DNA of 64,000 nt from Paragyromitra xinjiangensis. Lineage: Eukaryota; Ascomycota; Pezizomycetes; Pezizales; Discinaceae. A program made the position numbers and the translations under genes. The stretch covers positions 1,736,001 to 1,800,000 of the forward strand of contig JBCAMK010000008.1 in assembly GCA_038503065.1 (NCBI GenBank). The letters are read 5' to 3'. Positions 1 to 64,000 of the stretch are shown here, piece by piece; within the stretch, counting starts at the first letter, position 1; each line of letters starts with the position of its first letter. The notes under the pieces were generated by a model, which was given only the letters and a program-made list of their open reading frames with translations, was not told the origin of the DNA and made no database searches.

Positions 1-1572
1 AAAAGGAAGGATGACATGGCAATGTTGGTGATGAACAGATTGTGGAAGTTTCGAACACGTGGTAAGGTAGTCAGTCACAAGGATACTTGACGAGATCTGC
101 CACCAAATTTTCGATATTAGGCGCAAGAATAGCGGTGGCGGTGCTTCAACTGTTAAAGTGACCCCGCGGCAACTACTAGCGGCCAACTTAGTTATCCCGA
201 TATCCCGTTCTAAGCTTCACGCCGTCTGCTCTTATCTAATCACGTCCTAGCTAGTTCCAATGAAACGCTATCCGTTTATACGTAAAACGTACCCATCTTG
301 CCTGGGACCAGTTTCTTCGCAGGCATGAAAAAATCCTCAGATCGAGCCATTTTCCCGTGCACCTCGTGGATTAGAGATAACAAATACAGGAGCCAATTTT
401 CAGCTCTCAGAAGCTGGAGATTTTTCCTGAAAAAAGAAAAAAGTAGAAACGCGTGTACACATACTCCGCGGTCCCCAAAGTAAGCCGCTATCGTCAGATC
501 CTATTTGCCCACAAATCTCACACCTAACCTATGCCCCCATCAAATACTAGATTATGTCATACTAAAATCCCTGGCCATCTTGTTATACTGGGGCGAACTG
601 CGCCTTTTGCTTATTGCTGGACTAGATTATCGTGTACTATTTTCTCCTAATGGAAATAGGAGGTGATATTCGTTGCTTCTGTGGAAGGCTTGATATGTTT
701 GATACTAAAGAAAGAAACGAAGAAGAGGCAGAAAACCTCTGTATATATACAAGTATTCAGCCAATAGAAAGTGCCCCACCATATACCTCACCGGTCAACG
801 CCTCCAGGCTCAAAGCAGCCTGCGAGTAAGCCTGATATACTGAATAGCCGCCTGAATAATTGACAGCCAAGGAAGACCAAATCAGCAAGGAATAATAAGA
901 AACCTGAATAGCAGGAAAGCCTACGTATGCTATAGAAGCCCTACGTAGGTGAAGAAAAGAATAGAGCCAAATAGTAAGGAAGGGCTAGAAGCGGCAACAT
1001 CTCCCACTTAATATTAAGCGAGTGAGATTCTGTGACGAAAGGAACGGTGAAACGCCAGCAACTAGAGGTGAAACTTTTTAGGTTATCAACCATACCCCAC
1101 CCCGGTAAAAATATGGCCGGGATCTTTGCAATGTTAACATGGCCAAATTAATACCTAATCTCTATCCCTGCCAGGAGGTGGAGGAAGAAGATCCAAAAAT
1201 AATCTATTAACCGATTGCTAGGTTGCAGCTGATTCGCCGATACGACACAACCAGAGTATAACTGCACGCCATTAATTCTAATTTAGGCTTGGATTACAAG
1301 ATTTGCTCATATGCGTTATATCTGACTTTTCTGGACTAGAAATGATATCTTGAGCTTCACTTGGTAAATTTCGTTATTGAGGCAGAAAACCACCAGAAGA
1401 ACCAAAATTTCAATAAATATTAATATCCTGGGGGCGTACATGAGCTAAACCCATTGCCCACTCGTTTACTGTGAAGCTACATGTACTCTCCACTCCGCCT
1501 ACTAATACAAATTATTCATAATTCATCCTACTTACCCACACCACCATACACCGCAAGCCACATAAAAATCCC
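1..1572. other. Intergenic, no gene recognised
   Basis: Only short open frames with no recognisable protein features or consistent splice structure are present. The sequence is rather AT-rich, with frequent stops in all frames. It lies downstream of the leftward gene that ends at 1573, so its right edge probably contains that gene's 3' untranslated region and polyadenylation site. I see no repeat with clear borders. Confidence 0.6.
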
Positions 1573-2528
1573 TTAATGGGCTGGCACACTACGCATATCC
1601 GAGCTCGAGGCCGGACGATCCGTATGATGTCTCCCATGTCCAAACGCATTCGGGTGTGTCTGATGCGCTCCCCCATTCTCCCTAATCTGCGGCTCACCCT
1701 CAAAAACATCGACGGTCTCTCCCTTTCCGTCTAGAACACCTCCTGCACGACGATATTCCTCGAGCGTCATCTTTGGTTGAACGGTGACGGGGTGGAATGT
1801 AGGTGCGTGCTCGATACGCTCGTGGATGGGAACTGTAGTGTGGATGACAGCGGGTTGGATGACTTCGCGCTCAATCACGGGTTGCACTCGTTCGTAGACG
1901 TGATGGTGTGCGTGTTCGCCGGTTACGGTGGAGCCTTCGATCCGGGTACGCTCAACGGGGAGAACTTCGCGGGTGGATTTGAATTGCATTTTCTTTGTGG
2001 TGTTAGCATAGATAATGAAGAAGGGAGTGATGATGTTATAGAAGCGAATTAGTACAAACCTCTTCCTCTAGCTTTCTCCTCACGAGATCATCGTCAACAT
2101 CCCGTTGGATCCTTTGCTCTACTGGCAGTATATTATGCCTATGCTCCTCATCCAATATCTCCTTATCCTCAATTGGCTGGACTCTCGTTTGATAATGGCC
2201 CTGGTGTAGTTCGCGGTCCACAGCAATTGTAGTTTCCTCGGTTTCCTTTGGAATGATAACCTCCTTCGTAACAGCGGGGCTGAAGGTTTCTCGCACTTCG
2301 GTGTCGTGCTTCTTGTCGCGCGAACTGTCAGAAGTCCCAGGGTTTTCCGGGTTAGCGGTCTCGGTCCCCTCGGGAGTGCTTTTTTAAAGATAAGTATTGT
2401 CAAAACAAAAAAGGATTTAAGGCAAAGAATGTATACAGAAATTGTATAAGTATGAGTAGAGAGAATAATGAAGTATCACTTGATACGACTTACATAAACT
2501 CCCTGGCGGCGTTCTTTACAGCTTGCAT
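1573..2528 (-). CDS. RVQP-repeat family protein (fungal 'allergen'-like hypothetical), 257 aa
   Basis: Three exons on the minus strand: 2528-2494, 2378-2060 and 1992-1573. The introns have GTAAGT and GTTTGT donors and AG acceptors, and the joined phases give 257 residues. The start is the first ATG of exon 1. The protein is hydrophilic, with no signal peptide or membrane segment. Two related segments are visible: TRVQPIEDKEI near residues 76-86 and YERVQPVIEREV near 151-162. The second is followed by an IHTTVPIHER stretch and a Leu-Glu-Glu-Tyr-Arg-Arg-Ala-Gly-Gly box. I recognise this pattern from a widespread fungal family usually labelled 'allergen' or hypothetical; its biochemical role is unknown to me. 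The next gene, divergently transcribed, carries a related segment. A cytosolic, stress- or development-linked protein is a guess from the family, not shown here. Confidence 0.78.
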
Positions 2529-3703
2529 CTTGATCTTTTTCTTAAAGGGTAGAAATAAGTGTTTTGGTAATGTGAAATGTGTAACTTTTTTGCTCGTTTG
2601 AAATTGCTTGAAGTGTTGAGAAGTGAAGATAATTGTCGAGATGAGGCTTCTCATCAAGAGGAATATATAACCACACACTACGTCATAACAGCAAGAGAAT
2701 CCCCGTTTTCTGTCAACATGAGCTCATGAAGGCGCCCAAAACCCTAATGATTCAAGGAAATTATGTGTGTCCACCGAGACGTTGAGTAAAAACCCCGATG
2801 GTGGTGAATTGACTAGTAATTGGTTTGGGTAGCTTAGATCGGTACAGTTAGATATGCTCGTCATAAGTTGTCGTATGGAAGCCTATCGTCCGTCCTACTA
2901 TCTGAACCACATCGTACCTATCATGTGGGGAATGATGCCTGCTACCTACTTGCAGAGTGGTTGATTGTTGACTATTGATTACTAGGCTTGGCGGCTATCG
3001 TGGAATCATCCACGCCTGTGTTACGATCGTCACGAGATCATCGCAGGGTGCCAACTCGAGTCCAGATCCGGAGTGGCGCTTGTGGAATCCGTAGTCGAGC
3101 CACAGTACCGTCTCTACCCCAAGGAGATGGCTTCGCTACACTAAGTATAGTTCATAACGTCATGGGTACGAAGGCGGTAACAACTTTGCAATCGCAATTT
3201 CCACTTGTGTTCTTGGGCTAGATTACCGCTAGCGTTCCTCGGTACCATTTAAGCTTAAGGCATAGGGTGACGACAAAATGGCAACTGTGTGAAGATCCTC
3301 GGAGAAGTAAACCTCTCACTGGAGATCATTTCAAGATTTGTGCCACAACCTCCGATGGGTCTCGCCCCCTGTGAGGCGTTCTTCGTGGGATATGAGATAG
3401 ATGGTGTTTGCTCTAAGTCCCAGCTATATCACGTCACCGACGACTCCATTATTGTTGGGGCTGGCTACGTCGAGATGGAACGAAGGTCCGTGGAGAACTT
3501 TGTGGAGAATCAACCCGTTTACCTGGCATTGGCGTGCCATGTTTTCCAGATCTTTTAGAAAGTTAATAATGGGTTGAATTTCTTGAACCTCAGTGGCGTG
3601 CCTACATTGAATCTCATCCTTCTTCAATCGCACACGTCCACGAGTTGCATACATACCGTGCATTCCGCTTATCTGCCCTACCACAAACCCACTCTACTGA
3701 CCT
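2529..3703. other. Divergent intergenic region between two related genes
   Basis: This 1.17 kb interval separates the leftward gene starting at 2528 from the rightward gene starting at 3704, so it should contain both promoters. Short open frames at 2988-3221 and 3289-3684 lack recognisable features. No other element with clear borders is visible. Confidence 0.5.
2661..2670 (-). promoter_or_regulatory. TATA-like element of the 1573-2528 gene
   Basis: On the minus strand this reads TTATATATTC, about 130 nt upstream of the ATG at 2528. That is a plausible TATA position for a fungal gene with a short 5' leader. The assignment rests on sequence and distance only. Confidence 0.4.
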
Positions 3704-5397
3704 ATGATAAGTAAAAAAATGCCATTCCGTCAGAGCCTCCGCTCAGCATTCCTAAAGTTCCCGTGCGGCCATGGAGGATCTCAATTCACATCTGGAAATG
3801 AAGAACCCGGAGCGATACCATCTTCACGGATCTACCCGCCGCAAACTGGGCCATCTGATATAGTATCAGCACCGTCGTCCATTATTCCGAAAACGAGAAG
3901 AACCCCTGGCGTTCACAAGGATCCGTCGAATTTCCTAGGAGCTGAAGATATTCGGAGGGAGCAGCCAAATGGTAGAATCGGAGAGGTAAAACGCCAATCT
4001 GCGATTGGTTCTAGCTACGATCCTCCCGAGGGTGTCAGTCGTGGATATATTGGCGATCCCACCCTTGATCATGATAACCTTGATCAACATTCCCCGGTAG
4101 GTCTCCAAATAGCAGATTGGTAGCATAATCCTAACCCCTACCCAAATACAGCCAAGAAATGAATACCATCGCCGTCCTTCTACTGGCACTATGAGTGATT
4201 ACTCAAATCATTGTATGTACTAAACCACTTCATCCTTCCAAAAACTGAACGTTAGGTGAGTTACTGTTAATATCACCATTCTCCCCAGCAATAACGCACT
4301 CTCTACACCCCATGACCACCTCTGCAAGCAACCGGGGAATCAACGCCTCCCCCCCAGACCACACAAAACCCCACGACCTCGCAAAACCACAAATTGCACC
4401 TCAGACTCCAGTCGTCACGTCAACCACGGCCGATATCAAGAGAGATATCAGTGACCTCAATTTGGGCGAAAGGCAGCTCCATCATGTCCCGAGGGGCGAA
4501 AAATCAGACGAGGACCTCAAGGGTGACCCAGGAATGATAAATGGTCGAAAAAGGTACAATGAGCCGAATATGGTAGAACGGAGGGAATCTTGGGAACAGG
4601 ATCCGTCAATATATAGGGCGATATCAAATGAAAACGATAAAGAGGATGGGTACAAGCATAGACACGCAGGACTATGTGCGGATGAGATAGGTATAGCAGC
4701 TCCCACCACACAACCAAAACCAAGAATAACGAACTAACACGAAGGGAAAAGCACAAGGAATCACCTCCAAACAAAGCGTACCTGCGACAACCACAGTGAA
4801 AACCAAACCGCTAGAACGTAAGTGGAACTCCTCTCCCCGTCCACATCAACACTCGCTCGTAACACCTTCCTAGCCATAATCCATACTCGCGTACAACCTC
4901 GAGAACGTGAGGAAGTAACAAACGTTATAACCCGCGAAACCCACACAACCCATATCCATCCCACCATACAGCCCATTGTTGATCAAACTCACCTCCCTCA
5001 GAAACACTACCTCGAGAGCGGGTCGGGGTCCAATAAGCTTGTTGAGATCTCTGCTGAGCAGGCTGAGCGGAACGGATGGGATGAGGTGTGGCATGGGAAT
5101 TGGACAGTTGTGGATAGCAACGCAACGGGATATGAGAGAGATATAGAGAAAGTTGAGCCAGGCCGAAAATATGAGCAGGAAGTATCGGAACCACCTTCTG
5201 GAGAATCATATGACCCTGAGGGGCCATCGTATGAAATGTATGGAAGTGGGGAGGTGGTGAGGGATTCTACGACGCCGGTGTTGGCAGAGCATGGCAGAGG
5301 GAGATATACCAATGCGAGGAGAAAGGAGAAGACTGAGAGACTACATATTCCTGGGAGTTATGGATCGAAGAACGTGCTGGTTGGGCCGGCATATTAA
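3704..5397 (+). CDS. RVQP-family protein (fungal hypothetical), 481 aa
   Basis: Five exons: 3704-4096, 4152-4212, 4289-4690, 4752-4817 and 4874-5397. The introns are 55, 76, 61 and 56 bp, each with a GT donor, AG acceptor and usually a visible branch point such as CTAAC. Every phase joins correctly to give 481 residues. The first ATG is used; a second ATG five codons later is equally possible. The N-terminal 300 residues look disordered (Ser, Pro, Arg, Gly). Around residues 308-340 is a conserved block beginning IIHTRVQPREREEVTNV and continuing with a 'HxHPxIQPIxDxxxLPxKHY' arrangement, then an EISAEQAE segment. This block is typical of a fungal hypothetical family and resembles the RVQP segments of the divergent neighbour. 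There is no signal peptide or membrane segment, and the function is unknown. Confidence 0.8.
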
Positions 5398-6151
5398 GCA
5401 CGTGCGCCCCATTAGTTTTTGCGCTCTAATGTCGATTATATATTTACCGAGCAACGGCTAGCTTTTCTCCGCTATAGTACAGTCTTCGAAAAGAGTATAT
5501 GTATACTAGCTATAATGGATACTGCGAATAGCAATGCTTTTAATACTTAGCTTTTCCTTGCCCTGTACACTATTCTTAATTTCTGCTTACCCCCTAAACT
5601 GTCTGGTAATATTCAGCACCAGTCAGCTCAGATCATACCCTAGTACTAGAAATCAACTAGCTAGCTACTCCTTAAAAGTTTGTGGCTTAAATCCCTCACA
5701 ATTGAAACAAAATTTAACACTAAGGGTTTAAATATTCGAGTTTCTTCACTAAAGCCTAGTAACCCTCAGTCGAAGTTGTTACCCCACTAACGACAATAAG
5801 TGGGAGACAATGGATGAAACTTGGCGATGAGGGCTAATACAAACTAACTAATTGCCCAGAGCAGCTGTACTACTTGAACTCTCTAGCCAAGCAACAGGTC
5901 GATACACCAACCACTTCACAAGTTCATAAATATATCCACCTGAACCAACTTTAAAGCCACAATCACTCGAACTAAGCTCCAGCCAGCAAAACTAGCGAAG
6001 CAAGAATCCAGGTACTTTTCGATGAAAAGAGTAAACGCGGAATCTACCGCAGGATTTTTCTAGAGAAATTAAATACAAAATCCACCTCCTCTATCTATCC
6101 TCTAGGATGAATCGGGTTAAGATTACACCTCTTAAAGCCTCCCTTACACAT
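5398..6151. other. Convergent intergenic region
   Basis: This 754-bp interval lies between the 3' ends of a rightward gene (ending 5397) and a leftward gene (ending 6152). It should hold two terminators or polyadenylation sites. It is AT-rich, with no recognisable gene or repeat. Confidence 0.5.
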
Positions 6152-7278
6152 TTAGAATGTGAGCGTAGCACCGGCAGATCCGTAGACAGCAGCATAAACA
6201 CCTGAGGCAGCAACCTTAGAGTACGAGTAAGGAACGGTCTTCTGGGTACCGACGAGGGCGGTGTTGGAGGCACCACCGAAGTCATTGCCAGTGGGGTACT
6301 AAATACTATGTTAACAAGTAATAAAATAATACTTAGGTTATGATCACTCACAGCATAGCCGGCATCGGTTGAGTAAAGGCCATCCTCACAATCAACCATG
6401 ACATTGTTCTCGACAAGGAGCTGGGCACCATCACGGGTGTTGATGACATCGTTCACGGTGAGGTAGTAGTTGTTGACGATATGTCCAGTTCCGAAGCGGT
6501 AGGATGGGCCACGAGAGTTCAAGTTGAAGAAGAAGTTTTTGGCATAGGTAACGGTGAGATGGCCACTGTCTTCAGCACTGTTCGAGTCAGAGTGTCCGAC
6601 GAGGGATGCCTTCCAGTGGTCGTGGAGGAAGTTGTAAGTCAAACTGATATAGTCAGAACCGTGGGTGACGTCAAGCAGGCCGTCATAGTAATCCTAGGGG
6701 CCACAAGTTAGATTTTTAAGAGGAAGGCCGAAGGGGAAGGCATACCTTATCGTGGTCCAAGTCAGAAGACAGATCGCAATGATCAATCCAAACGTTCGAA
6801 GCAGCCTGGATACCAATAGCATCACCAGCAGCCGCAAGAACCTTCTTGATGGTCAGGTTGCGGATAATAACATTCTTAACGCTGATGACTCTAAGACCAA
6901 CACCAGAGAGGACTACAGACCCATGTATTAGTTGTTGTTCCATTAGCTTTATCAGAGGGAGAGAAACGTACTGGCGTTGTAGTCAGCACCAACAATGGTT
7001 TTATCGGCCGCAACCTTAATAACAGTGTTTCCAGTGATAGTTCCCTTGACCACGATAACTTTCTTCCCAGAAGAGGTGGCAGCAGTCTGAAGAGCAGCGA
7101 GAGATGACACGGTAGTAGTAGTACCACCGGCACCACCAGTCGTACCGCCATTCAGAGTGGCATAACCGAAATTTGCGGCCTCAGCAGCGGAAGCACGTTT
7201 GTTGAGCTTACCAACAGAAGACGGTATAGCTGCGGCAAAAGAGGCCAAGAAGCCAACGGTGAGAATGGAGAACTTCAT
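6152..7278 (-). CDS. Secreted pectate lyase, polysaccharide lyase family 1, 320 aa
   Basis: Four exons on the minus strand: 7278-6972, 6912-6746, 6693-6352 and 6298-6152, joining in phase to 320 residues. The N-terminus is a signal peptide (MKFSILTVGFLASFAAA), followed by a short propeptide ending in Lys-Arg at residues 27-28, a Kex2-type site. The parallel beta-helix lyase domain follows. The vWIDHCD motif lies at 143-149 and the DGLLDVTHGSDYIS calcium-binding segment at 162-175. Lys186 sits in DHWKASLVGHSD, and the catalytic RxPxxR motif runs from Arg219 to Arg224. PL1 pectate lyases cleave de-esterified polygalacturonan by calcium-dependent beta-elimination outside the cell. The length fits a single-domain fungal enzyme. 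No CBM is present. A hAT-type MITE sits about 760 bp upstream of the ATG. Pectin lyase is less likely given the calcium-site aspartates. Confidence 0.93.
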
Positions 7279-7432
7279 TTCAAATGAGTAGTCGAAAAGT
7301 AAGGTTTTCCTGAAACAATTATTGGAAGCTTCTTGAGGAGAGAAAGTGAATGGAAGAGCTCGTTGATCTTAGAAGAGAATCAAGGTTGGAGTGAACTGGT
7401 GAAAGAAGAGGTGAAGGAGAGACAGAGGGAGC

Positions 7433-7438
7433 TTTATA
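7433..7438 (-). promoter_or_regulatory. TATA-like element of the pectate lyase gene
   Basis: The minus strand reads ATATAAAGC here, about 155 nt upstream of the pectate lyase ATG at 7278. Sequence and position are the only support. Confidence 0.35.
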
Positions 7439-8034
7439 TGATGAAATTCTCTAATATCGGAAGAATGAAAGAACATACCATCAAAGAGCTAGGGTGATAT
7501 TGCAAGTTGAACACAGGAAATTTCGTGCTATTACCGCGACTCTACCCTACAAATTTTCGGTATGCAAGGTGTACGTAGGAACCTCTCAATTAGCTCAAAC
7601 AAGAATTTTACCCATGCTCAGTAGAGTAAATAGATTTGTCCGGGAACGGTATCTAGAGTGCATGCATGCAAGGCAATTATTCGCGAGTTCAACCGTAAGA
7701 GTTGATATTCGTAGCTCTACACTACTAGGCAACTTTTCATAACCATCCAAGGATTATAGCTAAACTCGGTATTATACTCAGAAATGTTCCACGACCCTTG
7801 GACCATTACGCCTTTTTTTCTCTAACAACAAGGTACTCAATCTAGTCATAATCACTCAAGCTCTCTTGGCGGTTGATTTAAACTCTTGGCAGGCATCTAA
7901 GGGAAACATGGAACCGACCCACGTTTTTCGGTTGTGGTCAACTCCAGGGTCCAAGCGCCTCTCCCCCTGTACCAAGAGTTTATTTGAACTGGGGGGACAC
8001 CCATGCATAACAGGCACTTCGAAGTTCTTCCGGC

Positions 8035-8327
8035 TAGGGATCGGTAAAATACGTATCTTATAATAAAATACCGTATTTTACGAGTATTGTGCCGTATTAA
8101 AAATACGACACATACCCACACAGACCGCTCCCAAGCCGAGGCTGCCTAATTGGGCCCTGTTTCCCCCATTAAAGCTTAAAACCCCCTCTCAAAACTGGCA
8201 GTTAACCATACCTCAGGCCATGCTAGTACTAGTATGTATTTCATCCACCGTGTCTTATCTCATAATACCGTATAATACATAAAATACAATGCATTACAAT
8301 ACGGTATTATTACAAGTCCGATCCCTA
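8035..8327. mobile_element. hAT-type MITE, 293 bp, with 8-bp target duplication
   Basis: The element begins TAGGGATCGG and ends CCGATCCCTA, a perfect 10-bp terminal inverted repeat. It is flanked by CTTCCGGC at 8027-8034 and CTTCCGAC at 8328-8335, an 8-bp direct duplication with one G/A difference. Eight-base duplications are characteristic of hAT transposons. Both subterminal regions are AT-rich and carry repeated copies of an AATACCGTATT-like motif, consistent with transposase-binding subterminal repeats. The 293-bp interior has no coding capacity, so this is a non-autonomous element that needs a transposase elsewhere. It sits about 760 bp upstream of the pectate lyase start codon. Confidence 0.85.
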
Positions 8328-11300
8328 CTTCCGACAGCTATTTCCCTCCACCTTATTATTCCACCGAGATAGCGAGGCCTAGACGAATACGCTGAAACGA
8401 CCCAACATAGTGCGTTCAGGGGGAATATTTGCATCGACGCTGGAAAACTCCTCACCGAGAATAGTACTTAACCCACGGCAAACGTCCCGCCAATCCTAAG
8501 CTCCGAGATAAAAAGACCTTTGGGGTTTTTATCTGAGGCTGGCTAGGCTCGTTTGTACTAGTGATACTACTCGTATGCTCAAGCTCAAGTCTAAACCTAC
8601 TAATCATTTCTCCTCATACTGCCCGGTTGAAAAAATTGTCTAGAGCTATAGATCTAGAGCACTACCTGATTCTATATTCACAAACAAGGACCTCCCTAGA
8701 CATTCGCCCTTATGCACAAGTTGTAAACCTACTGCTTCTCGTTATCAGATGGGTTTTAAAGAATTTAGGGGGTCTACTTTAAGTGAGGCTTAGCGTCACT
8801 AAACAATCATTATAGAGGGGCGTGGTTACTGTCCAGCCGACGTATGCAGTTCACGCCGATGTACCAGCTATATGAAGCCTCCTAGTAAGCCTTGATCACT
8901 TAAAAAACTACCCACCACCAGGCCCAAGATTCCTACCTTAAAACAAGAGGTAAGATTAGTTCGGTGTTAAAGGTAGGAAATGGCTTAGCGAGAAATCGGG
9001 ACAAGCCCAGCTCTTCGCTTGGGACTTGGGTGGAAGATTCCGTTGAAATTGCGGGGTACATATATGAACCTAGCAAAGCTCGGCATTCTTACCAAACCGC
9101 CGATCGGAGTCCTTCCCGGGAAGTCTCACGAGTAATCTACTTAGGCCGGGACATAGTGCACGTATTCCCGGGAATTCGTTAAACTGGGCTTGTGTCACGA
9201 GCCTCGAGATAAAAAATATGCCCCTAAAGGATAGTAGTTCACACCTCAAAAGGGAAACGTATCTTAAGATGCAAACCCCAACCCAAGCCCGACACAGCTA
9301 TCACATATTAAATATAGGGCTCCTATTTAATAGTAAGCTCTATGAGAACATACACGTACCCGACGCCCCTCTGTGGCTGGGGCACGCTCTATTTGTGATC
9401 AAGTTATAAGGCGAAAACTGGCAACCATAGTCTAGATACCCTAACAACACTAAATACCTAGCATATATTATAACCAAGCGACCTTAATCCAGTATACCAG
9501 CAAACACTTCCAAAATCCGAGCTAAAGCCCCACGAAAGATTAAAGCCTATTAATCCACAAAACCAGAGGATCACGTCGAGTAATGCTAAGCCACATGATG
9601 CCACTCTTTAACCAAATTAATAATATATATGCATCCCAACCGTAGAGAGAAATTCCTGGAATACGGTGGTGCATAGATCTTTCGGCTTAGTGGAACGTTA
9701 GATTCCTTATGACTACACGCCCCAAGCTGGTTGGGGGCCAAATAGCCACAACCCCCTCCCCTTGATTGCCCCACCGGAATTAATTGTAACTGTACAGTAG
9801 TAGGTTCCCCCTTCACCATCGTAACGTTTCACCAGATATCGTCGATCAGAGGCCTACAGATTTCTAACTTGTATAAATTACTCAGGTCACAACACCACAA
9901 CAGGCCGGGGAAAAGCAGAGGATGAGGGTAATTCCGTGAAATAAACAGAACTCAATAAATACAGATTCGGTGTTCCTCTTCCGAAAACACCTGATAGTAT
10001 ACAAAGCCACTCGAGCTGAAAATTTGGAGTCACCTAAACATACTAGCTCTTGCCATCACCATCACCTCGTGGTGGTTTTGCATCGAACTGCTCTATCAAG
10101 AGATATGTTTACCTATACTTAAAGCTAGATGGTACTCTCGGAGTTGTTTCTACCGTACTTAAAGCGTAAGTAAACTCACCTGGTGATGCTTCAAGACGCG
10201 ACACCTGCCCACAATTGTTCTGACTTCTTATTTACGGCCCGAACCGCCATTATCCGCAACCATAACCAAATTTTTGGTCAGCAATACTCCGTTTTCCCGA
10301 GCGCTGTCGGGCTTTGAAGCTATCGGAATAATCACTACCTCGGTAGCATCTATCTCAACACTATTGAAATTATTTATGTGGTGTGACCTTGATCAATTGA
10401 AGAGCATGTCGATATGATTAGATCTAATGATCCTGCCCACTGCCTCGCTCCCATACTCCCGACCTAACAACCCCCACATGACCACGTACCGGCCACCAAA
10501 TAACCCGAACCCCACATCTATCAACATTACCATCACACATCATAGCACATTCACCTACTGTTACTACTTCACAGAACGTACACCTATAGGACCCGAGAAT
10601 CTCCGTCTGAGCTCCAAAATTTATCCGTCAATTCTCGACTCCTGGAGAGCGTGCATTTCGGGTTACACTAGCCAGTAAATGCCGAAAAGAAAAAGGTATA
10701 TATCGCTCTTTATATTAACGAGTCCTAGGGCTTTTCACAATTGCACAATTCTATCCACCTAATAACTCATTTCTAAAATTCCACCCCCTTGGATTGAGTG
10801 AGTTGACACTGAACAGGTCTAACAGTTGGGATAGTATCCTGGGTCTACAGATCCTGGGCTTCCTTGTGATAGTGCTGAGGTCGTGCTGATCAAGAAGTGT
10901 GAAGCCTTATCTTAATTGAACCTACTATCAGCTCATCTACCACCAGTACTTCTTTCCCCTCCCCCTCCGCGAGTTTAACTTCTTGATCCCCTCATCTGGC
11001 CACCAGCACCATACGGGAACAAATGAGTCACAGAGCCCGTCCCTTCGATTATCTAGAACCAACACAACTAGTCCCATACCCGAGGTAAAAACAATAACTC
11101 CATGATGGATAGCAAGGAAACCTTACGAAGATAAGGCCTTGACCATCTGATGGCTGGGTCGCTCTGCGGCGGAGACACGAAGGAGACACGAAAGAGGAAC
11201 CCCCTTAAAGTTGGCAAAGGTAAGCCTTATTTCCCTGCGATGGAATTAAAAGCGGTTCGGTGATAAGCACCAAAATAATTAGTATCAAAACCAGACCAAA

Positions 11301-12421
11301 GAAACTATAACAGGAAGTTCAGTGTGTCAGTATAGTATATGTAAAAGCAACCTAGGATGATAATTTTCTCTACGCGACCTGTCCGTAACGCTTCAGTGAA
11401 CTTCTAGTTAAACTTGATGCACGAGAAAACTTTAATCAAAACAAAATTAGACTTTCCTATCCCTAGTCAGCCCCAAGAGTCTCTGAACAGCCACCGAAAC
11501 CCCTGAAGTAATACTCCAATGTTTCGGGCCACCGTCAGCATCTACAGCATGAATCATCGTCCAAAGAACAAACTCGTTCAATGATGGAAAAATTCCACTA
11601 TCGTAACCCTAACCCTATCATCAATCATTTGTCGTAAGCACCCTATAAAGTAGGTACTACCCCTACGTCACGGACTATTCCTCCCCCATAAGTAGTACTT
11701 AAATCTCTACCCAAGTACCTAGACTGAAACCTCGCCAATATCCAAGCCAGACAGCTCTCCTAGCCAATGCAGCCCTATAGGAACGGTCACATATAACCCA
11801 CTCAAAACCATGACTCAAAGCCCAATCAACGACCAAATACAAACTCTTAGCTAGATCTAGATCTTGTACCTAGCACAGTGATCGTTGCTATGTCGTTTAT
11901 TGTACGCCATACATTGCATGAGATCGATCAACACAAGTTAACACTAAACTTGGGAAACCTCAAGAGCTTCCAAGCCTACCAATTTATGAGACCCACCCAA
12001 AGAGAATAATTAATTAGCTAGCATCTAAAGATGCTAAAGCCCGGTTACCCCTACCGCAGGCCCAAAAAAAATGAAATGCATCAGTAGTCGTTAGCAACTG
12101 GGCCCTGCCTTACCGGAAGCTCGTTTCCAGCAACCCAACTATACCAAAGGTTCAATAATCAGCTAAACCCAAGGCGGCAACCCCAACTTTAGTAATAGTT
12201 GCGCTAGTTAGGACCTACTACAGTCACCCGTACCGCAGTAAATCAGACCTTTTTCTGCCCTGCATAAAATCCCCTAGACAAATCATCCATTCCACAAGTG
12301 GGAGGGTTCGTTACCCGGATCCTTGTTATCCCATATCAAATCGTACAGATTCTTGGCACCCGGCACAGCAAATCGTAGCTCCATAGATCGCAACGCTCCA
12401 ATCCAGGAAGCAACTGCATTG

Positions 12422-12555
12422 TCCCATAATCCGGTAGAAAATGCTGACCCCAAAAGTGGCGGTGGCTCAACGCATAGCTAATTAAAAAAGTGGCCAATGA
12501 AAGGTAAGTGAATATTAGCCCCCACCAGGGGGGCCAGCTTTACCGGATTATGGGA
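12422..12555. mobile_element. Small inverted-repeat element (MITE-like), 134 bp
   Basis: A 15-bp perfect inverted repeat, TCCCATAATCCGGTA at 12422-12436 and its complement at 12541-12555, bounds a 134-bp segment. The arms extend imperfectly inward, TGCTGACCCC against a GGGGGGCCAGC segment. The interior has no open frame of note. I could not find a convincing target-site duplication, so the superfamily is unassigned. It could also be a simple long hairpin. Confidence 0.5.
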
Positions 12556-13006
12556 TAGGGATTTCCCCGGTACGTAACGGCAAGGCTAAGAAGTTTATCC
12601 GCAGGTTTTGTCAGCACCCAATATCGGAAGTTATTAACCCTTGGAGCCTATATCTCCGAAAGCCTTCATAACAGTACACGTGATATAAACGCCACGTTAA
12701 TACGAGGATGTTAGGCCCTCACCTATAATCTCCTCCTGTAATATAATAACACTTTTGTAAAGGTTATCAACTCCTCTTCCATTATTGCATGCCTGACAGC
12801 CCTAGGCCGTATTGAGCGGAGGACAGCGCATACACATGATCACGAGATATCACTCACAAAGCCAGTACAACAATTTCCAGTTAAGTCGCAATGCAAATCT
12901 ACTGATCTATTCCAATCCCTATGGTAATCAAAGTAAGGGTGATGAGAGACAAGTGCCAATATATTCAAAAGCCGCCTTTGAGACATCTTTCCCTACCTCT
13001 ACATAT

Positions 13007-14288
13007 TTACAACTTCGGAGCCGCCTTCCCCCTCGCCCCAATATCTTCTTCCTTCCCTTTCTGTTCCGCAACTATCGTAACCAAAGTCCCCTTCTCCAGT
13101 GCACTCCTAACATTCTCGATAACTAAGCTCTCCATTTTATGCTGTATCTCCCGTCAGCTAGTCACATCGAGCCAAATAATGGAAGGCTTACCTGAGTCTC
13201 GATTGTAAAAGTCCCAATATGAGGAAGCAGTATTGTATCCTCTCTACCTATTAGCCCCTCATGTATCTTTGGCTCCTCTTCATATACATCCAATCCCACG
13301 CTGCCCACCTTCCCACTCTCCAACGCCTTCACCAGCTCCGCCTCATCAATTACTGCACCCCTTGCAGTATTCACAATTACCACGCCGTCCTTGCACATGG
13401 CCAACTCCTCCTTTCCCAAAAAGTGTCTTGTCTTTTCAGACAACGGTATGTGAACACTTAGTATATCACACATCCCCAAAAACTCCTGCAAGTCCGCAAT
13501 ATATTTCGCTCCAGTAGGATTTGAGGATTCTGGAACAGGCCTACGGTTGTGATAGACAAGCTTCATTCCGAAAGGTTGTGCGCGGAGTGAGAAAGCTGTA
13601 CCAATACCACCCATGCCGAGGATTCCGAGCACTTTCCCATCAGGGTCATGGCCGAGGGGATGGCCACCACGCCAAGTGCCAGAGCGGAGGGAAGCCTCAG
13701 CACGGTAAGTATGGCGGAGCGCCATAAGAAGGAGCATTATTGCGATGTTGGCGGTAGCATTATCGACAGCGGTGGGGGTGTGGGATACAAAGATTCCTAG
13801 TGTAATTCATGAGCTACCAGCAAAGCAAGAAAGCTGAGGGCTTTAGAACAAGGGAGTTGGGTTTACCGCGTGATGAGCAAGGATCGATATCAATCTGGTC
13901 ATAGCCAGCACCATTATGGCAGACAAACTTCACACTGCTTGGGAGGGCAGAAACGAGCTCTGCATCAAATCTTCCAGTGTACTATCGAGCTCCACGTCAG
14001 CTCTTGAGTGCAGCGGCCAAAAATCAGATTCTGGTCCAAACCTGTGCAGAGTCAAATGTACGGTAGATGGCCACAACGCCATCATATTTACCATTCTTGA
14101 AATCAGCAATTATGGACTCACGACTTCCACTTGTGATTTCCTAGAGCCTTAGGTTAGTTGAACGAAATTAAATAGCATTAATAGCCGATGAAAAGACATA
14201 CTTTCAGATCGGCAATGTCCTGGAGAGCTTCCCACTCTTTTCCCGCATGGTCAATCTTGCCGAGGAGGAGAGCAATAGGGCGTGGCAT
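13007..14288 (-). CDS. D-isomer-specific 2-hydroxyacid dehydrogenase (glyoxylate/hydroxypyruvate reductase-like), 346 aa
   Basis: Five exons on the minus strand: 14288-14202, 14140-14042, 13981-13867, 13796-13192 and 13141-13007. All phases join to 346 residues, close to the family norm. The split catalytic domain surrounds a central NAD(P)-binding domain. Visible motifs are the GMGGIG dinucleotide loop at about 161-166, the catalytic Arg in NTARG at about 246, the Glu in DVYEEEP at about 275, and the catalytic His in LPHIG at about 293. After the second beta strand the sequence reads HNRRP at about 183-187, with arginines where NAD-preferring members have Asp. That suggests NADPH use. The expected reaction is reversible reduction of a 2-keto acid such as glyoxylate or hydroxypyruvate to the D-2-hydroxy acid, in cytosol or mitochondria. 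No targeting peptide or C-terminal peroxisome signal is evident. The next gene, on the same strand, is another oxidoreductase. Confidence 0.93.
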
Positions 14289-14744
14289 AGCTAGCTAAGG
14301 TAGATAGGATGAGATGGGATAGTGGGATAGATGAGGACGAATCGATTGAACCACAGTGAGAATTATGAAAAGGAGCGGCTTCTTAAGAGAAACGAACAAG
14401 GCGGAGAAGAAGAACAGAGCGAGAAGGCTAAAGTTGAAGGCGGGTTCACGCGACAGTCAATACCAAAAGAATGAAGTCTGAGAAACCCCCGCGTATTACA
14501 CATGCTGCCCCGCTCTTTGCCGTTGCATCATCCCGCATCGGTTTTAGCTGCAAGGGCTACCCCCACGTTCCGAACGAACGGACAGTTTCTTAGCTTATTC
14601 TCGGCCTTCTGTGCGCCCTGGTGGTGATACAATACATTCATAGTCTCTCACTCGACTACAAACTGAAAATGAGAAATTGGTAATTTAATAAGCTTTTCGC
14701 CAACTCAAGCAACCACACACCCTCTCCATAGACAGTGATATCTC
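14289..14744. other. Intergenic between two co-oriented oxidoreductase genes
   Basis: This 456-bp interval holds the promoter of the hydroxyacid dehydrogenase (start 14288) and the 3' end region of the aldo-keto reductase (stop at 14745). No RNA gene or repeat is visible. Confidence 0.5.
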
Positions 14745-15949
14745 TCAAATTGCCTCAAAAACCTTACCGCCACCTTGCTTCCAGTCCGGGAAACCAAAGT
14801 TAATGGGCCATGGCGGTGTTACAAATCTAAAACCCCACATATCAGCCATAACGTTAAACACAAAAAATATCAGGACCAACAAACCTCTTAGGGCCCTTCT
14901 CCTTGTAGATACTTCCCAGCAGTTCCAGGTCCTCGTCATCCAGCTTAAGTAACCTATTATTCTCATCGATTCTCGATGGAGTAACTGATTTCGCCAGCAC
15001 AACAATACCACGGTTGACTAGCGCACTCTTTCGTCAGTACTACAAACCAACCAGAAATATGGAAAAACGATTTAACTCACTATGATAGTTCAACAACACA
15101 GTCCCAACAGGAACACCATGCTTCTCTGCAACCTTCAGCACCTTCTCTTCCTTCAATAACGGCCCACCAGCAGATCCAAGCGGCGAATATGCAGTCACAA
15201 CAATCCCTTTCTCCTTACACAAAGCAACAACATCATCTTGTGGTAGCAGCGGATGGTTCTCGATCTGATTTACCGCTGGGACAACAGTGGTCTCTTCAAG
15301 AAGCTTGGTAAGGAACGGAACAGAATGATTAGAAACACCAATCGCCTTTTCATCAACCCATTAGCAAAACCCGAAACATCCGAGAGGGGGAGGGATATAG
15401 ATACCTTGACTTTCCCAGTCTTCAGCAACTTCTCCAGCTCTTTATACGTCTTGATGTAATCCCACCCAGCTTGTAGATCCCTCCCTCCATCTGGCTTGGT
15501 TGGGAATTTATCATGGTTCCCATTGGGATTGAGGGGTACGGGCCAATGCATCAAATACAGATCTACGTAGTCCAGCCCCAACAACTTTAGACTCTTATCA
15601 AGTGCCTCCTCGACACGTGAGTGATACGTCGACCATAATTTTGTCGTGATGAAGATATCTTCTCGCTTAACTCCCCCGGCAAAAGCTTCTGCAAGACCTG
15701 CACCAACTTCTTCTTCGTTGCCGTAGCACCAAGCACAGTCGATGTGGGTGTACCCTCCTTTGAGGAGAGCGTGAGCAACAGCTTTCTCGACGGCACCAGC
15801 AGGTGATTGCCAAGTACCTATCCAACGTGAAGAGCATTAGTAAACTAGCGAAACGAAGCCAGGAACAAGATGAGATGAGGAGCATTACCAAGCCCGATCG
15901 ACGGGATAGAAGCACCAGTGTTAAGTTTGAAGCTCGCGGGAACGGACAT
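14745..15949 (-). CDS. Aldo-keto reductase (aldose/glyceraldehyde reductase-like), 317 aa
   Basis: Five exons on the minus strand: 15949-15889, 15817-15405, 15345-15081, 15017-14885 and 14826-14745, joining in phase to 317 residues. It has the (beta/alpha)8 AKR layout. The N-terminal LNTGASIPSIGLGTW hairpin is present, and the catalytic tetrad is Asp47 and Tyr52 (in HIDCAWCYGNE), Lys80 (in ITTKLW) and His111 (in YLMHWP). The signature AIGVSNH lies mid-protein, followed by VNQIENHPLLPQ. A C-terminal LAKSVTPSRI segment matches the NADPH phosphate-binding loop. The length and motifs fit fungal glycerol dehydrogenase, aldose reductase or L-glyceraldehyde reductase enzymes, which reduce sugar aldehydes with NADPH in the cytosol. 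The exact substrate cannot be set from sequence. The gene lies 456 bp upstream of a co-oriented 2-hydroxyacid dehydrogenase. Confidence 0.94.
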
Positions 15950-16923
15950 TTTAAACAATTCGATGAAGACACGATAAACGACGAGAACTACACGAGAAGC
16001 AAGGGGATCAACGGTTTATTTATGTAAAGTACAATACACCTGCCGACATTTTAGACTTCCATTGCAAAATAGCTCATCACTTCATCGCACGCAGCTTTCG
16101 CGACTTGATAGATCTCATTATGGCGGGGTCTTCGCGTGGAGGGGCATCGCGTCAGGGTTCAATTATAACCGTTAACCCGACACGGTTTAACCCCCCCGAA
16201 CTTTACCCGCTCTCGGAATAATCGGCACCGAGTTGGCCACGCCCAGCCTCAACTTTTATGAGCGGACAAAGTCTCGGGCCGTTGCCGACCGAAGGCGGCT
16301 CTGCCAAGCTTTAAAGCCCTAACCCTACAAGTGCTATAAGTATAAAGCAGCCCCCACATTTCTTAGTAGGCTTCCTTCCTAGTTTAGAGGGCTAGATAAA
16401 TTACAGCTCACTGAAAAGCCCAAAATGGAGAGCTAAACTAAACAGTAGAAATTAGCGACATCATATCTTCTCACTCGTTTTTACCAGTAAAAACGCGTGG
16501 ACAGTAAATTCGCCTAAATCGACGAAATAATACGGGTCAAACATGTCACTCATAATATTAATCCCTTGGTGAAGGCTCTTGGTGATAGCCAGCGTCCTAA
16601 ACGATGATCACAGCTATTACAGGTGTCGAACGGAGCAGGTAAATTAGCGGATCGCAGGGAATTGAGTAGCAATACGACATGTGAGAAGATATTAACAACA
16701 GCAAACCACCCACCCAGCAAATTGAATTGAAAATTGAGAAAATTGATGTTAGGTTGAATGGCAACGGAGATTCATAAGGTTGCGGTGGAACAAAAGGATA
16801 GCTGGTGAAACTATGGGGAAGATACAGAGGGAGTAATAACTTACAGATGAGCCAGAAGGTTAGAGCACGCGGCCAAAGGTGGCATTTGGAAGCAAATAAA
16901 GGAATACCCAGTCGACAGCATAA

Positions 16924-17023
16924 GGTCTTGTAGCCCAAGTGGAGTAGGGATGGTAATGCTGATCCGAAGTATTCGGTGAAATAACGAACTCAGCCAACAC
17001 AGGTTCGAATCCTGTCTCGACCA
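16924..17023 (+). tRNA. tRNA-like locus, probably degenerate or intron-bearing
   Basis: The 3' half is convincing. A T stem ACAGG/CCTGT at 16999-17003 and 17011-17015 encloses the loop TTCGAAT, the RNA polymerase III B box. It is followed by acceptor strand CTCGACC, discriminator A at 17023 and, after five bases, a run of seven T as terminator. Upstream, TAGCCCAAGTGG at 16931-16942 matches an A box, with G18G19- and A21-like bases. It is preceded by GGTCTTG, which pairs with the acceptor strand at five of seven positions. The middle is about 25 nt too long. GCTGA at 16958-16962 and TCAGC at 16990-16994 could form an anticodon stem around an intron, but the fit is imperfect. The isotype cannot be assigned. 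A tRNA pseudogene or a tRNA-derived SINE head are alternatives. Confidence 0.35.
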
Positions 17024-17139
17024 ATATCTTTTTTTGAAATCGTTTTCCATCTGAGGTTTGTTATTCAATATGAATTATTTTTGTGGTTGTTTTTAGGATT
17101 GTCTTCATAGATAGTCACTCGGATCCTAGTGAGATTACT

Positions 17140-17333
17140 TGTTGGAGATGCTTCCTAATACGGGGCTTGGCCTTCGGGATCGGAAATGATTGAGAGACAG
17201 GCACCCGAGCACACGGGCACTCGGGCACCTGAGAGAGCTACTACACGAGTATTTAGATAGGGGCCGTATGCCCACCTGGCAAGCAAGCAATCAAGTCTTC
17301 TATTCCTCCCTACGTGCTCCAAATATTACAGCA
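17140..17333. mobile_element. Solo LTR, 194 bp, with 5-bp target duplication
   Basis: The segment starts TGTTGGAGATGC and ends TTACAGCA, the TG...CA borders of a long terminal repeat. It is flanked on both sides by TTACT (17135-17139 and 17334-17338), a perfect 5-bp target duplication. A near-identical segment with its own different duplication lies at 49929-50110, proving an interspersed family. There is no internal coding region, so this is a recombination-derived solo LTR. Compared with the second copy it has a 12-bp insertion and mostly transition differences. The family (Copia or Gypsy) cannot be named from the LTR alone. Confidence 0.85.
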
Positions 17334-18903
17334 TTACTTGTTAGAAATAGGCTTCCTAATCGAGCATCAATAGTAGCCGTAAAAGTTTTCTAGTACTAAA
17401 TTCGGGCCTATATGAAGATTGACTCCTAAATCAAATAATTCTCTACTGCATGTTCTTATTTCACAACATTACTTCCCGGTAACTCATCATAGAATTTTTT
17501 TACATAGATATTTAGTTTTTGGGATATTGTAGTAGGTTTACCAATTCTCCCTCAGGGTGTTGATTGAATAACGATAGGCTACGGTCAGGTCGTAACCCTC
17601 GAAACTTGGTATCAAGATCCCCGGAAGCGGCTCAAATACCTGAGGGATAATATGGCTTTGTTCTCGGCCCTACTCAACCTCCGTGAGCCGGTTGTACCGC
17701 CGGTTTGTAGACCGTGCGCCGGCCCCCAATCTCCTGCCGTGTGTCTAGATTCGTCGTGTCTCGGCACGCAACATCCCCAGGTTGGAGTTATGTTGCCCAG
17801 ACCGAAGCGATGAGGGTGTTATGCGGGAATTCGCATCTTGTGCTCTATTCGTGGAACTCTCGCGTAGCTTACTTGGGGGTAATGTCACGTCTGCAATTAG
17901 CGTGCGAGGAATTATGCTTACGTGGGCTTTGCCTTATTTCCTAAAAAAAAGGATCAAATATGTCTCCTGGTGTTCAGGTGTGTTGTGCGTTTAATTCTTT
18001 GTGAAGGTGGAATCGCACCGTTAGCGCTACAAGCGCGCATAAAGTGTCTACTCCTATTTAGGAGAGCAGGAGTTCAGAAGTTGTTCCACGTGTGATAGTC
18101 AAGGAACTCTCTAGAGTAATGCAGCGAAGGCTTGAGCATTTTTGAGGTGGACATGATACTGGCTAGGATTGTATGTGCAGACAGCACACCCTCCAAGCCA
18201 GATAGGCTTGCTCTAAATCAGACATCAAAACGTTGCTTTTTTTTCTTTTTTTCGCGGGTGTTTCCGCCATCGCCAACCTAAAGCCCACGTTTTCGGCCTG
18301 TTGGGGTAGGCACGTCATGAGGGTATCTCCAGTTTTGAAGGACTCCCCACAGGCATTGAGTTAATCATATAGTGGTTTCTTACAAAACCCTTTTCCCAAG
18401 AACTTCTTATCCCTTGAATCTAAGCCTAAAAGACTGTACGCATTAATCTATTCGGTTGCCCTGAACCTACCTTGATCACGTCTTTTTGGGGATGCTAACA
18501 TTCTGTTGAATCGTTGTGCGTCAGATTTTATGCATCGCATGCTTCGTCTGTGCGGGGCTGTGCCGCAAACTTTATTTATCGTCATTGATCCCTGTTCTAC
18601 AGAGTTGACTTCTTACCGATATCACACATCTGCGTTTTAATCAGCCCTATGCTGGAATAAAAACAAAAAAACCATGTCTTACAAAGCAATCAGGGGAGCT
18701 TTGTGGTGGAACACGGCCAATAATAAGTAGCCAACTATGCCCTTTTCACCGGCTTTTGGTGATACCTCGACTCTTTGCATGGGGGCTGGAGGCGAACTTG
18801 CGTCACTTTTTGCTTGCATATATCTGTCTTTATCTCCTCTTTCCCAGAGTTTATCATTCAGAAGTGCTCGTTTTGCACTCTTTAGTTACTCGCGGTACAA
18901 ACG

Positions 18904-20771
18904 ATGGGTTCCCCATGGGCTGCAGTAGCTTCAAGGCTACCAGGAAAGATTCCCCTGTTGGCCATTGCAGCCGTTACGTTTCTTGTTTTCCGTTGGATTC
19001 TGAAGAGAACGCAAGAGGTGAGATTGTGTGCCTTTGACTTCTATGATGCAGGCTGACATTTGATTCTAGTCACGATCCCGTCCCACGTCATTCAACGGAA
19101 GGAAATGTGAGGAACCACCGACTAGAATTGGGAAGTATCCATTCGGAATTGAGGCCGTCCTCCATTCATTGCAAGCAACACGAGAGCAACGGCTTCCATT
19201 ACGCTCCATTGCGACCCATGAGGAATTCGGGGATACGTTTGCTTCCAAGTTCTTTGGGCTGAACACGATTTTCACGCGCGACCCTAGGGTCATCCAGGCG
19301 GTCTTGGCCACGCAGTTTGACGGTACTTTTTCCTTCACGGATATGGGGGAACCTGTTGGCTCTACATCAGCAATTGTAAACTGACGGATTGGACGTGTAG
19401 AATTTGGAATGGAGGAAGAGCGTCTACCGCATCATGAACTACTTGGCACAGAGGGAATCTTTACTCAGGATGGCCCACGTTGGGCTCATAGTCGTGCGCT
19501 TATACGACCTAGCTTTGATCGTGCAGCAGTGGCAGACTTGGATCCGCTCGAAATCCACTTTCAAGATTGTCTAATTTCCAAAATAAGTGCTCATCCTACG
19601 GAAGCTGGGAGCGAGTTTCGTGCTGTTGAACTGCAGGGATTGTTTCAGGATCTTACCATGGAATCATCAACCTCGTTCCTTTTAGGAAGTCCTATTTCCA
19701 AAGTTGGCAACGCTCAGAACTCGCAGGAGATGGGCTTCCACGAGGCATTTGATACCGCGCAGAGCGTTATTGCAATGCGCTTACCCTTAGCCCACCTGTA
19801 CTGGCTCATCAACCCCAAGAAATTTAAGATAGCCTGTGCTTCAGTTCACTCACATGTATCGAAATACGTTGCACGCGCCATCCAGTATCACAACAAGAAC
19901 CTTCAGAATCCGGAAGCGACCTCAAAGGATACATCTTCGTCAAACAAATATGTCTTTCTGGAAGCCCTGGCAGAACAAACCCAGGACCCCCAAATATTGC
20001 AAGATCAGATTTTGAATGTGATGTTGGCTGGACGTGACACAACTGCTTCTTTATTATCATGGACTTTTTTATGTCTCTCCAACCACCCGGAAATATTCCG
20101 AAAGCTGCGGAAAGAAATTTCAGATCACGTAGGGGTTGGTCAAGAAGCGAGACTTCCTACTCAAGCTGAATTGAGAAACATAGCTTATTTGAAATGGACT
20201 CTGAAAGAAGGTAAGTTCATACTAGTTTGGTAGTCCTTTGTGAAGATATAGGGAATTCGAATGGCTAAAACATCCCCCGTAACAGTGCTACGACTTTACC
20301 CGCCAGTGCCGTTCAACGCCCGATACGCTCTGAAGCCAACCACCCTGCCTTATGGCGGTGGTAAGGATGGATCTGCACCAATATCGATTGTAAAGCGTGA
20401 AAGAATTGTTTATTCTGTTTTTGCGCTGCACCGCAGAAAAGATATTTACGGAGAAGATGCGGATGTCTTCCGTCCGGAACGGTGGGGCGAAGAAGATCTT
20501 CGGAAGGTTGGGTGGGGTTGGCTTCCGTTCAATGGAGGGGCTAGAATATGTTTAGGACGTATGTTGCTTTTGTTGATTGAATTGTTGGTTTTGTTTACTA
20601 ACAATTACTGTAGAACAAATGGCATTAACACATGCATCGTATTTTGTAACGAGGATGTTGCAATCGTACAGTGAAATCGTTCCTCAAGACGTTGAACAAG
20701 CAAAAGACATTAAGTACGCAACAAATCTGGTCATGGCCTGTGGTCGGGGAGTGCCTGTTAAGCTTCGTTAG
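18904..20771 (+). CDS. Cytochrome P450, CYP52-like fatty-acid/alkane hydroxylase, 535 aa
   Basis: Five exons: 18904-19017, 19070-19322, 19401-20210, 20286-20558 and 20614-20771, joining in phase to 535 residues. An N-terminal membrane anchor covers residues 18-34 ([16 protein letters not shown]). Canonical microsomal P450 motifs follow. The I-helix AGRDTT oxygen-binding motif is at 332-337. The K-helix Glu392-x-x-Arg395 spans the fourth intron junction, and PERF-type FRPERW lies near 454-459. The haem loop [10 protein letters not shown] has the cysteine ligand at about 481, followed by QQMALTHAS as in CYP52 and related families. The [21 protein letters not shown] segment also fits this group. 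Such enzymes hydroxylate the terminal carbon of alkanes or fatty acids at the ER membrane with NADPH-P450 reductase. The substrate is an inference. The nearest gene, the tyrosinase at 24039-28688, is convergent and 3.3 kb away. Confidence 0.93.
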
Positions 20772-22778
20772 ATTAGCGCTGGAACTTTTGAGGGATGGGT
20801 TTATTAGATTTAGGATACACGAATTATATTTCTGCAGTGTAGCCTTTTCACGGCTAGCGAATTCTACTGTCTTATCCTCGTCATGATGCATTACTAGCTT
20901 GTAGTCAAGTTGACACGGAATTTCCTGGTGGGTATCGAATAATGTGATAGCCTTCATGGAGTTTGTGAGAGTTATACAGAATTTACCAAAGAGGCACGAG
21001 TGACAGCGGTAGCCATTTTTCGATTGATCGAGGCTGATAGACGGAAAGGCGCTGGAGAGGTGTAGGACTAACGTTGTCCAACGCTGTATAACCGTGTACA
21101 GGGTTCGTACTAGATTCCTGTTGGACAAGATAAACCCACATTACATTATCTTGTACCTTAGCTCTGTGCATATTACATCCGTAAATTTAAGGTTCCGAAC
21201 CATTGGGTCGGTAAGTCAAGATCTTTCATCATGTTGTCTCGAATGACACGATTGTACAAGAAGCTGAATAAACTTTTGTTCACGAGCGTTGAAAATCTTG
21301 CAGCTGGGAGCAAATAGATCGTAGTAATCCTGGTGGAACCAATTGTTAGACAGTTACTGTACCTCCGGGTCGGAAACTGTAACTGTTTTTGAGGACTAGG
21401 CTAGAGATATACTTTCTATCTGTACAACTACCCCCACGACACTACGGTATACTATGTCCTACATTTTTTTTCTTACCTTGTAAGGCTATTTGCTTACATG
21501 CGAGGTGGTATTTGGTATTTATTGTTGAGAGGGTGCATAAAGTGTAATTTTGAAGCCTTGCGCTACGACTGATGCGAGTGATGTCTCGAGATCCAACTTG
21601 ATGATGTGAGATTTTATCTCGTCAGCGTAATATACAGTGCGAGATCCGATTTGTCTAGCAGTTTCTTATCAGCGTGGGATTCCGCTGACTTTACGGGCAT
21701 AGGAATCTCTTGTTTGCAGGCTGTTTGTAAATTTGTTTTTGGCTTCGTAGGGAGTAGAGTTCTATTCTTGGGAGTTCTAGGAAGCTACTGTGAGGAAGAA
21801 TCCGTTAGCAACAAGAAATGAGGAATCTCACGTAATAGGTCGGCTGCGAGACCATATTTACCTAACGTGTTTTCGATCAAGAATGATTTCAGCCCGGAAT
21901 TGCATTTTTGGGGTGCTGTACTAGTGAACTCTGGTATTTACACCTTTTTTGATGGAGGATAAGGATTGGATATCATTGGGGGAGCCTTATATCAAGATGT
22001 GGTACATCCTTTGGACACCTGCGACTTGTACCTTTTTATTCTTCACAGCGTTATCAGTGGAATATTTTGTCCAAAGTATTTTAGCCTTCATAACGTGGCT
22101 AGATGTGCCAATATTTTTCACTACAGAATTAAGAGGGACTAAAAAAGAACTAGGTTTGGTCCTTCTAGGGGCACAATTCTATTATCACATAACTATTTGC
22201 TACCTCCTACAACAGTTGCACAGCATCACTGCTCGGGGCAGCAAGCTATGTGTACCCGGAAATGCAAACTGCATGCAGGCTGTTCTGACCAGTTAAACCT
22301 TCAAACTTTACTTTACCCAAGTGGACAAGGTCCTCCTACAGCTTGCATTACCGGGTACTTATGGCCTGCTCCGAGCACCAACGGTCATTGCGCATCTGCC
22401 GAAAAGCAGTGGGATGTTTTCCCAGGAGCTAGGGATCCAGACGCCTCAATGATCCCCGAGGTTCGGGAAAGAGAATGACAAATAACCCATCTCATGTTGT
22501 ATTTCGTCTTTGATCCTAATTTGCAGATATTATTAGCCCATGTTACTCGGCAGAAACCGTTTGCTACTGATTGGTCAAGGGCACTCAAATCTTTGGTCGT
22601 GTATGAAAGTAGTAGACGGGATGAAATGGGAATCGAATAGAAAAAAAAACGTGGGGCATCATGTGGTAGTACGAAACGGAGAAATCCGGCAGAGCCTGTC
22701 AAGCCTCGTCAGTGACCTACATCAAGACCTACCTCATAGGTTATCACTCGCTCCACCATCCCGTGCAACGACCTGCAA

Positions 22779-22798
22779 GATAGATAGATAGATAGATA
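22779..22798. repeat. (GATA)5 microsatellite
   Basis: Five uninterrupted GATA units. A 14-bp direct repeat CAACGACCTGCAAG lies immediately left (22766-22779) and again 50 bp to the right (22816-22829). Confidence 0.85.
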
Positions 22799-23515
22799 TT
22801 TCATTCGCGCATCCACAACGACCTGCAAGCGTAGCTGAGGGAGAAATTTTTTTTTCCTTTGGCTAAGTATGACTAATAATACGTGCAGATGATATATTGT
22901 CCAGTGGAGGGACCTTTTCTCCCGCGCGCGGGGGCTGGTCTTTGATATCGTCTGTCGCATTTGGTTAATTCAATGGTATGACTGTATTTGCCAAGTAGCA
23001 CTTTCGGTGACACCGAATATTGTGCATGCATTATAGTCTTTTAGCAATGGCATATGCCTTTGACGGCTACCCGTGACTATCCCTGTCGATTACTGCAACA
23101 ACTATTGTATCGTGATGTGATATGTGGAATATCTATCTAGGTAGCTTTGCGAATAATGTCTCACTATCTGGTGTGAGTTAATTTTGCTATACTAATTATC
23201 ATACAAGTGTATAACGATGGGTCGTGTAGTGTGTACGACATGTAGTAGGCCGCAATGGCGGCTCACAAGACAGTGGTGATGAGTTGCACAGCTATCAGAC
23301 ACAAGTACCAAAACCGTTGCTTTAACTCACACGGGATCAATCCTTCTGGGTCGATTTCTGTTGAGAGACGGATCGGGATCGGCTTTTCTTACTATTGCAG
23401 AACATTGAGCATTTCCCATGCGGGGGTCTGCGGCCTGGAAGTATTGTCTTAGATGTAGCCTTGCAATTGGGAAGTAGTTACTCTTGTGATCACTGTTACA
23501 ACATAGTTATCATAT

Positions 23516-23632
23516 CGATATATATCTGGGTACATTTATGCTAGTTCCCAAGCGACATCGTTGATATAGATACATTCATGTTGGTTTCCAAGCGAAATCA
23601 TGGATAAGTGCATGTATGGTTTCTGACGAATG
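23516..23632. repeat. Degenerate minisatellite, about 40-45-bp unit
   Basis: Three diverged head-to-tail units share the pattern GATAT-GATACATT-ATG-TGGTTTCCAAGCGA-ATC. The first two align well (CCAAGCGACATCGT against CCAAGCGAAATCAT); the third is more decayed. No coding role is evident. Confidence 0.5.
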
Positions 23633-24038
23633 GCCTAGCCTGCGTTTTTCTACGAATTAAGTTAAGAGTTGAGCTAAGTGAGTTTACTAGCCGTATAAAG
23701 ACTTATAAAGCCCATGCTACTCTGTAATACCGGAATGGTATGAGTGAACAGCAGGTTCCCGCTTGTTCATGCTATTTCACATATCGGTATATATGGACAA
23801 ACAGGAACTGTTTTTTTGAGTATAGAATAGGATCAATTTCAAACAATTTCGTGAGAGGTCGGAAACCCAACCCAGACCTAAGATAACTACTACTTGACAT
23901 AACTAGGAAAATAACCCATGAAACCACTAGTGAGAAAAGGAAGAAACCCTGAAATCCCTGCCAAGAAAAAAAAAGGAAAATTCCGTCGATTCATAACTCT
24001 TTCTATCATTCCCTTCAATCTTATAGTCCAATCTCGAA

Positions 24039-27000
24039 TTAAGCAGTGAATTCCACATAGCGTCTGGTGACAGTACCGTTGTAGCTGTCGGTGGTGTTGG
24101 CGACGGGTGGTGCTGGGATGGAGTTGACAAGATAAGTCTGGTTTGTTTGGAGACCTCCCTCCTGTCCATCGGTAATGTCGTAATGCGTTTCTGCCTCGCC
24201 CCAATGCGCGAGCTGGGTATAGTCATCGGCATATGCGACTTGTGTACTCGAAATACCGACGGTCAGAGTCTTGAGGTCAGAAAGCGGCAATGAATAACCA
24301 CCCTGTTGTTTTAAACGTTAGTAACCATTTCTCTGATATTTAAAGCTGAGACTGACCTGTCTGATGACCCAGTGGAGGTTCTGCTTTAGGTATGGCACAA
24401 CAGTATCTGCATCCAACCCAATACCATTGTCGATCAAGGTTTGAGTCAACGGAACTGATCCCTTGATCACGTGGCTCCTAGTCGAGCTATCGTCACCAAA
24501 GGTTGCACATTGACCAACAAGCTGTGATGCTGTTTGCCAGTTGGTGACCTGCTCGGGGATATCTCCGATAAATATGAGGACAACAAATTGACCAATGATT
24601 TCAGACTGATCGTAAGCGATATGCGCGACCCATTCTTGACGAACAACACCTCCGGGAGGAGCAGGAGTGAGGTTGTTGCCGCCACTGTTGTTCAATGGGG
24701 GTCTGTAGATGTTATTGATTGCCTGGATCGCAAACAATTTAAGTTGATCGCTGCTTTGGCCTTTGTAATTCGACGGGACCTCTGGGTAGCTGTAACCGTA
24801 AGTGTAGATGTCTTGAGCGTCGCTGATATCCTTGGAGGTCCACTCGCTCCCATCACTATGTCGGAAGGGGTAGAGTGGGGTGTTGATATCATCAATATCA
24901 TTAGGTCCGACTTTACGGGCGAATGTTCCACTAGCTGCTTGAGGTACAATATCATTACCGGGCCAAGCTGCCTGGTATATAGCGGTCAAGCGGTCGATGT
25001 TGCAGTGACTATCGATACTGTTAGTATATTGATGGAGGTGTGTACTGCGAGTCACTTACTGGAACCAGAAGATAGGGTCAAAAGCAGCATAATCAACATA
25101 TGACATATGTCCCAATGATCCTCCCGTAATTGCTAAAGCATAATCATATTAGTGATCAATGAAATCCTTAGACAATGCCTTTAATGACCACTTACCGTGA
25201 ACGTCGTTGTGAATGTTTTCAACACTAGTCCAGGCATTTGGTGCTCCACCACCGTCCCATGCGTTGCTGGAGAATCCTTGGAATGTTGGGATAGAGAATA
25301 GGTTGTAGGTGCTTTGGCGACGACTGAGGGTTTAAATTTTATTAGTACCGTGTGCTCTTGAAATTTGCTAGGGTATTGTTAAACTTACGAGTCATATGTA
25401 TTAGCCATTCCTTGATCAGCCAAATCGTTGCGGGAAAGTCCATTTGCGTCCGGCTGGCGGCAGGTGTGGTCGGTATCGCGGAACTGGTTTCACGATTACG
25501 TTAGATTAAGAAGGGAGTCGATTAGGTGACTTAAGAAGCATAAACTTACAAATCCTGCATCAAAGTAGGTATCCCTATACTGCTGGTTCTTGAAGGTATA
25601 AGAATATAGGGGATTGGGGATAGTGGTTGTGGTAGCAGCCCCAGAACTGTCGGCTATGACGATAGTAACAGTCTCTACTGTCACAGATGTAGGCAAGTGA
25701 GACTTTGTTGAATCAGAGGACCAATCCCAATACCTGCAAGTTTTGCGATTAGAACTCATATCAGAGAAACTCGAGAGATTTATTGGTACTTACGGAATTC
25801 GGACTTTCTTCGCCGCATCTTGGTACTTCTGAGCTTCAGGTCCTTTGAACTTGTTGGCCACACTCACGGCATGTGCATAGAGAGTTTGCTGTGTTAAATT
25901 AGAAACGGATGGTTAGTAAAGGGCTCGAAGCGAAGTTATGAAGCGTGAATGCAGTATACCTCGACAAGGATCAAATAAGGACGATGCCAAGTTGCGAAAA
26001 GCGCACTGCTGTGTGTGCAGTAGCCCCGAGTAGGATCTTGTGTCGCGGTATCAACAGGGTATTGCCATGGAATGTGTGGGAGACCGTGTATTCCAGAGAT
26101 CTGATAGTAACTCAAATCTAACGATTCGTCGGTTGATTGCCAGTCATACAATGCCCAGAGGAAAATATTCCAAACATCCGGGTAGTTTGTCTGAAGCTCA
26201 TCAACTGGATAACGTGTCTCAAGTCCCGGAGCACCAATGACAGGAGTATACCCATTAGCGGTTGGCACCGGAAGATCAACATCTAAATGAGTAGACACTC
26301 CAGCGCTAGGGGTGACGACTACTATCGATGTGGTGGTCACATAAGGATTGGCAGGAGTATAGGTAGGTTCCTGGGTATCCGGAATGTAAGAAGAGACAGA
26401 TGGGGGAGCATAAGACGTATAGCTGGGGAGAGCAACAGTAGGGTATGCTACAGAAGTGTAAACCGAGCTACTTGTGTATACAATTGTGGGCAAGTAGATA
26501 GAGCTGGTAGCATATGTTGTGATCGGGGTCGTGTAGGTTGGGGATGTATCTACCGTGCTGCTATAGTACACCGAGCTGCTGCTGCTGTAATACACCGAGC
26601 TGCTGCTATAGTATACTGAGCTACTGCTGCTATAATACGTCGGGGAGTAGGTTGGGCTGCTGCTGCTGTAATACGTTGGGGAGTATGTTGGGCTGCTGCT
26701 GCTGTAATACGTCGGAGAGTAGGTTGGGCTACTATAGTACACTGAGCTGCTGCTGCTGTAATACGTCGGAGAGTAGGTTGGGCTTGAGGTATATACTGGA
26801 GGTGTATAGATCGATGTATATGGAGGTGGCGTGTACGCCGAAGTATATGGAGGTGGGGTATAGAGATACGATGAGCCTGGAGGAGTATATGGAGGTGGAG
26901 TATAGATCGAGGTGTACGGATCTAGGGTCTCAACCGATGTATATCCTGGGGGCGAGTACGGTGGGGGAGAGTAGACTGAAGTATACGCTGGGGGCGCATA

Positions 27001-28688
27001 GACAGATGTATAAGCAGGTGGTGTATAAGCATCAGATGACCCAGAGGGCGTATACACTGGTGGGGTGTAGACCGATGTGTACGCTGGAGGGGTGTAGACC
27101 GACGTATAAGCAATGGGTGGTGTGTACACGGAAGTATACGGCTTTGGCGAGTGCACAGAGGTGTATGGCTTGGGTGTATACGCTGAGCTGTAACCCGGTG
27201 GTGTGTACGGAGGTGGCGTGTAGACTGAAGTATACGCAGGAGGTGTATACACCGAAGTGATAGTCTCACACGGGGGCACATACGGCTTTGGGGTATAGAT
27301 GGAAGTGTATGGCTTTGGCGTATATGCCGAGCTATATCCCGAAGGGGTATACGCCGGTGGGGTGTAGACTTGAGTGTACGGTGGGGGTGTATAGACTGAG
27401 CTTGAGCTGCTGTAATAAGTCGGACTCGACGACGGATAATACACAGAGCTTGAGCTGCTGTAGTAAGTCGGAGTCGACGACGAATAGTACACGGAGCTTG
27501 AGCTGCTGCTGTAGTAAGTCGGACTCGACGACGGGTAGTATACAGAGCTTGAGCTGCTGTAGTAAGTCGGAGTCGACGACGAATAATACACAGAGCTGCT
27601 GGAGCTGCTATAGTACGTCGGGGTAGAAGATGAGTAATAAGTCGGAGTAGAAGATGAGTAATAAGTCGGGGTCGACGACGAGTACACCGGAGGGTTGCTA
27701 TAGTACACTGGCGGTGGTGTGTAGACAGAAGTATACGCAGGCGGTGTGTAGACTGGTGACGATGATCCCTTAGGAGTGTACGCTGGTGGAGTGTAAATTG
27801 AGGTATACACTGGGGGAGTGTACACCGACGGGGGCGGTGGTGTATAGACCGAAGTGTACGCAGGAGGGATATAGACAGAAGTATACGCAGGTGGTGTGTA
27901 AACAGGTGACAATGAATCCGAAGGTGTATACGCTGGTGGGGTGTATACTGAGGTATACGCCGGAGGAGTGTACACCGATGTATACGGCGGCACATAGACA
28001 GAAGTATACGCAGGAGGAGTATAGACAGAAGTATACGCTGGTGGTGTATATGCAGATGGTTCACCTGGGGGAGTGTACGCTGGCGGCGTGTAAACGGACG
28101 AATACGCCGGAGGAGTATACACAGATGAATAGCCCGCAGGTGGTGTATACACAGAAGTGTACACCGGGGGAACGTAGACAGAAGTATACGCTGGCGGTGT
28201 ATAGATAGACGGCGACCCTGAAGGTGTATACGGTGTTGGGGTAACAACTGAGGTATATACCGGAGGAGTGTACACAGATGTATAACCATATGGCACCGGT
28301 GGCACATAGACAGAAGTATACGCTGGAGGGGTATAAACTGAAGTATACGCCGGTGGCTGATAAGCAGAAGAGTATCCTGGTGGTGTATATGCTACCGGGG
28401 TGTGGACCGTAGTGTATGCCGGGGGGTGATAAGTAGTTGTGTAGTAATCGCTCTTCTTGATGCAACGAGAAAAGTCTATTAGGTAGATTAGTTAGGGAGG
28501 TCATTATCAGACATTTTCTCAGGAATTGACTAACAATCATCTATCGTAACGCAATCATATCCAGAGGGACATTCCGTCTCTCCAGAGTATCCTTTTCCTC
28601 CGCAAAGATCATATGGATTAAGACTGGCCCTAGCAACTCCGATGAGTACTAGGACGAGGGAGAGCACACCAAACGAGTGGGGTTCCAT
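24039..28688 (-). CDS. CBM1 plus Tyr/Pro-rich repeat tyrosinase, secreted, 1386 aa
   Basis: Nine exons on the minus strand: 28688-28535, 28475-25960, 25888-25794, 25733-25550, 25483-25389, 25323-25196, 25132-25060, 25008-24357 and 24302-24039. All phases join to 1386 residues. A signal peptide covers residues 1-21. A fungal CBM1 follows, with cysteines at 29, 40, 46 and 56 in the exact family spacing, interrupted by intron 1. Residues 60-692 are low-complexity repeats (Tyr-Thr-Pro-Pro and Tyr-Tyr-Ser-Ser types). The tyrosinase domain starts near 800. CuA has His848 (GIHG), Cys871-x-His873 (the thioether pair) and His882 (WHRPYL). CuB has His1053 and His1057 (HNDVH) and the HH pair at 1082-1083 (FWFHHCNIDR). 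Tyrosinases oxidise phenols and catechols to quinones with oxygen. A C-terminal cap-like segment follows. Ordinary fungal tyrosinases are far shorter and lack the CBM and repeats. Confidence 0.93.
26554..28452 (-). repeat. Coding repeat array: Tyr-rich YTPP / YYSS blocks
   Basis: This lies inside exon 2 of the tyrosinase. Four blocks alternate. A Pro-type block (YTPPAYTSVYTPP-like) covers about residues 60-308. A Ser-type block (YYSSSTPTYYSSS-like) covers about 309-413. Then come a second Pro-type block, about 414-613, and a second Ser-type block, about 614-692. My hand count gives about 122 Tyr in 590 residues, near 21 percent. Lys is rare, mostly in YTPKPY units, and there is a single Cys. 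Codons for the repeated residues vary freely at third positions (CCA, CCT, CCG and CCC for Pro). The repeat also opens long frames in other phases on both strands; these are shadows. Confidence 0.9.
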
Positions 28689-31600
28689 GATGGGCTTCCT
28701 TATCAGTTTTTAGCGAATGTTTGTGGGCCTCAAAGCGAATGTCTGTACTGTTGAGTTGGGATGGTAGAAAAGAAGTTGAGAACGTGAAATTGACCGACCC
28801 TTATATACTTTGATCAAGTTCTAGAATGAAGCAATTTCTATGCACTATTTCGGTCAGTAGTAAAATGCAATAACCCGAGTGTGTACGACACTGTAAGAAT
28901 CGCAGTGTGATACTGGTGCATCTTAGAATTCTTTTTTTTCACACACCTCGTGTGTTGCCAACTGTTCAGCTTTGACATGAGTGACACATTGACGGCTGGG
29001 TGAGTTTTCGATTGTTCGGAAATTACTGGTCGATCTTGGGCCATGGCTTGTTGGCATCCAATCTTATGTCTTACTTCCACGTTAGTCTTACTGATGTCCT
29101 AAAGTTTGGTTGTACCTGAGACGTACATACATGTAAGCCCACTCACTCACTGTATCTAAGTAAATGTACATTTCGTATCTGCCAGACGATCTCCCATGGC
29201 AGTTCGTGATAGGTAGAATCGGGCTTGAGGCCGAAAGGAAATTCCCCTGCGAAGATCATGAGCCCCATCGGTGATCCATTCTCGGACTTTGGAACTGTTG
29301 GACTCCTTTCACGTACCTACGGCTAAGATGTTTTCTATTGAATTTGTTAACAAAAGCTAGAACTACCGGTGCCTATGACACGTCAAACCGATTCCCCACA
29401 CAGTTTCTAATATTAGGGTCTTAGGGGTGCAGCCTCGGAAACAGGGTAGGTTTGTATCTAAGACTGCGGAAGATCGTGGGCCTTATCCGCGGCCAGTATC
29501 GTGACTTGAGAAAATTATCCCTCGCGAGGGTTGGGGTTCAAAACAAGTGTTTTCGCCCAAAGAAATGCTAGCTTCGGGAAGCGTGCATCGTGGGTCGTAC
29601 CGTTACACTGGTTCCACGAGAACAAAGAACTGGAACTGCTTCGAGCCCTGGGACTCGGAATCCATAGGCTGGTTTTTTATTTATGGATGTTACTATCGAT
29701 AGAAAATCTGGGGAACCTGGCTTTCAGCCGCATCGCACTGGCCGTAGGTGAACGTCTATAGGATAGAACTTCGTGTCACACACACGATATGGGCCTTTGC
29801 TTGTGACCAGCCGTTTCTTTGGGGCGCAGCCTGGTGGGGGTGAAGCAACCGAGCTGCATATGACATCGTAGGGACCATTTATCGATAAGGCTGTTGATTT
29901 CCCGAACAAAGCAAGTTCAGATAAATGGCCTCGATCGAGCAAGTGCATTTAACTCACAATTATGAGGGGTTCATAGGTTTTCAAGGTGATCAAATTTGGA
30001 AGTGGACCGTAACGTATTCACTTTGAGGTACTGATTAGTACTGTACAGCTCACAAAGTGCACCTTAACAAAGTGTTAAAGCTTCTGTTTCTGTGTGGGAG
30101 GTACCTAATTCTTGGTACCACGTATTAGGATCCCAGTCTAGTCACATATAGTCTGATAGGCTGCAATTTCCCGCTCCAATAAGTAGTCTCTTTCAATTCC
30201 GGCATTTCTAGCGGGGAGTGCCATAAGGCCCGTTGAATTTCATGCGGTAGAGCGTTACCGTTATGAGATTCTTTGATGATCCCTTGCAGCTGTTTGGTAT
30301 TAATTCACAATAACTTTGAATTCATCTGCCGTACTTTGTTTAGTCAAATGCCACCATCATCATCAAGATTATCGCATCCTATTCTAGGCATGTCTATGGT
30401 TGCTTTTTGCTAACTCTTACCATCACTATTTCAAGATCTGGAGTCATCGATAAAGGCTTCAAGACATCTGTTGCACTTGGTCAATCTAAAAATATGAAAG
30501 TTTGTTGTTACTGCGTTGGATGTACAAATGAGGCTCTCTTTTCCTTTACCCCAGCACTTAGGATCCGCGGAGTTGATATTCGGGCCTAAGCTTACTACCA
30601 GGCTGAGATCAAAACTTTCTTTGTTCATACGTATCCCGTGTAGAGTACAGCGGGGGGGAAACGCTAGTATTACAGGTTACCATCAGCTAGTGTTACTAGA
30701 TATAGGCCCTCACTGACATGCAGCGGTAGATCCCAATAGTAATCTGCCCTGCACTAAATAGCCGAAAGTTTGTGGAACGACTTTAATTTGTTCATAGCTT
30801 TTTTTTTCTTTGTGTTCCAAGCAGGTGTTCTACGTGTCCAAAACAGCTTTGCTATCCACTATAGCCCACACAAAAGGTTTGGGAAGAAGCAAAGATGCGT
30901 GGATCCTGCTCGGCGACTTTGCAGCCTTACCAGTCAGTTGATCTAACCACTGCATCTTTACAGTTTTATATTGGTAGACAAAGACCAACCCTGCAGCTGC
31001 GATCTGATAACTTGGTTTACTGCTTCGAACCACGTTTCCGGGTCAGCATCGTGCTTCGATGTACATGGTTATGTTCCTGTGTAGTTAAATATAGCTAGAG
31101 AGGGGTACGCACGATGAGGTCCCAAGTTTCTAGATCTGGTAGCTGTAAGCTCTCGCCATATCAGAAACCTAATGGCTAGAGGATTTATTTTTCCGGCTCT
31201 GCGGCACAATTCAGTTTCGCCATACTAGTACTGGAGAGCAATTGAGGTGAATTTCCGTTCTAGCTGCGTGGGATTTTGAGACCCTGGGGTTCGTCCATTT
31301 TGTCTCATCTGCGCGGAATCCCAACATGATTCTTTGATCATCCCCGTGTTAATTGCGCGTACCCTCCATGCGGGGCTCTGGATATCAGAACGAGTGGGTT
31401 GAACTAACACCTCCAAGAGTAATCGGGATCGATGATACTATTCCCCGGAAATTCGACGCGGGAGGAACTGTTCTTACAGACGATCTGAACGCAGTCAGGA
31501 AATTTGATTTACTCGAGAGCTGTGCTGAGAACGTGGTCTGTCGGTAGAAGAACCGGTTCAGTGTGCCAAGAGCGAAGTCGGACCATACCCCTGTAAATCC

Positions 31601-33794
31601 GTATTGGTCAATAAAAATAGATAATAGGAAAAAGCAAGCATAAAGCTCACGATAAAGGCTTTTTTTCTCCCACACACGTCACTGGATACGAAGAGTATAT
31701 TTCTGGCCAATGAAGGTAAGCGTGACATAACCGGCAACGAAAAATCATATTCTGACTTCAAGCCATAAGCCTATCGCACAACTCAGAGGAAAAAGGTACC
31801 ATTGAAAAGTGTAACTCCGGAAAACCGGAAGCTGCTTTTCACCACTCGAGTCATGGAGTTGAGAACGGCTGCTCACGGCTGCATGCAACACGGCATCTAC
31901 GGATTTCGATTCGGGACGAAGATATGCGATTCGAGCAGAGTTAAGACTGTGCAAAACTGATTTGAAAACACTTGACTCTAGCTTCAAACGGGTAACTGCA
32001 ACGGGTAGTGCCGTCTGACAAGTAGATGCAACAAGAAACATGCACAATTATTGTTCGGGACAAACAAAACTCATTGGATGATTGAAGCGAGTACCTGACT
32101 TGCTGTACCTTATTGTTATCTCTTAGAAGGTCAGCTCTAAGTTTCTGTCCTATCATAAATGTTATATATTATAATTTAACACCATAACCATCAATAAAAA
32201 AGTCCCGATCTGTAGATATTTTGCGCCTTTCGTTGGAAAATAGTACAGTAATACGCCTTCTTCGCACATATGTAATTAAGAGTTTGTAAGGACTTTGCCG
32301 GCGCACTTACAGTAAACTTTTCAGCTGTGATGATTCAGAAACTTAATGGCAAACAAAAGAATTCGGATGGCGTGATTCGGGCTCGATATTAATACCAACC
32401 TCCAAAAATACCTTGATCATAGGTCTGAAATCGAGCTTTGACACATAGTTCTTTATCGCAACAATCATATGCAGCTAAAAAAGCATGTGCAGAAGGTCGG
32501 GTGTAGGAATATGACAAAAATAGTATATGCTGTTGTCACTCAGTCAACGAAAGGAAGCCCAAGCTGACAGCTAATTCAACGAACAGGAAAAATAGCGCAG
32601 AGACTTACAAGGAAAAATCTTCTCGGGATCGAAAGTGTGCTCCATCAACCCCCTCTTTATTCATAGATTATCACTCGGGGCATTCTGGGGCAGATGTCTG
32701 CCATGTTCAACCCCCAAAAACTTGGAGACTACTTTCTAATCTCTCGACTCTCCACTTTGAAGCTGTAGGCTTCTGCTGGCTAAGAGTCGTAAATGGGAGG
32801 AACTTGACTCTCAGCCGGCGATACTCGATTAACTCGGCAAGTGAATTCATCAACTAGCAGCTACTTCTTCGGCAGTAAACTTTTTCCTAGCGGAGATTGT
32901 TTCATTTCACTCTTGCTTCATCGTTAGGGAGTCCCTGGAAGCAATCAATGGAACGATGCGGGAAACAGCTTATTCACCCTACAAATCTCTTCGAATTTTG
33001 CATTTTTATTCCACGAAAGGGCTTAGGGAAGGGGTTTCATGAGAGCCATAACGAGAAATAGGCACATGAATACTTGCGAGAAAACTCTTTGTATTCTACG
33101 AGCTTTTCCATGGGTGCTTCTTTATTCTAGCAGATTTGCTTTGGATAGTAAAACTCAAGTCAACGAATTTTGGGTGTGCTGTTCTGGCGGGGGATTTGAC
33201 GATGCTGAGGACCATCTTAGTGGCCAGAGAGTGAACACTGGGCCCATGGGGAAGTTATTGGTTATTCAAGAGTTGGAGGCGATGCAATCTTTAGAATCGA
33301 AGTTGCCAGAATCATAAACGAGCACTCGACCTATATATTATGTTGGTAAGTATCTATTAAGCGGGGAAACAATTCCTTCCTCTCGGTTTCATTATATTTC
33401 TCTTCCATAGTGCGTGTTTGTACATGTTGTTGATATGGCGGGGCTAGTAACTCGCTTGAGGGTGTAAAAACTTTACAACAGGGGGATAACTACAGCTGAT
33501 GAACCATTTTAATCGGCAGAGATTCCGGCCGCGGCCTCGCTGGGAAACAACAATATGCATAGCTACATATAAGACTTCTATATGAACGATACTTTTCGTT
33601 CGTGATTTGTTTGATATATAGTGTGAAAACCTTAGTAGTAATTAAATTAGAGACAGTTTCTAGCTATTTCAAAATCTTCATGCCCGTAACTCAGCCAGAT
33701 ATCTACATGCAGATACTTTCTGTACACATATACAAACCTCACAGTTGAAGGATGTAGAGTTCTTGTAGAGAAAAGGTGCTTCCCAGGGAAAACT
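28689..33794. other. Intergenic region of 5.1 kb, no gene recognised
   Basis: The left edge holds the tyrosinase promoter. The rest contains only short open frames (all about 100 codons or less) with no recognisable domain, signal or splice pattern. No element with clear inverted or direct terminal repeats was seen. Decayed transposon sequence is possible but not shown. Confidence 0.5.
28801..28807 (-). promoter_or_regulatory. TATA-like element of the tyrosinase gene
   Basis: The minus strand reads GTATATAAGGG, about 115 nt upstream of the ATG at 28688. It is a good TATA match at a plausible distance, supported by sequence only. Confidence 0.45.
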
Positions 33795-34917
33795 CTACCA
33801 GGAATGATGGCCTCCGTCGATTATCAGATCACTCCCAGTCATAAAGCTACTAGCTGAACTCATCAAAAACACCCCCGCACCTCTGTATTCCTCTGGCTTG
33901 CTCAGCCTACCGAGCATATTCCCATTACTAAGGGTTTTTTCTCTCTCAGGCGAAGATTTGAAGTCGTACTCGGTTAAAGGCGTGAGGATGTAACCCGGGG
34001 AAATCGAATTGACTCTGATTCCATAGCGTCCCCATTCTGAGGCTAGGTTGCGAGTAAGTTGACATACGGCAGCCTTTGACGAGTTATAGGCGGCGCAAAT
34101 TAATTCCTAGTAAACAGTATATCAGTGAATTTTTCGAGGTATAGCGTGAGAGTATTAGTGGGTTACTCTATTGGCAATGGTCCCGCTCATGCTAGCGATC
34201 AAACAAATAGATCCCCCAGTGTCTCGATCAATCATTTCTTTGGCGACAGCTTGCGCCGTGGTGAATACGCCCGTGACGTTTACTTGGAGGATACGGTTGA
34301 AATCCTGGGCTGTGCACTGTAAAGCATCGCCCACCTTGTTGATGCCCGCCGCTGCGATTAAGCCGTCTAGTCGTCCATGTTTCTTCGCAATATCAGCGAC
34401 TACTTTTTGGAGTCCGCTCTCGTTGGTAACGTCGATTTTTCGGTAGTGAAGGGTTGTACCTAATGTTTCTTGAGCACGTTCGCAAGCCTGTTCGAACTCA
34501 GGAGGTGGTGTTTCGCGACGGTCGAGGCAGTAGACTTGACATTAGGTTTATTAGTTTAATGCTTCTAGGAGGAATTGGGAGGAATTTACCAGTTGCGCCA
34601 GCTTCTAGAAGAGCCCCAGATTGTGCTAATCCGAGTCCCCCAGCACCTCCAGAAACTAGAACTACGTGGTCTACGAGGTTGAATTCGGGAAGACGTTTCG
34701 TGGTACCGAGGAATGTAGGTGCTTCTTCGCCAGTCTCGAGGTTCCTTGATTCTTTTGGGGGAGGATTGGGAGCAGGCCGAGCGGGAGATACCGTATACGA
34801 GGAGGTAAATGAGCGAGATAAGTTTTTTGGAGAGAGTGCTAATGGGGTTCGGGGAACGGGGGCGGTTAAGTGGAGAGAGCGAATAATCGTGGGGTAATTT
34901 CGTTTTAGGGCGTACAT
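33795..34917 (-). CDS. Short-chain dehydrogenase/reductase with N-terminal extension, 335 aa
   Basis: Three exons on the minus strand: 34917-34590, 34534-34167 and 34106-33795, joining in phase to 335 residues. The first 80 residues are Arg/Ser/Pro-rich with almost no acidic residues before position 55, resembling a mitochondrial targeting peptide. A classical SDR domain follows. The VSGGAGGLG cofactor loop is at 88-96. Asp114 after beta-2 (YCLDRRE) favours NAD, although the next residues are Arg-Arg. An AAAGIN segment lies at 170-175, Ser224 and Ser226 in ASMSG, Tyr239 and Lys243 in the catalytic YNSSK, and the C-terminal GSDLIIDGGH. The closest recognisable relatives are fungal sorbose reductase or arabinitol/mannitol dehydrogenase-type SDRs, which interconvert polyols and ketoses. 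The substrate is unproven. Upstream and downstream flanks are long non-coding regions. Confidence 0.92.
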
Positions 34918-37900
34918 GGCGATGTTTGTTTAATTTTTTAATTTTTAATTTTAGGGCTTTAGGCCTGTTAGAAGGTCAGACCAAGTTTCTGGAGGCACGG
35001 AACTATTGAGAAGTACATGGGAATAAGTACCACCCAGCTCATAACTGAACCAAGTAAGAGCATTACACTTGCGTACCAGGTAGTGGAGGCAGCATAGCAA
35101 CTAAATGTGAGGAATGCCAAGCAAGATGTGTATTGTGATGTAATTGTATGTCATGGCGGAGATCGTGTGGTGTCTTTTTTGTTGTTTGTCAGTTTTTTTT
35201 TCCCAGCTTGGCTAAATTTCTCACAACACAGCCACAGTTGACCATGATTAGCTGGGAATCCCTTTGGAAACGCCACAATTATCTCCTGGCGAGTTCTATG
35301 CGTCTGACTGACGTCAAATAATGACGTCAAATCAACCTATCTGATTTCTCCAGGCCCGGATAAGGCGCGGAAGGGAGCCCGAGGTATAAGTATACTTACC
35401 TATAGATATTTTCTTACACTAGATATTTGGGTAGTCTTGCATCCTGAGAGCATGGAGCAGGGCCCAATAGTGGTTTATCACTACATGTACCCAGGAAGTG
35501 GGCGTAGCGTGACTCCTGTATCTCCGATAGCCAGTGATCTGGCTATAAAAATACACGTATTCATGATCCCACAGGCTTTTGATATATTGATGAACTGAGA
35601 ATGACGGATCTCTTTGTTTTACTAGGATTTTTCTGTTTAGCGGTCATCGCCAATTTGAAACTAAGCTTCTTGCTGCTTGGAAGAATTTACGTACCTTGCA
35701 ATTGTGTCATAACAGTCCACCTGGCCTAACTTACCTACTTGAACTGAGTGTAAGGTGGTGAGATGAGACTGCAGAAAGAGTAAAACAGGCAGAGATAATC
35801 TTCTGAAATGATCAGTTCTACGAATCTCGGTAAAGATTTGCTTAGTGCAGAAGTATCAGAGGCTGGTGCGTTGGCAGTAAACCCAAGCATAGGAGGCGCC
35901 AGAATAAGAGAATGGTGGACCTTCCTAGCCTAGTGATAGTGGGAAAGGTGGGCGAGCTATCATGATGGGAGTGGAAAGAGTTCTTGTTTTCGTTCTCGGT
36001 GTTTTGGAGGTGTGATGATACTGTGTATGCTAGAAGGTAGGTATGGCACAAGGGCGTCACAACACCTCACTCGGAATACTCTGGTGCTATATATTATCGA
36101 TGCTAAAGAATTGAGGTTGGAAGTGCGGGTACCGTAGGTACTCCGAGGGCGAGGGTAAGCCTGTCGATAGGTGGCGTTGCAGTCATTTGCTTGAAAGGCT
36201 CGACCTCGCCCGAGTTTTTTGGTTTTATCAACTAGGCTAGGTCAATTTTTTGTATATAATGTTCTCTATTCACTACGCATTTTATCAGGCCTCTCAGGGT
36301 GTTGGGGAAGGGGAAGAAAAATCAACATCTTCTGCTCACACCGCCACCTGGTAACAGGCTTATTCCTACACCCGTAGTACTGGCGAGATGCGACCCGGCG
36401 CTATAGCCAATCTAGTGAGGACGGTTTCTAGGGTACACCCAGGTGATATGAAATACACGCATTACAAATCATGGCATCATTGCCAAACTATGCCACCCAA
36501 ATTTAAAAATTTCGACGCATTCCATATTTATGTCAGCATATCTTAAGATCTGCTACTCCAGGCCAGTATAAGGTATTTGTGCTGGGCTCTCTTTCCTTCT
36601 ACAGCTAGCGTCAAAGCGTCGATCAATTGGTCTCAACTCTGGTACTGCCTTTCATGTGTAACCGCTACAACCTTTTACGGCTCAAACTCGTCTCCGAGGT
36701 TATCACCGCCTTTGAGAGATAAATGGATATGCTTTGGGTTTCTTACCCATATTCGCTGTCGCAACCCCAATCTACGTATACATCTTAAAGGTCTAATTAC
36801 GGGGCTTTGGGAGATGGAGGAGATTGGTAGGCAGTCCTGTGTTGGCGTTCTTGTCTGCGTCATTAACAGTTCTCTAGGCTGAAGAGGTATAGTAGAGCAA
36901 GGCCTTATAGGTATAATTTTCTAGGCTGAAGTTCGGCACTATTGAGTTTCGCAAGGTCAAGCCCAAGGCTGACGACGGCAGGAGGAAAAGTGTGCCGATG
37001 GAGCGAGGATCTTTAGGCAGCACCCAGATAAGGGCTGTGGAAAACAAACAGTTCCTATATGATAATTTCATATGGCGGATAACCCTGCCGTTCTGCTCCA
37101 ACCCAAGCACAGGACAGAATCTAGTTACGGTTTAGCGCCGCCGCAATCTCAGACATTGTCTCGGCACCGAACTTTCCTGGACATGCATACGTTTTTTGTT
37201 GGAATGTTTTGCCGAGCAACTAAGTTGACTAATAACAGTTGGATTTATTGGTTTGTGCTAACCTTGTATTTCTTATCCAGCAGCTAAGAGTTTTGCCGTG
37301 GATCTTTCTGAGTGTTGGTGAATGTTAGCCATACAGCACTTGAATTAAACGAAAAACAAAAAATAGCTGGCAGACACTGATTCATTTATTTCGCGGGGAA
37401 ATACCTACAGTAAAAGGCTATAGTGTATATAGTAAACCTATAAAACACAGCACGGCCCACGGCTACACGCTATGATCGCGATCCCCTTTGACAATGGTGA
37501 AAGAGGGATCGGGATAGGATACATCTATTATGCAAGGCATAGGTGTGGGAACGGAATAGAGTACCGTCATCAAATCAGATATTTTCTCATTTGGTGCTTC
37601 TTCGTATAGGAGACATTAGTACGGCTTGCCCAAGCATAACAAAGAAGCACAACTCTTCTGAAGGGAATTACCCCTCCAGGGGGAAACACCATTTAAAGTA
37701 TCCGGTATCTCAATATCCGGACTTCCTTCTTAACAATGCTTTGGTTCATCTCAGCCAGTAAGATTTTCGCGATTTGGGGGATTGAATTCTTGACAAGCAT
37801 CTACTTTGTTAAGGGGAAAGATTTCTCCCAAATCAGCTATCTTTAACAGGGTCGAAAGGAAATCCTTTACCCCCAAGATCCCCTAAAGTACTTAATAGTA

Positions 37901-38551
37901 CGCTTTTTGTGTCTAGCCTTTATAGGGGTTTCGTCTTCTCCGGTTGGTGGAGCATTCCATGGGCTTTTCCTTTGGCGTGATGGAAATAATAGGAATTTGA
38001 CCCTTTTTAACGCGTACGTAGTGGCTATTGCTATGGCGTCTTTTGTAAAATTGGCTAGTCTTTCTATAGGATAGGCTAAGCGGCTTGGTTGTAGATCTTC
38101 GAATACTGCAGATCGCTGATGTACTTATGACAAGCCACTCGGTTCAAATCAAAAAGAAACTAAATACCATTGGATTCGCCAAACTTTTACCTCGTGATAT
38201 CGGGCTTTATTTATGCACTCTTCATCTAGAAAAGAAAATCCGCTTGAATAGCAGTTACTAAGTGTTATTCGTATGAGCAAGGGAAGATAATAGGAAAAGA
38301 AATGTGGGATAGCTGCCCATCGCCCCAAAACAACGCCTTCAACCCTCCTTATAACGTTAAAGCAGATGAACAAATATACTAGAGTTAATCATAACAGAAA
38401 AAACCGACTAATGGCAAAAGATATCATCTTTCCCTTCTCAAAATGAAAAACTAGAAAAAGACTGCACTCCCAAGAAAAAAAACTCCAATTCACACCTGAT
38501 AATGCACACTGACTTCCTTCCACACCGATACCATTAATCTCAGAGCCTTCC
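34918..38551. other. Intergenic region of 3.6 kb, no gene recognised
   Basis: This holds the upstream region of the SDR gene and the 3' flank of the large gene ending at 38552. The small open frames (for example 36577-36882) are not supported by domain, splice or signal features. No bordered repeat was found. Confidence 0.5.
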
Positions 38552-41500
38552 TCAAGTCGATTGAGATTTCTTCTTTCCTCCACGAAGCAATTCTTTTCCT
38601 TTGACGATGGCCTCTCTTCTCTCACCCACATTCTCCTCAGAAACTTCCACCTTGGCTATGTCCTCTACCACGTCTTTCTCTCCAGCGACATTTTCACCCA
38701 CTTCGGTTCGAACAAAGCGTCTTCCGAGCCGCGGCTCAGAGACGGTTTGTTTCGTGTGTTTCGTGACCGGGAACTCCATTCCCTCGGCGCCAGATTCCTC
38801 CGTGGCTTGTGGGATCTTCGCCTCGCGGATTGCTTTGAAAGTATTGATCGGTTCGTCGCACTCATCTTTATAATATTCGACCCTGCAGAAACCATCTTGA
38901 CCATACTCCGGGCGACTGGAGAGATATTTCTTAATTTTTGCGGCTGTTAGGAGTTTGATAAAGTTAACAAGAACTTTGACTTGTCTGGGAGGTGGTTTAT
39001 TGGTGAAGCTTGCTGTGGGATTTGGCGTAGCTTGTTCGAGAACCTCATCAAGAAGGCGAATTCCTTGAAGGTTTGAATCAGCTTGACCCCAGGTCTCAAT
39101 ATCTGCAACGACTTTTTTAATAAAGGCAAACCCTTCACCCTTCTCGCTCTCCTTTGTAATGGCCAAGAAATGGGTCATGTTCCGGCTTCCCAAAGCAGCT
39201 TCGCTATTGAAAGTGAGTAGAAGACGTCGAGTGGCCTTTTCTTCCGTCACTGCTTTTACTGTCAATGGATTGACTACCCGTTGGTCGTTGTGCCTCCAGT
39301 TGACAAGAACTCGTACCCCATCCAGGAAAAAAAAACCCGGGTCTTGATCATCAAAGCCACCATACCGACTCTGGTAAGGGCCAGAATATCCTTTACCGCT
39401 CTGCACAAGTTCCCAAAACCTACTTGCGCCTTCCATCGAGTAAAAGCTTACGTGGGCGTACCAACTGCTGTCATGTGGAACATCCCGCGAAGCCCGAGGT
39501 TCTCCCTTCGGGCCTTTCCATGCAGATGGATGTGGTGATAATCCAGAGATATAGATGTCCTCAAGCATCCCACCTTTCAATTGCTGAGTTACCGAATCAT
39601 AGGTTGCGGTTTTTGGGATGGGATGTAAGAAAAATTTTCGTCGGCCCCCTGTCTCAGATGGAGGCAGGGGGATCTCAGTCCTTGTTGTGTTCTGTTGTTT
39701 GATAGTACTCGAGGTGGTAGCTTTCTGGGAGTTGGGTTTTGGAGGAGCGACCTTAGGCAATGGAGCGATCGAAGTTTGGGGGTTAGTAACCTTTTTAAGT
39801 AAGGCGTCCCGGTAGTTAAGTACTTTAACTACTTTGGTGTCCTTGATGAGAAGGTCCGGAATACTGTGGAGATCAGGGGCGGGTACATCTTTAGAACTAA
39901 GTTTGTCTTCGGCCACAACCTCTGTTTTATGTTCAGGTACGAGCGAGGACTCTTTTATGGTTTCCTGTTCGACTTGCGTCTTGAGTTCTGTTTCAATTTC
40001 AGAATCTAGCACTGCTTCCTGGAAGAAGTTTTCGACTCGAGGATTAACCTCAGCTTTAACCTCTTGCTTTGCTTCTGGTTCAGCATCAGGCTGTGCTTGA
40101 TGCTGTAGCTTCGTTATTGGCTCTGGCAGCGATTCAATTACGACTTTGGGCCTAGCCTCCAAAGTGGGTTCGAGCTTGTTCCGCGACTTTGCCTTGGACT
40201 TAGTTTTCTTCGACTTGGCCTTAGATTTGCGTTTTGCCTTGAGCTCTAACGTGGCTCCGGTGACGAAAGAGGTTCCACAGGTTTCGGCAATCCCTGTGTC
40301 CCGGGAGGAAATCTCGGTGTCCTCGGCCCAATTAAGCGATTTGACATCAACTTGTGTATCTTTGACGTGTTTTGGAAGTTTAACAATAAGTTCGACATCT
40401 CTAAACAATTCATCCTCCCCATCTGGTTCGCGGATATCAGAAGCTTGCTCGGGGTCAACATTGGTGGCTTCGGAAAGATTCTCAACAGGTTGTGGAGCAA
40501 CGCATTCCGGAAATTTAACCATGTTTGGAGAACCATCTTCGAAAAATTGAACGTTATTGGTAATGGTTTGTGTAGATTCATCTAGAGAAGCCGCCCGGGA
40601 ATCCTCAACCGGTGGCTCGCTCTCAATGATATGTGGGAATTCCACGTTGGTGACTTCCCTGGTTTTAATCTCTGGGATGATATGGTCTTCTGCCAGTTCC
40701 AAAACGGCATCTACTTCCACTTGATGTTTATCCAAAATAGTAATAGCCTCGCCTTCAGCGGTGGTATCCGTACCCTCTGCCATATCCTTAGAGCTCAGGG
40801 TTACACAGTGTTTGACGTGAGCCCCCTTGTTGGCGACTGGCGTAAACTTTTTCTCCCAATTCATGTTTCCTGGTACCTTCCCAATGAATTCTTTCGAAGA
40901 CTCCTCGAAGATGTGTGGATGATGTAGGTTAGAGCACGAGCAATCACCGTCTCTACAAGATTTAAGACTCTGAGTCTTTTGTGTAAGGCTATCTGGAACT
41001 TGCCAGGCCATCGGATCACAATCATACATAAACGGGGTAGTGGAGGCCTTTGGGGAACAGGGAGACGCTACTTCAGGATTAAGGTAGAATCCAACGTACT
41101 CGTCTGCTTCTGAGACCTCCGAGGAATCGATTCCCCGGACAAGCACGAAGTCCTCAGCCTTGGGATTGAACGTGAACCTAGATTTACGGGTTTCGCTAAC
41201 TGAATAAAGTGAAGAAACTTGTCCAGGTTTTAAAGAGTCTGAGTAGCTTGGCTCATGGACTGATTCGACAATTAGAGGAGTTGAAGTAACAATCAACGGC
41301 GATGATGACCTAACCATGCCGGTAGAGGTGGAGGCCGGGCTCAGACTCGCAGAGTCAACACTAGAGAGTGGTTCTGGGTAGGAGTCAAAGTTTTTGTCGC
41401 CACTGATCCGCCTCGTATCGGACTTGTTTGATCTTCTTTCGACCCAGGTGATGTCCCGGATCGCGGGCTCGATCATGGTAGGTCTTGCGAGATGCTGTTT

Positions 41501-42490
41501 GCGACTCCTAGTGAAGGGAGGTACCCTCACCCCAGGCGGCGAACGATCATTGCTGTGATACGGATATTGGTTTTCTTGTCGACGCATGCCCTGGTATCGG
41601 CCTTGATATGGCTGTTGCTGCATACTATTCACCGGGTTTGGGAGGTTCCTGACGTCTTGGCTAGCGTAACGGTTGTCAAACCGCCTGTTGCTGTTTGCTG
41701 TGTGAGAGTTGCCTTCCATAGTTTGAAGGTTACAGGTTGATGGAGGGGTTGTTGCTGTACGATTACTATGTTTAGGGGAACCAGATTTTTGCTCCTCACT
41801 CCACTGCGAGTTAGAACGGGAGTCACTACTGTAAGTGCTCCAGTCTGATTTCTTCGATCCTTCAAAAAAAGTGAGATTTGGTGGATTGGCGCCTGGAAAG
41901 GTAGGTGCTCTATGCCTCTTTAGCTGGGGGAGGGAGGCTGGTTTCCCGAATACAGGTACCCCAGGTAGGGGATAGCTCTGGTTGACAGGATCAACTGTAG
42001 AGTGTATAGGAGAATTCTGCGGTACTGCCATATACTGCGAAGGTGGGGACTGCCAATAAATTGGTGAATAGCCTCCGTGATGCGTGTAGGTTTCTCCTGA
42101 AAATTTCAGTCAGATAAGTAGAATGGGAAAACAAAGAGATCTAGAATGGGTTCACTAACGAGGAGTAGGAGACCCGTTTTTCATTGAGTGGTCATAAAAA
42201 TTAGTACTGTAATCGGAATTGGTTGGATAACCCGGCATCGGAATTTGTAGGCCCAAGTTTTGATAGTGGGGCTGATAGTTAGGATTTAAATTCTGTGGGT
42301 ACCAGCCACTGCTTTCATGGCCTCCCTCATATGGATTGGCCATATTAACGTGCATTCCATGCTGATATATCTGCCCATAGCACGGCATAACAGATGGGGC
42401 AGCAGGATATGGTGGGGGAACAAAATTCCGGGGAATAGGCATGAAGCTATTATTGTGATAGGGTGGCGACCCACTCGGAGTACGAGACAT
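38552..42490 (-). CDS. Large unrecognised protein with C-terminal RNA-binding-like region, 1291 aa
   Basis: Two exons on the minus strand, 42490-42160 and 42096-38552, with a GTTAGT donor and CAG acceptor, give 1291 residues from the first ATG. I do not recognise the family. The N-terminal third is disordered and rich in Pro, Tyr, Ser and Gln. The middle is acidic, with many Val/Glu-Pro stretches. Near residues 732-750 is a long Lys/Arg/Ser run that looks like a nuclear signal or nucleic-acid contact. Residues 929-1200 look folded. Two segments there (around 'EDIYISGLSP' to 'GVRVLVNWR', then 'ATRRLLLTFNSE' onward) have the strand-helix rhythm of RRM-like domains, but the RNP motifs are not classical. 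The C-terminus is charged. The gene is divergent from the unknown gene at 43115 and shares a 624-bp promoter region with it. An RNA-binding or regulatory role is inferred weakly. Confidence 0.85.
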
Positions 42491-43114
42491 GATCACTGAA
42501 TCCTCACTCAATCAATCGTCAACTCGGAAATATCGAGGATGTCATCCAAAATATACCAGCCCATCAACAAAGCTAAGTGATGAAGAGAAAGCATACTTGA
42601 TGGAGAAATTCGGAATTTTTGGGATTTGCTTACATGTGGGACAGATTTTGTAGTTTCTGTTCGAGATGAAGCGATGAGATTTGTGTGAGCAAAAGGCACG
42701 TTTCAAAATGAGCGAGTAGAGAAAAAGAGAGATCTTAAATGCAGATAGAAAGTGGCTAGGATGGCTGAGAGATGCTGTGGATGAAGGACTTGAGAGAAGA
42801 TGATGGATGAGAGATAGAGGGAAAGTAGTGGGGTTAGAGGGAGAAATTTCTCAGTGAAGGTATAAGAGGGGCGGGCAAATGCGTGACTGTTTGCATTGTC
42901 CACCGATACTATGGTCCCCACGCTAAAGATTCATTCTATCTGCTAATAGAAGTAGGCCTGAGGATTTCTCCCTCTCTCTATAGGAGCTACATTGATTGCC
43001 ATTTAATTACATGTATTGAAATATCGCCGTAGTTCTACAACTTAGCATCAACTATCCAACAATCATCTGGTTCTTTGCGTTCCGTTTTCTCCGTCTCTAA
43101 ATCTATCCTACTTG
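42491..43114. promoter_or_regulatory. Shared bidirectional promoter region, 624 bp
   Basis: The interval separates the start codons of two large divergent genes (42490 leftward, 43115 rightward). It should contain both promoters and 5' leaders. The right side is pyrimidine-rich just before the rightward ATG, as in many fungal promoters. No specific binding site is assigned. Confidence 0.5.
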
Positions 43115-46100
43115 ATGGTCATGGAGTCATCCCACCTAAAAACCCGCTCGAATCGTTCACCGCAAATCGGTATGTCACCTAGACAGACTCCACCGCCTCC
43201 AGATCCCATTATTTTGCGCTCTTGGGTGAAAAGTAAACTTAATGTGGTCCCCTCCACGTACAGCGAGTATGAGGAGGGCATGAGAGCAATAAAAAAGCAG
43301 ATTCAACAAGATTTCTTTCCTCAGTATCATAGCCTGGTTATGCAAGCTTTCTATCAGGAATTCTACAGCATCGAAGTTGGCTCTGGGGAAGCTGGTGATA
43401 AGCTCTGGGCTCGTTGGAGAGAAAATCATCGAAAGGAATTAGAGAACAGCCGTCGCTCCTCGAGCATCTACAGCACAGCAGATATCGAGGATGTTATCTC
43501 TGATCCACAATATTCTGAACCTATTTCTCTTCAAGATAGAAGAGCTGCCTTGGTTATCCCTGCTGGAGCCAGTCAAAGCATCGATGCCACAAGGGAGCGG
43601 CAGATGAGAACTTCAGTTTTAATTTCGGAGGCAGAGATTAAGCTGCTAAAGAATAGAGACTCAAACTACTGGGGCGACCTCGCAATCCCAGTTTTGCCCC
43701 AAGTTACAGGCAAAGCAAAAATTGTCTATATTCCCTCTAAATCGGCTAGAAATACCGTCAATATGGAAAACCAGCAGCTCAGCGACCCGAGCATAGGAGT
43801 AAGGCCTTTGAGCAGACAAGAGCCAGGCAGGAGTGTCAGGAGGAATAGTTTGCCAGCACTTACTTCTCAGTCTGATGATGCCAGCGCAGTCAGAGATATC
43901 GCTACAGGCATCTTAATCCCGGAAAAATATCCAAAGACCAAGAAGGTAAAAGGTGCATCGGGAGAACACCCATCCACTACTGAGGTCATCCAAAGCGCTC
44001 CTCTACACCCACTTACTACTCCCCTAAGTTTTCAAGGACCTAAGAGCGATAGATCTTTTCCCGACGGCGCAGCAACCCCCGTTGATTCTGCTAGACACCT
44101 ACATGGCGATTACGGGAGATCTTTTTCAGGTGATACTCCATATAACTTCACTAGTGCTTTCGGGCGTAGCGAGAAGGCACACCTCGACTCTACAAAAAAC
44201 TGGGGCACAGAAAATACCTACAGTCACTCCGAGCAATCGTTTTCAGGTAGTCCTAATGTCGAGACACTTGAAGGTACTGCCAAGCGGCGCGAAGGGAGAG
44301 GTCTCAAGGCAATAAACTCCCCACATCTAGCGAATAACCACCCATCTCCTAGCAACCGCACGAAACTAGCAATCAGAACTGAAAATAGTGGACTTGGGAT
44401 CAGCTGGGGAGATTATGGTGTGCCTCTTCACGAGGTTAACCAAGGCCACGGTACATTGGGTACTCGTAGCCCGGTAGTGAGCTTCGTAGCATCCCCAACC
44501 ACTGAGACTCCAGCTATAGAAGAAGGAGGATCCTATCAATTCAGGCAACCTCAAATGGCAAAAATGCCTTTAGAATATCCAGTCCCTATCCTAAAATCTC
44601 CTCGAAAAGATCTACCCCCACAGTTACATGGACTCCCCGAAAACAGCTATTCAAGCAAATTCGAAGATACTGATAGCCACCAGATAGCTAATGAAAATGC
44701 TGAAATCTTCGATACCCCTCATCAACTTTCTTCGAGGGAGAGCGTTGGCTGTTCGTCAAATGACCATGTCCGACGAGATGTCAGTGTTCCAGATAGCGAA
44801 GTGGTGTTTGGGAAGACTGAGGTTTCTCATCTCTTAACAATACCCCAAGCTCTACATGCTAGAGAAACACTTCAGGATAGCAAGCTACTCTCTCCCCTCA
44901 ACAAGTATCAATACCTCCAACGAGATCAGTTCCTTAGTAATAGTGCCCCAGTCACCCGGAATAACAGCACAGAGACCCCACGTATCGAAGAGATCAATGA
45001 AGCCTCTGGCTACCCAGGTGTTTCCCAAAAACTGTAAGTCATCTTAATTACTCTCAATTTTTATCTCAGTTTCAACTATCTAATATCTCACCTTGAAGTC
45101 GCTCAAGGTTTTCATTTATCCTTCCCCAAAAGCATCTTGGGCTTCGGACCGCTGCTCATAACACCTGCAGTCGTAATTCTTTGCAGTCAAACGGCTTAAA
45201 GGTAACCAAGGAGGTCCTCAGAGAGGAAGAAGAACATATTGCAGGCAATCCCAATCGGTCAACATTCACCGCTCATGTTCCACGCTTCGGGAAAGACCCA
45301 ATGAAGGAAATTCATAAAGCGCATACCAAAACGGATGCCAAAAAGCCGGCATTCCTGAGGGCTATTCAGGATGCTGTTCATGATGGGATCAATATTGGAA
45401 AAAAGGTTAGTCGGCTCTGGAAAGCCAGGCCTATCACGCTAAAAAAACATTTTCTTAGACGTCCTCAAAAGCTACTCTTTCAGATGTAAACACATTAAAA
45501 ACTTTGAAGCAGCACAGCAAGATCAGCAAACTTACAATTTCCGGACCAATGCATGACGGTAATCCACTAAAGATGTCCAGCAGCCCATCCACGCCAAATG
45601 TCTTGCTGAACGCGACACCAATCCCTGGGGTCCATCACGGTGGTCCCACTTCATCATCAAACACCTCCAAACCCAGCATTGCGCTACAGAAGCTCCCAGT
45701 TACGACTGCGCTTGATCTACATGGACGACATAAACCAAAAACTGAACTAATGCCTTGGGAACTAAAAAAAAATCTAGCGGCGAATGAAGAATTTTTATCA
45801 GAAGATGATCACGAAGATACTACGAACACCCGAGCTACAGCACAAGCCGGGAATCTTTTATCAAAGTCTATTGATCAGCCAGCGATCACGATTGATCCGT
45901 TTCAGCAAGCTGCGCTGTATTCATGGATTGAGTGCTCAGTCGTACAAGCATGTAGCGACTTTCTGAGACAACAGCAAAAACACTTAAGCCTGGACTTGTT
46001 AAGAAAGGAAGTCAAAAAATGGAAGAATTCGCAGTTGAAACTTTCTACCGGGGATACGAAGCCAAGGGATCAGCCTGTCGAGTTTATGTTTGGTATGGAG

Positions 46101-46594
46101 GTCCAATGTAAGTTGCTTGAAGGAAACCATAAGTGAGTCATTCACCATATTTCTGCCACTGAAATTTTCTCTGCTCTTCTAACAACTTCACCTATAGAAC
46201 TCTCCATTTCTCTGGTCCTTCGGCGATGAACGCTATCACTATCATCAATGCTTGGAAACATATAATCCCTTCTTTCTATCCGCGAACCTTTTGCTTTCCA
46301 GACTACTTAATACTCGAGCATCTCCGTGTCATCGAAAAGGTTCTGCGCCTTTTTGGGCCAGCATATTGGGACAGCACGATGTTCGAGAAGAAACGTGCCG
46401 AGATCGTGAAACGCATCATGGAAGCTGGCCAATCACAAAAAGCCAGAAGCGAGGCAGAGAAAATGACGAAGCTACAGAGAGATAGGGAAAGGGCCGAAGC
46501 TAGCTTGTTGCAGGCAGTGGGGATCTGGTCGACTGAAGAGTCTCCAGCTGCAGTAACTCTGGAGGTGATTGAGGATGGCGAGGGAAGGTGCTAG
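43115..46594 (+). CDS. Unrecognised large protein, 1074 aa
   Basis: Four exons, 43115-45033, 45171-45405, 45459-46132 and 46198-46594, join in phase to 1074 residues. Intron 1 is 137 bp; the others are 53 and 65 bp. The start is the first in-frame ATG. I do not recognise the family. Residues 25-110 look folded, with a helical pattern (ILRSWVKSKLN to LWARWRENHRKE). The middle 600 residues are polar and probably disordered, with many Ser-Pro sites. The C-terminal 250 residues look folded again. They include IDPFQQAALYSWIECSVVQA and a conserved-looking SAMNAITIINAWKHIIPSFYP segment, and end in a basic coiled coil (FEKKRAEIVKRIM onward). No signal peptide or membrane segment is present. The divergent neighbour at 38552-42490 may be co-regulated through the shared promoter. 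Confidence 0.85.
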
Positions 46595-47465
46595 TGAGGG
46601 TGATGGAGTGCAAAAGGTTTAACGAGAGCCTAGCCTCCATATATTCCTTTTGGAATAAAATCGAAAATCTTGGGAAGCAAGGTGGGAGGAGGGTTTTGCT
46701 ACGCGATGGTAGATTCAACACCATCTGAGGGGATACTCGATGTTTAGCGAAAATTTTCCTTATCAAGATTCTAGAATCCCTGATTAGACGCATACTCTAT
46801 AATAATGATAATAGTAGTGTTCTTCTACACGCTCTCGTAAGTGCCTCCTACCGATAGTTATCTGTAGATCACATTTGTGCTGTTGGTTGGAGAAAGGTTG
46901 ATCTCTAGACAGTAACAAATCACAGTGGATAGAAGTGTGATATATCTCTGGCTTTCTAGCGCGTTTGCTAAGGGCGGTGGTATTTGACGCAACGGTAAGG
47001 CTCAGGATGAAGAGAATCACAAGGCTACTCCCACGTAGACTCCAAGGCCTACAGAAAATTATATTCTCCCACACCGACATTTGCGCATTGTCGTGAGCCA
47101 TGGGGTCCCGAGCCATTTCCCTCCAGATGATTCACTCAACATGAATTAATTTAAGTTAGAGATGTTCCTTGTGCTACCATATGTAACTGTTGAAATAAGG
47201 TGCGGCTCTGTTTTTGGATTAGAAGATCCGTGTTTAAGGCTTCAGGGGCATGTCACATCACGTAATTTATGTTAATGAACTCAAACGCTCTGTTTTTAAA
47301 TAAAATAATACCAAGATAAAATTATACGAAGGAATACTAAAGAAATTTAATAACCAGAATAGTTCTGCCGGAAGCACGACTATGGCGTCCGACACAAAGA
47401 AAGAATGGGAACACCGAGCCCACAAAATGCGTCAGCATCACACCAAACTATCACGGGTTGACCTC
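46595..47465. other. Convergent intergenic region
   Basis: This 871-bp interval lies between two 3' ends. An open frame on the minus strand (46784-47116, 110 codons from ATG) includes one hydrophobic stretch but has no other support. The right part, about 47280-47350, is strongly AT-rich. Confidence 0.45.
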
Positions 47466-49290
47466 TTATGAAGTTTCAATATAAAACCACCATCCTTGGT
47501 GGGGCAAATACCCTTGCGGCCTTCCCACCACTTTATTAGTTGTCATCTGTTGGTTCCTTCTCCCCATCACCTCAGCTACGAGCCTCTTGTGAGTCCACTT
47601 CGAACGACGACACCCGATAGATCCATCATCTCTGAAGAGCACCTCCTTCAGATGTTTCACACCAACCCCGCTTGCCGTACTCCGGATCTCTAGGTTACCA
47701 ACTGTCCAAATATTCCACCTCGGGTCTTTCTCGTCAGGAGGCACTGGACGACCGCCTCTCCTCCCAAGTGGCGGGCTTGGCGTTAACGGTTCATCTTCGG
47801 CAACATACTGTTTCCAGGGGATATCGCGCGGTGGCTGAGTTTGTTTGGTGATTGGTATGAAATTGTCATCGCCGTGGCACCCTAACGCCCTGAAATCGAA
47901 AGAAGTAGCTGGGGAGGAGAAGTTTGTAGCAGCTGCTGCCTGGATATATTCCGTAAGATCCTCTAGCTGCTGGGTCGCAATTTGAGCAGGTGATTGCACC
48001 AAAAATGGTGGAACTATGTACTGATATCCATTGGCGCGTTTAACTTGTTGATTCCGGTAGGTACGAAGAAGACGCTGGGGGACAAACTGTTGTCCTTGCT
48101 GTGGCTGCTGTTGCCGCATTTGGTGAATTGGCTGTGTTGGGACGGGTACTGGCGTCACTTTACGACGCTTGGACGATTGAGATTCACCAACGAACATAAA
48201 GCTTGAATCTCTGGAGAAATTGATGGGCGATCCCAGGCCTTGCTGCGAGATTTCCGGGAGGGTGTCTTCGTCCATTGCAAAATCCATCATAGGAGGGGAG
48301 CTAGGGACATTCTCACCCATATACTCCTCATGACTATGCCGAAGCATCTTAGGAGTAGGGGCCCAAAGCTCCTGAGAAATAACTTGAGCCTTATCAAACT
48401 CTTCAGCAGGAGTATCATAAAACAACAATCCCCTATCCTCACCGTTGCAGGTGGAGTTCTCCAAGTAGACAGGGGATGTAGGAACAAGAGGACCAATAGC
48501 CCGCGACTTATTTGGTGTTTCGAATTGATCAATCACTTGAGCAATACTTGGACGCTGGGCTGTGGCTTTGGCAGCGCTCCAGGTGGGCATGCACTCCTCT
48601 CCGTTTCTATTCATGCCTGGAAGCATACCCCATTCGTAATCGCTAAGGTCGTCGCTGGAGCTTGTCAGATAGCTCCAACTTTGCATGGAGGCGGGCATTC
48701 CCTCGTCCATGGCGTCATCCCCTTCCGAATCTTCATAGTTACCGTCTCCCTGATCGCCATCGGCACCGTCGTCGGAAGAGAAAAAACCCACGGTATCTTC
48801 ATCATCCTCCATGCTTTGGTCGGTATCATGTTCGGGAGACCTAGATGTGCTGGTAGGGAAGGTACTTGGAGAAGTGCTAGTAAAAGGATAGCTCGAAGAA
48901 CTATTGATTAAAGCTCTATTGCTATTATCTCCGGGAAGCACCCTTGTTATTGGGTTGAATGTGCGAATTTCGACTCCTTGGAAGGGCAAGAAGTTCCCCT
49001 GCAAAATAAAAAACTCAGCAACTATAATCTACTGAATTCAATAGTAACTGGATACAAGAATTGATTGAACCAACCTTATTAGAGACGCAGACTCTAGCAT
49101 AGGGAAATGTAGGGCTGTTCAGGGTTCCCTTCCCGTTGATGCCGTTGTATAAAAAGTCACTAGACCCATATGGTTAGGTTCAGGTAATTTAAGCAGCTTA
49201 GGCACAGAAAACGGAGCTACAGAAGTTGATGGAATTTGCTTACTTTCGCGAACCAGCTTCTTCGGCTGGTTCTTGCTGAGTGTCTATCAT
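47466..49290 (-). CDS. Unrecognised acidic, probably nuclear protein, 554 aa
   Basis: Three exons on the minus strand: 49290-49244, 49159-49075 and 48998-47466, with donors GTAAGC and GTTGGT and acceptors TAG and CAG. They join in phase to 554 residues. The tiny first exons are supported by phase and by a coherent segment (YNGINGKGTLNSPTFPYARV) just before the long exon. The family is not recognised. Visible features are a strongly acidic run at about 107-143, a basic KRRK cluster near 321-324 that fits a nuclear localisation signal, a Gln-rich stretch near 337-352, and a C-terminal folded-looking block (from RWNIWTVGNLEIRS to the basic KWTHKRLVAEVMGRR). This mix is common in fungal transcription or chromatin proteins, but no DNA-binding domain can be named. 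It is convergent with the gene ending at 46594. Confidence 0.82.
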
Positions 49291-49928
49291 CGGGAACGCG
49301 GACGCCAAACCCTTTAATTTCCTAGCCCATCAGTATCAGACTCTAACTAGCTCCAGTTGGAGATATTCTCTGGGGCCATAGGGGATTGAATATAAGGGTG
49401 AGCTACCTCAAATATAGTCAAAAATGCACAAATAAGAATAAGGAGTAAAGATAGGCAATGATAGTCGAGAGTATGTGGAACACAAGCGGCGATGGGGTGA
49501 TGGGGATTGAGCTCTAGAGAGATGGGCGGCCCTTCGAGGATCCACTTCCTAATAGAAGGAAGCTGTCGAGACGTAGGCTCGACGTACTAATAGAAGGAAC
49601 CGGATACCTTCAACAACATTATTTATACCTCGCGATCGGCTTCTGGAGCGTGATGCGCTAAATTTAGACCCGTTAGACGGTTTTCATTCAATGGAAATTT
49701 TTACGTGCAAATGTAATTTGATCTTTTGGTCTTTTCGAAACATTTCGAACTCTGGGTTAGGGGTTTGAGGAGATGGTACGGAGTGACCTTTTAGGAAAAA
49801 ATACATCAGTATGTGTTTGTGATGCACCCTCGTGTTAGTATTCCTAAAGTTTTATGCAGAAGCCAACGCCTCTAAGTTGCCCAATTTAGCATCATCAACA
49901 ATCACTCGTTTTATTACAGTAGGGTATT

Positions 49929-50110
49929 TGTTGGAGATGCTTCCTAATCCGGGGCCCGGCCTTCGGAATCGGAAATGATTGAGAGACAGGTACCCGAGCA
50001 CACGGGCACTCGGGCACTCGAGAGAGCTATTTAGATAGGGGCCGTATGCCCACCTAGCAAGCAAGCAATCGAGCCTTCTATTCCTCCCTACGTGCCCCAA
50101 TATTACAACA
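49929..50110. mobile_element. Solo LTR, 182 bp, second copy of the 17140-17333 family
   Basis: It begins TGTTGGAGATGC and ends TTACAACA, so the termini TGTTG/CAACA form a 5-bp inverted repeat. It is flanked by GTATT (49924-49928) and GTATC (50111-50115), a 5-bp target duplication with one T/C difference. Same orientation as the copy at 17140. It lacks the 12-bp insertion of that copy and differs mostly by transitions. No internal retrotransposon sequence is present. Confidence 0.82.
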
Positions 50111-53100
50111 GTATCTTAGCATGGCCCCACGAAGCTACACTAGCTAGCGACAAAAGATCTTCGAAATATAAATTCTTATAATCAAATTAAGGAACCTCCT
50201 AGTCTATAATATCTCAAATAGGATGAAGCAATTCAATAGCAGTCCAACGATTCGCAAAAGCTAAATGGTATTCAGGGAATATGCACAAATTATCTATTAG
50301 GTCCAGCATTTAGATTTCTATTGTGCTAGTTTTTTTAGTTAGAAAGATTGTGTGGTCAAATAGCTTTGATTAAGATACCGATTATACATATCCCAAGTAC
50401 TGAAACATCCCATATAAAGAATCTCTGTTTTATAATACTTTGAGTCGGAACTTCTAGTTGTGGGACTCCTTCGATCTGCCAGGGAGACCTTTTCATAAAG
50501 TGGCAAATCGCCTCTAAATACTACGGTTTCAGATCTATTGTCATAATCTTTGCATATTAAGCACTTTCCTCTAATCTTTTAAAGGTGCCACCGATATTAA
50601 TGAACTACTGCCAAATATCGTAGATAACAAGAGAAATCCAAGGCTTGGTTATTGCTTTATCAATCTAAACAACCCTTCAAATACTGGAGTCTTCAGCTCT
50701 AGGAATCCGAAACACAAATAACCAACCAGCGGAGTATAGTACAGTGATGAACTCGAATCAAACAGAGCGGACGCTCACGCTAACGGAAAATGTAAGGAAT
50801 CCGATCTTCAACACCGAAATTCAAAGTCAATCAGATGACTCCCTTTATTCGGAGCTAGAAATATCATCCTCTACCGGAATATCTATCGTTGATTTTTATC
50901 TATTTTCCTTTGCATAAAGATCTACACCAATCGGGCTAGGGGAACAGCCCAAACACCTCATCACTCGTAGCTGGAAAATAATTTTTCCATAGATCCAGAT
51001 GCAAGTGGGGCGGACAGAGAACCATCTTTCTTTTCAATACGGAAGGAAAAAAAAACATCGGCACCTCCGAAGAGTGATTGGACATCGGTAGATGAACAAG
51101 ATACATGTAATTTAGTAGAGCCAAGCTGCCAAGCACGGTTAAATTCTGACACTGGAACCCTAACCTGCACGCGATCACACCACACCACCATGATATTTAA
51201 GAACGTCTAGAACAGGTGAATAAAGTACCAACGAAGTCCAGCTTGCATCAATCGTGCAGGATCGGAGAGATCTCTCTTTAACTGTCGGCCCCGGCCGACT
51301 GTTGCATAGCCGTCTTGTCCTGCGTGCTCTAAGCTGTCAAAAACTGGAAAAACGTCAGTTATGGGACTCGAGTAGTTAATAAATTCGAGGTCCTATTTGC
51401 TGGAGATTGGCTGTGTATAGTGCTTTATTTCCCTGCACTGTGTTTCACCTCACGGCGTGCGCGTGCGGTAAATACTTGACGTTCCACCGTCACTAGTTGC
51501 ACAACAGGGCTCACAACACATCACCACGATTATGCTGCGAAACTCAGGTCGAAAGAACACACTCCGTTAGATGTTGTGTTATTCGGCGCAAAAGTCAGCC
51601 TTAACTATCACTCGCTAACAGTCCCACAAGCTAATCGACATTTCATTGGCGACAGACCAAATTAGCGAGGCCCGCCGCCAAGCTTTCGGTGCCTAGAATC
51701 TGATTATGCTGTGCTCTCGGAGTAACGGAAAACAAATCCAGTTACTGGTAACAAACGGTATTCGATAATCACGACATGAAATGGAATTCTCAAATCTTTC
51801 ATTCTCGATATCTAGTAACTGCCGGGAACGTGATTGAACTTTACAACTGCCTTGAGGAATACCCTCATCCGCACCAATCTTGAGATCATACTCGAGCTCT
51901 GCAGATGCATGCAGCTCAATCTTCTTCGCTAGAGCTTTCGTCGGACATCCTGTGACATCAAAGTATAACGTGAATGGGTAGTGGGGGTTTTGAAGTGAGT
52001 AGTACCTGATTGTATATCATCAGATACCATTAGACGCCCGACTACCCCCGACGGTAGAAGGATAATACAGCTGTATCTTTCAGTGCCAAGTCTTTTTTGT
52101 TTCTTTTTTCTAAGGAAAAAAAGGCATCTCTTCTTTTAGTGCAGCTTTGAGCTGTTTGTGGGAGCAGCCTACTTTTCATCCCAGCTGGGCATTCGTTTAA
52201 TAGTGACCGAAAACTAAATTCCACACCTTACTGCTGACTACACGAGGAGTCAGATAGCGTTTGATTAATCTGAATACTGTAACCTCCGTAGGCAATATCG
52301 AAGGCCTCACTGGTACCGACACCTCGGTTTTTTGGCGCTTAGCACCCCACGCCTAGAAAAAAAATTAGGTGATAGCTTATATCGTTTTGGTGCCAAGCCC
52401 AAGACACTTCAGCGAAACACCCAGAACTTCAGAGAAACAAGAGGTATTTAGGCAGAGCTACAACGCTACAGCGTAAAATCCGGCAGAGAAAGCAAGTTCG
52501 TAGTCCCCCGACGGCGGAGCGCGTACGTTTGTCCGATTGGGTTCGGAGGATCCACAGCGAGAAGTTACGAGTGACATGAAATGACACGGGGACGTGAGTG
52601 CTAGAATTAGCCTAAAGCGTAAGAGCTACAATGGAAAGGGCTACATAGGTGGCGAGAAGCCTAAGGATGTCTATGCCAGGGGGAGAGTTCATCGAGCCAA
52701 GAACCACGCCTAGAGGTGTTTTGTGCCCTAATCCTTAATAACCTATATCGCATGGGTGTGGATGTGGGTGGGGATGAGCTCATCATAGTCGGTTGTTGCC
52801 TAAGTAGCTGTTGCTAGCATGTGGAAATCGATAGCGAGAGAGGAGATAGTGCCACTCGCATGTCGCCACCTTGGTCTTGAAAATCTTGGATTCCCGTTTG
52901 GCAAGTTGCCATCGGAAATTGCTTGGACGTGGTCTCTAAGCTCAAGAGAGTATAATTGGTGGCGCAGAAGAGTGCTGATTAAGTAGGCGAAGCTTTAAAA
53001 TTCAACCTATACTGAGCTGATACCCTGGATTTGCACCCGCTTATCTTGCGATTCCATCGCGGATCTATCGCCCATCCAACTGAAGCGGTGAGTCTATCCT

Positions 53101-54368
53101 CGGCTGACTGAAATCACAGTGTATCACTCACATGCTTCACCAGCGACGCAGTGGGTGATGAAGCTTGAGATACCAATTTTTCCTTCCAAACCACTTAGTT
53201 CTCTTCCATGGCCGATAGCGTTGTGCCCAACAGTAGGAAACCCATATCGCAGCTTAAAGGGAGAGCATTAGGTAAATAGATTGTAGAACTGTGGTAAGAT
53301 GTTTCGACCGCTGAAGGGAGTGATCAGTTTGTTGTGTGATTCCAGAGTACCAAGAGAAAACCTAATTTCTATCAACCCAATAAGTGAGATGTGGTGACAA
53401 TCTAACGTGTGCATAACTTGTGTGTATGGGATTGGAAACTTGCGATAGGTATCCCTGCGTGCGGGGAGTGAGCTTTAGGGGGAATGGCATTCTTGGGGCA
53501 GGCGACGTCTTATGTACTATTTCTTGGCTCTTGGCGCTTGGCTCTGCGAGGTTGATATTAGCCAATGAGGGGATTTCCTGGTAGCACGTTCCCTACCCAA
53601 TTGTTACATCCACGTTTGGTATCTACGGCATTGATTGGCTTCTTGCAGATACGGGGGCGCTCCCGTTCAAGGCGGGCGGATAACTCTCGGGCAATCCGTG
53701 CGAGACAGCCAGCCGCAAGGTTCCAAGAACTTTAAGTTTACGCGCATAGCTAAAAGGAAGCTCACTTACTCCTCTCTGGGCAAGTTGTCTCGTGCCCAGA
53801 CTATGCCCAGACTTCAGCTCTTGGTGTTTAGTTGCTACAAAATCCGCGATACCGCCACCATCGATATCAGCAAGCTCTAATGATCGACTCTGTCCTCTTG
53901 GCCTCCTACACGTGCTCCTTTGATAGGAGAATCGAGGCTTTGAAAATTTCTCGTTCACGTTTATGTTAGCGAATGTGGGAGGCGTGGGGGAAACAATTAG
54001 TTGGAGGAGGGATTGTGATACCGTAGTAAGGACAGATTTGAAAGAGTTGTGGAGGAGCTTTTTTTCATGGGTGTTGGTCATAATACCGCCTGAAAATTCT
54101 CTCAAAATCCTTTATCTATTGCGTTGAAAGTTGGACACAAATGAAAGGAACAGCTTTCTTTAAGAAGAAGTTGGTTATGTTAACGGTTAGGCTAAATTAT
54201 TAACGGATGAGAGGTTAAATGTTCATGGTACAGCATATCTTCACAACTGCACGTACATACCCGTGAGTTTGGTACCGATTTTGCTTGACTACCTTTCTTT
54301 TCTCGCAATCACCGCTTCTTCCCGAATTGGAAAATCGTGTGAGTTATTCTGAATGCTGAACGGAAAAG

Positions 54369-54374
54369 CACGTG
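54369..54374 (+). promoter_or_regulatory. CACGTGGG E-box, candidate PHO-pathway site
   Basis: CACGTG followed by GG lies about 334 bp upstream of the phosphate permease ATG. The bHLH regulators Pho4 (yeast) and NUC-1 (Neurospora) bind CACGTG, and CACGTGGG is a preferred yeast Pho4 form. The association with a phosphate-uptake gene makes this a good candidate site. Binding is inferred. Confidence 0.5.
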
Positions 54375-54707
54375 GGTGGTAGGACTGGATACCTTAGGGT
54401 AGGAGATACTTGGCAAGGGTAATCTGCTAAAGATGGGAATGCTGTTCCTGCCTCATAAATATGCGCTGTCTCTCTTCTTTCCAAAGCCTTCTCTTCAATA
54501 TGCCAGCCAACCTTCTCCCTAGAAAAGGATCACTCTCAAACCCGGTTTCATCCTGATTCCGAGTTTTTCCCCCTGAAATTTATTTCCTTCCTCTTGGAAG
54601 TTCGTCAAAACCCTATTCCCCTTCCCTGACTGCATCCTAGCCACTGGATTTAAGGTATAGATAGTTTCCAGTCCTATACATTTTCCTGTTCTAAAATTTC
54701 TCTACAG

Positions 54708-56684
54708 ATGGCGGGCCAAGCACTTCCAGAATATGATTACATATTCGCACTTGCCATGCTCTTTGCATTCTTGGTAAGAAGTCCTCCCATTACTCCAAGA
54801 ATACTGTTTAATCTCCCTTCTTCGCTGGACAGGATGCATGGAACATTGGCGCCAACGATGTAGCAAACTCGTTTGCAACTTCAGTTTCTTCACGGTCCCT
54901 TACTCTCTTGCAAGCCATGATGGTTGCTACTGTCATGGAGTTCTGCGGCGCTTTGCTTGTGGGTGCTCGTGTTGCTGATACGATTAGAAGCAAAATCGGT
55001 AAGCCTCGGGACTTGGAGACATGAGCTAGGGAGTAAAACTAATTTGGGTGGGGTTGTAGTTAAGGTTGATCTTTTCATCGAGCAACCTGGCGTGCTTATG
55101 TTGGGGATGTTATGTGCTTTGATCGGCTCCTCGACTTGGCTTACTATCGCAACCTCTATCGGGTTGCCAGTATCTACCACGTAAGTTTTACCGCAGCTCG
55201 AGTTTTTAAGATAGAAGGTCTATTTCCTGACGCTCGTGTAGCCATTGTATCGTCGGTGGTGTCATTGGCATGGGGATTGCTACGGTTGGAGTGGATGGTG
55301 TGGTCTGGGGGTGGGAGGGTAAGGGTGTGGCTCAAATCTTCGCTTCCTGGATCATCGCTCCTGCTATCGCCGGGTCGTTCGCTGCTATCATCTTCACGAT
55401 TACTAAATATGGTGTCTTGAAACGATCCAATCCTCTGAAATGGGGTATGGTGATGGTTCCAGTTTACTTCGCCATCACGTCTGGGATCTTGACTATGCTT
55501 ATCGTTTGGAAGGGAGTGAGTAACGAAATGTATCCAAGTGAAACTCTTGAACCCAAACTAACTATTAACCGTTGTAGGCTGCTTCCTTGAACCTAGATGA
55601 CTGGACTGGCGGACAGATCGCTGGTACTATTTTCGGAGTTGCCTTTGGAGTCATGGCCCTCGTCATCATCTTCTTCCTTCCATACGTCTATAGGAAGTTA
55701 GTCAAAGAGGACTGGACCATGAAATGGTACCATGTCCCCTTGGGGCCTCTCCTCCTCAGCCGTGGTCCTGTTCCAGAAGCCCCCGAAGGCGCACAGGCTC
55801 AAATCGTCCAAGACTACTACCGTGGTCACGCTACCCGTGAAGATCTCGAAGCAGCGAATATCAAAACTTCCACAATCAACGAACTCGAAAGTCAAAAGGC
55901 CGAGCCGGAAGGCAGCCTCCCTCGGGGATCGGATGAGATCTCGGCCGCAAAACAAACAGCGCAAGCGAACAGCAAGTCTCTCGATGAAGTTGAAAAAACT
56001 GATGTCGGCCCTTGGTATGCCCCTAAAAACCTCTTGAAGATTGTCATCGACGCCTTCATGCACGGTGTTCGCGTGGATGTTGTCTCTGAGCAGTCTCGTG
56101 GGTCGAAACTCTCCGGTGATATCTCAGATATGCATGCCCGTGCTGCTCACTTCGATAATAAAACCGAACATCTCTATTCCTTCCTCCAGATCTTAACTGC
56201 TGCTACCTCCTCGTTCGCCCATGGCGCTAATGATGTTGCTAACGCTACTGGCCCTCTCGCTACTGTCTTTCTGGTTTGGCATACTGGTACTGCTAATAAG
56301 AAGGCGAGCGTTCCGCTTTGGGTCCTAGCTTATGGTGGTGCCGCAATCGTTATCGGATTGTGGACCTACGGGTACAACATCATGCGGAATCTTGGGAACC
56401 GGTTGACGCTTCACTCTCCTTCTCGCGGGTTCTCGATGGAGCTCGGGTCCGCCGTCACGGTTGTTCTTGCGACCCGTCTGGCTCTTCCGGTTTCTACTAC
56501 TCAGTGTATTGTTGGTGCTACTATGGGTGTTGCGTTTTGTAATGGTGATTTCAAGGCTCTTAATTGGAGGATGATTGGGTGGTGTTATGGAGGTTGGATT
56601 TTCACCCTGCCGATTGCGGGGATTATTTCTGGGTGTTTGATGGGCATTATCATTAATGCTCCGCGATGGGATGGGCCGGCTTAG
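54708..56684 (+). CDS. PHO89: Pho89/PHO-4-type sodium-coupled phosphate permease, 577 aa
   Basis: Five exons: 54708-54773, 54833-54998, 55060-55180, 55242-55515 and 55578-56684, all in phase, give 577 residues, close to yeast Pho89. This is the inorganic phosphate transporter (PiT, PF01384) family. The signature GANDVAN occurs twice, near 28-34 and 425-431, in the two inverted-topology halves, each followed by a PVSTT(H/Q)CIVG segment. Many membrane helices surround a hydrophilic cytoplasmic loop (about 250-390) rich in Glu, Lys and Ser. The family imports phosphate with sodium at the plasma membrane, and fungal members are induced by phosphate starvation or alkaline pH. The CACGTGGG site at 54369 fits that regulation. 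The symbol follows the family; the Neurospora counterpart is pho-4. No truncation or odd residue is seen. Confidence 0.95.
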
Positions 56685-59475
56685 TTTTGGGTACTTGTTT
56701 TGGGGTTTTGTTTTTGAGGGCGAGTTGTTGGGTTGTTTTGTGCGGGAAAAGTGTTATTTTAGTATATATTCATCAGGAATTAAATTTTCTGAGCGATTAG
56801 TTCGTTGATGACCTACCTTGATCATAGTACATGGATCCACCAGGACGTGACTGGTGGTGAAATTATGTGCAATGGCCCGGGCGATTTGGCGTACTCAAGG
56901 AAGCAAATGGTGAAGTTGCAGCCTAGGGATTTTTCTTAGGTTGGGGGCCTAAAGATATACCTGGGATATTTTTTACCCATTTTTTCCGTTAGGTACATCT
57001 GGTCTCGTGCCCAGCCCATACTATGCAGCTTGTTGCGTACCGGATAAGACACTCTCATACACCTCACCCCCCCCTTTCAAGGGGAGGTGGGAAACGAGAA
57101 ACAAAACAAGGAAATGTAAATATACACCCCCATTTGAGAAACTGCCTTTGCACCCTTTCCTCCTCTTCTCCAAATACCCCCAGTCCCACTCAAACTCCCT
57201 CTCCTCCGTAAAAAATTATTCCATAGCTCACCCGCATGCTCGATGTCCTCCTATAATAAGATTCAAAGGCCCACTTTAATGCTTGCTCTGTCTCCAGTCT
57301 CACTCATATATGTATTTGGGACCTCCGATCTGCGCGTTGCTCAGCTTCTTAGTCCTGATGCCAATCCTGAACGACCTATTACTGGGGTTTTTCTTTGGAA
57401 AAGACGATAGTTATATATGCTTAATGGAGTAAATGATAATTTATCGCGAGTGATAAGTGATGACTAAAATCTTTAGATACCGTACGTAATGATAGCTATA
57501 ATTTTCTCTATTTCCATGCTAGTAACTATATACTAGTTAAAAAATTAACTAACTATAGTCCTTGGGTGTTATCGCCAGGGATAAGAACTGTATGTACATG
57601 TGATCGCGTGAAAACCGGCGGTTTCGGGGAATTTTATGAATTGGGACTGCTAGAGCAGGATGGGGAACTTACATGTATGTAGTATCGGCTACATCGTTAA
57701 GTTAGATAGCATGAAATGTTAGTCATCAAACTGTTTGAGCTTGCAGATGGAAACGCGAGCTTGGGCCTCATAGAATTTCAGTAACACTAACCACTAATTG
57801 ATAGTTGTCAGGCTAGAATCCTTGCTGTACACTGCGCATCTTGCGTAGGCGAGGAAATTCGCTGCATGCCAATTTGAACTGAGTTATAAAAGCTGATCTT
57901 TGGGGTAGTAAAGAATGGTTTGAGAGGATTAAAGGTCGAGGTCTGAGTTATAAGTTATGAGTCAGAGTGAGAGGTGCATATGATGCAGATTCCTGGGAAA
58001 AATTCGTGACAAAATCTTGCATTTTAACCACCAATCTTCAATTGGCCTTCCCATATATAATTTTAAAATTTACGGGGCAGCTTTAGCCGTCTAAGATATA
58101 GGGCTAGAAATATAGGAAAATGGATGGCAAAGATCAACAATGCCACTCTGGCGGCTTTCGGTGGCGGATCAGCTAGCGGAGGATCCGGATTCAATATTCA
58201 TGCTGTGTTCTAGGCTTTTGCATTTGGCTTGGAGGTTTTGTCGATCCCTCATGGTTACTGCGAACGGCTAAAGACTAATATTTCTAGTGATTCAGTATCA
58301 TTCGCCCATGAAGTGGAGCACACGGCCTGGGCTGAAATAAATAACCCGAGGGGATTGTTTCTTGTTTGCCCTGAATCGTTTTACCATGTGGGGCATAAGG
58401 CGCGTTTGGCTCTGTTGAGGGTATTTCCTATTATAGCGGCTCTCGGAGCACGGTAGACGGAAAGTGCGTTTAAATAAAGCTCGAGTGACATCATGTGCAT
58501 AGGAATGTAATATTCTCCTCTTTCTTTAAGCTTGCCACGTAGGTTCGGTTTCATCTACGTATACATACATGTAGATATGTTAATTATGAGAACCTGAATA
58601 GTCTCATATAAGTCACTAATATTGTGATATATACAAGACAACGCACAGTATTTTACCGTCTCTAGTCTTCCAGCGCTTGTTTCATGATTCCCTACCACTG
58701 CAGGTGCTGAAAACAAGATATTGAGTATTGAGAAGGCCGGGCCAGTTTGTGGAAAGATGTTACCGTTGTACCCCTATCGTGAGATATCAGAATTAGAGAT
58801 TGGGAATACGAACTTCGCGGTCTCGAAAGCTAGCCTGTAGCGATAGTGGCGAGTATATTGTAACAAATAGCTCATATGAGGTTATCAAATGGAGGCCAGC
58901 CTGTAGTAACTGCTCTTTACTGACCTAGATTTCAAGAATTTGGTGGCTCATGAAAGATTAATAGAAAGGCGAAAATGAGATTGAAGTTACGTCCAAAGTA
59001 AATCCAATAATAAAGCCTACAGTGATTCGATATGACGGGAAGTTGGTGTGCATTTAGTGATCAGCCCTGTTCAGGCTCCATCTCCGGATTTTGGCCGCCA
59101 GCCCCATACCAAGGCTCTGGCATGCAACACCGCAGTTCAAAGTCAATGATAGGTAGGTATCTATAGGAGTAGATGGAATACCAATTCAAAAATAATGATC
59201 GGGGGGTTGCGTCTTACATACATAACGATTGATGTGCAGCGCATGAGTAGCTGCATGCAGCTCAACTGTCGCTATATGTCCAATCATATTCTGCAGTACC
59301 TGTAATTCCTGATAGGGTGATTTCCCTCGCCTGATAACACCCCCACCTGAGAGATTACCCTTCCCCGCACTTTTGAAGATTCTTGCTAGTCAGAATCATT
59401 CGAAGTTCTCCTCGACATAGCCTCGTATTCTAGGGTTTATCTTGACTGATAGCCAATTCATTGTAAGGGCTGTCT

Positions 59476-59502
59476 GATAAGGCGATAAGGCGATAAGGCG
59501 AT
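59476..59502. repeat. Tandem repeat of GATAAGGC, 3.4 copies
   Basis: Three exact 8-bp units GATAAGGC followed by a partial GAT. No gene context. Confidence 0.85.
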
Positions 59503-60502
59503 TGCAAAGTTGTGGATCTAGGAATTGGCCTACTTGTTGAGCACTCGAGTTCATGAATTCAAACCTTGACTTCAACATAACACGAATTCAAACACGTAGT
59601 AACCTCCACGAATGCATTCGAAGCAGCTAGTTTCCCAGTGTCACTTAATATAAATATATACGTGTTTGTGATACACAAAATCAACGAAGTGGATCCCCCT
59701 CATCAGCTGTTGGTAGCTATGAACCCAAAAACTTACCTTGGCGACACCATAGAGTATCGTCGTTCGAATGATTCATGTTCTGCTTTTGCCGTGTACTTGA
59801 TATTTTGAGGGTTTGTGAACCCTGCAGCGCACAAATACTTGCCACTCTACAAGTATAGGCCCAGAAATAGATGCATATGCATTGAAAATGTAGGTGCGTG
59901 TGAGCCGAATGTATATTCTTGAAGTGAGTGAATCAGAGGGTTTGAATCCAGATACATCCAATCGGCGGGCATGACGCAATCTAAGGTTGAAATAAAGACA
60001 TACCTAAACAACACCATGCACAAATTCGTTGAAAACTCTTGGATTTCCATTCTCCATGGAAGGGGAACCATTTAACTGGTCTATAAAACGCTTGGTGCGT
60101 CTATCTAGCGTGGTAGTATCAGCGAAGAAACAACTTCAAGGTCAAAGTGTTTTCTAGTCAGAATTCTGCTTTTTACAATACTAAATTTGTCTTTATTAAG
60201 GGGGAGTTCTAGAACACCCTGAACTAAACCCTTATGTAAGCATTCTGTGAACCAAGACATGTGGCTAGCGTGGCAAGAAGCCATGACGAATGATCCCCCG
60301 TGGAGCCCCTCCGATTGATTCGCTAAATAAGCCAAGCCCGCCTTTTACCCACTCCGCGTCTCGCCCGCCTTGGCCTCATTGAAATCGCGGAAATTTATTT
60401 ATCCGGCCGTGAAAGATGGCCGCCATGCTACGAATAACAGCCGCAGCCCGCCCATCTGGTATCTTGTGACACTTTACAACTTCAAAAGAGTTAGAACCCC
60501 AT

Positions 60503-60639
60503 AGAGCAGTAGAGGGGTTAACGAGGCTTGGCGGTCTTGGTTAACAAACTGACCTCCCGGATCCCTTTTGTGGCGAAATATTCAACTTGTTACCCAAGCC
60601 TCGTTATAACTTCCGCTTCGCTGTCTCCTCTACCGCTCT
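60503..60639. repeat. Imperfect terminal inverted repeat structure, 137 bp
   Basis: AGAGCAGTAGAGG at the left is matched in inverted orientation by CCTCTACCGCTCT at the right, with one mismatch. AACGAGGCTTGG (60520-60531) is matched exactly by CCAAGCCTCGTT (60594-60605). The right arm carries about 17 extra bases between the two matched blocks. It may be a decayed MITE; I found no target-site duplication. Confidence 0.45.
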
Positions 60640-61646
60640 ACTTCTTTATGCCGGTCTTACATGTAATTTTATCGCTCAGGCTAGCGTTGCTGGCAGGATG
60701 ACATCATCGAAATGCACCATTTCAAACCATATAATTACCTCCTGAAACCCAGAAAAGCAGACGGGATCGATTCTATATATATGAAAGGGTAACATTTTTG
60801 ATCTTGATTCTATTGAGATGATGAGAAGCGAACAGTTAAAAAAATAAAAGAGAAAATTCTAACATCCCTAGCATCCTATCAACCGTTTGCCTAACCAACC
60901 TCAAGAGAACCGCAAATTCTCGCTACAGATATCTCATTATTACTGCATGCAAGCCTATTAATCTTACGTAACTACATGTAGATGATAACTACGCTAGATA
61001 GGGCTCTCTTTCTTCACTATGACTTGTGCGGTAAAATCTAGCAAGATTAGTAAATAAATTCTGGTCATGTCCCCTTTATGGCGGAGAGCTGTACTGTATT
61101 GTGATACCGTATGCATCATCTTACAGAAGTAGAAAAGTCTACTACACTATTAGTCCCGTGGGTCCAAATACCCATGACCTTCCGTTAATTAACTGCAGTC
61201 ATGCAGGAGCACGACTTGCACCTGCAGCAAGAAACCCTAAGAGGGACTGTTGGTTTAGATAAGCCAATGGGATTAGCGGGTAAAGAATCGCATATAGATT
61301 ACTTTCAAAATAAAAAAATAAAAAGCTCCGGGCCACTTGCGAAAAGCAATCACTGGTAGGGGGTAAACCGGAACACAGGCATCGAAATCATAGTTATATA
61401 GCGTGATATTACAACGACCCGAACCAACTAAATCGTAACCCCAACTCTTCTTTAACCCCTATATTTTCTTGGCAGAAGAGTAACCCATTTGAAACTGAAT
61501 ACTACATCTTTTCGGTAGGAAAGGTATGTCAATACCGCCACAAGAAATTAATAACCCAAAAGTACAGACATAATAAAGAAACCCATTTTTAATACGAGGA
61601 ATTGAACCAAACTCCCTAAACAAAGGAAACCCAACTGTAAAGAGCG

Positions 61647-62351
61647 CTAAGAAAACCTTCGAACAGGAGGGGAATGATAAAAACTTTCTGTGGAACTCCG
61701 TCCACCATAACTTCCTCGCCTATCATTTGTAAACAATCTCCTCTCGCTACCCCAACTTTCTTCACCTGAAGATGACCCCCCCGATCCATCCCTGTAGCCG
61801 ATATATCTGCTATCAATTCTCCCACGATCATTGCTGCTGTTGATACTGTATCGTCTCGGAATTGCCGACCTGGGGCCGCTAGTGTGGACATGAGGAGGAT
61901 GGCCGGTATGATGAGAGGTTTGGTAGTTCGCTTGATGAATAACCGGCCCCCGTCCATCCTGCAGAACCATTGGCTGGTTGAAGCCCATCTCGCCGCTCCT
62001 GACACCGACGCCCCCACTTTCTAATCCACCAACCCGACTGAAGCGTCTCCCAGCGACCATACTTGAATTTCGTGGTACTTCAGCGCGTCCCATAGGCGTG
62101 CTTTGAATGAGGACTGGTGGAGGGGTTCTTGTGTCTCTTCTTGGTGATATCGGAGAACGCATGGCTCCGTAGCCGCGCTCGCGTGTATATGTGTCGACTT
62201 CTGCCATATGGATGATGGGACGTTTTGGTCGACCAGCTGATGCGTAGTGGGGATGCGCATGTCGGTCGTAGGATTTCTCGAGAATAGGTACAGCTCGTGT
62301 ACTGCCACGGGCTTCGTACTCATACCCGAGTGGCTGTGAGCAAAGACACAT
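61647..62351 (-). CDS. Hypothetical Arg/Ser/Gly-rich protein, 234 aa
   Basis: A single open frame on the minus strand with 234 codons from ATG at 62351 to the stop at 61647. The composition is basic and low-complexity (Arg, Gly, Ser, His, Pro) with no signal peptide, membrane segment or domain I recognise. Short motifs such as RPIIHMAEVDTYTRERG and the C-terminal RRGSYGGRSS look protein-like, and the frame is longer than its competitors in the region. A CAG nine bases into the frame could be a splice acceptor, in which case the true start lies in an upstream exon I could not identify. The gene is probably real, but its exact 5' end is uncertain. Confidence 0.55.
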   Translation of the reverse strand: MCLCSQPLGYEYEARGSTRAVPILEKSYDRHAHPHYASAGRPKRPIIHMAEVDTYTRERGYGAMRSPISPRRDTRTPPPVLIQSTPMGRAEVPRNSSMVAGRRFSRVGGLESGGVGVRSGEMGFNQPMVLQDGRGPVIHQANYQTSHHTGHPPHVHTSGPRSAIPRRYSINSSNDRGRIDSRYIGYRDGSGGSSSGEESWGSERRLFTNDRRGSYGGRSSTESFYHSPPVRRFS

Positions 62352-64000
62352 ATTGAATGTTTTTTTCCTTGTGATTTTGGTAGTGGTACGGAGTTGAACA
62401 ATGAAGTAGTTCTTTTAAAGTAAGAGGTGGGATAGGCGGCTGTTTTGCGGAAGTGATACTCTGGGTAAGGGAGTGGCTGTTTAGAAGGATGTAGTTGTTA
62501 GGGAACTGATATCTGATATCGAGGCTCTTTGCAAGTATGGAGGGGGCATTCGAATACCTATATATACTATTCCACTCAAACCTGACGGTGGGAATTTTTA
62601 TAACGTTTCTGTCTTCAGGATAAATTATCAGATGTGAGAGCTGAAGGGCCGGTAAGGATGATCCCAACGGAGCCAGGTGAATAACTAAAGCAGAAATGGA
62701 AATAAATCAGCGGGCCAGTATTCTTTTGAATAGGACTACATGAGTACCACTGATAGGCTGCGTTGTTGAAGCGAAATGGGGCGTGATGCACGAAGCTGCA
62801 TGATTGGGGCCAAAGTGAGATTCCGGTATGTTAGCCGCGCGCTCGTACAGTGTTTGACCAACCATATCGTGGGTTTATATGAATACACGGACAATTACGG
62901 ACACTTCTCTTAGGAGAAACTTTTGCTAATTCAGGAGGCAATTTTCACTTTGTAATTTAGTATGGAGGCCTCAAAAGTTGTCCCGCCATCAAGAGTTTTT
63001 TAGCATTGAGTGAGGAGGTTATTTGCTCCTCGAGTAGGTTGCTAGTCTTGAAATTGAAGTACCAAAATTTATGCAGATGATCCCCAAAATTCCCAAAATC
63101 CTGTCTAAGGCGACAGGAGGTTGAGCCCCAAGAACCTTTGTGGGTGCCGTGATAGTTTTTGTACTGTAGATCCGTCAACATTTGCCTGCATTTTCGGATG
63201 CGGTATGCGCAATTCCCACCCAGTTGTACTCCAGAGAGCATAGTATAATTACTGTTTTCCTCGGCGCTTGGCTACCGACCTTATCGACTTGAGCATAACT
63301 GCACTGCATGTATGCCTACTAAAATTTCCCAAGACCACGTCCAGCTAACAGCGAATCGGCATAGAAAATTATCTATCACAAACACAAGAAGCCAATGAAA
63401 GTCAGCCCAGTAAATAAACAAAAAGAAAATAATAATGCGAAAAGATGCAAATCCTGACGTCAAAGCATGGAGCAACTGTTGCCGCACCCACGCGGCCTGT
63501 TTGTAATGCGATATTCCGACGGGTTTCTAGGCTGATTGGAAACTTGAGATGCATACCCCCATTTAGTGTCACATACTTACTTAAACGGATGTTTACGTTC
63601 TAGAAAGCCTGCAACATCCAGGAAAATCGCTCAAATTCTGAACATGCGATATTGATTCTGCACCTTTTTTTGCATGCTATCAGGGCACAGGAGCAGAGCA
63701 GATACATATGTATTGTTTCTCGCGGCTGTTCTCATTTGTGCAAGCGAGGAAAGGACCCAGAACAATTGCCGTTTAATTCCTTTCAGGGGAGGTTAAAGTC
63801 GTGTGACATGACATCCGACAGATTTGGTACTGTTTTTTTCTCGTGAGATGGCTGCATGCTCGCTTTCTCCTTTTTTTTTTTTTGTGCTTTCCTGTTTTTC
63901 CCGGCATTAGCTACCTCAAAAGGCATGCAAGTTCAACATTTTGATGCTATAGAACGAAGGGAAATTGAAGCCCTACCTATCGACGGCCTTTCTGGCACTT
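62352..64000. other. Right-hand flank, no gene recognised
   Basis: The left part should hold the promoter of the gene starting at 62351; a TATATATA tract lies near 62560-62570. The rest shows only short open frames and a long T tract near 63871-63883. No bordered element is visible before the window ends. Confidence 0.5.

Follow-up and report, generated by a model that had tools for sequence, protein, structure and literature searches.

A predicted secreted fungal tyrosinase fused to a CBM1 module and a long tyrosine-rich repeat: a candidate self-curing wall protein

Can a single fungal protein carry a polysaccharide-binding module, a phenol oxidase, and the tyrosines on which that oxidase acts? 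The question is raised by a gene in the window, which is the 64,000-nucleotide stretch of Paragyromitra xinjiangensis DNA analysed here. The coding region (24039..28688, (-) strand) comprises nine exons (28688-28535, 28475-25960, 25888-25794, 25733-25550, 25483-25389, 25323-25196, 25132-25060, 25008-24357, and 24302-24039) that encode 1386 amino acids. An earlier note on this DNA had described one gene model in unbroken phase, and its junctions indeed splice to a single 1386-aa frame, with eight introns of 51-71 nt each that are all bounded by GT and AG. As read from this sequence, the domain order is an apparent signal peptide, CBM1, a Tyr-rich repeat, Tyrosinase, and Tyrosinase_C. The start Met has the context ATCATGG, and TATATAA can be seen by eye upstream of it at 28807-28801.

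Such a chain could be created if two adjacent genes were wrongly joined in the model. However, exon 2 lies inside an 851-aa open frame that contains both the repeat and the copper-A site, and the only Met residues in the protein are at 1, 1009, and 1067, with none from 2 to 1008, so an intact enzyme could not start 3' of the repeat. In addition, a similar repeat-enzyme fusion exists in a relative, P0001, and splicing of intron 1 restores the CBM1 across the junction. Exon 2, the Met positions, and P0001 lead us to set aside a gene-joining artefact as extremely improbable.

The apparent signal peptide (approximately residues 1-21; 28626..28688, (-) strand), a hydrophobic stretch recognized by eye, suggests that the protein is secreted. 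It is followed by a CBM1 module (residues 26-57; 28459..28613, (-) strand) that is interrupted by intron 1. The Pfam CBM_1 match covers residues 26-53 with 34.1 bits (cut-off 20.6), the cysteines are located where the earlier note had placed them (29, 40, 46, and 56), and the module aligns to 1cbh, the module of cellobiohydrolase I. Tyr26, Tyr52, and Phe53 of the aromatic face match aromatic positions of 1cbh, and the module might bind cellulose or chitin. Asp50 and Arg55 are found where 1cbh has Asn and Gln, which may affect the binding strength and counts against a role in which the protein cures while anchored to a wall.

Between the CBM1 and the enzyme is a Tyr-rich repeat formed by YTSVYTPP and YYSS units (residues 57-770; 26320..28461, (-) strand). 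The figure of about one Tyr in five over some 630 residues in the earlier note was correct for the Tyr share, whereas the tract is somewhat longer, at 714 aa. Tyr accounts for 144 of these residues (20.2%), Phe, Trp, and Arg are all absent, and Lys, His, and Cys number 7, 3, and 1; over residues 56-690 the Tyr count is 133/635. This enrichment is pronounced relative to the remaining protein (41/672; Fisher p = 5e-15), and DOPA-cured adhesives likewise have Tyr-rich repeats. Loose matching recovers 41 YTSVYTPP units, of which 37 retain the second Tyr and 34 the first; both figures are upper bounds because this search is biased towards units in which Tyr is retained. When a 260-aa piece of the repeat was used to query its own genome, all five matches were to this locus. 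Likewise, comparison of residues 1-790 with 7975 scored candidates of 762-2425 aa, a range that shorter or longer carriers would escape, returned only P0001, P0138, and P0139. The latter two match through many CBM1 copies and not through Tyr repeats, and were rejected as repeat carriers. The repeat thus appears to be the unusual part of the protein, matched by P0001 only in the searches run.

The repeat is tandem DNA that is able to expand by slippage, and the protein might be an ordinary secreted tyrosinase relevant to melanin that carries a CBM1 plus a glycosylated linker, in which Tyr became frequent through repeat expansion and serves no function. The tyrosinase family is common (of 7998 candidates scored, 880 match at E <= 0.001), and PMC4219462 and PMC8675245 discuss the tyrosinases of truffles and morels as enzymes of melanin formation. 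However, both Tyr codons are used freely in the repeat (79 TAT, 65 TAC), yet Phe and Trp are absent over 714 residues, and P0001 keeps similar units at another length. We therefore find this explanation improbable.

The Tyrosinase domain (residues 840-1095; 24969..26112, introns included, (-) strand) scores 153.9 bits in Pfam (cut-off 22.6), and the Tyrosinase_C domain (residues 1207-1316; 24252..24635, (-) strand), which is probably a latency domain, scores 89.9 bits (cut-off 26.9). Both copper sites are present as had been claimed, including the Cys-x-His pair (H848, H873, H882, H1053, H1057, and H1083, plus Cys871), with ligand roles assigned by alignment to a known tyrosinase and to family columns from 47 relatives. 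The CuB site has Glu1050, His1053, and Asn1054; among the 47 aligned relatives the Glu is invariant and the Asn is found in 27. Glu three positions before HisB1 and Asn after HisB1 are linked to monophenolase activity in PMC8049008, and given Glu1050 and Asn1054 this activity is likely for the protein.

The same core and C-terminal domain are known from abPPO4 of Agaricus bisporus (4oua, 5m6b) and the MelB pro-tyrosinase of Aspergillus oryzae (3w6w). However, these chains have neither a CBM1 nor a Tyr-rich repeat, and abPPO4 carries Asp where our protein has Asn after HisB1. Among solved structures, 4oua_B is the top-scoring tyrosinase (2.4e-49), with three multi-domain hemocyanins higher in sum.

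The CBM1 and the tyrosinase exceed their cut-offs in one chain, and a domain scan revealed that this pairing occurs in other fungi. The CBM_1 cut-off is passed by five of the 30 relatives scanned (Wilcoxina P0039, Tricharina P0050, which is partial, P0041, P0051, and P0065), and in each an N-terminal CBM1 precedes a tyrosinase of the same family; the ten relatives scanned as a second set gave no CBM_1 match. Unlike our protein with its 144 Tyr, these five are short in their N-terminal parts, which hold no more than 15 Tyr. P0119 has a CBM1-like cysteine pattern yet no CBM_1 match, and was rejected as a carrier. The earlier note knew of no fungal protein already described that has this architecture, a statement that now has to be narrowed: CBM1-tyrosinase chains exist in several Pezizomycetes and a repeat-tyrosinase exists in P0001, whereas all three parts together, with so long a repeat, appear, among the sequences searched, in this protein only. 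Independently of the mechanism, CBM1 modules on tyrosinases recur in the family, and neither this fusion nor the repeat-tyrosinase fusion was found described among the literature matches listed, which cover few subscription journals and were available in part. In a quick tree with SH-aLRT as its only measure of support, the group of our protein, P0001, and Choiromyces has a value of 99, and a 16-row half has 89. At least 5 changes are needed to place the CBM1 label (cut-off passed) on this tree, so that one origin followed by losses is indistinguishable from repeated gain.

P0001 (957 aa) has an enzyme 62% identical to ours, a similar signal region, and YTSVYTPP and YTPSG units, whereas YYSS units number 0 in P0001 versus 17 here. 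Its repeat (333 aa, with 45 Tyr, 3 Phe, and 0 Trp) is enriched in Tyr relative to the rest of the chain (45/333 versus 27/624, p = 1e-6). The source sequence is probably a transcript, because the 957-aa frame leaves 322 of 3196 bases whereas introns in the enzyme part of our gene total 430. In a structure model of P0001, whose best structural match is 4oua_B, most enzyme blocks have pLDDT above 90 and the repeat is mostly near 30, and so is modelled as disordered. A disordered, Tyr-enriched repeat favours a self-curing role. Two results for P0001 count against it. P0001 is without a CBM1, so anchoring is not conserved together with the repeat, and a shuffle test for Tyr clusters (whole protein, 60-residue windows, 200 shuffles) flagged P0105 alone among 137 relatives.

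The explanation that we prefer, and to which we give roughly even chances, is that the protein is a secreted and latent tyrosinase anchored to the wall, and that the tract joined to it is oxidised to DOPA and quinone and cross-linked into the wall. The CBM1 would dock the protein on cellulose or chitin, and removal of the C-terminal domain would free the di-copper site. The freed enzyme would then convert Tyr residues, both in its own repeat and in neighbouring ones, to DOPA and o-quinone, although it may not reach every repeat Tyr in cis. Oxidised tyrosines would couple aryl-to-aryl or with wall amines and thiols to yield a fixed, tanned, perhaps pigmented layer. Because Lys, His, and Cys number only 7, 3, and 1 in the repeat, quinone-nucleophile links within it would be few, and coupling would require aryl-aryl bonds or partner molecules.

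A cis substrate would fit best because Tyr is the sole aromatic residue of the tract, the Glu and Asn are those of a true tyrosinase, and no dibasic site precedes the enzyme. That the frame is unbroken, and that one exon holds both the repeat and the copper-A site, also favours self-curing. More tentatively, with odds that we place a little short of even, the protein could be a one-chain curing material, comprising an anchor, a latent oxidase, and a 144-Tyr substrate, that once activated oxidises the tract it carries and bonds both itself and adjacent molecules to a polysaccharide surface. The link between CBM1 and enzyme would have been kept rather than cut, and the linker grown into a substrate.

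Plant extensins have Pro/Ser/Thr/Tyr repeats that resemble this tract. Thus, the repeat might instead be an extensin-like structural or adhesive spacer whose tyrosines serve in stacking, in self-association, or in coupling through other oxidases, while the tethered tyrosinase acts on small phenols. Plain spacers are normal in the family, as shown by the long Thr/Ser-rich linkers of Orbiliomycete relatives, but most of these contain at most 3% Tyr, and Tyr is unnecessary in a spacer. Tyrosinases of nematode-trapping fungi belong to the same family and some have long N-terminal linkers; these are again rich in Thr and Ser, and their Tyr share does not exceed 3% other than in P0112 (9.4%) and P0121 (8.3%), compared with 20.2% here. 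Among 31 relatives with long N-terminal regions, Tyr reaches at most 3.6% in 26, which favours the substrate role. Moreover, the Tyr-rich linker arose on a phenol oxidase, and P0041 (15/133 Tyr), P0055 (26/257), and P0053 (10/115) show the same enrichment more weakly. Linker Tyr differs between our protein's tree half and the others at p = 0.036 (13 versus 20 rows with linkers >=30 aa, 17 of 50 rows being dropped as too short or empty), a weak result because the rows are related and the question was posed after seeing the data. Overall, we judge the spacer explanation unlikely but worth serious consideration. Tyr-rich C-termini of Orbiliomycete tyrosinases were not counted as convergence, since the Tyrosinase_C match overlaps them or lies directly next to them, and LysM domains suspected by eye in Orbiliomycete N-termini were not detected by Pfam at E 0.5 (P0006 and P0009 scanned).

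The chain might also be cut after secretion, such that the CBM1-repeat and the enzyme act apart or the CBM1-repeat is a removable pro-region, and of the 5 relatives over the CBM_1 cut-off, 4 indeed carry KR or RR in the segment that joins CBM1 to the enzyme. However, neither our protein (residues 1-845) nor P0001 (residues 1-414) has KR or RR before the enzyme, a comparison that addresses dibasic sites and leaves other proteases possible. Such a dipeptide is present in 56 of 86 other relatives (P0001 left out), whose N-terminal module may be cut off. This difference favours self-curing, and we regard cleavage as quite improbable. The 86 derive from 136 relatives, of which 132 start with Met, after removal of those with an N-terminal region under 15 aa or no GIHG motif. 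The count was taken up to 55 residues before that motif and depends on this offset (77/105 at 30, 57/93 at 50, and 43/84 at 60). The missing dibasic sites also follow in part from the lack of Arg in the repeat, and both points count against the self-curing role.

Mussel foot proteins are DOPA-rich and cured via DOPA. Tyr-rich eggshell proteins are also cured through DOPA, and in both of these systems the oxidase is a separate protein. PMC11608171 reports diDOPA in mussel foot proteins and the cross-linking by tyrosinases of proteins with accessible tyrosines, the latter of which favours self-curing. If this role is correct, the protein would be a glue complete in itself, with the enzyme, its substrate, and its address all supplied by one chain. 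It could be useful for enzyme-cured materials and might help explain fungal wall tanning or sticking to plant matter. Cross-linking of trap adhesins by tyrosinases of nematode-trapping fungi is offered as speculation in PMC3828140. If the self-curing role holds, a single protein would allow a direct test of the conjecture that wall or adhesin proteins are substrates for cross-linking by fungal tyrosinases.

By count, the genome has 12 other tyrosinase places. At the 10 read in six frames (stretches L001-L008 and L029-L034, with the places on C18 and C4 left out), no convincing CBM1 or long Tyr-rich frame was found. Weak signals at these places come from an 82-aa frame whose cysteines follow a CBM1-like pattern (L034 and L004, which are one place) and from two further frames, 45 and 74 aa long, in which 7 Tyr fall within 50 residues (L032/L005 and L031).

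The tyrosinase gene runs from position 28688 to 24039 on the minus strand, where nine exons encode 1386 residues, and the gene model of an earlier note is correct to the base. All eight introns are GT-AG introns of 51-71 nt, and a Pfam scan of the encoded protein passes the cut-offs for CBM_1, Tyrosinase, and Tyrosinase_C. The same note's observation that an apparently secreted tyrosinase is fused to a CBM1 and a Tyr-rich repeat is confirmed as a whole. The genome that contains the window comprises 48.2 Mb in 22 contigs. The nearest named relatives of the protein are found in Choiromyces (56%) and Rhizina (51%), followed by Wilcoxina and Pyronema (40-44%), which suggests a source within or near the Pezizomycetes.

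The repeat (residues 57-770) is rich in Tyr (144 residues), Ser (157), Pro (145), and Thr (118); it also contains 7 Lys, 3 His, and 1 Cys, but no Phe, Trp, or Arg. Units of two types are arranged in blocks, YTSVYTPP with 12 exact copies and YYSS with 17. Tyr accounts for 144 of 714 residues in the repeat versus 41 of 672 elsewhere in the protein (p = 5e-15). The 957-residue relative P0001, which fuses a repeat to a tyrosinase without a CBM1, has a similar bias (45 of 333 versus 27 of 624; p = 1e-6). The repeat Tyr codons are divided between TAT (79) and TAC (65). Of 41 loosely matched YTSVYTPP units, 37 retain the second Tyr (20 TAT, 17 TAC), although the matching rule favours Tyr retention. 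A search of the organism's own genome with the repeat matches this locus only. When residues 1-790 were used in a protein search (7975 scored candidates of 762-2425 residues), P0001 was the sole real relative of the repeat. A Cys-rich open frame lies antisense to the repeat at 26523-27260 on the plus strand, and is most likely a by-product of the repeat codons.

The possibility that repeat and enzyme belong to two separate genes is made very unlikely by three findings. A single open frame of 851 residues holds both the repeat and the copper-A site (His848, His873, His882), Met occurs only at residues 1, 1009, and 1067, and P0001 carries the same repeat-enzyme fusion. The enzyme part of P0001 is 62% identical to that of the Paragyromitra protein, the signal regions are similar, and YTSVYTPP and YTPSG units are common to both. 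Only 322 bases of the 3196-base P0001 contig are left outside the coding sequence, which is fewer than the intron total for the enzyme part of the Paragyromitra gene (430 bases), and therefore the contig is probably a transcript.

The unusual feature of the protein is that its linker has become a tract in which Tyr is the sole aromatic residue. Tyr makes up no more than 3.6% of the N-terminal region in 26 of 31 relatives whose regions span at least 120 residues, and 19.4% on the same measure in the Paragyromitra protein. The five exceptions are P0001 (13.6%), P0041 (11.9%), P0055 (10.4%), P0112 (9.4%), and P0121 (8.3%). P0055, from a record of a Watsoniomyces obsoletus MAG, has a Cys-rich N-terminal module followed by DYPPTGNPP repeats and then a tyrosinase, which is a similar design built from a different repeat. 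Thus, a smaller form of the design exists in a few relatives. In a quick tree, the Paragyromitra protein groups with P0001 and the Choiromyces sequence (support 99), the latter being partial and beginning at the enzyme. The half of the tree that holds this group (support 89) also includes P0041, P0053, and P0055. Six tyrosinases (P0105, P0112, P0115, P0121, P0124, and P0126), whose named sources are Orbiliomycetes, reach 14-20 Tyr per 100 residues within the C-terminal domain or next to it.

The earlier note knew of no described fungal protein that combines CBM1, a Tyr-rich repeat, and tyrosinase. A domain scan of 30 relatives finds five (P0039, P0041, P0050, P0051, and P0065) in which a CBM1 that passes the CBM_1 cut-off shares a chain with a tyrosinase, and three more (P0031, P0043, and P0111) have CBM_1 matches below the cut-off. 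An N-terminal CBM1 is thus not new but recurs within this family of tyrosinases. Among 86 relatives whose N-terminal region is usable, 56 have a KR or RR pair ahead of the enzyme, a count that varies from 43 of 84 to 77 of 105 with the enzyme boundary chosen. The pair is present in four of the five relatives that pass the CBM_1 cut-off, and a sequence scan finds none before the enzyme in the Paragyromitra protein or P0001. If a Kex2-type protease cuts at these pairs, the CBM1 would be shed in relatives whereas the Paragyromitra protein would keep it.

The CBM1 aligns with the cellobiohydrolase I module of known structure (1cbh). Tyr26, Tyr52, and Phe53 occupy the positions of tyrosines in 1cbh, whereas Asp50 and Arg55 stand where 1cbh has Asn and Gln. 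In 1cbh, these positions form the binding face. The genome has 26 CBM1 matches, including that of this gene, and therefore predicted wall-binding proteins are common there.

Most likely, the enzyme would be made in latent form, anchored, and activated outside the cell, where it would oxidise the Tyr repeats of its own chain and of neighbouring ones. Because the repeat is poor in Lys and Cys, coupling would then proceed from aryl to aryl group or with outside amines and thiols, including those of chitosan. Proteins whose tyrosines are accessible are known to be cross-linked by tyrosinases (PMC11608171), and it has been speculated that tyrosinases cross-link the adhesive layers of nematode-trapping fungi (PMC3828140). 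The earlier proposal that the enzyme carries its own substrate in cis is partly supported. This self-oxidising mechanism is attractive and testable, and we judge its chances to be roughly even.

Five neighbouring frames in the window have Pfam matches: pectate lyase (6094-6693), 2-hydroxyacid dehydrogenase (13165-13806), and aldo/keto reductase (15273-15836) on the minus strand, and cytochrome P450 (19385-20230) and a PHO4 transporter (55578-56681) on the plus strand. No gene cluster with the tyrosinase is evident among them. An open frame of 1,185 residues (38555-42109, minus strand) has no Pfam match at E 0.001. In P0138 and P0139, predicted Orbilia oligospora proteins of about 2,300-2,400 residues, an AA9-type LPMO match precedes a series of about two dozen or more CBM1 modules set on Ser/Thr linkers.
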